Under the pieces are notes generated by a model, which saw nothing but the letters and a program-made list of their open reading frames with translations, ran no database searches and was not told the DNA's origin. The position numbers were made by a program, and so were the translations under genes. From positions 1 through 34,872 of the forward strand of contig JAFZVU010000086.1 of NCBI GenBank assembly GCA_017617655.1: a stretch of 34,872 nucleotides of DNA, read 5' to 3'. Source of the stretch: Bacteroidales bacterium. GTDB lineage: Bacteria > Bacteroidota > Bacteroidia > Bacteroidales > UBA932. Positions 1 through 34,872 of this stretch are shown here, piece by piece (positions within the stretch are counted from its first letter, which is position 1; each line of letters starts with the position of its first letter).

Positions 1-270
1 ATCCGCGACACCCGCGGCATCATCGATGCCATCCTGGGCGGCGCCATCCTGAACGCTCCTACCAAGAAGATCCCTTACTTCAACCTCGAAGTTCCGACTC
101 AGCTCGACGGCGTTGCATGGGGTATCCTCGATCCTCGCGACACTTATCAGAACCGCGCAGAGTGGGATGAGAAAGCCCGCGACCTCGCCGGCCGCTTCAT
201 CAAGAACTTCAAGAAGTACGAAGGCAACGAGGCTGGCAAGGCTCTCGTAGCCGCCGGTCCCCAGCTCTAA
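1..270 (+). CDS. pckA: Phosphoenolpyruvate carboxykinase (ATP), C-terminal part
   Basis: Open from the window edge to a TAA, giving the last 89 residues. The product interconverts oxaloacetate plus ATP with phosphoenolpyruvate, CO2 and ADP in the cytoplasm. In succinate-forming gut Bacteroidota it usually runs in the carboxylating direction. The fragment carries the conserved end of the family: [10 protein letters not shown], the [15 protein letters not shown] stretch, the ILDPRDTY motif, and the closing KNFKKY / [12 protein letters not shown] tail. The catalytic P-loop lies upstream of the window. A hairpin terminator follows 17 bases after the stop, so this is the end of its transcript. The length is truncated by the window only; nothing looks broken. 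Confidence 0.95.
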
Positions 271-287
271 TATCCAGAGTTCTTGAC

Positions 288-324
288 AAAAAGAAAGCCG
301 CCCGATCAGGCGGCCTTTCTTTTT
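288..324. terminator. Intrinsic terminator, probably bidirectional
   Basis: A stem runs AAAAAGAAAG-CCGCC, loop CGATCA, then GGCGG-CCTTTCTTTTT. Pairing is complete except for one unpaired base, with a T-run on one side and an A-run on the other. It lies between the pckA stop and the asnA stop, which converge on it, so it can serve both. Confidence 0.85.
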
Positions 325-341
325 ATATGCCCAGGCGACTC

Positions 342-1382
342 CTATATCAGTGCCATGCCGTGGCGGCGGCATTCGGCGCGCATGTCGTCGGGCCAGATGC
401 TGGCCTGGATCTCGCCGATGTGGCCCTTGCGGAGCATGAACATGCAGAGGCGGCTCTGGCCTATACCTCCGCCGATGCTGAGGGGAAGCTCCCCGCCGAG
501 CAGACGGCGGTGGAAGAAGAGCTCGCGGCGATGCTGCTGGCCGGACAGCTCGAGCTGCTTGAGCATGGCGTCACGGTCGACCCTGATGCCCATTGAAGAA
601 AGTTCAACGGCGGTGTCGAGCACGGGATACCACAGCATTATGTCGCCGTTCAGGCCGGGCAGGCCGGTGGTGGCGTCGACAGTAGACCAGTCGTCATAGT
701 CCGGAGCGCGGAGGTCGTGAGGCTTGCCGTCACCCAGGACGCCGCCGATGCCGATGATGAACACGGCTCCGTATTTCTTGGTTATGAGATATTCGCGCTC
801 CTTGGGCGTCTTGTCGGGATACAACTTGCGAAGCTCCTCCGCATGTATGAAGGTGATGTCCCTCGGAAGGATGGGGACGATGCCGGGGAAACGCTCGCAT
901 ACCATGTATTCGGTCTGCAGGACGGCGTTGTAGATGCGCCTCACCACCTGCTTCAGGAACTCCACGTTGCGGTCTTCAGGGGTGATGACAGCCTCCCAGT
1001 CCCACTGGTCGACATACATCGAATGAAGGTTGTCGAGCTCCTCGTCGGCGCGGATGGCGTTCATGTCGGTGTAGATGCCGAAGCCGGGAGAGATGGCATA
1101 ATCCGCCAGGGTCATCCTTTTCCATTTTGCCAGCGAATGTACTATCTCCGCCTGAGCGTCGTTCATGTCCTTGACGGCGAAGCGCACGGGCCTCTCTGTG
1201 CCCGAAAGGTCATCGTTGATACCCGTGCCGCTGAGCACGAAAAGAGGGGCGGTGACGCGGCGCAGCCTCAAAGCGGAAGCCAGCGACTGCTGGAAGAAAT
1301 CTTTGATGAATTTGATGCCCTGCTCCGTCTGGTTGGGGTCCATCAATGCCTTATAGTTTACCGGAATGGTGAGTTTGCTCAT
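342..1382 (-). CDS. asnA: Aspartate-ammonia ligase (asparagine synthetase A)
   Basis: A 346-residue cytoplasmic enzyme that makes asparagine from aspartate, ammonia and ATP, via an aspartyl-adenylate. It is related in fold to class II aspartyl-tRNA synthetases. Family features: the RLRRVTAPLFVLSGTGINDDL segment near residue 40, KWKRMTLADY, the GIYTDMNAIR stretch, and the C-terminal SIGGGIGQSRLCMF motif followed by HIGEIQ. Length is slightly above the E. coli enzyme (330). I chose the ATG at 1382 because family homology begins at MSKLTIP and a TAnnTTTG box lies 22 bases upstream. An in-frame ATG at 1433 would place the start upstream of that promoter. It is transcribed alone and ends at the shared terminator. 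Confidence 0.95.
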   Translation of the reverse strand: MSKLTIPVNYKALMDPNQTEQGIKFIKDFFQQSLASALRLRRVTAPLFVLSGTGINDDLSGTERPVRFAVKDMNDAQAEIVHSLAKWKRMTLADYAISPGFGIYTDMNAIRADEELDNLHSMYVDQWDWEAVITPEDRNVEFLKQVVRRIYNAVLQTEYMVCERFPGIVPILPRDITFIHAEELRKLYPDKTPKEREYLITKKYGAVFIIGIGGVLGDGKPHDLRAPDYDDWSTVDATTGLPGLNGDIMLWYPVLDTAVELSSMGIRVDRDAMLKQLELSGQQHRRELFFHRRLLGGELPLSIGGGIGQSRLCMFMLRKGHIGEIQASIWPDDMRAECRRHGMALI

Positions 1383-1403
1383 TACTGATTTCTTACTTGA
1401 CGA

Positions 1404-1411
1404 CAAAATTA
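1404..1411 (-). promoter_or_regulatory. Bacteroidota -7 promoter element for asnA
   Basis: On the minus strand this reads TAATTTTG, an exact TAnnTTTG match, 22 bases upstream of the chosen asnA start. I see no clear -33 TTTG at the usual spacing. It supports the 1382 start. Confidence 0.6.
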
Positions 1412-1432
1412 GTCTTTTTGTGTCATATTTCA

Positions 1433-1440
1433 TAACTTTG
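1433..1440 (+). promoter_or_regulatory. Bacteroidota -7 promoter element for the homocysteine methyltransferase gene
   Basis: Reads TAACTTTG, an exact TAnnTTTG match, ending 18 bases before the ATG at 1459. It lies back-to-back with the asnA promoter. No -33 TTTG is seen at 19-21 bases. Confidence 0.6.
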
Positions 1441-1458
1441 CCGTCTCAAACTGACAAT

Positions 1459-2397
1459 ATGATTGTAAATTCCATCCAAGACATCCTTTCTCAACGGATT
1501 ATGCTGCTTGACGGAGGCCTCGGAACGCAGCTCCAGCTGGCCGGAATCACCGGCTGCCCTGATGTGGCATGCCTCGAACATCCTGACGTAGTGCAGGAGA
1601 TACATGAGCGTTACCTCGCCGCCGGAGCGGACTTCATCGAGACCAATTCATTCAGCGCCAACGCTATCAGCCTGGAGGGCTACGACAGGGCGCAGGACGC
1701 ATACGCAATATCTCTGGCTGCGGCGAAGATAGCCCGGCAGGCTGCCGACAAGTTCACCGCCGCAACGCCCGACAAGCCCCGCTTCGTAGTCGGCTCCATG
1801 GGGCCGACATCCAAGAGCGCCACTCTGGCCCCGCTGATGGACGATCCCGTAACCCCGGAGGATTTCGAAAATGCATATTATGACCAGGCCCGCGGCCTTG
1901 TGGACGGCGGCGCAGACGTGCTGCTGCTGGAAACCATGGTGGACGCTCTGAATGTCCGCAAAGGCCTTGACGCTATAAACAGAGTGGCTGCGCAGAAGGG
2001 CAGGGCCATTCCCGTAATGGTCTCAGTGTCGCTGACAGACTCTTTCGGCAGGTTGCTGTCGGGTGAGAGTCTGGAAGATCTTTATCAGCAGATAAAGGGT
2101 GAAAACCTGCTGTCGATGGGGCTTAACTGCTCTATGGGCGCCGAATCGATGTTCCCCTTCGTGGAGAATCTATCGAAAGTGGTGGACACAAGGGTTAGCG
2201 TGCATCCCAACGCCGGCCTGCCCAATGCCGCAGGTGGATATGACGAAACGCCCGCCATGTTCGCGGCTCACATGAAGGCGATGATAGACGCAGGTCTTGT
2301 GAATATCGTAGGAGGATGCTGCGGCACGACGCCGGAGCACATCAGACTGCTGGCCGAAGTGGCCGAAGGAGCAGCTCCGCGCCCCCTGCCGGCATAG
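1459..2397 (+). CDS. Stand-alone homocysteine S-methyltransferase (MetH N-terminal domain type)
   Basis: 312 residues matching the Zn-dependent homocysteine-binding barrel that forms the first module of cobalamin-dependent methionine synthase. Visible: LLDGGLGTQLQ near residue 16, FIETNSFSAN, MVSVSLTDSFGR, the first zinc cysteine in GLNCSMGA, and the cysteine pair in GGCCGTTPEHIR near the C-terminus. The product methylates homocysteine to methionine; the methyl donor cannot be told from sequence. The ORF stops at APRPLPA, where full MetH continues into its pterin-binding domain. No pterin or cobalamin domain is encoded downstream, because a minus-strand gene follows after 2 bases. I chose the ATG at 1459 over an upstream in-frame start at 1366, which lies inside the promoter and asnA. 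It may work with a separate folate/B12 subunit or act as an independent methyltransferase. Confidence 0.85.
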   Translation: MIVNSIQDILSQRIMLLDGGLGTQLQLAGITGCPDVACLEHPDVVQEIHERYLAAGADFIETNSFSANAISLEGYDRAQDAYAISLAAAKIARQAADKFTAATPDKPRFVVGSMGPTSKSATLAPLMDDPVTPEDFENAYYDQARGLVDGGADVLLLETMVDALNVRKGLDAINRVAAQKGRAIPVMVSVSLTDSFGRLLSGESLEDLYQQIKGENLLSMGLNCSMGAESMFPFVENLSKVVDTRVSVHPNAGLPNAAGGYDETPAMFAAHMKAMIDAGLVNIVGGCCGTTPEHIRLLAEVAEGAAPRPLPA

Positions 2398-2399
2398 GC

Positions 2400-2567
2400 C
2401 TACTGCGGCAGAGTGCCGTGGGTGTAATAGTTGTAGCCTTTGATGACCCCGGCCACGATGGCTTTCCAGCGTATCGCAATCAGGACTATCAGCACAAGCC
2501 CGACCAGGATCATTCCCTTGGTCGTGTCGGTCTGCTTGTCATACCAGGCTTTTAGCTTCTTGAACAT
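2400..2567 (-). CDS. Small single-span membrane protein, unknown function
   Basis: A 55-residue ORF starting two bases after the stop of the upstream minus-strand gene. It begins MFKKLKAWYDKQTDTTKG, continues with one strongly hydrophobic helix (about residues 19-32), and ends in a tyrosine-rich GYNYYTHGTLPQ tail. The basic N-terminus suggests it stays in the cytoplasm. The tight spacing to the 220-residue neighbour, and the stop two bases short of the convergent methyltransferase gene's stop, argue that it is real. No family is recognised. It probably functions with, or is co-expressed with, the 220-residue protein. Confidence 0.6.
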   Translation of the reverse strand: MFKKLKAWYDKQTDTTKGMILVGLVLIVLIAIRWKAIVAGVIKGYNYYTHGTLPQ

Positions 2568-2569
2568 AT

Positions 2570-3232
2570 TCAGTCGTCGTTGTCGATGGAGATTCGTGCG
2601 TTCAGCGCGTTTATGTTCTTCTCATTGCCGATGAGAGGGTTTATCTCCACCGACAGTATGCTGGGTGCTGTATCGCACAGGGCGCTGACTCTCCTGATAT
2701 TTTCTGCAAAGATATACTTGTTGACGATAGTGTCAAGGCCTTCCACCATTTCGGCGGCGATCTGAGGGGTAATCGGGCTTTCTCGCTTGGTGCCGGGACG
2801 GCCGCTGCCCGATATGCCGCAGGAAATATCGTAGCGCCCTGTGTATTTGCGTGTGGCGTAGATGTAGACTTCCTGGCCTTCGAGCATGGGCTCTATGCTG
2901 ACGGAGCTCACTCCTTGAATGTTCATGATACGGTTGAACTCTACTTTCAGGGTGCCTATGTCACAGACGTTGAGAGCGATGGCACCCAATGCCTGCTTGT
3001 CTCCTTCGATAACTGCCTTCATGGCCACGGGGCCGCCGATGGCGATCATGGCCAGCTGGGCCTCATGTTCTGTGCATGCCCTGTACTGGCGGGCCCTGTT
3101 GATACCGGCAGCGTCGAGAAGGACTTTAGAGGCCGACTGGGAGAGGAAACCGCGGGTGGCGATCTGGACTATATCGCCTATCATTCGTTTGTCTACCGGG
3201 GGGTAGTGAGGATCGGGTTTTGTTTCAGCCAT
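2570..3232 (-). CDS. Conserved-looking soluble protein of unknown function
   Basis: 220 residues with no recognised domain, no signal peptide and no membrane helix. It has mixed alpha/beta character: an N-terminal helical stretch (DIVQIATRGFLSQSASKVLLDAAG), a segment with EHEAQLAMIAIGGP, a region rich in beta-prone residues around VSSVSIEPMLEGQEVYIYATRKY, then a GISGSGRPGTKR loop. The C-terminus (SVEINPLIGNEKNINALNARISIDNDD) is acidic at its end. I chose the ATG at 3232 because a minus-strand TAAATTTG box lies 18 bases upstream. The longer reading begins with a TTG inside that box. It forms a two-gene unit with the small membrane protein downstream. Confidence 0.7.
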   Translation of the reverse strand: MAETKPDPHYPPVDKRMIGDIVQIATRGFLSQSASKVLLDAAGINRARQYRACTEHEAQLAMIAIGGPVAMKAVIEGDKQALGAIALNVCDIGTLKVEFNRIMNIQGVSSVSIEPMLEGQEVYIYATRKYTGRYDISCGISGSGRPGTKRESPITPQIAAEMVEGLDTIVNKYIFAENIRRVSALCDTAPSILSVEINPLIGNEKNINALNARISIDNDD

Positions 3233-3250
3233 GGTGAGTTTATGTTCTCT

Positions 3251-3258
3251 CAAATTTA
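3251..3258 (-). promoter_or_regulatory. Bacteroidota -7 promoter element for the 220-residue / 55-residue gene pair
   Basis: The minus strand reads TAAATTTG, an exact TAnnTTTG match, 18 bases upstream of the ATG at 3232. Confidence 0.55.
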
Positions 3259-3270
3259 ATAAATAATTCG

Positions 3271-3278
3271 TACATTTG
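3271..3278 (+). promoter_or_regulatory. Bacteroidota -7 promoter element for the mtnA operon
   Basis: Reads TACATTTG, an exact TAnnTTTG match, 41 bases before the mtnA ATG. It is back-to-back with the minus-strand box at 3251-3258; no -33 TTTG is evident. Confidence 0.55.
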
Positions 3279-3319
3279 GCGCGCTTAAAAACCTTTACTC
3301 CGCCTTTTTATCCTCTGCC

Positions 3320-4360
3320 ATGAAAAGTTTTTTCGAGAAAGATGCCGTAGAACTTACTCCCGACGGGAAGGAACTTGTCATACTCGACCAGACGCTGCTG
3401 CCTAACCAGGAGAAATACATCACCATAACCACTGCCGAGCAGCTTTTCTATGCCATCACGCTGCTGAAAGTGCGCGGTTCGCATGCCATCGGCATCTCCG
3501 CCGCCCTAGGTCTTGCAATGTGCATGAACCGCTTCGAGACCAACGACCTGAGGGTGTTCGAGAGCGAGTTCCTGAGGGTGAAGCGCTATCTGGCCATAAG
3601 CCGTCCGTCGGCTGTCGACCTCTTTACCGACCTGAACCGGATGGAGAGTTGTTTCTACGAGCAGATGAGCTGTGCTGAGGACGGCGCCGGAGCGATCTCT
3701 CTGATAAAGGAGCGCCTTACTGCCGAGGCCCGCAACATCAAGCTCGAGAAGATCCGCACATGCCTGGCGATAGCGGAGTACGGTTTCAGCCTGCTGAAGC
3801 CGGGAGTGACCATCATGACATACTGCAATGCCGGCTATCTGGCGGTTTCCCGCTACGGAACTGCGCTCAGCCCCATATTCCTGGCCCAGGAGAACGGCTA
3901 CATGCCGAAGGTATATGCCTGCGAGACCAGACCCCTCCTCCAGGGAGCCCGTCTGACATCCTACGAACTTGGCAAGGCGGGGGTTGACGTGACTCTGATC
4001 TGCGACAACATGGCTTCGATAGTCATGAGCCGCAAGAAGGTCGATATTATCTTCGTGGGCGCCGACACCGTGGCCGCCAACGGCGACGTTATCAACAAGG
4101 TGGGCACCAGCGGCCTGGCTATACTGGCGCAGCACTACGGAGTGCCGTTCTACGTACTTTGCCCGTCGCAGACCATCGACAAGGACCGTCCCACCGGATA
4201 TGACGTCAAGATAGAGGAGAGGCCCGGCTACGAGGTCACAGAGATGTATTATGAAAAACCCTCCGCACCTGTCGGCACCAAGGTATACAATCCGGCCTTC
4301 GACGTCACTCCGAACGCACTCATTACCGGTATCATAACAGAAAACGGTATTTCTAAATGA
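3320..4360 (+). CDS. mtnA: S-methyl-5-thioribose-1-phosphate isomerase family protein
   Basis: 346 residues, the usual MtnA length. The family isomerises methylthioribose-1-phosphate to methylthioribulose-1-phosphate in methionine salvage. The catalytic cysteine is seen at Cys169 in MTYCNAG, and the catalytic aspartate at Asp249 in GADTVAANGDVINKVGT. ETRPLLQGARLT and NPAFDVTPNALITGIITENG are also typical. One oddity is the phosphate-site loop near residues 52-58, which reads RGSHAIG where the family almost always has RGAPAIG; substrate preference could therefore differ. It is the first gene of a four-gene overlapping operon, and its stop overlaps the next start (ATGA). No other methionine-salvage kinase or dehydratase is in the window. 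A related aldose-phosphate isomerase activity is possible. Confidence 0.85.
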   Translation: MKSFFEKDAVELTPDGKELVILDQTLLPNQEKYITITTAEQLFYAITLLKVRGSHAIGISAALGLAMCMNRFETNDLRVFESEFLRVKRYLAISRPSAVDLFTDLNRMESCFYEQMSCAEDGAGAISLIKERLTAEARNIKLEKIRTCLAIAEYGFSLLKPGVTIMTYCNAGYLAVSRYGTALSPIFLAQENGYMPKVYACETRPLLQGARLTSYELGKAGVDVTLICDNMASIVMSRKKVDIIFVGADTVAANGDVINKVGTSGLAILAQHYGVPFYVLCPSQTIDKDRPTGYDVKIEERPGYEVTEMYYEKPSAPVGTKVYNPAFDVTPNALITGIITENGISK

Positions 4361-5151
4361 CCAGGTTCATCAGTCTTTCCAGCGGAAGCAGCGGCAACTG
4401 CTACTACATCGGCAACGACGATGTCTCCTTTCTGATAGATGTCGGAATAGGGGGCCGCACCATCCGCAAGAGGCTGGGGCTTCTGGGCATCGACATAAAC
4501 GACGTGGACTTCGTACTTGTGTCGCACGACCACGTGGACCACATCAAGTATCTCGGTTCTTTCACCGAACATTACCACAAGCCGGTGTTCGCCACCAAGG
4601 AGCTTCACGAGGCTCTGGACAACCATTTCTGCACCCGCGGCCGGATGTACGGCTGCATCAAGAACGTCGAGGCGGGAGTGACCTCGGAATGCCTCGGGGT
4701 TAAGTTCACTCCGTTCCGCGTGCCCCACGACGCTCACGACACGGTGGGCTACCACATCGATTTCTTCGGTACTACCTTCACTTTCATCACGGATCTGGGA
4801 ATGGTGACGGAGGATGTTGTGAAATATTGCGGCATGGCTTCCCACCTCATAGTTGAGAGCAACTACGATGCGGACATGCTGGCCACCGGACCCTATCCTC
4901 CCGAGCTTAAGCGCCGTATCCGCAACGGCCGCGGCCATCTTTCCAACGAGCAGGCCGCTTCGCTGCTGCGCACCGTTGCCGGGCCGGATGTGCAGTCCAT
5001 CTTCCTATGCCACCTGAGCGAGAACAACAACACTCCGGAACTGGCGCTGGAAAGCGCCGGGGCGGCCCTGAAGGATGCTGGAGCATCACATATCATGCTG
5101 AGAGCCCTGCCGCGCAGGACTTGTTCAGAACTTTTTATCTTTGAATCATGA
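4357..5151 (+). CDS. MBL-fold metallohydrolase, YycJ/WalJ type
   Basis: 264 residues of metallo-beta-lactamase fold. The N-terminus has the SLSSGSSGNCYYI opening typical of the YycJ group. The metal motif is SHDHVDH (His57, His59, Asp61, His62). Later ligands are probably in VPHDAHDTVGY and in FITDLGMV, and HLSNEQAA and CHLSENNNTPE are also family motifs. Relatives are single-domain hydrolases thought to act on nucleic acids or in cell-wall homeostasis; the substrate cannot be assigned here. Its start overlaps the mtnA stop by 4 bases and its stop overlaps the kdsC start by 4 bases, so translation is coupled. Confidence 0.85.
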   Translation: MTRFISLSSGSSGNCYYIGNDDVSFLIDVGIGGRTIRKRLGLLGIDINDVDFVLVSHDHVDHIKYLGSFTEHYHKPVFATKELHEALDNHFCTRGRMYGCIKNVEAGVTSECLGVKFTPFRVPHDAHDTVGYHIDFFGTTFTFITDLGMVTEDVVKYCGMASHLIVESNYDADMLATGPYPPELKRRIRNGRGHLSNEQAASLLRTVAGPDVQSIFLCHLSENNNTPELALESAGAALKDAGASHIMLRALPRRTCSELFIFES

Positions 5152-5723
5152 CAGATCTTAAAAACATAAAGGCTTTTGCATTCGACGTTGACGGTGTCTT
5201 TACGGATGGCAGCGTGCTCGCTATGGACAACGGCGACCTTCTTCGTACTTTCAACGCCAAAGACTCTTTCTCGATACGTACCGCGGTTGTCAACGGCTTT
5301 CCCGTTGCGATAATAACCGGAGGCTGCTCGGAGAGCCTGGTCAGCCGTTTCAATTCTCTCAGCATACCTTCGTCGGACATCTACCAGATGTCGAAGAACA
5401 AGCTACCCGACCTGCTGCATTTCTGCAAGCGGCACAATATCGACATAAGCGAGGTGCTTTTCGGCGGTGACGATGTGCCGGACGCCGAGACTCTCAAGGC
5501 GGCTGGTATAGGCATCTGCCCGGCGGATGCATGCATCGAATGCAAGGAGGCAGCTGACATAGTTTCCGAGCGCTGCGGGGGCAAGGGTTTCGTCAGGGAC
5601 ATAGTGGAGCGCACCCTACGCGCCCAGGACAAATGGATATTCAACGCCGAACAGCCCTGGGGTTTCTCTTACAGGGACGAGGTGAATGCGGCGCAATTCA
5701 AGACCGGACGCTATGTGGAATAA
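5148..5723 (+). CDS. kdsC: 3-deoxy-D-manno-octulosonate 8-phosphate phosphatase (KdsC-type HAD)
   Basis: 191-residue HAD phosphatase of the capless C0 type, which releases phosphate from KDO-8-P in LPS inner-core synthesis. The nucleophile motif is FDVDGVFTDG, with Asp13 and Asp15. ITGG is motif II, the lysine in SKNKLPDLL is probably motif III, and GGDDVPDAETL is motif IV. The GKGFVRDIVERTLRAQDKW segment is characteristic of Bacteroidota KdsC. The C-terminus extends past that tryptophan by about 30 residues (ending TGRYVE), longer than usual. It sits third in the mtnA operon and overlaps both neighbours. Confidence 0.9.
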   Translation: MTDLKNIKAFAFDVDGVFTDGSVLAMDNGDLLRTFNAKDSFSIRTAVVNGFPVAIITGGCSESLVSRFNSLSIPSSDIYQMSKNKLPDLLHFCKRHNIDISEVLFGGDDVPDAETLKAAGIGICPADACIECKEAADIVSERCGGKGFVRDIVERTLRAQDKWIFNAEQPWGFSYRDEVNAAQFKTGRYVE

Positions 5724-6303
5724 TCACAAGATTACTTTGGCATCGGCCTCGCCCCGCCGCAGGGAACTTCTCGAAGGCCTGGACATCCCTTTCACCGTGG
5801 AACCTGGCAAGGATGAGAAGGAGGTGTATACCGCCGACACTCCCTGGCAGGAGGTTCCTGAGTTCCTGGCCCGCCACAAGAGTGAATCGTTCCATCGCGC
5901 CCTGGAGTCCGAAGAGATACTGATTACTGCAGACACCCTCGTGTTCCTGCCGGAAGGCGACGGCAGTATGCGGATCCTGGGCAAGCCGGCCGACAGAGAT
6001 GAGGCAGTGGCGATGCTCGGCGAGCTCTGCGGCAAGACTCATTACGTCCTCACCGGAGTATGCCTGCGCAGTATAGACAAGACTGTCTCGTTCACCGACA
6101 CCACGGAAGTCGATGTCGACGCCCTTTCAGAGTCCGAGATAGAGTATTACGTCGACCGCTACCGCCCCTACGACAAGGCCGGCGCCTACGGAGTGCAGGA
6201 ATGGTTCGGCCTGGCCTCCATCGGCACCATCCGAGGCTCGTTCTACAATGTCATGGGACTGCCGGTATCCAAACTCTACGAAGCGCTGAAAACATTTGCG
6301 TAA
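5713..6303 (+). CDS. maf: Maf-family nucleoside triphosphate pyrophosphatase
   Basis: 196 residues. Maf proteins hydrolyse dTTP/UTP or modified nucleotides to monophosphates, keeping them out of nucleic acid. Visible: the phosphate-binding LASASPRRRELL at residues 9-20, ITADTLVF with the catalytic aspartate, GKPADRDEAVAML, and the KAGAYGVQEWFG and GSFYNVMGLP motifs. I chose the ATG at 5713, which overlaps the kdsC stop by 11 bases, because homology begins there; the longer in-frame start at 5686 adds an unrelated tail. It is the last gene of the mtnA operon. No clear terminator hairpin follows before the next promoter. Confidence 0.92.
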   Translation: MWNNHKITLASASPRRRELLEGLDIPFTVEPGKDEKEVYTADTPWQEVPEFLARHKSESFHRALESEEILITADTLVFLPEGDGSMRILGKPADRDEAVAMLGELCGKTHYVLTGVCLRSIDKTVSFTDTTEVDVDALSESEIEYYVDRYRPYDKAGAYGVQEWFGLASIGTIRGSFYNVMGLPVSKLYEALKTFA

Positions 6304-6319
6304 GCAGCACGGCTGGCAA

Positions 6320-6351
6320 TTTGTTATTAAGAGGGCGATTCTGTATTTTTG
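6320..6351 (+). promoter_or_regulatory. Bacteroidota sigma-70-type promoter for the orphan lipoprotein
   Basis: A complete pair: -33 TTTG at 6320-6323, 20-base spacer, and -7 TATTTTTG at 6344-6351. It ends 27 bases before the ATG at 6379. Confidence 0.75.
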
Positions 6352-6378
6352 CTGGTTGTATTATAATTGGTACTATCA

Positions 6379-6951
6379 ATGAAGAAGAATTTGATGAAGT
6401 TTGCGGCTGTTATGTGCTGCGTGATGATTGCGAGTGTTTTTACAGCCTGCGAGAAGACTGACAATCCGAATAATCCGAACAACCAGGGAGGGACCGAGGC
6501 GAAAGACACCAAGCCGGTGTCTGTCGAGATGACATATAAGTTAGGATTCTGTGCAGATATGTTGAAGTATCTCGACATCACTGCAGAGTATTACGACGAG
6601 GCTGGCAAGATAAAGACGATCCAGGTGTCCAAGGATTCCACCAATCTGAGCGTCAAAGGCAAACTGCCTTCTAAGCAGGGTATCCGCCTCAGCGTGAAGC
6701 AGAAAGCCGGATCAAACGCCCCGACGAGTCCCAACGATTTAATTAAAGTCCAATTCCTCTGCTCTTTCAAGGGAAATATTCTGAACTCAAAAGGCGAGAG
6801 GCTCAAGGGCGAAAGTGACGGCTCAAAATCCAACCTTCAATTCCCGGGCGATACATTCCCCCGCTGGGCCACAGAAAAAGGCGACGGACTCGTAAGCTAC
6901 CTTTTCGATATTGACGACAAAGGGAATTTCACTAAGATAGACTGGAAATAG
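6379..6951 (+). CDS. Putative lipoprotein, unknown function
   Basis: 190 residues. The N-terminus is a lipoprotein signal: MKKNLMKF, a hydrophobic core, then the lipobox TAC with the lipidated cysteine at residue 24. A low-complexity Asn/Pro linker (DNPNNPNNQGG) follows, as in many surface-exposed or periplasmic Bacteroidota lipoproteins. The body (about residues 45-190) is polar and probably beta-rich, with YYDEAGKIKTIQVSKDSTNL and an FDIDDKGNFTKIDWK end; I recognise no domain. I chose the ATG at 6379 over a TTG four codons upstream because of the signal peptide. It has its own promoter and no operon partner. Base composition is more AT-rich than the flanking housekeeping genes. Confidence 0.8.
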   Translation: MKKNLMKFAAVMCCVMIASVFTACEKTDNPNNPNNQGGTEAKDTKPVSVEMTYKLGFCADMLKYLDITAEYYDEAGKIKTIQVSKDSTNLSVKGKLPSKQGIRLSVKQKAGSNAPTSPNDLIKVQFLCSFKGNILNSKGERLKGESDGSKSNLQFPGDTFPRWATEKGDGLVSYLFDIDDKGNFTKIDWK

Positions 6952-6952
6952 A

Positions 6953-6982
6953 TTGTTTTATTAAGGTAATTTCGTACATTTA
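6953..6982 (+). promoter_or_regulatory. Probable promoter of the valS operon
   Basis: TTG at 6953-6955, a 19-base spacer, then TACATTTA at 6975-6982, which matches TAnnTTTG except for the last base. It would leave a leader of roughly 95-100 bases before valS, an unusually long one for this window. Confidence 0.45.
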
Positions 6983-7025
6983 CCAGATGCGCACATTGCG
7001 CGGAAGAACTTTAAAGCATACAATT

Positions 7026-7079
7026 ATGAAATCCAAGCTCCCAAAGAGATCAGCTGGTAAAACAAATACGTGTCATTAA
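7026..7079 (+). CDS. Possible 17-residue leader ORF upstream of valS
   Basis: An ATG-started, TAA-ended ORF of 17 codons (MKSKLPKRSAGKTNTCH), strongly basic, ending 6 bases before the valS ATG. It contains no valine codon, so a classical valine attenuator is not supported. It may be chance. It is recorded because it lies wholly within an otherwise unexplained leader and is placed as if to couple translation into valS. Confidence 0.25.
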   Translation: MKSKLPKRSAGKTNTCH

Positions 7080-7085
7080 CTTAAT

Positions 7086-9770
7086 ATGGAATTATCCGCA
7101 AAATATAATCCGGCAGAAGTAGAAGGGAAGTGGTATGCCTATTGGGTTGACCACAAGTTTTTTCATTCAGAACCAGACAAGCGGCAGCCTTATACTGTCG
7201 TAATACCCCCTCCGAATGTGACAGGTGTGCTCCACATGGGGCACATGCTCAACAATACCATACAGGATGTGCTCGTAAGGCACGCCCGAATGAAAGGTTT
7301 CAACGCATGCTGGGTTCCGGGCACGGACCACGCATCTATCGCCACTGAGTCAAAAGTGGTGAAGAAGCTCGCCGAGCAGGGCATCAAGAAGCACGAGCTC
7401 ACCCGCGAGCAGTTCCTCGAGCACGCCTGGGACTGGACCAACGAGCACGGCGGCATCATCCTCAAGCAGTTGCGCCGCCTCGGTGCATCCTGCGACTGGG
7501 ACCGCACCGCCTTCACGATGGATGAAAAACGCTCGCAGAGCGTCATCAAGGTCTTCGTCGACCTCTATCGCAAGGGCTACATCTATCGCGACCTGCGTAT
7601 GGTGAACTGGGATCCCAAGGCCCTCACGGCACTCTCAACCGAGGAAGTAATCTACAAGGAAGAGAAGAGCCATCTGTTCCATCTGAAATATTATGTCTAC
7701 GGCCTTGAGTCTCTCGAGAACGAAGAGGCCCTGAAAGCCGAAGGCAACATTATACACAAGGACGCCAAAGGCTATTATGCCGTTGTGGCTACCACCCGTC
7801 CCGAGACCATCATGGGCGATACGGCGATGTGCATCAACCCCAAGGACCCGAAGAACCAGTGGCTCAAGGGCCGCAAGGTAATCGTGCCCCTGGTTGGCCG
7901 CGTGATCCGTGTTATCGAAGACCGCTACGTCGACATCGAGTTCGGAACAGGCTGTCTGAAGGTGACCCCCGCGCACGACGTGAACGACTACATGCTCGGC
8001 AAGACTCATAAGCTGGAGACCATCGACATCTTCAATGAAGACGCGACAATCTCTGACCAGAGCCCGATTTATGTAGGTATGGACCGTATGGCATGCCGCA
8101 AACAGATAGTCAAGGACCTGCAGGAAGCCGGCCTGATGGAACGCATAGAAGACTATGTCAACAAGGTGGGCTATTCGGAACGCAACATGGATACGGCCAT
8201 CGAGCCCCGTCTGTCCATGCAGTGGTTCCTCTCTATGCAGCATTTCGCAGAAATAGCGCTCAAACCCGTGGTTGAAGAGCAGATGCACTTCTACCCTCCG
8301 AAATATGTCAACACCTACCGCAACTGGCTGGAGAACATCCAGGACTGGTGCATCAGCCGCCAGCTCTGGTGGGGACACCGCATACCTGCATACTACTATA
8401 ACGAGAAAGGAGACTATGTGGTAGCGGAGACAAGAGAAGAAGCCCTGGATCTTGCAAAGCAAAAAGACGCAAAAGTGACCGACGCCGACCTACGACAGGA
8501 CGAGGACGCCCTCGACACATGGTTCTCAAGCTGGCTGTGGCCCATCTCCCTCTTTGACGGCATCAACAACCCCGGCAACGAGGAAATAAAATACTACTAT
8601 CCGACCTCAGACCTCGTAACTGCCCCGGACATCATTTTCTTCTGGGTGGCTCGTATGATAATGGCCGGTGAGGAGTATATGGGTGACTTCCCCTTCGAGA
8701 ACGTATATTTCACCGGTATCGTTCGCGACAAACTCGGCCGCAAGATGTCCAAGTCGCTCGGCAACAGCCCCGACCCCATAGGCCTCATAGATACCTACGG
8801 AGCAGACGGAGTGCGCCTGGGCATGATGCTCTGCACCTCTGCCGGTAACGATATCCTCTTTGACGAAAGCCAGGTGGAGCAGGGCCGCAACTTCTGTAAC
8901 AAGATATGGAACGCCTACCGCCTCGTCAAGGGATGGCAGGTGGCTGACATTGAGCAGAGCAAAGCTGCCAAGGTGGCTGTAGACTGGTTCCGCAGCCGTC
9001 TGTCCAAGACAATAGAAGCCTATGAAGACCACTTCGGCAAGTTCCGTATTTCGGACGCCGCCATGGCAGTCTACAAGCTGTTCTGGGATGATTTCTGCGC
9101 CTGGTATCTGGAACTTGTGAAGCCCGCTTTCGGCCAGCCTGTAGACCGTGCTACATACGAGGCCACCATAGGTTTCATGGACTCTCTGCTGAAGCTCCTG
9201 CACCCGTTCATGCCGTTCATAACGGAAGAGTTATGGCAGAACATCAGCGAGCGCAGCGAAGGCGAGACCATCATGCTTCAGGATATGCCTGCAGCAGGCA
9301 GCTGCGACGACAAACTGCTCGCAGACTTTGACGCGGCATGCAAGGTCGTGATGGAGCTCAGGGCACTGAGGCAGGGCAAAGGCATCTCTCCGAAGGAAGC
9401 CCTCGGCTTGAAGGTGAAGGGTGATTTCTCTGCAGCCATGTACCCCGTAGTAGAGAAGATGGCCAACATCTCAGCTATCGAGAGCGTAGACAGCTTCGAA
9501 GGCGCAGGCAGCGGCCAGAGCTTCCTGGTGTCTACCCTCGAATTCTTCGTGCCGCTGGAAGGCATGATTGACAAGGAAGGGGAGAAGGCCAAGATAGAAG
9601 CCGAGATCGCCCGCTACGAAGGTTTCCTGCGCGGCGTGAATGCCAAGCTGGGCAACGAAAAGTTCGTGGCCAACGCTCCTGAGCAGGTGGTAGCAACCGA
9701 GCGCAAGAAGCTCGCCGACGCAACCGCCAAGATAGCTGCCCTCAAAGCAAGACTGGAAGAATTATTATAA
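7086..9770 (+). CDS. valS: Valyl-tRNA synthetase
   Basis: 894-residue class I aminoacyl-tRNA synthetase charging tRNA-Val. The HIGH signature is HMGH at residues 50-53 in [15 protein letters not shown]. The KMSKS loop is at residues 553-557 ([14 protein letters not shown]). The editing domain carries the [12 protein letters not shown] motif, the zone [17 protein letters not shown] precedes the KMSKS half, and the C-terminus ends in the coiled-coil arm typical of ValS ([18 protein letters not shown] to [10 protein letters not shown]). It heads a long operon that continues with tatA after 20 bases. No internal anomaly is seen. Confidence 0.98.
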
Positions 9771-9790
9771 ACAATTAAATACTTACAGAT

Positions 9791-10009
9791 ATGATCACTG
9801 CATTGTTGTTTATGCCCCTTACCCTGGGTACCTGGGAAATTGTAGCCATCGTCCTTGTAGTCCTCCTGCTTTTCGGAGGCAAGAAGATTCCCGAGCTGAT
9901 GCGCGGTCTCGGTAAAGGTGTCAAGGAATTCAAAGGCGGAATGAAAGAAGCCGAGAAGGAATTCGACGACATCAAGAAGGACGTAATGTCTGACGATACC
10001 AAAAAGTAA
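9791..10009 (+). CDS. tatA: Sec-independent translocase subunit TatA/E
   Basis: 72 residues: a short periplasmic N-terminus, one membrane helix (about residues 14-29, [17 protein letters not shown]), the [15 protein letters not shown] hinge and amphipathic helix, and a charged cytoplasmic tail. TatA oligomers form the pore that passes folded, often cofactor-bearing, proteins across the inner membrane. The next gene, 6 bases on, is tatC. No separate tatB is present, as in minimal TatAC systems. Confidence 0.95.
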
Positions 10010-10015
10010 TAAGGC

Positions 10016-10903
10016 ATGGCTGACGTGAAGATGTCCTTCTGGGACCATCTTGACGAGCTGAGAAAAGTTCTGTTCCGGATAATAGGAGTGCTGCTGGCTC
10101 TTACCATCGCAGCCTTCTTTTTCAAGGAACCGATGTTCAACATCATCTTCGGACCTCTGAACTCGGATTTCATCCTGTACAGAGGGTTCGACAAGTTGCT
10201 CGGCCTGGTGGGTCTTAAAGGGGTGGACAGTTTCGATATCAAAGTGATGAATATCGAAATGTCCGCACAGTTCTTCACGCACCTCAAAGTCTCGTTTTTC
10301 GTTGCCCTGATAGTCGGAATGCCCTTTTTCTTCTACCAGCTGTGGACCTTCATCAGGCCCGCCCTCTACCCGAAGGAGAAGAAGGCCGTCAGGGGGACGT
10401 TCGGTTTCGCAGGCATCCTGTTCTACATGGGTCTGGCCTGCGGTTATTTCCTCGTACTGCCGCTTACTGTGAAGTTCCTGGGAACCTATCAGGTGTCGCC
10501 AGACATTCCCAACGAGATTTCGCTTACATCCTATATAGGGATGTTCCTGGGACTGATACTGGTGATGGGAATAGTGTTCGAGATGCCCATCCTTGCGGCG
10601 CTGCTCTCACGCATAGGGCTTATATCAAAGGAGCTGCTCAAGAAATACAGGCGACATGCAATCGTTATACTCGTCATACTGGCGGCCATCATCACCCCGA
10701 GCGGCGACGCTTTCACTATGATGATAGTGGCCATCCCGCTCTATCTTCTCTACGAATTCAGCATCATGGTGTGCCGCAGCGAAAAGGAGCAGAACAAGGA
10801 GAGCGATGACGATGATGATTATGAGGACTACGAAGAGATGGACGAAGACGAGAGCGACGTCGACGACCACGCTCAGATCGAAGCCGGGGAGGCCGGCAAA
10901 TGA
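10016..10903 (+). CDS. tatC: Sec-independent translocase subunit TatC
   Basis: 295 residues, the twin-arginine signal receptor. The conserved SFWDHLDELRK opening is at residues 7-17. Six membrane helices are readable, with the FYQLWTFIRPALYPKEKK loop after the second, IVFEMP in the fifth region, and AAIITPSGDAFTMMIVAIPLYLLYE at the end. After the last helix a tail of about 40 residues is extremely acidic (runs of Asp and Glu, including five consecutive Asp); this is not part of the core family. It overlaps the ABC-F gene start by 4 bases (ATGA). The first ATG is used; an internal one at residue 6 is a possible alternative. Confidence 0.95.
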   Translation: MADVKMSFWDHLDELRKVLFRIIGVLLALTIAAFFFKEPMFNIIFGPLNSDFILYRGFDKLLGLVGLKGVDSFDIKVMNIEMSAQFFTHLKVSFFVALIVGMPFFFYQLWTFIRPALYPKEKKAVRGTFGFAGILFYMGLACGYFLVLPLTVKFLGTYQVSPDIPNEISLTSYIGMFLGLILVMGIVFEMPILAALLSRIGLISKELLKKYRRHAIVILVILAAIITPSGDAFTMMIVAIPLYLLYEFSIMVCRSEKEQNKESDDDDDYEDYEEMDEDESDVDDHAQIEAGEAGK

Positions 10904-12825
10904 TCTCTATCAACGACCTGACAGTGTCGTTCGGAGGCTATACGCTTCTGGACAATATCAACTTGCACATATCTGACGGCGACCGCATAGGTCTCGTGGG
11001 CAAGAACGGCGCCGGTAAGACCACCATCCTTAAACTGATAATGGGGCTGCAGAGCCCTACTTCCGGCCGCATCGCGAAACCGGCCGACGCAGTGATAGGA
11101 TATCTGCCCCAGATGATGGAGCACACTCACACTCGCAACGTAATCGACGAGACCATGACGGTTTTCGCCGAGCATTTCAAGATGCAGGCGCGGCTCGACG
11201 CGGTCTCTGCGGAGCTTGCCAGCAGGGACGATTACGACTCCAAAGCATATTCCGACCTGATAGTGGAGCTGAACGAGCTCAGCGACAAGTTGCATCTCGA
11301 CGGCGGCCCCTCCCCCCAGGCGAGGGCGGAGATGGTGCTGAAAGGTCTCGGCTTCAAGGCCGGAGAGCTGCAGCGCCCCACCGGAACCTTCAGCCAGGGC
11401 TGGAACATGCGTATAGAGCTGGCCAAGATACTGCTGCGCACGCCCGACGTGCTGCTGCTCGACGAGCCCACCTACCACCTCGACATAGAGTACATCCAAT
11501 GGCTGGTAGAATACCTGCAGGGCTTCAGCGGCACTATTGTGCTCATTTCCCACGACCGCAAGTTCCTCGACAACTGTACCAACCGCACCGTGGAGATAAT
11601 CCTCGGCCAGATCTATGACTACAAGGTGGGTTACAGCAAGTTCGTGGAGCTGCGCAAGGAACGCATCGAACAGCAGCGGGCTTCCTACGAGAACCAGCAG
11701 AGGATGATAGAGAAGACCGAGGAATTCATAGAGAAGTTCCGCTACAAACCCACCAAGAGCAACCAGGTCCAGAGCCGCATCAAGCAGCTCGAGAAGATAG
11801 ACCGTATAAAGATAGACCTCGAGGACAACAGCATGCTGGCTGTGAAGTTCCCCCCCGCGCCCCGCTCGGGAGACGTGCCTTTCAAGGTGACGGATGCTGT
11901 GATTGCATATCCCGACAAGCCTGAGAAGATAATCCTCGACGGAGCGAACATAGAGATAAAGAGAGGGGAGAAGGTGGCTTTCGTAGGCCGCAACGGTGAA
12001 GGCAAGACCACCATGATGAAGGTGCTGATGGGGCAGTTGACGCCGCTGTCCGGCAGTGCCGTGGTGGGGCATGGGGTGAAGATAGGATACTATGCCCAGA
12101 ACCAGGAGGATGTCCTGGACATGGAAGACACCGTCTACGACACACTGGACAAGGTGGCCGTGGGCGATATCCGCACCCGCCTGCGCGACATCCTGGGAGC
12201 CTTCCTCTTCAGGGGCGAGGACATCGACAAGAAGGTGGCCGTGCTCAGCGGAGGCGAGCGTTCGAGACTTGCCATGGCCAGGCTGATGCTTACCTCTTAC
12301 AACCTGCTGGCCCTCGACGAGCCGACCAACCACATGGATATCCGCTCCAAGGACGTGCTGAAGACCGCCCTGAAGGCCTTCGACGGCACTCTGATAGTGG
12401 TGTCACACGACCGTGACTTCCTGGACGGCCTGGTTACCAAGGTCTACGAGTTCGGCGACGGCAGGGTGAAAGAGCATCTGGGCGGCATAAACGACTTCCT
12501 GGCCAACAAGAAGATAAGCTCGATGAGAGAGCTCGAAGCCCTCAAGGCCAGCCAGCAGGAGGAGGCCAGGCAGCCCGTGGTATCGCAGTCTCAGCAGAGC
12601 CGCGCGGCTGACAAGGCAGCCATGCGCGAGCGCTCCCGCAAGCAGAACCTGGCCAAGAAACTTGAGGGGCAGATAGAGCAGATCGAGGCGAAGATGAAGG
12701 AGATTGAGGCGAAACTGTCGGCCCCGACGCCTGAAGATGACATAATGGATCTTACCCGCGAATATCTGGAGCAGAAACGGGAACTTGACATAAAAATGGA
12801 CCAGTGGTCGCAAATAGAAATCTGA
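10900..12825 (+). CDS. ABC-F family ribosome-associated ATPase
   Basis: 641 residues with two ATP-binding domains and no membrane segments, the layout of ABC-F translation factors or ribosome-protection proteins. NBD1 has Walker A GKNGAGKTT (residues 34-42) and a signature at 164-168 reading FSQGW. Its Walker B region, LLLDEPTYHLD, has Tyr192 where DEPTNHLD is usual. NBD2 is canonical: GRNGEGKTT (363-371), LSGGERSRLAMA, and LALDEPTNHMD with Asp473. The linker between the domains is the charged P-site tRNA-interaction region (about 235-300). The C-terminus is a Lys/Glu coiled coil. Which subfamily (EttA, Uup, YheS or resistance type) cannot be settled by eye. It is translationally coupled to tatC. 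Confidence 0.9.
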   Translation: MISINDLTVSFGGYTLLDNINLHISDGDRIGLVGKNGAGKTTILKLIMGLQSPTSGRIAKPADAVIGYLPQMMEHTHTRNVIDETMTVFAEHFKMQARLDAVSAELASRDDYDSKAYSDLIVELNELSDKLHLDGGPSPQARAEMVLKGLGFKAGELQRPTGTFSQGWNMRIELAKILLRTPDVLLLDEPTYHLDIEYIQWLVEYLQGFSGTIVLISHDRKFLDNCTNRTVEIILGQIYDYKVGYSKFVELRKERIEQQRASYENQQRMIEKTEEFIEKFRYKPTKSNQVQSRIKQLEKIDRIKIDLEDNSMLAVKFPPAPRSGDVPFKVTDAVIAYPDKPEKIILDGANIEIKRGEKVAFVGRNGEGKTTMMKVLMGQLTPLSGSAVVGHGVKIGYYAQNQEDVLDMEDTVYDTLDKVAVGDIRTRLRDILGAFLFRGEDIDKKVAVLSGGERSRLAMARLMLTSYNLLALDEPTNHMDIRSKDVLKTALKAFDGTLIVVSHDRDFLDGLVTKVYEFGDGRVKEHLGGINDFLANKKISSMRELEALKASQQEEARQPVVSQSQQSRAADKAAMRERSRKQNLAKKLEGQIEQIEAKMKEIEAKLSAPTPEDDIMDLTREYLEQKRELDIKMDQWSQIEI

Positions 12826-12826
12826 T

Positions 12827-13564
12827 ATGGAAGAAAACACTCACTACATCTATGGTATGCGCCCTGTGACTGAAGCGGTGCGCAACGGTCGCAAATTCGA
12901 GAAAGTGCTCTTCAAACAGGGCATGGAAGGCAGCCAGTACCGCGAGCTGCTCGACCTGCTCACTGAAAACGGCATACCCTTCCAGTTCGTGCCCTTCCAG
13001 AAGCTCAACAGCCTTGTGAAAGGTTCCCACCAGGGTGTCGTGGCCTACATCAGCCAGATAGACTATGTGCCTTACGAGGAGATGATCGAGATGGCCATGA
13101 GCCGCAAGGAAGCGCCGCTGTTCATCCTGCTGGACGGAGTGAGTGATGTGCGTAACTTCGGAGCCATTGCCCGTACCGCCGAATGTGCCGGAGTTGATGG
13201 CATAATCCTGCCTGCAAAGGGCGGAGCGGCCATTAATGCCGATGCCGTTAAGACTTCCGCAGGCGCGCTGCTGAGGGTTCCGACCGCCAAGGTCACCAAC
13301 CTCAAGTTGCCGCTCTACTATCTGCTGGAGTCCGGCTTCCAGGTGGTTGCAGCCACCGAGAAGGCCGAAACATCTCTCTACGACATCAAGTTCCACAAGC
13401 CCACCGCCATAGTGATGGGTTCCGAGCAGAAGGGCATCAGCCCCGCGGTGCTCGACCTCTGCACCGATGAGGCCCGCATCCCCATGATGGGCGAGATCGG
13501 CAGCCTCAACGTATCCGTGGCAGCCGCCATAGTCCTTTATGAAGCAGTAAGGCAGAGACAATGA
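12827..13564 (+). CDS. rlmB: TrmH-family 2'-O-ribose rRNA methyltransferase (RlmB-like)
   Basis: 245-residue SPOUT methyltransferase, likely modifying a guanosine ribose in 23S rRNA with S-adenosylmethionine. The N-terminal substrate-binding part begins YIYGMRPVTEAVRNG. The catalytic domain has motif 1 NFGAIARTAECAG, motif 2 IVMGSEQKGIS and motif 3 IPMMGEIGSLNVSVAAAIVLYE, which together form the knotted cofactor site. It begins 1 base after the ABC-F stop and its stop overlaps the polA start, so it is embedded in the long valS operon. Confidence 0.92.
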   Translation: MEENTHYIYGMRPVTEAVRNGRKFEKVLFKQGMEGSQYRELLDLLTENGIPFQFVPFQKLNSLVKGSHQGVVAYISQIDYVPYEEMIEMAMSRKEAPLFILLDGVSDVRNFGAIARTAECAGVDGIILPAKGGAAINADAVKTSAGALLRVPTAKVTNLKLPLYYLLESGFQVVAATEKAETSLYDIKFHKPTAIVMGSEQKGISPAVLDLCTDEARIPMMGEIGSLNVSVAAAIVLYEAVRQRQ

Positions 13565-16194
13565 ACAAATTCTTCATCATAGACGGACATGCCCTGATCT
13601 TCAGGATGTTCTACGCTTTCTTCCGCAGGCCGATGGTCAATTCGAAGGGGGAGGACACTTCCATTCTCTTCGGCTTCACGAAATACCTGCTTGAAGTGCT
13701 CTCTAAGGAACATCCGACCCATGTGGCCATCTGCTTCGACGCCCACGCAAAGACGTTCCGTCACGAGGCGTACCCCGAATACAAGGCTAACCGCACAGCA
13801 GCTCCCCAGCTCGTGATAGACTCCGTGGAGCCGCTAACAGAGATAGCACAAGCTCTCGGCATCCCCGTCATCATGAAGGAAGGCTTCGAGGCCGACGACG
13901 TTATATGCTCTCTGGCGACCCGCTTCGCAGGAGAGCAGACTGACGTATATATGGTGACCCCCGACAAGGACTTCGGCCAGGCCATCGACGACCATATCTT
14001 CCAGTACAAGCCCGGCAAGGGCGGCGCCGAGAACGAAGTGGTCGACAAGGCCGCCATCTGCGCCCAGTACGGCATCTCCAGCCCGCTGCAGGTAATAGAC
14101 ATACTCACCCTCTGGGGCGACGCGTCGGACAATGTGCCGGGAGTGAAGGGAGTGGGTGAGAAGGGAGCGCAGAAACTGGTGAGCGAATGGGGCAGCGTGG
14201 AGAACATCTACGCCCATCTGGACACTCTGCCCGCAAAGATGCAGCAGAATTTCCGGGAAAGTGAAGGCCATATCGCCCTGAGCAAATACCTCATCACCAT
14301 AAAGAAAGACGTTCCGCTGGAGTACAGCGAAGACGATTTCATCAACAAAGCCTGCTACAATGCCGCCATAGCGCAGCTTCTGACCCGCCACGAGATGAAT
14401 TCCCTGCGCAGGCTGCTGCCGGATTCCCCGGAGCCTCTGCCAGAAACTACGCCCGCCGTCGCAGCTAATACAATAGAGCTCAGCGAAGTGGATTTCCGGG
14501 AGATAATGAGACTTGCCGGCGGCCGCTCGGAGATAGCCGTGGCAGGAGGAAAGGAGCTGGTGTTCGCGTCCATGACCAAGTTCTGCCGCTGCAGTACTGA
14601 CAACCCCGATGCTCTGGCACTTCTGGCCGACGCATCAGTGGCCAAGGTGGGATATAACCTGAAAGCCCTTATGAGGCAGTTGATGAAGCAGGGCGCAGTC
14701 CTTGCCGGAAAACTCTACGACATAGAGATAATGCACTACCTCATCAACCCGGAGCGTTCCCACAAGCTCGACATGCTGGCCAGAGGCTATCTCGACCTTT
14801 CGCTGGAAAAACCTGCCGAAGCAGAAGCAGCCGTTCAAGGTGACCTCTTCGCCGCTCCCGCTGAGACTGAAGACCATGAAGACAGGCTTGCAGTGGCCAG
14901 GGAAACAGCTGCATGCAGCATGCTGAAAGAGAAACTCGCCGACGAACTGAAGGCCCAGGGGCTGATGTCTCTTTATACCGACATCGAGATGCCGCTTATA
15001 GAAGTGCTTGCCAGCATGGAGCATGAGGGAGTTAAGGTCGACACCGCCGCACTGGTGGAATACGGCCGCGAGCTGAACACCCAGATGCTGAAGGTAGAGG
15101 AGGAAGCGCGGCAGCTTGCCGGAGAACCGGAGCTGAACCTTTCCAGCCCCCGTCAGATAGGCGTGGTTCTCTACGAAAAGCTGCAACTCGATTCTCGTGC
15201 GAAGAAGAACAGCCGCGACAACTATCCCACCGACGAGGAAACGCTGCAGGCTCTGGCATGGAAACATCCATTGATAGGCAAGATACTGGAATTCAGGGGT
15301 CTGAAGAAGCTTATCTCTACCTATATCGAGCCATTCCAGCAACTGGTTGACCCTGTGGACGGCAAGATCCACACCACCTTTACCCAGGCCCTGACGGCCA
15401 CCGGACGCCTCAGTTCCCTCAAACCCAACCTGCAGAACATTCCGGTCCGTACTGCACAGGGACAGCAGATCCGCAAGGCTTTCGTGCCGTCGCATCCCGG
15501 CGGATACATAGTATCGGCCGACTATTCTCAGATAGAGCTGCGCATAATGGCCCATCTCAGCGGTGACGAGGGCATGATAGAGGATTTCCGCAGCGGTCAC
15601 GACATACATGCCGCCACTGCAGCCAAGATATACAAGGTGCCGGTAGAGGAGGTAACCCGCGAGCAGCGCAGCCATGCCAAGACTGCCAACTTCGGCATCA
15701 TATACGGCATATCGGCCTTCGGTCTGTCGCAGCGCCTGTCAATCAGCCGTGCAGAGTCCAAGGCTCTTATCGACCAGTATTTCCAGAACTACCCGGGAGT
15801 TCGCGCCTATATCGACCGCTCAGTGGAGCAGTGCCGTAAGAACGGCTATGTCGAAACGGTGTTCCACCGCAAACGCTTCCTTCCCGACATCAATTCCCGC
15901 AATTTCAACATGCGCCAGTTTGCCGAGCGAAACGCCGTGAACGCGCCTATCCAGGGCAGCGCAGCCGACATAATAAAGCTCGCAATGGCAGCTGTGTACC
16001 GTAAGATGAAGGAAGAGGGGCTGCAAAGCCGCATGGTGCTGCAGGTGCATGACGAACTGGTATTCGACGTCGTGCCGCAGGAGCTCGACAGGGTGATGGA
16101 GATCGCCCGCGAGCAGATGGAGAATGTCTGCAAGCTCCGTGTCGCTCTAACGGCTGAATGCGGCTACGGTACGAACTGGCTGGAGGCTCATTAG
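13561..16194 (+). CDS. polA: DNA polymerase I lacking proofreading residues
   Basis: 877 residues. The 5'-3' exonuclease domain (1-290) is intact: IIDGHALIFRMFYAF, KTFRHEAYPEYKANR, GFEADDVI, TPDKDFGQ and the helix-hairpin-helix region SDNVPGVKGVGEKGA. The polymerase domain has motif A VSADYSQIELRIMAHLSG, motif B RSHAKTANFGIIYGISAFGL and motif C LQVHDELVFDV. The 3'-5' exonuclease domain is degenerate. Where Exo I (DTE) should be, it reads IAVAGGKELV (325-334). Exo II reads GYNLKALMR, without its aspartate (364-372). Exo III reads ARETAACSML (446-455), without the Asp. This is the pattern of proofreading-free enzymes such as Taq Pol I. It functions in repair and Okazaki fragment processing. It overlaps rlmB by 4 bases. 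Confidence 0.97.
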   Translation: MNKFFIIDGHALIFRMFYAFFRRPMVNSKGEDTSILFGFTKYLLEVLSKEHPTHVAICFDAHAKTFRHEAYPEYKANRTAAPQLVIDSVEPLTEIAQALGIPVIMKEGFEADDVICSLATRFAGEQTDVYMVTPDKDFGQAIDDHIFQYKPGKGGAENEVVDKAAICAQYGISSPLQVIDILTLWGDASDNVPGVKGVGEKGAQKLVSEWGSVENIYAHLDTLPAKMQQNFRESEGHIALSKYLITIKKDVPLEYSEDDFINKACYNAAIAQLLTRHEMNSLRRLLPDSPEPLPETTPAVAANTIELSEVDFREIMRLAGGRSEIAVAGGKELVFASMTKFCRCSTDNPDALALLADASVAKVGYNLKALMRQLMKQGAVLAGKLYDIEIMHYLINPERSHKLDMLARGYLDLSLEKPAEAEAAVQGDLFAAPAETEDHEDRLAVARETAACSMLKEKLADELKAQGLMSLYTDIEMPLIEVLASMEHEGVKVDTAALVEYGRELNTQMLKVEEEARQLAGEPELNLSSPRQIGVVLYEKLQLDSRAKKNSRDNYPTDEETLQALAWKHPLIGKILEFRGLKKLISTYIEPFQQLVDPVDGKIHTTFTQALTATGRLSSLKPNLQNIPVRTAQGQQIRKAFVPSHPGGYIVSADYSQIELRIMAHLSGDEGMIEDFRSGHDIHAATAAKIYKVPVEEVTREQRSHAKTANFGIIYGISAFGLSQRLSISRAESKALIDQYFQNYPGVRAYIDRSVEQCRKNGYVETVFHRKRFLPDINSRNFNMRQFAERNAVNAPIQGSAADIIKLAMAAVYRKMKEEGLQSRMVLQVHDELVFDVVPQELDRVMEIAREQMENVCKLRVALTAECGYGTNWLEAH

Positions 16195-16197
16195 GAT

Positions 16198-16875
16198 ATG
16201 GAAGAGATATTGAGATATTTCCCGTCGCTGAGCGCGCTCCAGATTGAAAGGTTCGAGGCGCTCAAGGCGCTTTATGACGAGTGGAACGCCCGCATCAACG
16301 TCATATCACGCAAGGACATGGACGCTTTCTACGAGCACCATGTGCTGCATTCGCTGTCTCTGGCCATCCCGATGGAGGGCATGGTGGCAGCGGGCGACAG
16401 CATCCTCGACCTCGGCACTGGCGGAGGCTTTCCCGGCATTCCGCTGGCGATTATCTTCGAAGGCTGCGAATTCGTGTTGTGCGACTCCATAGGCAAGAAA
16501 ACCCGGGTGGCGGCAGCTGTGGCCGAGGCGCTGAAACTCGACAATGTTACCGTAGTGAATGACCGCGCCGAGAATCTGGGACGCAGTTTCGACTGGGTGG
16601 TGTCCCGTGCCGTGACTTCGCTCGACAAGATGCTGCCCTGGATCAAGGGACGCTGGGACAAAGGCGTGCTCTACCTCAAAGGAGGAGATATTGACGAAGA
16701 GATAGACCGCTGCATAAGCCGCCGTTTTTTCGACCCCCGCATGCTTTCTGTCATAGATGTGAGCGATTTCTTCAAGGAAGAGTGGTTCCAGGAAAAAAAG
16801 ATTGTGATAATAAAGAGATTAAATTTGTATATTTCAAAGAGACTGTTTACTTTTGCACTCCCAAAATCGGAATAA
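16198..16875 (+). CDS. rsmG: 16S rRNA (guanine-527-N7) methyltransferase
   Basis: 225-residue Rossmann methyltransferase. The cofactor loop is ILDLGTGGGFPGIPLAI, followed by LCDSIGKKTRVAAAVAEAL and NDRAENLGRSFDWVVSRAV, all typical of RsmG/GidB. Relatives end near VIIKRL, but here about 18 further residues (NLYISKRLFTFALPKSE) are read. The DNA encoding them is AT-rich and carries the rpmH promoter. It is the last gene of the valS operon, 3 bases after polA. Confidence 0.95.
   Translation: MEEILRYFPSLSALQIERFEALKALYDEWNARINVISRKDMDAFYEHHVLHSLSLAIPMEGMVAAGDSILDLGTGGGFPGIPLAIIFEGCEFVLCDSIGKKTRVAAAVAEALKLDNVTVVNDRAENLGRSFDWVVSRAVTSLDKMLPWIKGRWDKGVLYLKGGDIDEEIDRCISRRFFDPRMLSVIDVSDFFKEEWFQEKKIVIIKRLNLYISKRLFTFALPKSE
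16824..16855 (+). promoter_or_regulatory. rpmH promoter inside the 3' end of rsmG
   Basis: -33 TTTG at 16824-16827, a spacer of exactly 20 bases, and -7 TACTTTTG at 16848-16855. It lies within the last 18 codons of rsmG and 35 bases before the rpmH ATG. Confidence 0.8.
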
Positions 16876-16890
16876 TAAAAAACTATCATA

Positions 16891-17043
16891 ATGAAACGTA
16901 CATTTCAACCCTCACAGCGCAAGCGCCGCAACAAACATGGCTTCCGCGAGCGTATGTCGACTCCCAACGGACGCAGGGTGCTTGCTGCACGCCGCCGTCA
17001 CGGTCGCAAGAAACTGACCGTATCAAGCGAAGACCAGTTCTAA
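16891..17043 (+). CDS. rpmH: 50S ribosomal protein L34
   Basis: 50 residues, very basic, with the complete L34 signature: [21 protein letters not shown], then [21 protein letters not shown]. It ends in a short acidic VSSEDQF tail as in other Bacteroidota. It binds 23S rRNA in the large subunit. It has its own promoter and its own terminator, so it forms a single-gene unit. It is not beside dnaA or rnpA as in many other bacteria. Confidence 0.97.
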
Positions 17044-17060
17044 CCTTGTCCTTGCTTGAA

Positions 17061-17099
17061 GGCAATATGAGGCATCTCCTTTGCGGGGTTGCCTTTTTT
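17061..17099 (+). terminator. Probable rpmH terminator
   Basis: A stem GGCAAT / GTTGCC closes a 22-base inner region with a minor GAG/CTC pairing, followed directly by six T. It starts 17 bases after the rpmH stop. The next gene's promoter overlaps its 3' half. Confidence 0.6.
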
Positions 17100-17110
17100 G
17101 TTTAAATTTG
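17080..17110 (+). promoter_or_regulatory. Promoter of the PASTA-rluD-deaminase operon
   Basis: -33 TTTG at 17080-17083, a 19-base spacer, then -7 TAAATTTG at 17103-17110. The -33 box lies inside the rpmH terminator. The -7 box ends only 5 bases before the first in-frame ATG (17116). Confidence 0.7.
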
Positions 17111-17115
17111 TGCTT

Positions 17116-17955
17116 ATGGAAAAGAATACTGACAAAGGTGCCGGCAAAGGCGAGAAGATGCTGAGGAAGAACTTCCTGGCGGGCATCATCTTCGTCATTG
17201 TGCTGCTTATATTGGCTTCGCTGGGTCTAAGGACCTGCACGCGCCATAACAAGGAACTCACAGTCCCCGATTTCAAGACCCTGAGCCTCGCCGACGCGAG
17301 GGCCCTTGCCTCGAAGAACGACCTCCGTCTGGACGTCGTAGATTCGGTGTATGTAAAGAGACTTGCGCACGGAGCAGTTTACCGTCAGAATCCTGAGGCC
17401 GGAGCTGCTGTCAAGAAAGGCCGCCGCATCCTTATCACTATCAATTCCATGACTCCGCAGATGACCTCAGTTCCCAATGTGGTGGGTTATTCTCTCCGCC
17501 AGGCAAGTGCTGAACTAGCATCCAGAGGCCTCACTATCGGCGAGCTCATCTACCGTACCGACATGGCTACCAACAATGTGCTGGAACAGCGCTACAAAGG
17601 CCGCCAGGTAATCCCCGGCTCCCAGGTGGAGACCGAATCGGCCATCGACCTGGTGCTTGGTCTGAATCCTTCGGACAACATTACCTATGTCCCTTATGTG
17701 GTGGGCTACACAGCTCAGCTTGCCGCCAATTCCATCAACGACAACTCCCTGAACGTAGGTCTGGTGAAGTATGACGACACTGTCAAGGATTACCGCGACT
17801 CTCTCAGCGCGGTTGTCTACCGCCAGAGCCCGATGCCCGTAGTAAGCACTAATGAAGAAGGCGAGGCAAACGTAGTGGGCACACGCGGAGTGGTTATGGG
17901 CAGCAAGGTCGACATCTATCTTACCCTCGATCCTGAAAAGGTCGTTTCCAGGTAA
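17116..17955 (+). CDS. Membrane-anchored PASTA-domain protein
   Basis: 279 residues from the ATG at 17116. There is a short basic cytoplasmic N-terminus, one membrane helix (about residues 20-38, FLAGIIFVIVLLILASLGL), and three PASTA repeats outside (about 47-111, 116-186 and 190-276). The repeats show VPDFKTLSLADARALA, VPNVVGYSLRQASAELAS and VPYVVGYTAQLAANSI. PASTA repeats in other proteins bind peptidoglycan stem peptides or activate cell-wall enzymes. Here there is no kinase or penicillin-binding domain, as in stand-alone Bacteroidota versions found beside rluD. The promoter sits so close that the mRNA would be nearly leaderless. A second ATG at 17158, with AAAGG 12 bases before it, would give a 265-residue product that keeps all domains. 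Confidence 0.85.
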   Translation: MEKNTDKGAGKGEKMLRKNFLAGIIFVIVLLILASLGLRTCTRHNKELTVPDFKTLSLADARALASKNDLRLDVVDSVYVKRLAHGAVYRQNPEAGAAVKKGRRILITINSMTPQMTSVPNVVGYSLRQASAELASRGLTIGELIYRTDMATNNVLEQRYKGRQVIPGSQVETESAIDLVLGLNPSDNITYVPYVVGYTAQLAANSINDNSLNVGLVKYDDTVKDYRDSLSAVVYRQSPMPVVSTNEEGEANVVGTRGVVMGSKVDIYLTLDPEKVVSR

Positions 17956-17960
17956 CTGTC

Positions 17961-19010
17961 ATGACTGAAGACGACAGCCTCCTTCTCCCGGAAGAGGAAA
18001 TGTTCGAGCATTTCCGCTTTGTCAGCGACAAGGGGCAGGGGCTGCTGCGCGTTGACAAGTACATCACCGAGCACATGGAGCAGACCTCCCGCCACAGGGT
18101 GCAGCTCGCCATCGATGCAGGATACGTGCGTGTCAACGACAAGATAGTCAAGGCGAACTACAAGGTCAAGCCGCTGGATGTCATCACGATAGTGATGCCT
18201 TACCAGCGACGCGGATTCGAAGTGGTTCCCGAAAACATCCCTCTCGACATAGTCTATGAAGACGAAGACCTGCTCGTGGTGAACAAGCCTCCCGGACTGG
18301 TGGTCCATCCCGGCCACGGTCATATAACAGGCACCCTTGTCAACGCTCTGGCATACCACCTCGGCATCAGCCAGGGGCCGGAAGGGGAGGATGACCGCAT
18401 GGGCATCCTGGTTCACCGCATCGACAAAGACACTTCCGGACTGCTGCTGGTGGCCAAGAATGAAGATGCCCAGATGTTCCTCTCCAGGCAGTTCTTCTAT
18501 CACACCATAGAGCGCACCTACGTGGCGCTGGTGTGGGGCAACGTCACCGAAGACTCCGGCACGGTCGAAGGCAACATAGGCCGCGACCCCAACGACCGAA
18601 TGCGCTTCAAGGTATTTCCCGAGGGCGACCAGGGCAAGACGGCCGTGACACATTACAAAGTGCTTGAGCGTTTCGGATACGTTACGCTCGTGGAATGCAA
18701 GCTGGAGACAGGCCGCACCCACCAGATCAGGGTGCACATGAACTACATAGGCCATCCGCTGTTCAACGACGACCGCTACGGCGGAGACCGCGTGCTCAAA
18801 GGCCCCCTTTACACCAAATACAAACAGTTCATAGACAACTGCTTCGACATTATGCCCCGTCAGGCCTTGCACGCCAAGACCCTTGGTTTCATCCATCCAC
18901 GCACCCGCAAGGAAGTCTTTTTCGACAGCGAGATCCCGGCCGACATGCAGGCTCTGATTGACAAGTGGAGAAAATATGCGGCAAGGCTGAATGAAGCCGA
19001 AGAAATTTAA
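17961..19010 (+). CDS. rluD: 23S rRNA pseudouridine synthase, RluD type
   Basis: 349 residues. An N-terminal S4 RNA-binding domain (RVDKYITEHMEQTSRHRVQLAIDAGYVRVND) is followed by the RluA-family catalytic domain. The catalytic aspartate lies in VHRIDKDTSGLLLVAK. Other motifs are VVNKPPGLVVHPGHG, the TGRTHQIRVHMNYIGHPLFND stretch and RQALHAKTLGF. It isomerises uridines in 23S rRNA helix 69 or nearby sites. It is 5 bases after the PASTA gene, a pairing common in Bacteroidota. Confidence 0.93.
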   Translation: MTEDDSLLLPEEEMFEHFRFVSDKGQGLLRVDKYITEHMEQTSRHRVQLAIDAGYVRVNDKIVKANYKVKPLDVITIVMPYQRRGFEVVPENIPLDIVYEDEDLLVVNKPPGLVVHPGHGHITGTLVNALAYHLGISQGPEGEDDRMGILVHRIDKDTSGLLLVAKNEDAQMFLSRQFFYHTIERTYVALVWGNVTEDSGTVEGNIGRDPNDRMRFKVFPEGDQGKTAVTHYKVLERFGYVTLVECKLETGRTHQIRVHMNYIGHPLFNDDRYGGDRVLKGPLYTKYKQFIDNCFDIMPRQALHAKTLGFIHPRTRKEVFFDSEIPADMQALIDKWRKYAARLNEAEEI

Positions 19011-19024
19011 GTAAATTGCAACTT

Positions 19025-20287
19025 ATGAACGAAATCCTACTGAAGAACGTATATGCACGCGGCAAGAGATGCGACATCCTTGTCCTTGGCAACATCATAT
19101 CGAAGATTGCAGATTCAATAGATGCTCCTGCAGCTGAAGTTATAGACTGCAGCCGCATGGCCGCCATTCCCGGCTTCATCAACATGCATACCCATGCCGC
19201 CATGACCATGACGCGCAGCGCCAAGGAAGACACTCCGCTCATGCCCTGGCTCCAGCATATATGGAAGATAGAGGCCCAGATAGACGAAGAAATCCTCTAC
19301 TGGGGCAACAAGCTGGCCTGCCTTGAGATGATAAAGACGGGCACCACCTGTTACAATGACATGTACTGGGGTGTCGGCATTGCCGCCAGGGCCTGCGATG
19401 AGATGGGTATCCGCGGAGTCCATTCGTACTGCATGCTCGACAACGGCGACATGGTCAAGGCTGAGAAGGAGCGCAGGGCCCTCGTCCGGGCATGGGAAGA
19501 GTCTCAGTCGTTCTCTTCGCTCAACATCTTTTCCGTGTCGGTGCATGCGCCGTACACCGTATGCGAACAGAACATGCGCTGGGCGAACGAATTCGCCCGC
19601 GAACACGACTTGCTCCTGCACATCCACCTGAGCGAGACTGAGCAGGAAATAATTGATTCACAGAACAAATGGGGCTGCTCACCGGTGGAATACTGCGAGC
19701 GCCTGGGCATGCTCAGCGATCGTATGATCGCCGCCCACAGCCTCTGGCTGAGCCCTCATGACATAGAGCTGATGGGAAAATACGGTGTTACGGCCGTGCA
19801 CAACGTCAACAGCAACCTGAAGATTTCCAGCGGCTACAAGTTCCCGATGGAAGAGCTCATCGCGGCCGGTGCCAACGTCACTCTGGGCACCGACGGCTGC
19901 GGCAGCTCCAATAATCTCGACATGCTCGAAGCCCTCAAGACAGCCGCGCTGCTGCAGAAGGCATGGCGCAAGAATCCTGCTGCAATTCCTCTTGATACCC
20001 TGCTTAAGATTGGCTCCGAGAATGCGGCTAAGGCAATAGGTCTCAATGCCGGAAAGATAGAGGAGGGCAAGCTGGCCGACATAGTGCTCATCGACATGAA
20101 CAACGTATGGTTCACACCCAATTACGATTTCGAGGCCAACCTGGTGTATTCCGCCAACAGTTCGTGCGTAGACACCGTGATCTGCGACGGACGCATAGTC
20201 ATGCGTGGCCGCAAGGTCGAGGGAGAACAGGAAATCCTCGACAATGCAGCCGCCTGTGGAGAACGTCTGATGTCGAGGATCCTCTAA
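19025..20287 (+). CDS. mtaD: 5-methylthioadenosine/S-adenosylhomocysteine deaminase (amidohydrolase family)
   Basis: 420-residue metal-dependent deaminase converting SAH to S-inosylhomocysteine, or MTA to its inosine analogue. Metal and substrate motifs: GFINMHTHAAM (His55, His57), HIHLSETEQE, AAHSLWLSPHDIELM and LGTDGCGSSNNLDML with its metal aspartate. The C-terminal composite domain (GKIEEGKLADIVLIDM) is typical. I chose the ATG at 19025, 14 bases after rluD; a TTG three codons upstream is less likely. Family members also include guanine or other heterocycle deaminases, but the SNNLDM segment favours MTA/SAH. It ends 18 bases from the convergent reductase gene, with no convincing terminator. 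Confidence 0.85.
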   Translation: MNEILLKNVYARGKRCDILVLGNIISKIADSIDAPAAEVIDCSRMAAIPGFINMHTHAAMTMTRSAKEDTPLMPWLQHIWKIEAQIDEEILYWGNKLACLEMIKTGTTCYNDMYWGVGIAARACDEMGIRGVHSYCMLDNGDMVKAEKERRALVRAWEESQSFSSLNIFSVSVHAPYTVCEQNMRWANEFAREHDLLLHIHLSETEQEIIDSQNKWGCSPVEYCERLGMLSDRMIAAHSLWLSPHDIELMGKYGVTAVHNVNSNLKISSGYKFPMEELIAAGANVTLGTDGCGSSNNLDMLEALKTAALLQKAWRKNPAAIPLDTLLKIGSENAAKAIGLNAGKIEEGKLADIVLIDMNNVWFTPNYDFEANLVYSANSSCVDTVICDGRIVMRGRKVEGEQEILDNAAACGERLMSRIL

Positions 20288-20305
20288 TCCTGATTATTTA
20301 CAGAA

Positions 20306-21106
20306 TTACATTGGTTCTATCTTCCTGCTGAGCTTCGCGCAGAGGCCCGGGAAGAAGCGTTTTATGTAGACCATCAGCAGTTCCTTGCGGCCTACGAGCA
20401 CCTCTCTCTTGCGTTTGAGGATAGCCTTGCAGATCTTTTCGCCGGCCTTTTCGGCGGTCAGGCCGGAGGCCTGTCCGGCGTCAAGCTTGCCGTGCTGCTT
20501 GCCGCCCTTCTCGAGGGCGAAGAAAGAGATGTTGGTCTGCACTCGGCCGGGACACACTATAGTTACACGGATTCCCTGGTCGTAATATTCAGCAGCCAGA
20601 GTCTCGAAGAAGCCGTAGAGGGCGTGCTTCGAAGAACTGTAGGTGCAGCGCAGCGGGAAGCCGAAGCGTCCGTTGATGCTGGTGGTTACTGCTATCTGCC
20701 CGCGGATGCCGTCCTTCGGCTCCCTTGCCAGCATCCTCGGAAGGATTTCCTTGGCCAGCAGGACAGGGGAGAAGAAGTTAAGCTCCATGATCTTGCGGAT
20801 CATAGGCTCGTCTGTATCTATCACGTTGGTCCTCTGGCTTATGCCTGCATTGCAGTAGAGGACGTCGACGCCGCCGTCGATGGCGTTCCACGCCTCTTCT
20901 GCCAGGCTGGGAATATCCTTGGTTTCCAGAAGGTTGAAAGGCAGGGTCCTCACCTCGGGAGCACCTTTCTTGCGGCATTCTTCCGCGGTGGTGTAGAGCT
21001 CCGGGGCTTCGAGGGCAGTGAGGATAACGTTGTGCCCCCTGGAAGCGAAACTGTATGCCGTAGCCTGTCCTATGCCGGACGAGGCTCCTGTAATCCAGAC
21101 ATTCAT
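20306..21106 (-). CDS. Short-chain dehydrogenase, candidate 3-keto-sulfonolipid (3-ketocapnine) reductase
   Basis: 266-residue classical SDR. The cofactor motif is TGASSGIG at residues 6-13, NAG is at 86-88, the catalytic serine is probably in TTSINGRFG, and YSSSK is at 156-160 (Tyr156, Lys160). CPGRVQTNIS follows. The C-terminal region after residue 230 is basic and hydrophobic (MVYIKRFFPGLCAKL), fitting membrane association, as in DHRS7-like and 3-ketosphinganine reductases. It is the last gene of the four-gene minus-strand operon and its start overlaps the upstream stop by 4 bases. By context it would reduce the 3-keto product of the acyl-condensing enzyme. The assignment is inference; the SDR fold itself is certain. 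Confidence 0.8.
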   Translation of the reverse strand: MNVWITGASSGIGQATAYSFASRGHNVILTALEAPELYTTAEECRKKGAPEVRTLPFNLLETKDIPSLAEEAWNAIDGGVDVLYCNAGISQRTNVIDTDEPMIRKIMELNFFSPVLLAKEILPRMLAREPKDGIRGQIAVTTSINGRFGFPLRCTYSSSKHALYGFFETLAAEYYDQGIRVTIVCPGRVQTNISFFALEKGGKQHGKLDAGQASGLTAEKAGEKICKAILKRKREVLVGRKELLMVYIKRFFPGLCAKLSRKIEPM

Positions 21107-22326
21107 GCCAGCTCCTCCACTTCACGGGCGAACCACCTGGCCCTTTCGCTGCCTTCGCCTATGTTAAGCAGGATAGTTTCACCCTGGTGGATCATGTTCT
21201 CTTCGAGAGCCTTGAAGAAGCCTGCGAAGCAGACCATCGAAGCCGGGCCGAATATGACACCGGTCTTGCTCTGTATCTCCTTTGCCAGAGCAGCCAGGTC
21301 AGATTCTACTACTCTGACGAAACCGCCCTTGGTCTCTTTCACCATCGGGGCAACTGTCGGGTACATGCCCGGAGTGCCTGCCGACAGGATGGAGATCCTG
21401 GTCTGCGGGATAACGGTGGGGAAGTCCTTCTCCCAGCCTTTGGGGAAATGCTCTGCAGTGGCTTTCTCCCACGCGCGGACCATAGGGTCGCAGGTGTCCT
21501 GTTGCGCGAGGATAAGACGCGGCATCTTTATGTTCTTGTCGTAGTATTTCTGAAGCTCGCGAACACCTTTGTCAAGGGCGATGGGGCCTGTGCCGCCGGC
21601 TACGGCCTGGAAGAACACGTCCGGCATCTTGCCCAGCTGGCGCAGGAACTCGAAGGCCATGGTGCGCTTAGCCTCTACGCGGATGGGGTCGATGTTGCCG
21701 GCTGATATGAGCACATTCTCGCTTACATGGAAGTCTGCGGCCTCTTTCTTGGCAGCACCGTATCCACCCTGGGAGATGTGAAGCACCTGTCCGTGAGAGC
21801 GGATGGTGTCGGCGGTGTCCTTGCACACGTCGTTAGGCATGAACACGTCGAAGGTTACGCCGGCCAGAGCACAATAACGGCTGAACGCAGTGGCTGCATT
21901 GCCGGTAGAGGCGAGGCAGAAGCGCTTTACACCCTTCTCCTTGAAGATAGAGCCGCCGAGGGCTGCAGCGATGTCCTTGAAGGTGCCGCTGCCGCCGTTA
22001 AGGTCGTTGCGCACTACGTATACCTTGCAGTCTACGCAGTGTCTCTCCTTTGCGTATTCCTCCAGGAAGCCCCACTCTTCGATGGGCTCGGCGCCCTCGC
22101 CGCATGACACTATGTTGTCGCGGCTTTCCAGCGGGAGGAAGTCGAAGTAGCGGAAGAGGCTGTCCTGCCCGTCGCCGCCTTCGAACAACTTGCTGTAGTC
22201 GGCGTCGTAAACGGCTTCAGCCTTCTGGCAGCCGCAGCTGCATTTCTGGTCGTGTGCGAACCAGTCTGCGAAGTCGCCGCAGTCGGCGCCGCAGGCCGTG
22301 CATATCAGTTTGTATTTCTTGCTCAT
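21103..22326 (-). CDS. Threonine-synthase-like PLP enzyme, candidate cysteate synthase
   Basis: 407 residues of fold-type II PLP enzyme. The N-terminus is a zinc-ribbon-like segment (Cys9, Cys12, then Cys29, Cys31, Cys33). The PLP lysine is Lys117 in NGGSGTFKDIAA, STGNAATAF contacts substrate, and AVAGGTGPIALDKG is the glycine-rich phosphate loop. Automated annotation would probably say threonine synthase. Methanogen cysteate synthase, which makes L-cysteate from phosphoserine and sulfite, is a known paralogue of this fold with similar length. The gene lies 1 base after an alpha-oxoamine synthase and overlaps a reductase, with no homoserine or threonine genes nearby. A role supplying cysteate for sulfonolipid is therefore favoured. 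Distinguishing it from true threonine synthase needs active-site comparison. Confidence 0.75.
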   Translation of the reverse strand: MSKKYKLICTACGADCGDFADWFAHDQKCSCGCQKAEAVYDADYSKLFEGGDGQDSLFRYFDFLPLESRDNIVSCGEGAEPIEEWGFLEEYAKERHCVDCKVYVVRNDLNGGSGTFKDIAAALGGSIFKEKGVKRFCLASTGNAATAFSRYCALAGVTFDVFMPNDVCKDTADTIRSHGQVLHISQGGYGAAKKEAADFHVSENVLISAGNIDPIRVEAKRTMAFEFLRQLGKMPDVFFQAVAGGTGPIALDKGVRELQKYYDKNIKMPRLILAQQDTCDPMVRAWEKATAEHFPKGWEKDFPTVIPQTRISILSAGTPGMYPTVAPMVKETKGGFVRVVESDLAALAKEIQSKTGVIFGPASMVCFAGFFKALEENMIHQGETILLNIGEGSERARWFAREVEELA

Positions 22327-22327
22327 G

Positions 22328-23599
22328 TTATTTCTTCTTCAGAAGAGTTGAAAGGTCGGGGGCGGCGTGGTCGTAGAAACCTTTGGCCAGATTTTCCTTG
22401 ATCTCCTTGAATGCGTTGAGTGTGTAGTCGACATCTTCGATGCTGTGGGCAGCGGTGGGGATGATGCGGAAGATTATCATGCCCTTCGGGATGACAGGGT
22501 AGATTACCACTGAGCAGAAGATGTGGTATCTCTCGCGCAGGTCGACAGCCATGTTCATGGCCTGATACTCGCCTCCGAAGATCCTGACGGGAGTGACGCA
22601 TGCCTCTGCAGGGCCGATTTCGAAGCCCATGTCGCGGAAACCGTTCTGCAGGCGGCGGGTAACCGTCCACAGTTTCTTGCGCAGCTCGTCACCCTCGGCG
22701 GAGCGGATGATCTCAAGACGCTTCAGACAGCCCTCTACGATAGGCATAGGGAGCGACTTGGCGTATATCTGAGAACGCATGTTGTATTTCAAAAAGTCGA
22801 TGATAGGCTTCTCGCTGGCTACGAAACCGCCTATGACGGCCATAGACTTGGCGTATGCGCCGATGTAGATGTCGACTTCGTCCATGACGCCGAAATGCTC
22901 GCTTGTACCACGGCCGGTGGGGCCCATCACGCCGAATCCGTGAGCGTCGTCGATCAGGATGCGGAATTTGTATTTCTTCTTGAGGGCGCAGATCTGGTCG
23001 AGGATGCCGAGGGCTCCGGTCATTCCGTATACACCTTCGGTGATAAGGAGGACTCCGCCGCCCTGCTCTTCGGCGAGCTGGGTGGCGACTTTGAGCTTCT
23101 GCTCGCAGCTTACGATGTCGTTATGCTTGTATGAGAATGCCTTTCCGGTGTGGAGACGTTTTCCGTCGAGCAGGCAGGCGTGCGCCTCTGCATCGAATAC
23201 TATCACATCATGACGGCTCACGAGGGAGTCGATGGTAGATACGATGCCCTGGTAACCGAAGTTGAACTCGAAAGCAGCTTCCTTGTGTTCGAAATCTGCC
23301 AGTTCGCGCTCCAGACGCTCGTGGAGGTCTGAGTTGCCGGTGAGCATGCGGCTGCCCATGGGATATGCCATGCCCCATCTTGCTGCGGCTTCTGCGTCAA
23401 TCTTGCGGACTTCAGGATGGTTTGCCAGGCCCAGATAGTTGTTGAGGCTCCAGCAAAGCACTTCTTCGCCGTTGAAACGCATGTGCGGACCGATTTCACC
23501 TTCGAGCTTGGGGAATGCGTAATAACCTTCAGCCTGGTCTCTCCACTGGCCTATGGGGCCGCCGGTCGACTCTTTGATTCTGTCGAATATGTCTTTCAT
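22328..23599 (-). CDS. Alpha-oxoamine synthase, candidate cysteate fatty-acyl transferase of sulfonolipid synthesis
   Basis: 423-residue fold-type I PLP enzyme of the KAPA synthase / serine palmitoyltransferase family. Visible: SLNNYLGLANHPEV (50-65), GSRMLTGNSDLHERLE (82-97), the FDAEAHACLLDG segment with the PLP-stacking histidine, DDAHGFGVMG with Asp218, and the PLP lysine Lys251 in GAYAKSMAVIGG. The extended N-terminus (GPIGQWRDQAEGYYAFPKLEGE) and C-terminal PVIPKGMIIFRIIPTAAHSIEDVD resemble, from memory, the Bacteroidota group including the capnine-forming enzyme of Flavobacterium and SulA of Alistipes. Those condense cysteate with a long-chain acyl thioester to give 3-ketocapnine. Serine palmitoyltransferase or glycine acetyltransferase are the alternatives; the neighbouring cysteate-synthase-like gene decides the call. 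It overlaps the VOC gene by 4 bases. Confidence 0.8.
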   Translation of the reverse strand: MKDIFDRIKESTGGPIGQWRDQAEGYYAFPKLEGEIGPHMRFNGEEVLCWSLNNYLGLANHPEVRKIDAEAAARWGMAYPMGSRMLTGNSDLHERLERELADFEHKEAAFEFNFGYQGIVSTIDSLVSRHDVIVFDAEAHACLLDGKRLHTGKAFSYKHNDIVSCEQKLKVATQLAEEQGGGVLLITEGVYGMTGALGILDQICALKKKYKFRILIDDAHGFGVMGPTGRGTSEHFGVMDEVDIYIGAYAKSMAVIGGFVASEKPIIDFLKYNMRSQIYAKSLPMPIVEGCLKRLEIIRSAEGDELRKKLWTVTRRLQNGFRDMGFEIGPAEACVTPVRIFGGEYQAMNMAVDLRERYHIFCSVVIYPVIPKGMIIFRIIPTAAHSIEDVDYTLNAFKEIKENLAKGFYDHAAPDLSTLLKKK

Positions 23600-24672
23600 T
23601 TCTTTAAGGTTTTGATTTTTGTGAGCCCCATGAGCCGGAAGAGGAATTTTGGCAGAGGCTTCAGGGGGTTGCGTTTAGTCATGTCTATGTATATGCCGAG
23701 CTTCTTGAGCACGGGAATCTTCTGGGTTTCTACGAATTCGATGAGGGTGCCGTCGGGGTCTTCGATATATGTGAAGTGGCCGGATGCCGCACCCATGTCG
23801 AAACGTTCGTCGTTGGGGCAGCTGTCTACGGTGAAGGGGTGTCCCTTCTCGGCGCAGAATTCACCGAGAGCCCTCATGCCGGACACGTCGAAGCAGACCT
23901 GGATGAAGCCGGGGTCGCCCCAGTAGCGGCCTTCGTAGATCTTGCGGGGAGTGCGGTCGAGCGGCTGCACGAGCTCTATGTAGCTCTTGCCGAACAGTTC
24001 GCTGAATGCGCCTTTCGGACGTTTCAGGGGGGCCAGCAGGACTCTGCGGAAACGGCCTTCGCTGCAGGGCATCATGCTCCAGTCGTCGAAGGTGCCTTCC
24101 TCGTTGAATACCATTCTCTCGTATCCGAGCACCTCTGAGTAGAAGTTGATGGCAGCGTGCATGTCGGTAACGCCGATCACGGCTCCGCATACGCCGCCGT
24201 TGTTGCGCCCCTGGTTGATGAATACGTCACTGCCGGAAGCAACCTGGAAATAGTTGCCCCAGGGGTCTTTGATCCAGAATGTGGGACGCCCGTCAGGGGT
24301 TTTGGAAAGCGGACCTACGTTTACGTTCTGTGCGCTCAGTTCGCGGTGGAAGGCGGGAACGTTGTTGCTGCGTATCTTCACAGCAAAGATGCCGGTGTCT
24401 CCGGCAGAAATGTCGAACGCCGCCGGGCAGGGCTTGCGCTCAGAATACTGCCAGATTTCAAAACCGCTGCCACCCTGGAGGTTGACAGCGATGCAAGCGT
24501 GACGCTTCTGAGGCTGGCCGCCGGTATAGGGCAGCATCCTTTCAGCTACTGTGTCGTCTTCGAGAATACGGATGTTGGCGCCGAAGTGGTCGATGTACCA
24601 TTGCCAGCTTTCGTAGAAATTTTCGCAACCTACGCCGACCTGCTGGATTCCGCCGATGTTGAAATTTGCCAT
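23596..24672 (-). CDS. Two-module VOC-superfamily protein, first gene of the sulfonolipid-type operon
   Basis: 358 residues made of two vicinal-oxygen-chelate modules (about 1-150 and 160-320). Module 2 is the clearest: VIGVTDMHAAINFYSEVLGYE and YIEDPDGTLIEFVE. Module 1 has VGVGCENFYESWQWYIDHFG and WIKDPWGNYFQV. A basic C-terminal tail (KRNPLKPLPKFLFRLMGLTKIKTLKK) looks like a peripheral membrane anchor. By eye, several positions that carry metal His/Glu in glyoxalase-type enzymes hold Gln or other residues, so enzymatic activity is uncertain. Family roles include glyoxalase, dioxygenase, epimerase and ligand binding. It is the promoter-proximal gene and overlaps the acyltransferase start by 4 bases, implying a function in the same pathway. 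No specific reaction can be assigned. Confidence 0.75.
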   Translation of the reverse strand: MANFNIGGIQQVGVGCENFYESWQWYIDHFGANIRILEDDTVAERMLPYTGGQPQKRHACIAVNLQGGSGFEIWQYSERKPCPAAFDISAGDTGIFAVKIRSNNVPAFHRELSAQNVNVGPLSKTPDGRPTFWIKDPWGNYFQVASGSDVFINQGRNNGGVCGAVIGVTDMHAAINFYSEVLGYERMVFNEEGTFDDWSMMPCSEGRFRRVLLAPLKRPKGAFSELFGKSYIELVQPLDRTPRKIYEGRYWGDPGFIQVCFDVSGMRALGEFCAEKGHPFTVDSCPNDERFDMGAASGHFTYIEDPDGTLIEFVETQKIPVLKKLGIYIDMTKRNPLKPLPKFLFRLMGLTKIKTLKK

Positions 24673-24697
24673 AAATGAAAAGTAGGTCTATAATCCA

Positions 24698-24726
24698 CAA
24701 ATGTACAAAACTTTGATGTAATCAAA
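24698..24726 (-). promoter_or_regulatory. Promoter of the VOC / acyltransferase / cysteate synthase / reductase operon
   Basis: On the minus strand the -7 box is TACATTTG (24705-24698), 25 bases from the ATG. A TTTG lies at 24726-24723, with a 17-base spacer that is shorter than the ideal 19-21. Confidence 0.6.
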
Positions 24727-24727
24727 G
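24711..24727. repeat. 17-bp perfect inverted repeat, candidate operator
   Basis: CTTTGAT-GTA-ATCAAAG: 7-base arms around 3 bases. It spans the interval between the -33 and -7 boxes of the minus-strand operon promoter, a position where a bound protein would control transcription. Confidence 0.65.
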
Positions 24728-24753
24728 ACTTATTCTGTAAGGAAAGGTCAGGC

Positions 24754-24800
24754 CGTTGTAAGCTTTTTGAATTTTTATGTAAAAATATGGTTTTACAACG
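24754..24800. repeat. Inverted TTGTAA sites, 8-bp arms
   Basis: CGTTGTAA at 24754-24761 and its exact reverse complement TTACAACG at 24793-24800, separated by 31 bases. The core TTGTAA recurs at 24816 and, inverted, at 24847. Confidence 0.55.
24771..24786. repeat. 16-bp AT-rich palindrome
   Basis: ATTTTTA-TG-TAAAAAT, perfect 7-base arms, nested between the two CGTTGTAA sites. Its low complexity makes chance occurrence more likely than for the others. Confidence 0.4.
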
Positions 24801-24810
24801 CAGAAAAAGG

Positions 24811-24818
24811 TAAATTTG
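24811..24818 (+). promoter_or_regulatory. -7 promoter element of the AraC-type regulator operon
   Basis: TAAATTTG, an exact TAnnTTTG match, 23 bases before the chosen ATG at 24842. There is no good -33 TTTG, which fits a promoter needing an activator. The TTGTAAGAC repeat overlaps its last three bases. Confidence 0.6.
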
Positions 24819-24852
24819 TAAGACGTAACAGCAATCCGGAAATGTCTTACAA
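24816..24852. repeat. 9-bp inverted repeat flanking the regulator start codon
   Basis: TTGTAAGAC at 24816-24824 and GTCTTACAA at 24844-24852, perfect complements 19 bases apart. The left arm overlaps the -7 box and the right arm overlaps the ATG and first codons. Likely an autoregulatory site; if the whole left arm were transcribed it would instead form a hairpin hiding the start codon. Confidence 0.6.
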
Positions 24853-25453
24853 GTGGCACAATTTCGTGTACGTCGTGCTTATTGCAGCAGCGTTGACATT
24901 AGTCGGCCTCTGTCCTTCATGGGTCTTGACCAATGCTCTTGTCATATTCTTCGCCGGCGTCGCAGGAGTGTTCGCGTTTCTCTATTTCGACGAGCGCCGC
25001 AGCCTGAGGAATCTGTTGTCCAAGAGCGCACAAACCCAGACCATCCCCGAGCTTCTCCATTACGGATATGATTTCGACAGGGCGATGGTGCGCGACGATG
25101 CCGATGTCAAGCTTCTGGCCACCCTGCGCGAACTGTTCGAGACACGGGAAGTCTATCTCGACAAGAGCCTCACGATAGACTCTCTGGCAAAGATGGCTTC
25201 CACCAACAAGGCACGCATGTCTCGTTTCATCAACGAGGTTTTCGGCTGCAATTTTCCTACGTTCCTCAATAACTATCGTGTTACAAAGGCTGTGGAGCTG
25301 CTCAGCGACCCCGCAAGCGACATATTTACCGTTGAAGCAATAGGCGAGAACTGCGGCTTCAACAACCGCCAGGCCTTCCATTCCTCGTTCAAGAAGCGCA
25401 TCGGGATGCCTCCGAGCAAATTCCGTAAACTTATCAAGAAAGCAGAAAAATGA
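24842..25453 (+). CDS. Membrane-tethered AraC-family transcription regulator
   Basis: 203 residues. The N-terminal third holds two predicted membrane helices (about residues 8-25, FVYVVLIAAALTLVGLCP, and 29-48, LTNALVIFFAGVAGVFAFLY), with only a few residues between them. A charged linker follows, then a C-terminal AraC-type double helix-turn-helix (about 110-203). The latter shows LTIDSLAKMASTNKARMSRFINEVFG and the second-helix signature AIGENCGFNNRQAFHSSFKKRIGMPPSKFR. There is no sugar-binding or periplasmic sensor domain, so any signal is likely to come from the membrane or from lipid. I chose the ATG at 24842; the longer TTG reading starts upstream of the promoter. It is divergent from the sulfonolipid-type operon and overlaps the following glycosyltransferase gene by 4 bases. 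Confidence 0.85.
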   Translation: MSYKWHNFVYVVLIAAALTLVGLCPSWVLTNALVIFFAGVAGVFAFLYFDERRSLRNLLSKSAQTQTIPELLHYGYDFDRAMVRDDADVKLLATLRELFETREVYLDKSLTIDSLAKMASTNKARMSRFINEVFGCNFPTFLNNYRVTKAVELLSDPASDIFTVEAIGENCGFNNRQAFHSSFKKRIGMPPSKFRKLIKKAEK

Positions 25454-26646
25454 GAATAGGTCTTTTCACAGACGCTTTTTATCCTATGGTCGACGGTGTC
25501 ATCAAGGTTGTGGACAGCTATGCCCGCAGGCTTGTAGACAAATGCGAAGTCACCGTCTTCGCTCCCGGCTTCGGCAAGGAAGGGGTGGCTGACCTGCCTT
25601 ACCCTGTCGAGAAATGCCATACCCTCAATTTCAACAACTTCGACTACTCAGTGCCGATGCCCCACTTCGACCCGGCTTTCGAGGCCGCCCTCATACGCAG
25701 CAAGCTCGACCTGGTGCACATCCACTCGCCGTTCTCCATAGGACTGATAGGTCTTAACTACGCCCGCCTGCGCGACGTTCCGGTTGTAGCGACCATCCAC
25801 TCCCAGTACAAGCAGGATTTCGAAAGGTCGCTGAAGCTTCCTGCTACGGTGAATCTGGCCATGATGACCATAATGAGCATATTCAACGGCTGCGACGAGT
25901 GCTGGACTGTCAATGACGCAGTGCGCAAGCTTTACATCCACGAATATGCCCTAACGGCGCCTTGCAAGGTGAAACAGAACGCCACCGACCATGTGCCGGT
26001 TGCCGACCGCAAGGCTGCTGCCGCCGAAGTGAATGCCAAATATGGCCTGGACGAAGATGACCTTGTCCTGCTGTTCACCGGCCGCATTAACTTCATAAAG
26101 AACATTGATTTCATTGTCCGCTCCCTGCGTATCCTCAAGGACAAAGGGCTGCGCTTCAAGATGCTCTTCGTAGGTCAGGGGCAGGACGAGGAAAAGCTGA
26201 AAGCCCTTGTGACTGAGTTGGGGCTGAATGAAGAAGTGGTGATGTGCGGCCTGGTCAAGGAGAAATCCATGCTGGAGAAGATATACAGCCGCGCAAGGCT
26301 GTTCCTCTTCCCCTCGCTATACGACGCCAACTCCCTGGTGCAGATTGAGGCGGCCTGCCAGAGCACCCCGACTCTGTTCCTGCGCGGCGCCCGCACGGCT
26401 GGCAACGTCACCGAAGATGTCAACGGCTTCCTCTCGGACGCCGACGAGCACGCCTACGCCGACAAGATCATGCGTATCCTTTCAGACGATGCCTATTACC
26501 TCAAAGTGTCGGAAGGTGCTTTTCGCGACATCTACCGTACCTGGGACCAGGTGGTGGACGATGTTTTCGAGGAGTACAAGAGGCTTATAGCCACACATGA
26601 GAAAAAATCACTAATAGATAAAATAGACAGTATTATTCCATCATGA
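25450..26646 (+). CDS. GT4 family glycosyltransferase, diacylglycerol-glucosyltransferase-like
   Basis: 398 residues with two Rossmann halves (GT-B). The N-terminus MRIGLFTDAFYPMVDGVIKVV and VHIHSPFSIGLIGLNYARLRDVPVVATIHSQY resemble processive or single-addition lipid glucosyltransferases. The donor half starts at LVLLFTGRINFIKNIDFIVRSL. The usual E-X7-E donor motif appears as D-X7-E (YDANSLVQIEAACQ), a conservative change. It would add a sugar from a nucleotide donor to a membrane lipid at the cytoplasmic face. The acceptor could be diacylglycerol or, by context, a sulfonolipid; that is speculation. It overlaps both the upstream regulator and the downstream lipoprotein gene by 4 bases. Confidence 0.85.
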   Translation: MRIGLFTDAFYPMVDGVIKVVDSYARRLVDKCEVTVFAPGFGKEGVADLPYPVEKCHTLNFNNFDYSVPMPHFDPAFEAALIRSKLDLVHIHSPFSIGLIGLNYARLRDVPVVATIHSQYKQDFERSLKLPATVNLAMMTIMSIFNGCDECWTVNDAVRKLYIHEYALTAPCKVKQNATDHVPVADRKAAAAEVNAKYGLDEDDLVLLFTGRINFIKNIDFIVRSLRILKDKGLRFKMLFVGQGQDEEKLKALVTELGLNEEVVMCGLVKEKSMLEKIYSRARLFLFPSLYDANSLVQIEAACQSTPTLFLRGARTAGNVTEDVNGFLSDADEHAYADKIMRILSDDAYYLKVSEGAFRDIYRTWDQVVDDVFEEYKRLIATHEKKSLIDKIDSIIPS

Positions 26647-27293
26647 GAAGGATTACATTTTTAGCAGCCATGCTGCTCTTGCTCGCTACTTCCTGCAGCC
26701 AGAAACCTGAAGTCATCAAGTTGTTCAACGGGAAGGACCTTGAAGGCTGGACTCTTTTTGCCAACGATCCCGAAGTGCCGGCAACAGACGTTTTCAGCGT
26801 AGTGGACGGCAATATCCACGTCGCAGGACAGCCCTTCGGCTTCATGCGCACCAACGAAAAATACACCGACGTAGTGCTCAACGTTGAGTGGCGCTGGGTC
26901 GGCGAAGGCAGCAACAGCGGCATTTTCAGCCTTGTGCAGGACGGCCTGCTCTGCTGGCCGAACGCCATCGAATGCCAGCTCAAGAAAGGTTCGGCAGGCG
27001 ACGTAGTGCTGCTCGGAGGTTCAGACGTGAAAGAGCTTGACACCCCGGAAGGTGGTGCACGCCCTCGTTTCCCCATGGTCCGCAAGGAGAATGAGTCTAG
27101 CGAGAAGCCTGACGGAGAGTGGAACCTCACCCAGATTATCATCACCAGCGACGGCGGAGTCGACATCACAGTCAACGGCGTCCACCAGAACCACGTTACC
27201 AACAAGAACTTCACTGAAGGCTATATCGCCCTGCAGAGCGAAGGCGGTCCGCTCGAGTTCCGCAACGTCACTGTGACCCGCATCGTCAAATGA
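26643..27293 (+). CDS. DUF1080 / 3-keto-disaccharide hydrolase-like lipoprotein
   Basis: 216 residues. Lipoprotein signal peptide with lipobox ATSC and lipidated Cys18. The body is a single concanavalin-like sandwich of the DUF1080 family. Visible: KLFNGKDLEGWTLF at the start, FSVVDGNIHVAG, FGFMRTNEKYTDVVLNVEWRW, GSNSGIFSLVQ, the AIECQLKK segment, and YIALQSEGGPLEFRNVTVTRI at the end. Some relatives hydrolyse 3-keto-glycosides; many are uncharacterised. Its location would be the periplasm or outer membrane. It is third in the regulator-led operon and overlaps both neighbours by 4 bases. Confidence 0.88.
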   Translation: MRRITFLAAMLLLLATSCSQKPEVIKLFNGKDLEGWTLFANDPEVPATDVFSVVDGNIHVAGQPFGFMRTNEKYTDVVLNVEWRWVGEGSNSGIFSLVQDGLLCWPNAIECQLKKGSAGDVVLLGGSDVKELDTPEGGARPRFPMVRKENESSEKPDGEWNLTQIIITSDGGVDITVNGVHQNHVTNKNFTEGYIALQSEGGPLEFRNVTVTRIVK

Positions 27294-28021
27294 TAAGGCT
27301 TCTGCTGGCAGTGTTGCTGGGCGCTGGTCTGGTGTCTGACTGCAGCCGCGCCCAGGAGGTGTCTCCGTCCGTCCCCCCTGTGGAGTGGAAGGCGGGGATG
27401 ACTGTCACGGCTGCCGACATTGAAGGCCTGGGAGGGGAGGAGAGCTGTTTTGCCATCCTTCCTGTCGACAGCGCCATGGCGGCCAGGATGATATCAGGCG
27501 GTTCGTATCCGGCGGAAGGTGCCCTCATAGGCCTTGACGAGCTGCGCTGCATCAGAGTGCTGCACGTCAATCTGGTCCGGGATACCCTTGCCGGCGAGAT
27601 GGTCTGCAACAAGGCCATCGCAGACGACCTGGTAGCCATATTCCGTGAGCTGTTTCATCAGGGATACCCCATAGAAAGGATGGTGCCGATAGATGAGTAC
27701 GGGGCTGACGACGAGAAGTCGATGAGGGCCAACAACAGTTCTTCGTTCTGCTACCGCGTCATAGCAGGCAGCACCAGACTCTCCAAACATGCCAGCGGCA
27801 TGGCAGTCGACCTCAATCCTCTGTACAATCCCTACGTCAAGACAACTGGCGGCAAGACCGTCATCCAGCCCGCCACCGCTGGGTCTTATGTCGACCGCAA
27901 GGCAGATTATCCTTACAAGATAGACGAGAAAGACTCTGCTTACAAGCTCTTCGTCGCTCACGGCTTCACATGGGGAGGCGCATGGAACAGCCTCAAAGAT
28001 TACCAGCATTTCGAAAAATAA
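27290..28021 (+). CDS. M15-family peptidase (peptidoglycan carboxypeptidase/endopeptidase type)
   Basis: 243 residues. A hydrophobic N-terminus (MIRLLLAVLLGAGLVS) acts as an export signal. The sequence LVSDC is a poor lipobox, so cleavage near SRA-QE is equally possible. The zinc motif HASGMAVD gives His167 and Asp174, and the final ligand His240 lies in the terminal DYQHFEK. WGGAWNSLKDYQHFE is typical of M15C D-Ala-D-Ala carboxypeptidase / L-Ala-D-Glu peptidase relatives. The domain before residue 100 is less typical. It acts on cell-wall peptides in the periplasm. It overlaps the DUF1080 gene by 4 bases and is followed after 11 bases by GH97. Confidence 0.87.
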   Translation: MIRLLLAVLLGAGLVSDCSRAQEVSPSVPPVEWKAGMTVTAADIEGLGGEESCFAILPVDSAMAARMISGGSYPAEGALIGLDELRCIRVLHVNLVRDTLAGEMVCNKAIADDLVAIFRELFHQGYPIERMVPIDEYGADDEKSMRANNSSSFCYRVIAGSTRLSKHASGMAVDLNPLYNPYVKTTGGKTVIQPATAGSYVDRKADYPYKIDEKDSAYKLFVAHGFTWGGAWNSLKDYQHFEK

Positions 28022-28032
28022 ACCCTACAGAT

Positions 28033-30033
28033 ATGAAATTCAGATTCTTTGCATGGGCGACCGCCCTGTTTTTCGTCGCTACGTCTGCTATGGCAGCGCC
28101 GCGCAGTTACTCTCTCAGTTCCCCTGACGGCCGGCTTGTGCTCGACGTCCAGGCTGATACCCAGATCAGTTACACCCTCTCCTGCGAAGGTACGGCCCTG
28201 ATGGCTCCTTCGACTCTCTCGGTGCAGCTTGCCGACGGCACTGCATACGACGGTTCTGTCCGCTTTGAACGCGCCCTGCGCCGCACGGTCGACGACAGCT
28301 TCGAGGCCCCTGTATACAAACGTATCCTGGTCAGGGATTATTGCAACGAGCTGACGCTGCGCTACAAGACTTTCGATGTCGTCTTTCGCGCATATAACGC
28401 CGGCATAGCATGGCGTTTTGTGTCCCGCTCCAAGAAAGATTTCATAGTACGCGACGAGCAGGCTGAGTTCCGATTCGCCGAGGATGTGGAGACTGCCGTT
28501 CCCTATGTAAAGCAGGATTCTCCCCGCGACCCGTTCCTCAACAGCTTCGAGGCATACTATGACATCCATCCCCTCAGCAGCTGGAAAGAAGGGGAGAAGG
28601 CTTTCCTTCCGGTTTCTTTCAAGACTGCCGGCGGCCTGAGGATGAACATAGCCGAGTCTGACCTGCTGGACTATCCCGGCATGTATCTGAAGCATCTCGG
28701 CGGCACTGCCCTGGCCGGTCTTTTCGCTCCCTATCCCAAACTCATCGAGCAGGACGGCTACAACAAGCTGCAGGGCATCGTGCGCACCACTGAGGACTAT
28801 ATCGCCAAACAGCCCGCCGGAGCTGCGCTGCCCTGGCGTATAGTGGCTGTGGCCCATAACGACCGCGAACTGCTGGACAGCGACCTCGTCTACGTGCTCA
28901 GCCGTCCGGCCGCCGATGTGGACTGGAGCTGGGTAAAGCCCGGAAAAGTCGCATGGGACTGGTGGAATGACTGGAACATACAGGGAGTTGATTTCCGCGC
29001 AGGTATCAACACCAGGACTTATAAATACTACATAGATTTCGCAGCCGCCAACGGCATCGAATATGTAATCCTCGACGAAGGCTGGGCTGTGAACCTCAAG
29101 GCCGACCTCTTCCAGATCATCCCCGAGATCGACCTGCCCGAGATTGTCAACTACGCCAATTCCAAGGGTGTCGGCATAATCCTCTGGGCCGGCTATTACG
29201 CCATGGACCGCGATGTCGAGGGCATCTGCAAGTATTACTCCGAGATGGGAGTGAAGGGCTTCAAGGTAGACTTCATGAACCGCGACGACCAGCTGATGGT
29301 GGACTTCTACACCCGCATGGCCGCCACAGCGGCGCGCTATCACCTGCTGGTGGACTTCCACGGTGCATTCAAGCCCAGCGGACTGCAGCGCCCGTATCCT
29401 AATGTTGTAAACCACGAAGGCGTGGCAGGCCTGGAGCAGATGAAATGGGCTCAGCCTACCGTCGACCAGGTAACCTACGACGTGCAGATTCCGTTCATCA
29501 GGATGTTTGCCGGCCCTATGGACTACACCCAGGGCGCTATGCGCAATGCCAATCGCCGCAACTATCGTCCTGTTAGCAGCGAACCCATGAGCCAGGGCAC
29601 ACGCTGCCGCCAGCTGGCCGAATATGTGATTTTCGAAGCTCCGCTGACCATGCTCTGCGACTCTCCGACCAACTATCTGGCCGAGCCCGAGTGTCTCAAA
29701 TGGATGGCTTCCGTGCCTACGGTATGGGACCTTACTGTTGCTCTTGACGGCAAGTTCGGCGACTATGCCGCGATAGCACGCTGCAAGAGAGGTACCTGGT
29801 ATGTTGGTGCCATGACCGACTGGGACGCCCGCGACATGGAACTTGACCTCGCAGCCTTCCTTCCCGAGGGAACGTACCGCATGGAGATATTCCGCGACGG
29901 AGTGAACGCCGACCGCAAGGCTACTGACTATGTGCACGAATACAAGACTGTGTCAGTGACCGCAGAAAGGCATACAATGTCTATCCACATGGCTCCCGGC
30001 GGCGGCTGGACAGCACGCATCACCAAGCTGTAG
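28033..30033 (+). CDS. Glycoside hydrolase family 97, probably the retaining alpha-galactosidase-like type
   Basis: 666 residues. Signal peptide MKFRFFAWATALFFVATSAMA, then the N-terminal beta-sandwich (about 25-280) and the (beta/alpha)8 barrel. The barrel shows VAWDWWNDWNIQGVDFRAGINT, IEYVILDEGWA and GFKVDFMNRDDQ. Asp413 in KVDF falls where I recall the nucleophile of the retaining Bacteroides GH97 alpha-galactosidase. Glu462 in NHEGVAG is a candidate acid/base. The inverting SusB-type alpha-glucosidases use glutamates elsewhere, so I favour a retaining enzyme. I chose the ATG at 28033; the longer start at 27970 lies inside the M15 gene and would bury the signal peptide. It is the last gene of the regulator-led operon and lacks a SusC/SusD pair. 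Confidence 0.93.
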   Translation: MKFRFFAWATALFFVATSAMAAPRSYSLSSPDGRLVLDVQADTQISYTLSCEGTALMAPSTLSVQLADGTAYDGSVRFERALRRTVDDSFEAPVYKRILVRDYCNELTLRYKTFDVVFRAYNAGIAWRFVSRSKKDFIVRDEQAEFRFAEDVETAVPYVKQDSPRDPFLNSFEAYYDIHPLSSWKEGEKAFLPVSFKTAGGLRMNIAESDLLDYPGMYLKHLGGTALAGLFAPYPKLIEQDGYNKLQGIVRTTEDYIAKQPAGAALPWRIVAVAHNDRELLDSDLVYVLSRPAADVDWSWVKPGKVAWDWWNDWNIQGVDFRAGINTRTYKYYIDFAAANGIEYVILDEGWAVNLKADLFQIIPEIDLPEIVNYANSKGVGIILWAGYYAMDRDVEGICKYYSEMGVKGFKVDFMNRDDQLMVDFYTRMAATAARYHLLVDFHGAFKPSGLQRPYPNVVNHEGVAGLEQMKWAQPTVDQVTYDVQIPFIRMFAGPMDYTQGAMRNANRRNYRPVSSEPMSQGTRCRQLAEYVIFEAPLTMLCDSPTNYLAEPECLKWMASVPTVWDLTVALDGKFGDYAAIARCKRGTWYVGAMTDWDARDMELDLAAFLPEGTYRMEIFRDGVNADRKATDYVHEYKTVSVTAERHTMSIHMAPGGGWTARITKL

Positions 30034-30042
30034 CGCCGCCCG

Positions 30043-30073
30043 TTGCAGATGAGCACGATTATTGCTACTTTTG
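30043..30073 (+). promoter_or_regulatory. Promoter of the outer-membrane barrel gene
   Basis: TTG at 30043-30045, a 20-base spacer, and -7 TACTTTTG at 30066-30073, ending 23 bases before the ATG at 30097. Confidence 0.7.
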
Positions 30074-30096
30074 CGCCACATACAAAGATTTGACAG

Positions 30097-30729
30097 ATGA
30101 AGAAATTATTGATAATAGCTTCTTTTCTCCTTGCAAGCGTATTTACCGCCAATGCCCAGCTGTCGTTCGGACTCAGTTCCGGCGGAGTGCTCGGCGGCGA
30201 CAGCTACAAGAACGCTACTTTCGGTCCCGGCTATTTCGGCCAGATTGAAGCGAGGTATATCTTCAAGCATGAGTTGTATGTGACACTGACTCCTCGTTTC
30301 GAAAGCTCCAGCTATCAGAGCAAATCTTCCAGCCCCGATGAGTTCTACTATTATACGAACTCCATGGAATTCCCCCTTCATCTGGGACACCGCTCCAAGG
30401 TGGCAGACAAGGTCATGCTCTTCTACGATTTCGGACCTTCGTTCCACTGGATTATGACCAACAACTACACCGGTCCTATATACGGAGTGTTGCTTTCCAA
30501 TAATGCCAATCCTGTCACCAACGGTTATTTCAACCGTTTCAACATGGATCTGGGCCTTACCGTGGGCGTAGATGTGTGGAACCACATGAAAGTGTTCGCC
30601 GGCTTCGACTACGGCGTCCTGTCACAGCAGACCCCGGCTTTCCTGGATAATTTCCAGGTCGCTGCCACACATCCGTTCTCAATCCGTCTGGGCATAGGGT
30701 GCTACTTCTCTTTCAAGAAACGGAAATAG
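30097..30729 (+). CDS. Outer-membrane beta-barrel protein, small PorT-like type
   Basis: 210 residues. Clear signal peptide MKKLLIIASFLLASVFTANA ending before QLSFG. The mature part alternates short amphipathic strands with polar turns: YFGQIEARYIFKHELYVTLTPRFESS, MEFPLHLGHRSK, VMLFYDFGPSFHWIM and FNMDLGLTVGVDVW. It closes with HPFSIRLGIGCYFSFKK, as expected of an eight-stranded barrel with an aromatic last strand. No specific function is recognised. It is transcribed alone from its own promoter to the strong terminator downstream. Confidence 0.8.
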   Translation: MKKLLIIASFLLASVFTANAQLSFGLSSGGVLGGDSYKNATFGPGYFGQIEARYIFKHELYVTLTPRFESSSYQSKSSSPDEFYYYTNSMEFPLHLGHRSKVADKVMLFYDFGPSFHWIMTNNYTGPIYGVLLSNNANPVTNGYFNRFNMDLGLTVGVDVWNHMKVFAGFDYGVLSQQTPAFLDNFQVAATHPFSIRLGIGCYFSFKKRK

Positions 30730-30752
30730 TTGCTTAGATATTTGTAAACAAG

Positions 30753-30784
30753 ACGGCCGGACTTCAATCCGGCCGTTTCGTTTT
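30753..30784. terminator. Strong bidirectional terminator
   Basis: Perfect 9-bp stem ACGGCCGGA / TCCGGCCGT around the loop CTTCAA. TTTCGTTTT follows on one side and AAACAAG precedes on the other. It serves the barrel gene and the convergent C69 gene. Confidence 0.9.
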
Positions 30785-30800
30785 GCCCTCATTCAGGCAG

Positions 30801-32201
30801 CTATGCTCCGTGGAATTTGTAGACGGTCTCGATGTCCTTGGTGAGCTCGGTGAAGAGTTTCTCCTCGAGGTCTGAAGCAGTGCGCAGCGCCTTGGTGAGC
30901 CAGCGGTCTGACCATTTCTGGAGCAGGTTGAGGGCTTCCAGCGGGGCGTCTGTGTGGCCCTTGCACATCTTGATGAAGGCTGCCTCCAGCTTTTTCTGGC
31001 TGGCTGTCATCTCGGCTTCGAGGGCGGCGTAGCGCTTCTTGATGATGGGAGCGTACTTGTTGTAGTCGACCATACCCAGGGCAGCCACCTTGCGGAAGGT
31101 CCAGTATGCCGAGCTCTTCTGCGAGAACTTGCGGCCTACGCCGTAGGCTTTGGGATACGAGGTCACTCCCTGGTAGAGGGGGAGGTATACGCACAGGTCG
31201 GCCATTCCTTCGGCCATATAGTCGAGGCGTCCGATTTCCTTGGGCAGGCCGGGCCTTACCTGGAGTATGTGGGTGTTGATGGTGCGGAAGATCGACACAG
31301 GACGGTAGGGCTCCTTGGGGTTGTTATGGAGATAGGGGTCGTGCTCCGTGCCGTCGTAGTGCGAACGGAAGGCGGCCTTGATGTCCTCTACGGTGAGCTT
31401 GCGGTCGGCTTTCTGGTATACCGGGAAATTGTTGACCTTGACGTCGGTCTTCACTGACGGGGTGAACATCTGCTGCAGATACCACACGCGGGGGTAGTTG
31501 TATGTCTTGTCGTTCTCGCTCTCGAGGCTGTAGGCTTCGTGGAAGTCGAACTTGCCGGTGAAGAGCTTGTGCTCGCGGGCCCACTCCACGAGGTCTGCCG
31601 ATGCCAGGTCTTCCTTCGGGTCATAGTCGCGGTAGCGGCTCTGGTTGCCGGACACGAAATATTTGTCGGCGGGCATCTTCTTGGCCAGCCAGCGGTGGCC
31701 GCCGGCGTTTTCGATGTACCAGGTCTCGGCTTCGTCCATAAAGGCTATGCCGAAGCCTTCGGCGCTGCCGTATTTCTCAATTAGCTCTCCGAGGCGGAGC
31801 ACTCCTTCGCGGGCGCTGCTGATGTAGGGGAGGATGATCTGGAACACGCAGTTTTCGGCCAGGCCTCCTTCTACATAGGGGTCGAGGTCCAGGACTTCTT
31901 TCTTTGAGAATATGGTCTCGGTGGAGCTCATACCGACGCCTGCGTCATTGAAACCGGCTTCGCCCCAGTGGTAGGGCAGGTCGGCTCTCTCGAGGGCGCT
32001 GAAGGCGCGCCTTACCGGAGGAAGGGGGCAGCGGAATGAACTGTCGAGGGCTACGAATTCGTCGGGTCCCTTGCCGGCGGGATACCAGGCGAGTTTGGTG
32101 GCCTTTACTGAGGTTGAGTCGTCGGACCTTGCGTAGATCATTGAACCGTCGGCCATCTGTTTCGAGCCGACTATTATCGTGGTACAAGCTTCGTTTGTCA
32201 T
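30801..32201 (-). CDS. C69-family dipeptidase (PepD type)
   Basis: 466-residue N-terminal-nucleophile hydrolase. The candidate nucleophile is Cys6 in EACTTIIVGSKQMADGSMIYARSDD, which would be exposed by removing five residues. Other family features: MSSTETIF, the FGIAFMDEAETWYIENAGGHRW block and VSGNQSRYRDYD. There is no signal peptide, so unless processed otherwise it is cytoplasmic. It cleaves dipeptides. It is transcribed 59 bases after the polysaccharide-locus glycosyltransferase but matches the GC-rich backbone in composition. I find only an imperfect -7 box (TAACTTAG) upstream. It is not a bile-salt-hydrolase-like C59 enzyme. Confidence 0.88.
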   Translation of the reverse strand: MTNEACTTIIVGSKQMADGSMIYARSDDSTSVKATKLAWYPAGKGPDEFVALDSSFRCPLPPVRRAFSALERADLPYHWGEAGFNDAGVGMSSTETIFSKKEVLDLDPYVEGGLAENCVFQIILPYISSAREGVLRLGELIEKYGSAEGFGIAFMDEAETWYIENAGGHRWLAKKMPADKYFVSGNQSRYRDYDPKEDLASADLVEWAREHKLFTGKFDFHEAYSLESENDKTYNYPRVWYLQQMFTPSVKTDVKVNNFPVYQKADRKLTVEDIKAAFRSHYDGTEHDPYLHNNPKEPYRPVSIFRTINTHILQVRPGLPKEIGRLDYMAEGMADLCVYLPLYQGVTSYPKAYGVGRKFSQKSSAYWTFRKVAALGMVDYNKYAPIIKKRYAALEAEMTASQKKLEAAFIKMCKGHTDAPLEALNLLQKWSDRWLTKALRTASDLEEKLFTELTKDIETVYKFHGA

Positions 32202-32260
32202 ATCTTCTTTTTTAACGTAGCTAAGTTAAGCATTTTTCGACATTTCCGTTGAGCATAAGA

Positions 32261-33076
32261 CTACTCAGGTTTACAAGGTGAGGGATGAATTCCGCACTTG
32301 AATGACACTATCTCTCCGATTTTGTAGATATACCTCAATCCGAGAAAGAATATGTTGGAGTACACCCCGTTTTCCTTTAATGCCCGCTGATGGTCGCTGT
32401 TTATTTGCCTGTGACTTCTTAGCCCGGAATTGCTCGCGCCACCATAACGCATGGTTACGAAGTCTTTATTGACGTATTGTGTCTTTATCTGTCCTACGAA
32501 TATTGTCCTGACAAGAAACTCGAAGTCGGCGGCAACCTTGTATGAAGAATCGTAATAATCGTTGCTTCCACCGACCTTGAAACGCTCGTATGTCGCTTTC
32601 TTGCAGTAGAACGAAGGATGGGCAGGCATATACCCGAAACGCATCAAGCTCCTTCTGAACAATCTGCTTGAGTAATATCTCACAATTTTCGAGGTGTCGT
32701 CAGCCTTGACATAGTGTATGTCACCATAAATGGCATCAATGTCAGCATTCTGCTCAAAATTGCTTGCGACGGTCTGCAGAATATCCGACGATGTGTAGAA
32801 ATCATCCGAGTTCAATATGCCTACCACTTCGCCTGAAGCAAGCTTTATCCCCTGATTCATTGCGTCGTAGATCCCTTTGTCGAGAGAAGATATCAGTTTC
32901 ATCCGTCCCTCAAACTTCGGCTCATACTCACGACAGATATCCAGTGTGTCATCCGTTGAGCCACCATCCTTGATGACAAGTTCATAGTCAGGATAATCCT
33001 GCCGGAGAACACTCTCAAGAGTATCCCTCAAAGTAGCCCCGCTATTTAATGTCGCCGTGACAACAGATATCTTCAT
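32261..33076 (-). CDS. GT2 family glycosyltransferase
   Basis: 271 residues, GT-A fold. Visible: ISVVTATLNSGATLRDTLESVL, KDGGSTDDTLDI, the SSLDKGIYDAMNQGIKLASGEVVGILNSDDFY stretch with the metal-binding DD, and YMPAHPSFYCKK with AADFEFLVR as the likely catalytic-base region. It resembles enzymes of capsule or LPS O-unit assembly; the sugar is unknown. It is the last gene of the right-edge polysaccharide unit, 20 bases after another GT2 gene. Base composition is lower in GC than the rest of the window. Confidence 0.88.
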   Translation of the reverse strand: MKISVVTATLNSGATLRDTLESVLRQDYPDYELVIKDGGSTDDTLDICREYEPKFEGRMKLISSLDKGIYDAMNQGIKLASGEVVGILNSDDFYTSSDILQTVASNFEQNADIDAIYGDIHYVKADDTSKIVRYYSSRLFRRSLMRFGYMPAHPSFYCKKATYERFKVGGSNDYYDSSYKVAADFEFLVRTIFVGQIKTQYVNKDFVTMRYGGASNSGLRSHRQINSDHQRALKENGVYSNIFFLGLRYIYKIGEIVSFKCGIHPSPCKPE

Positions 33077-33096
33077 GAGTCAAAACTAGTCAGTTA

Positions 33097-34041
33097 CTAG
33101 GATAAAGTGATGTCCCAATTATCCTTGAGGTATGCTTTTAATGCTTGTTTTCCTTCCGGGGTCTCGGCATTCAGATTATTGGCTTTCAGCCATTTCTTCG
33201 CCTCAAGGATATTTGCATCAACAAGAGTGCGATACCACCATCCTTGAAGGAAAGCGAACAGGAAGCCTTCTTTGCCGTCTATGAATCCCCCTCGCAGGAA
33301 GTAGCGATAGATGAAGTATGCAAACGAGCGCCAGAACAGGGGAAGGCGGTTATACCTGCTCTTTGTATTATGTTTTTCTGCTGCCTGCGCGCCCAAATGC
33401 AAATCTTTGTCTGGATCTGCCGACGAAAGACTATAGGTTTCGTTCAGTATCTCAACAGCCTCACGATGGGCATAATTAATATGCTTTTTACAAAATTCCG
33501 AGACAGATATCAATGAATGGTCACAGAAATCATTGTCAAGAACAACCGAACGTCCTTCCTTCAAAGTGATGTGTTCATCCATCAAACGAGCATCATAACG
33601 TCCATAGCCAGTACGGAACATACGCATCATAATGACCGGATATATGCCATGCTTAACCCATTTCCCCATGAAAATATGCCGCCGTTTGAACTCTATGCCT
33701 GTCACATCCTCAGGCATTTCATGCAACTTTTGCTTCAATTCCTCCACTAATTCTGGCAACAGATACTCATCAGCATCAATTCTCAGCACCCATTCCGTGT
33801 CAATTTTTAGGTTGTCAATAGCCCAGTTGAACTGCTCAGCCTGATTCCCGGGATATTTATGCTCGACAACCTCGACATTGGAGGTCCTGCCATTGAAACT
33901 CTCTGCAATCTCTCGTGTACGGTCAGTTGAAGGACTATCAACAATAATCACCTTCTTCGAGAAAGAGCAGACATTCTCCAAACAGCGGGCTATGTGTATT
34001 TCCTCATTATATGTGAGAACTATGGTTGTAATGTCAAGCAT
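33097..34041 (-). CDS. GT2 family glycosyltransferase, LPS-core WaaE/KdtX-like
   Basis: 314 residues. The N-terminal catalytic half shows TTIVLTYNEEIHIARCLENV, IIVDSPSTDRTREIA (usually DSFSTDGT), EQFNWAID and VLRIDADEYLLPEL with the DAD metal motif. The second half contains FKRRHIFMGKWVKHGIYPV and DARLMDEH. The C-terminal part includes the aromatic YFLRGGFIDGKEGFLFAFLQGWWY segment, typical of WaaE-like enzymes, which probably lies at the membrane. It adds a sugar to LPS core or an O-unit. It is 6 bases after the acetyltransferase gene in a low-GC operon. Confidence 0.88.
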   Translation of the reverse strand: MLDITTIVLTYNEEIHIARCLENVCSFSKKVIIVDSPSTDRTREIAESFNGRTSNVEVVEHKYPGNQAEQFNWAIDNLKIDTEWVLRIDADEYLLPELVEELKQKLHEMPEDVTGIEFKRRHIFMGKWVKHGIYPVIMMRMFRTGYGRYDARLMDEHITLKEGRSVVLDNDFCDHSLISVSEFCKKHINYAHREAVEILNETYSLSSADPDKDLHLGAQAAEKHNTKSRYNRLPLFWRSFAYFIYRYFLRGGFIDGKEGFLFAFLQGWWYRTLVDANILEAKKWLKANNLNAETPEGKQALKAYLKDNWDITLS

Positions 34042-34047
34042 GACCGT

Positions 34048-34605
34048 TTATGATTTTACCTCTCTGTTCTTTATGAATTTTGCGGGATTACCTCCGACTA
34101 TCGTCCATGGCTCTACATCCTTATATACGCTGGCAGTAGCACCCACGACGGCTCCTTGACCGATTGTGACTCCCATACCAATAAATGCCCTTACCCCAAT
34201 CCAAGCCTGATCTTCAATAACGATCGGAGCTGTTATAAGCGGATTCAGAGGATCTGTTACATCATGACTGGCTGTACATAGATATGCACCTTGAGATACC
34301 GTAGTATTAGCCCCGATAGATATTGGAGCGACATTATAACATTCCACATCGCCTGCAAGACATGAATAATCTCCCATTGTAAGGAATGGAGGATAATAGA
34401 TCTTTGCCGTACTGTACACATGGGCCGTTTTGGCAATTTTGGCCCCGAACAGTCGCAAAAGGAAGTTTTTCCAGCCTTTACCGAAACTTCTGGGCAACCA
34501 CCTTGCACACAATGTCCATGTTATGCTCCACAAAAGACGAATAACCTGATGCTTTCGCCCCAGATGATTCTCATATTTTGATAAATCGATTTTCGTTTCT
34601 GTCAT
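34048..34605 (-). CDS. Hexapeptide-repeat (LbH) O-acetyltransferase, WcaF-like
   Basis: 185 residues. An N-terminal helical part (HQVIRLLWSITWTLCARWLP) is followed by a left-handed beta-helix with imperfect hexapeptides: AKIAKTAHVYSTAKIYYPPFLTMGD, ISIGANTTVSQGAYLC and VIEDQAWIGVRAFIGMGVTIGQGAVVGATA. The catalytic histidine is probably in TASHDVTDP. The end (PWTIVGGNPAKFIKNR) is typical of serine/sugar O-acetyltransferases of polysaccharide loci. I chose the ATG at 34605; a TTG four codons upstream is less likely. It starts 15 bases after the membrane acyltransferase stop. Confidence 0.88.
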   Translation of the reverse strand: MTETKIDLSKYENHLGRKHQVIRLLWSITWTLCARWLPRSFGKGWKNFLLRLFGAKIAKTAHVYSTAKIYYPPFLTMGDYSCLAGDVECYNVAPISIGANTTVSQGAYLCTASHDVTDPLNPLITAPIVIEDQAWIGVRAFIGMGVTIGQGAVVGATASVYKDVEPWTIVGGNPAKFIKNREVKS

Positions 34606-34620
34606 ATTCAAGTTCAATTA

Positions 34621-34872
34621 TTATTTTGTCCCTTGCCCTTGGTATAGCCTGGAGTATATATTCTTCCCTGCAATGATGCGAGACAACGACAATCTGTCGA
34701 ACAATGCCGCACATAACAGGCAAAGGGACACTACCAATGCCAAACTGAACAGCGTCCAAAGAATGGCAGTTTTATCAAAGGCAAAGATGGGTGCATAAAA
34801 CTTTGTAAATACTGTAAATAACGGGGAGAAAACTAAAATTGCCAAAGAATTTCTTCCTATATATGCAATAAA
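34621..34872 (-). CDS. Acyltransferase-3 family membrane protein, C-terminal fragment
   Basis: Open from the window edge to TAA, giving 83 residues. It begins FIAYIGRNSLAILVFSP, the last-but-one membrane helix region of acyltransferase-3 (fucose/sugar O-acetylase) proteins, where GRNSL is characteristic. A second hydrophobic stretch (TAILWTLFSLALVVSLCLLCAALF) and a basic cytoplasmic tail follow. The catalytic N-terminal histidine is outside the window. It is the first visible gene of the polysaccharide unit transcribed leftward. Confidence 0.7.
   Translation of the reverse strand, partial: FIAYIGRNSLAILVFSPLFTVFTKFYAPIFAFDKTAILWTLFSLALVVSLCLLCAALFDRLSLSRIIAGKNIYSRLYQGQGTK

Follow-up and report, generated by a model that had tools for sequence, protein, structure and literature searches.

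A compact Bacteroidales operon that probably makes a capnine-type sulfonolipid base, with a threonine-synthase-like candidate cysteate synthase and a VOC companion protein

The window, the whole 34,872-nucleotide stretch of a Bacteroidales metagenome-assembled genome (MAG) that was analysed, carries four tightly packed genes on the minus strand (Table 1). The four open reading frames and their packing were recovered as the first-pass annotation had described them; in gene order (VOC, CFAT, TS-like, SDR1) the junctions are a 4-base overlap, a 1-base gap and a 4-base overlap. The active-site residues it had named are likewise present, namely Lys251 (AYAKSM), Lys117 (GTFKDI), and Tyr156 with Lys160 (TYSSSKH). 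That annotation spoke of a four-gene operon and described three of its members; the four genes stand, and the one omitted is the first, which encodes a 358-aa VOC protein and is understood least of all. The divergent gene, whose product has a DNA-binding domain of AraC type, occupies the same divergent position in two other loci (L002 and L006), and it is possible that it regulates the operon. Scanning the window for tRNA genes gave no match.

Table 1. Genes of the operon and the divergent neighbouring gene
Feature	Coordinates	Strand	Basis or remark
VOC protein, two-domain, glyoxalase-fold, 358 aa, uncharacterised	23596..24672	-	companion of CFAT and SDR1
Cysteate fatty-acyltransferase (CFAT / SulA / CapB type), 423 aa	22328..23599	-	SulA scores, Lys251, Lys281
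TS-like PLP enzyme, 407 aa, proposed cysteate synthase	21103..22326	-	Lys117, context, tree
SDR1, 266 aa, proposed 3-ketocapnine reductase	20306..21106	-	Pfam adh_short 149.9 bits; Tyr156/Lys160
Divergent gene, AraC-type DNA-binding domain	24767..25453	+	HTH_18 58.1 bits

The Pfam matches of the operon proteins exceed their gathering cut-offs, the order VOC-CFAT-TS-SDR is conserved in five near relatives (L002-L006; in L003 and L004 the contig ends within VOC), and in more distant relatives the same genes lie close together in rearranged order; the operon is therefore more than a chance arrangement. The near relatives are MAGs from ruminant forestomachs, and the host is a gut bacterium, probably of the rumen. 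Occurrence was followed in an order sample of 148 genomes and in a phylum sample, both with a required completeness of 90% and both including the window MAG (84%); the genomes of the same genus are 60-92% complete. The E-value thresholds were of our own choice (SDR1 1e-42, SDR2 1e-50, CFAT 1e-90, TS-like 1e-40, VOC 1e-20), co-occurrence counts are raw and ignore the kinship of the genomes, and neighbour counts are lower bounds because contig ends cut many flanks.

Scores and a diagnostic residue identify the 423-aa protein as a cysteate fatty-acyltransferase (CFAT/SulA/CapB). It scores 567.8 bits against SulA (7u7h) and 566.6 bits against CFAT (28eh), compared with 216 bits against serine palmitoyltransferase (SPT), 197 against KBL and no more than 216 against BioF. 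The single active-site difference between SulA and SPT is described as Lys281 in place of an alanine (PMC9304779). The window protein has this lysine, as do all 136 loci with a match of at least 45% identity; some of these loci repeat one gene, among them repeats of the window's own. The earlier claim that the condensing enzyme is capnine-type rather than SPT or KBL is thus borne out, by scores and Lys281 rather than by a tree. It is very improbable that the operon is instead a sphingolipid (SPT) or KBL/BioF-type operon: the alpha-oxoamine synthase fold is common to all of these enzymes, and the NCBIfam models for KBL (293.9 bits) and SPT (279.8 bits) do match the protein, each below its cut-off, but the gap between the SulA and SPT scores and the lysine where SPT has alanine speak against it, and on these two grounds we ruled out a sphingolipid operon.

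The scores of the 407-aa PLP enzyme fall below the cut-offs of TIGR03844, the archaeal-type cysteate synthases (118.7 bits, cut-off 324.9), of the threonine synthase models TIGR00260 (62.6 bits, cut-off 167.1) and PRK08197 (156.6 bits, cut-off 303), and of cysKM (20.5 bits, cut-off 344), the match to threonine synthase being far better than that to cysKM. In a tree rooted weakly on one ThrC, the TIGR03844 proteins form a clade with support 100, and a separate TS-like group joins the threonine synthases with support 99; its clade A has 15 rows and support 61, the window protein being entered twice (as the window and as L278). With its score below the cut-off and its position outside the clade, membership in the methanogen-type (TIGR03844) synthases was rejected. 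The earlier idea of a threonine-synthase paralogue is refined accordingly: the PLP enzyme belongs to a separate lineage nearer threonine synthase.

A separate ThrC elsewhere in the MAG (277 bits, cut-off 167) means that the PLP enzyme is not the genome's sole threonine synthase, and a housekeeping role was rejected because this ThrC exists and both curated threonine synthase cut-offs are missed. More broadly, the 407-aa protein might act as a threonine synthase or on some other phospho-amino acid, with cysteate coming from elsewhere. Its top NCBIfam score (PRK08197), its best PDB matches, which are threonine synthases, and its place in the tree all lean this way, but the reading is improbable in view of the separate ThrC, of a PLP-phosphate loop that reads GGTGP where four solved threonine synthases in the alignment have GNAGN, and of the occurrence pattern and sulfate-assimilation neighbours that follow. 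From its context we propose that the enzyme very likely makes cysteate and represents a third lineage of such synthases, distinct from the archaeal type and from threonine synthase.

TS-like genes occur in 32 and TIGR03844 genes in 39 of the 148 order genomes (the latter count includes G100, a partial match under the cut-off), and no genome has both. Within the 112 genomes that encode CFAT the numbers are 30 and 37, again with none having both, and 45 have neither; CapA, which we take to be related to cystathionine beta-synthase, may serve in these 45. The same exclusion is seen around 80 CFAT loci, where a TS-like gene lies within 8 kb in 25, a TIGR03844 gene in nine and both in none. Sister operons swap one synthase for the other: one locus (L034) reads VOC-CFAT-SDR-TIGR03844, and a genome of the same genus (G157) has VOC-SDR-TIGR03844 in a row, CFAT having been outside that search; its TIGR03844 protein matches PDB 9k3c at 462 bits. 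By coordinates, all six clade A TS-like genes adjoin CFAT. In the fetched flanks of 26 clade B genes, CFAT was found in eight and a sulfate-assimilation gene in 12, and distant TS-like homologues were found in rows of sulfate-to-sulfite genes. By the queries used, the fetched flanks of TIGR03844 genes in distant genomes held CFAT, VOC, Hdr or Cys genes in none of 20 and SDR2 in one, and nothing was found in the TIGR03844 neighbourhoods of G003 and G005 either.

In one genome, G008, an Hdr-like set lies in the TIGR03844 neighbourhood. Co-occurrence of the Hdr-like set was counted on 51 genomes at E < 1e-60, leaving out three partial matches at about 1e-31 (G032, G035 and G137); when these are added, 52 of 54 have CFAT.

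The VOC protein follows CFAT closely. CFAT is encoded in 50 of the 52 genomes with VOC in the order sample and in all 38 of the phylum sample, 23 of which are from one family; conversely, VOC is absent from 62 of the 112 CFAT genomes. VOC or SDR2 occurs in four of the 36 order genomes without a CFAT match (G018, G032, G041 and G089), and the CFAT of these four may be missing from the assembly, since a TS-like or TIGR03844 gene is present. SDR1 is found in 49 of the 52 VOC genomes of the order sample. Its distance from VOC is 1.5 kb or less at 25 of 51 order loci and at four of 29 phylum loci (those fetched with flanks, out of 37 VOC loci besides the window). Adjacency of VOC and CFAT, seen in eight of 51 and five of 29 loci, is weak beyond close kin. 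As VOC occurs almost only with CFAT in both genome samples, it may well carry out a step of the pathway that has so far gone unrecognised.

The VOC fold of the 358-aa protein was confirmed. The protein scores 22.2 bits against the NCBIfam lactoylglutathione lyase model (cut-off 120), it has no curated NCBIfam match above cut-off, and no PDB sequence matches it at E 0.001. We aligned 80 of 86 dereplicated sequences, those with internal stops having been dropped. Glu233 is present in all 80, His or Gln at position 258 in all 80 (Gln in 17, the window protein included) and Glu312 in 79, so that in sequence pattern, rather than geometry, three of the four glyoxalase I-type metal positions are kept. 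The fourth is Gly163 in all 80, at what we take to be the first ligand position of the VOC site, usually His; by the glyoxalase I standard, the site is therefore incomplete. The residue pattern of the C-terminal domain lacks a 2-His-1-Glu iron site, presumably the mark of VOC extradiol dioxygenases and HPPD, and with this triad absent and the near relatives being forestomach MAGs, a dioxygenase role is unlikely.

Most likely, to go by the conserved residues, VOC would move a proton at C2, the carbon beside the ketone, with the help of a metal, an epimerase or isomerase reaction in the manner of glyoxalase I or methylmalonyl-CoA epimerase. This chemistry, read from the residue pattern, is the weakest link of our explanation. 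In its most specific form, VOC would be a lipid-base enzyme of a new kind, a metal-dependent epimerase or isomerase of the alpha-amino ketone 3-ketocapnine acting with the SDR in a two-enzyme capnine route, which in the window would draw on a third cysteate synthase that arose separately; we regard this as tentative and somewhat unlikely. If true, 50 of the 112 CFAT genomes of the order make capnine by two enzymes, perhaps with other stereochemistry. It is likewise unlikely that VOC, instead of catalysing a pathway step, assists SDR1 as a partner or chaperone or deals with a reactive by-product. The near-complete pairing with SDR1 and the invariant glycine at the first ligand position would suit such a role, but Glu233, His/Gln258 and Glu312 are kept in nearly all 80 sequences, and the His-to-Gln exchange preserves a possible ligand.

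SDR1 has the motifs of the SDR fold, TGASSGIG (TGxxxGxG) and YxxxK (Tyr156 and Lys160), and we propose that it is the ketone (3-ketocapnine) reductase. In the order genomes the VOC+SDR1 pair is anticorrelated, in raw counts, with SDR2, the type that otherwise accompanies CFAT: within the 112 CFAT genomes, 31 have VOC only, 53 SDR2 only, 19 both and nine neither. In 11 of 80 CFAT loci, SDR2 is no more than 8 kb away from CFAT, and VOC is near in all 11. One locus (L058) has a divergent VOC-SDR1 pair on one side and SDR2 on the other, another (L198) reads SDR2-SDR1-VOC, and in a third (L215) VOC adjoins SDR2. The 19 genomes and the 11 loci agree with a further modification no less than with an alternative step, and the 11 loci slightly lower our confidence in the main reading. 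It is possible, if less than even, that VOC+SDR1 further modifies the capnine base, for example to a stereo- or regio-isomer, and that another SDR performs the ordinary 3-keto reduction; several active ketocapnine reductases per genome are indeed reported (PMC11211663). Against this, the window genome has no SDR2 match at E 1e-50 (in a MAG 84% complete), the 31 genomes have VOC without SDR2, and SDR1 sits within the operon.

In the order sample, the coordinates place SDR2 beside CFAT in two genomes, G008 and G091.

Taking the operon as a whole, we consider it probable, at roughly three in four, that its genes together make a capnine-type sulfonolipid base, with VOC and the SDR serving a post-condensation step. 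The 407-aa PLP enzyme would first form cysteate, with O-phosphoserine and sulfite as its most likely substrates; CFAT would then condense cysteate with a fatty acyl thioester, with loss of CO2, to give 3-ketocapnine; and SDR1 together with VOC would act on 3-ketocapnine to yield the 3-hydroxy base. The VOC+SDR1 pair would be an alternative, and sometimes an addition, to the SDR2 of other CFAT genomes. The first-pass annotation had read the locus as a three-step capnine operon, and this reading is supported; the synthase falls outside the methanogen-type clade, and the part of the SDR is one we infer.

Sulfonolipids of Bacteroidota are reported to have roles in inflammation of the host, in gliding and in the development of choanoflagellates (PMC11211663, PMC3463246). 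The general pathway has already been published (PMC9304779, PMC11211663, PMC10191378), so the novelty here lies in the variants. Both the synthase lineage and the VOC companion look new: among the literature matches listed, which leave subscription journals mostly outside, none links VOC to sulfonolipids or describes the 407-aa PLP lineage. Reports place the pathway's reductase genes at scattered sites (PMC11211663). With the making of cysteate, its condensation and the step that follows encoded side by side, the operon offers directly testable genes and could sharpen genome-based prediction of sulfonolipid makers; its candidate cysteate synthase was scored as threonine-synthase-like by family models.

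Among known systems, VOC shares its two-domain build with plant glyoxalase I, GLOD4 and 2,6-dichlorohydroquinone dioxygenase (presumably PcpA), but is only 11-14% identical to them and has glycine at one ligand position. The TIGR03844 enzymes resemble the 407-aa protein in being PLP enzymes with the same proposed reaction, in their place in sister operons and in a similar (G/S)GTG loop, but form a separate clade; CapA of Capnocytophaga ochracea, a further bacterial cysteate synthase already described, has the same proposed reaction (PMC10191378). The CapC/KCR reductases (PMC11211663) are SDRs with Tyr-x-x-x-Lys, as is SDR1; what sets the SDR1 type apart is its VOC companion. SulA/CFAT/CapB of Alistipes finegoldii and relatives (7u7h, 28eh) is an enzyme that the window CFAT matches over nearly its whole length, with the same PLP lysine number and Lys281. 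In A. finegoldii, however, the kcr genes are reported as scattered and unclustered with cfat and Cys (PMC11211663), unlike the compact row in which the window CFAT has a probable cysteate synthase, SDR1 and VOC as neighbours.

The minus-strand row of four genes, spanning 24672 to 20306 of the window, is tightly packed, with a 4-base overlap, a 1-base gap and a second 4-base overlap at its successive junctions. The first-pass annotation had described this packing and read the row as a capnine (sulfonolipid) operon; the observation stands, all the residues it named were confirmed, and the pathway it proposed is supported. Bacteroidales MAGs recovered from the forestomach of water buffalo and yak are the closest relatives found (423-aa protein 97 to 92% identical), and the gene order is kept in five near relatives (loci L002-L006).

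By every testable sequence feature, the 423-aa protein is a cysteate fatty-acyltransferase (CFAT). Compared with PDB sequences, it scored 567.8 bits against SulA of Alistipes finegoldii (7u7h) and 566.6 bits against a second CFAT (28eh), with serine palmitoyltransferase (SPT) next at 216 bits, placing it nearer to SulA than to SPT, as had been proposed. Lys281, which replaces an SPT alanine (PMC9304779), is present in this protein, in 136/136 loci with a match of at least 45% identity (some loci repeat a gene) and in two weaker-matching rows. Three genomes carrying the VOC gene have a very long CFAT frame (1113-1171 codons), two of these being acyl-AMP ligase-carrier-CFAT fusions that keep Lys281; the 1171-codon frame is that of genome G339 (L231). 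Separately, L337 (G098:C8) holds a second CFAT-like copy, a paralogue about 45% identical, which keeps Lys251 and Lys281 and has N and D at the Asp217 and His220 positions (an alignment shift is possible).

Features with their locations (unprefixed coordinates refer to the window)
Feature	Location	Strand	Remark
358-aa VOC/glyoxalase-fold protein		minus	gene 1 of the row
423-aa alpha-oxoamine synthase		minus	gene 2
407-aa PLP enzyme		minus	gene 3
266-aa SDR		minus	gene 4
Homocysteine S-methyltransferase	1366-2397		
IF-2B-family protein	3320-4360		
Amidohydrolase	19016-20287		
GT4 glycosyltransferase	25450-26646		adjoins AraC-type gene; same position in L002, L006
Acyl-AMP ligase and phosphopantetheine carrier domain, then CFAT	L236:2145-5576		VOC adjoins
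Acyl-AMP ligase and phosphopantetheine carrier domain, then CFAT	L243:9284-12610		VOC adjoins
SDR2 reference	L058:11261-12079		
Hdr-like set of the window MAG	G000:C29:1311-6230		L257, other contig

The 407-aa threonine-synthase-like (TS-like) enzyme scored below two threonine synthase cut-offs (156.6 against 303 bits; 62.6 against 167.1) and below that of TIGR03844, the archaeal-type cysteate synthase family (118.7 against 324.9 bits). Whether it was the MAG's only threonine synthase had been raised as a check; it is not, another ThrC being found at 277 bits. A 69-sequence tree places the TS-like proteins in a single group (support 89) that joins four solved threonine synthases (support 99), and gives 38 TIGR03844 proteins a separate clade (support 100). 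The PLP-phosphate loop, GGTGP, is nearer to the SGTGA of TIGR03844 than to the GNAGN of threonine synthases.

The order sample comprises 148 genomes with about 109 family labels; the TS-like gene occurs in 32 of them and TIGR03844 in 39, and no genome has both. Among the 112 with CFAT the counts are 30 TS-like, 37 TIGR03844, none with both and 45 with neither (Fisher p 6e-7, uncorrected for phylogeny); within 8 kb of 80 CFAT loci they are 25, 9 and none with both (Fisher 0.05 on these loci alone). The window's genus (13 genomes including its own) has TIGR03844 above cut-off in two (G150, G157), a TS-like-level match in six and neither in five. The exchange is visible in gene order: VOC-CFAT-TS-SDR in L019, VOC-CFAT-SDR-TIGR03844 in L034 and, for the three genes looked for, VOC-SDR-TIGR03844 in G157.

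All 26 genomes of the distant TS-like clade B were examined, and the fetched flanks contain CFAT in 8 and a sulfate-assimilation gene in 12. Six of these 12 have an unambiguous CysH or CysD, in some cases with CysN as well; another three have no more than a remote CysH-like protein (29-31%), and the last three carry CysQ, accompanied in some by a transporter. The row VOC-CysH-CysD-CysN-transporter-CysQ-TS-like is found in L195, L211 and L219 with CFAT oriented divergently to it, the transporter being a CitMHS/TrkA_C protein; the L195 row carries one additional SDR, and no sulfite reductase is found among its genes, all of which were assigned. As predicted from their genes, these rows are sulfate activation and reduction to sulfite beside the TS-like enzyme. 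This neighbourhood gives strong contextual support to a putative role of the TS-like enzyme in using sulfite. CysH together with CysD, CysN, CysQ or a transporter lies in the TS-like row of L195, L211, L219, L213 and L271. A sulfate-to-cysteate route is possible.

The VOC gene is all-or-none, matching in 52/148 order genomes at E below 1e-92 and absent at 1e-20 from the rest. CFAT accompanies it in 50 of the 52 (exceptions G018, G032) and, in the phylum sample, in all 38 VOC genomes of 257, compared with 55/219 lacking VOC; the p value of 4e-20 is too small because 23 of the 38 belong to one family. VOC is therefore found almost only alongside CFAT, even where CFAT is only 45-50% identical. 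Adjacency is weaker than co-occurrence: CFAT lies within 8 kb of VOC in 8/51 order and 5/29 phylum loci, and VOC within 8 kb of CFAT in 37/80 near CFAT relatives (32/75 minus the five closest).

The window's SDR type, SDR1, occurs in 53/148 order genomes and in 49 of the 52 that have VOC (p 1e-30), and lies within 4 kb of VOC in 37/37 CFAT loci with VOC near; it is near in 5/43 without. A second type, SDR2, which has no match in the window MAG, occurs in 74/148, 72 of them CFAT-bearing. CFAT genomes divide into 31 with VOC only, 53 with SDR2 only, 19 with both and 9 with neither (p 3e-7), and among 36 genomes without a CFAT match VOC or SDR2 occurs in four, all with a synthase gene. On the simplest reading, VOC with SDR1 would be one way of carrying out the step that follows condensation, and SDR2 another. 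VOC and SDR1 may instead add a modification, as might be suggested by the 11 loci with SDR2 near CFAT, where VOC is near in 11/11, and by the SDR2-SDR1-VOC row of L198.

A heterodisulfide-reductase-like set of five genes (HdrC-, HdrB- and HdrA-like proteins, a small ferredoxin and a CCG protein, all under NCBIfam cut-offs) lies in or near sulfonolipid rows in L221 (by coordinates CFAT, TS-like, Hdr set, SDR, VOC), L030, L040, L063, L073, L177 and elsewhere. Its largest subunit is close to CFAT in 15/80 loci and present in 51/148 order genomes, 50 of them with CFAT. Among TS-like genomes, the set is found in 6/6 of clade A, which holds the window protein, and in 2/12 of those linked to sulfate assimilation, a distribution compatible with a possible different source of sulfite or electrons, but it may reflect ancestry only.

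Elsewhere in the window, the homocysteine S-methyltransferase, IF-2B-family and amidohydrolase genes are possibly a methylthioadenosine/methionine salvage set, and the best NCBIfam score of the GT4 protein is to alpha-monoglucosyldiacylglycerol synthase (76.6 against 400 bits).

The sulfonolipid pathway itself is already known. A review (PMC10191378) assigns an archaeal cysteate synthase homologue to Alistipes and Odoribacter and CapA to others; set against these two, the window's 407-aa enzyme would be a predicted third lineage. Within the searches made, what looks new is this candidate lineage, the exchange between it and the archaeal type, and the tie of the VOC protein to the pathway.
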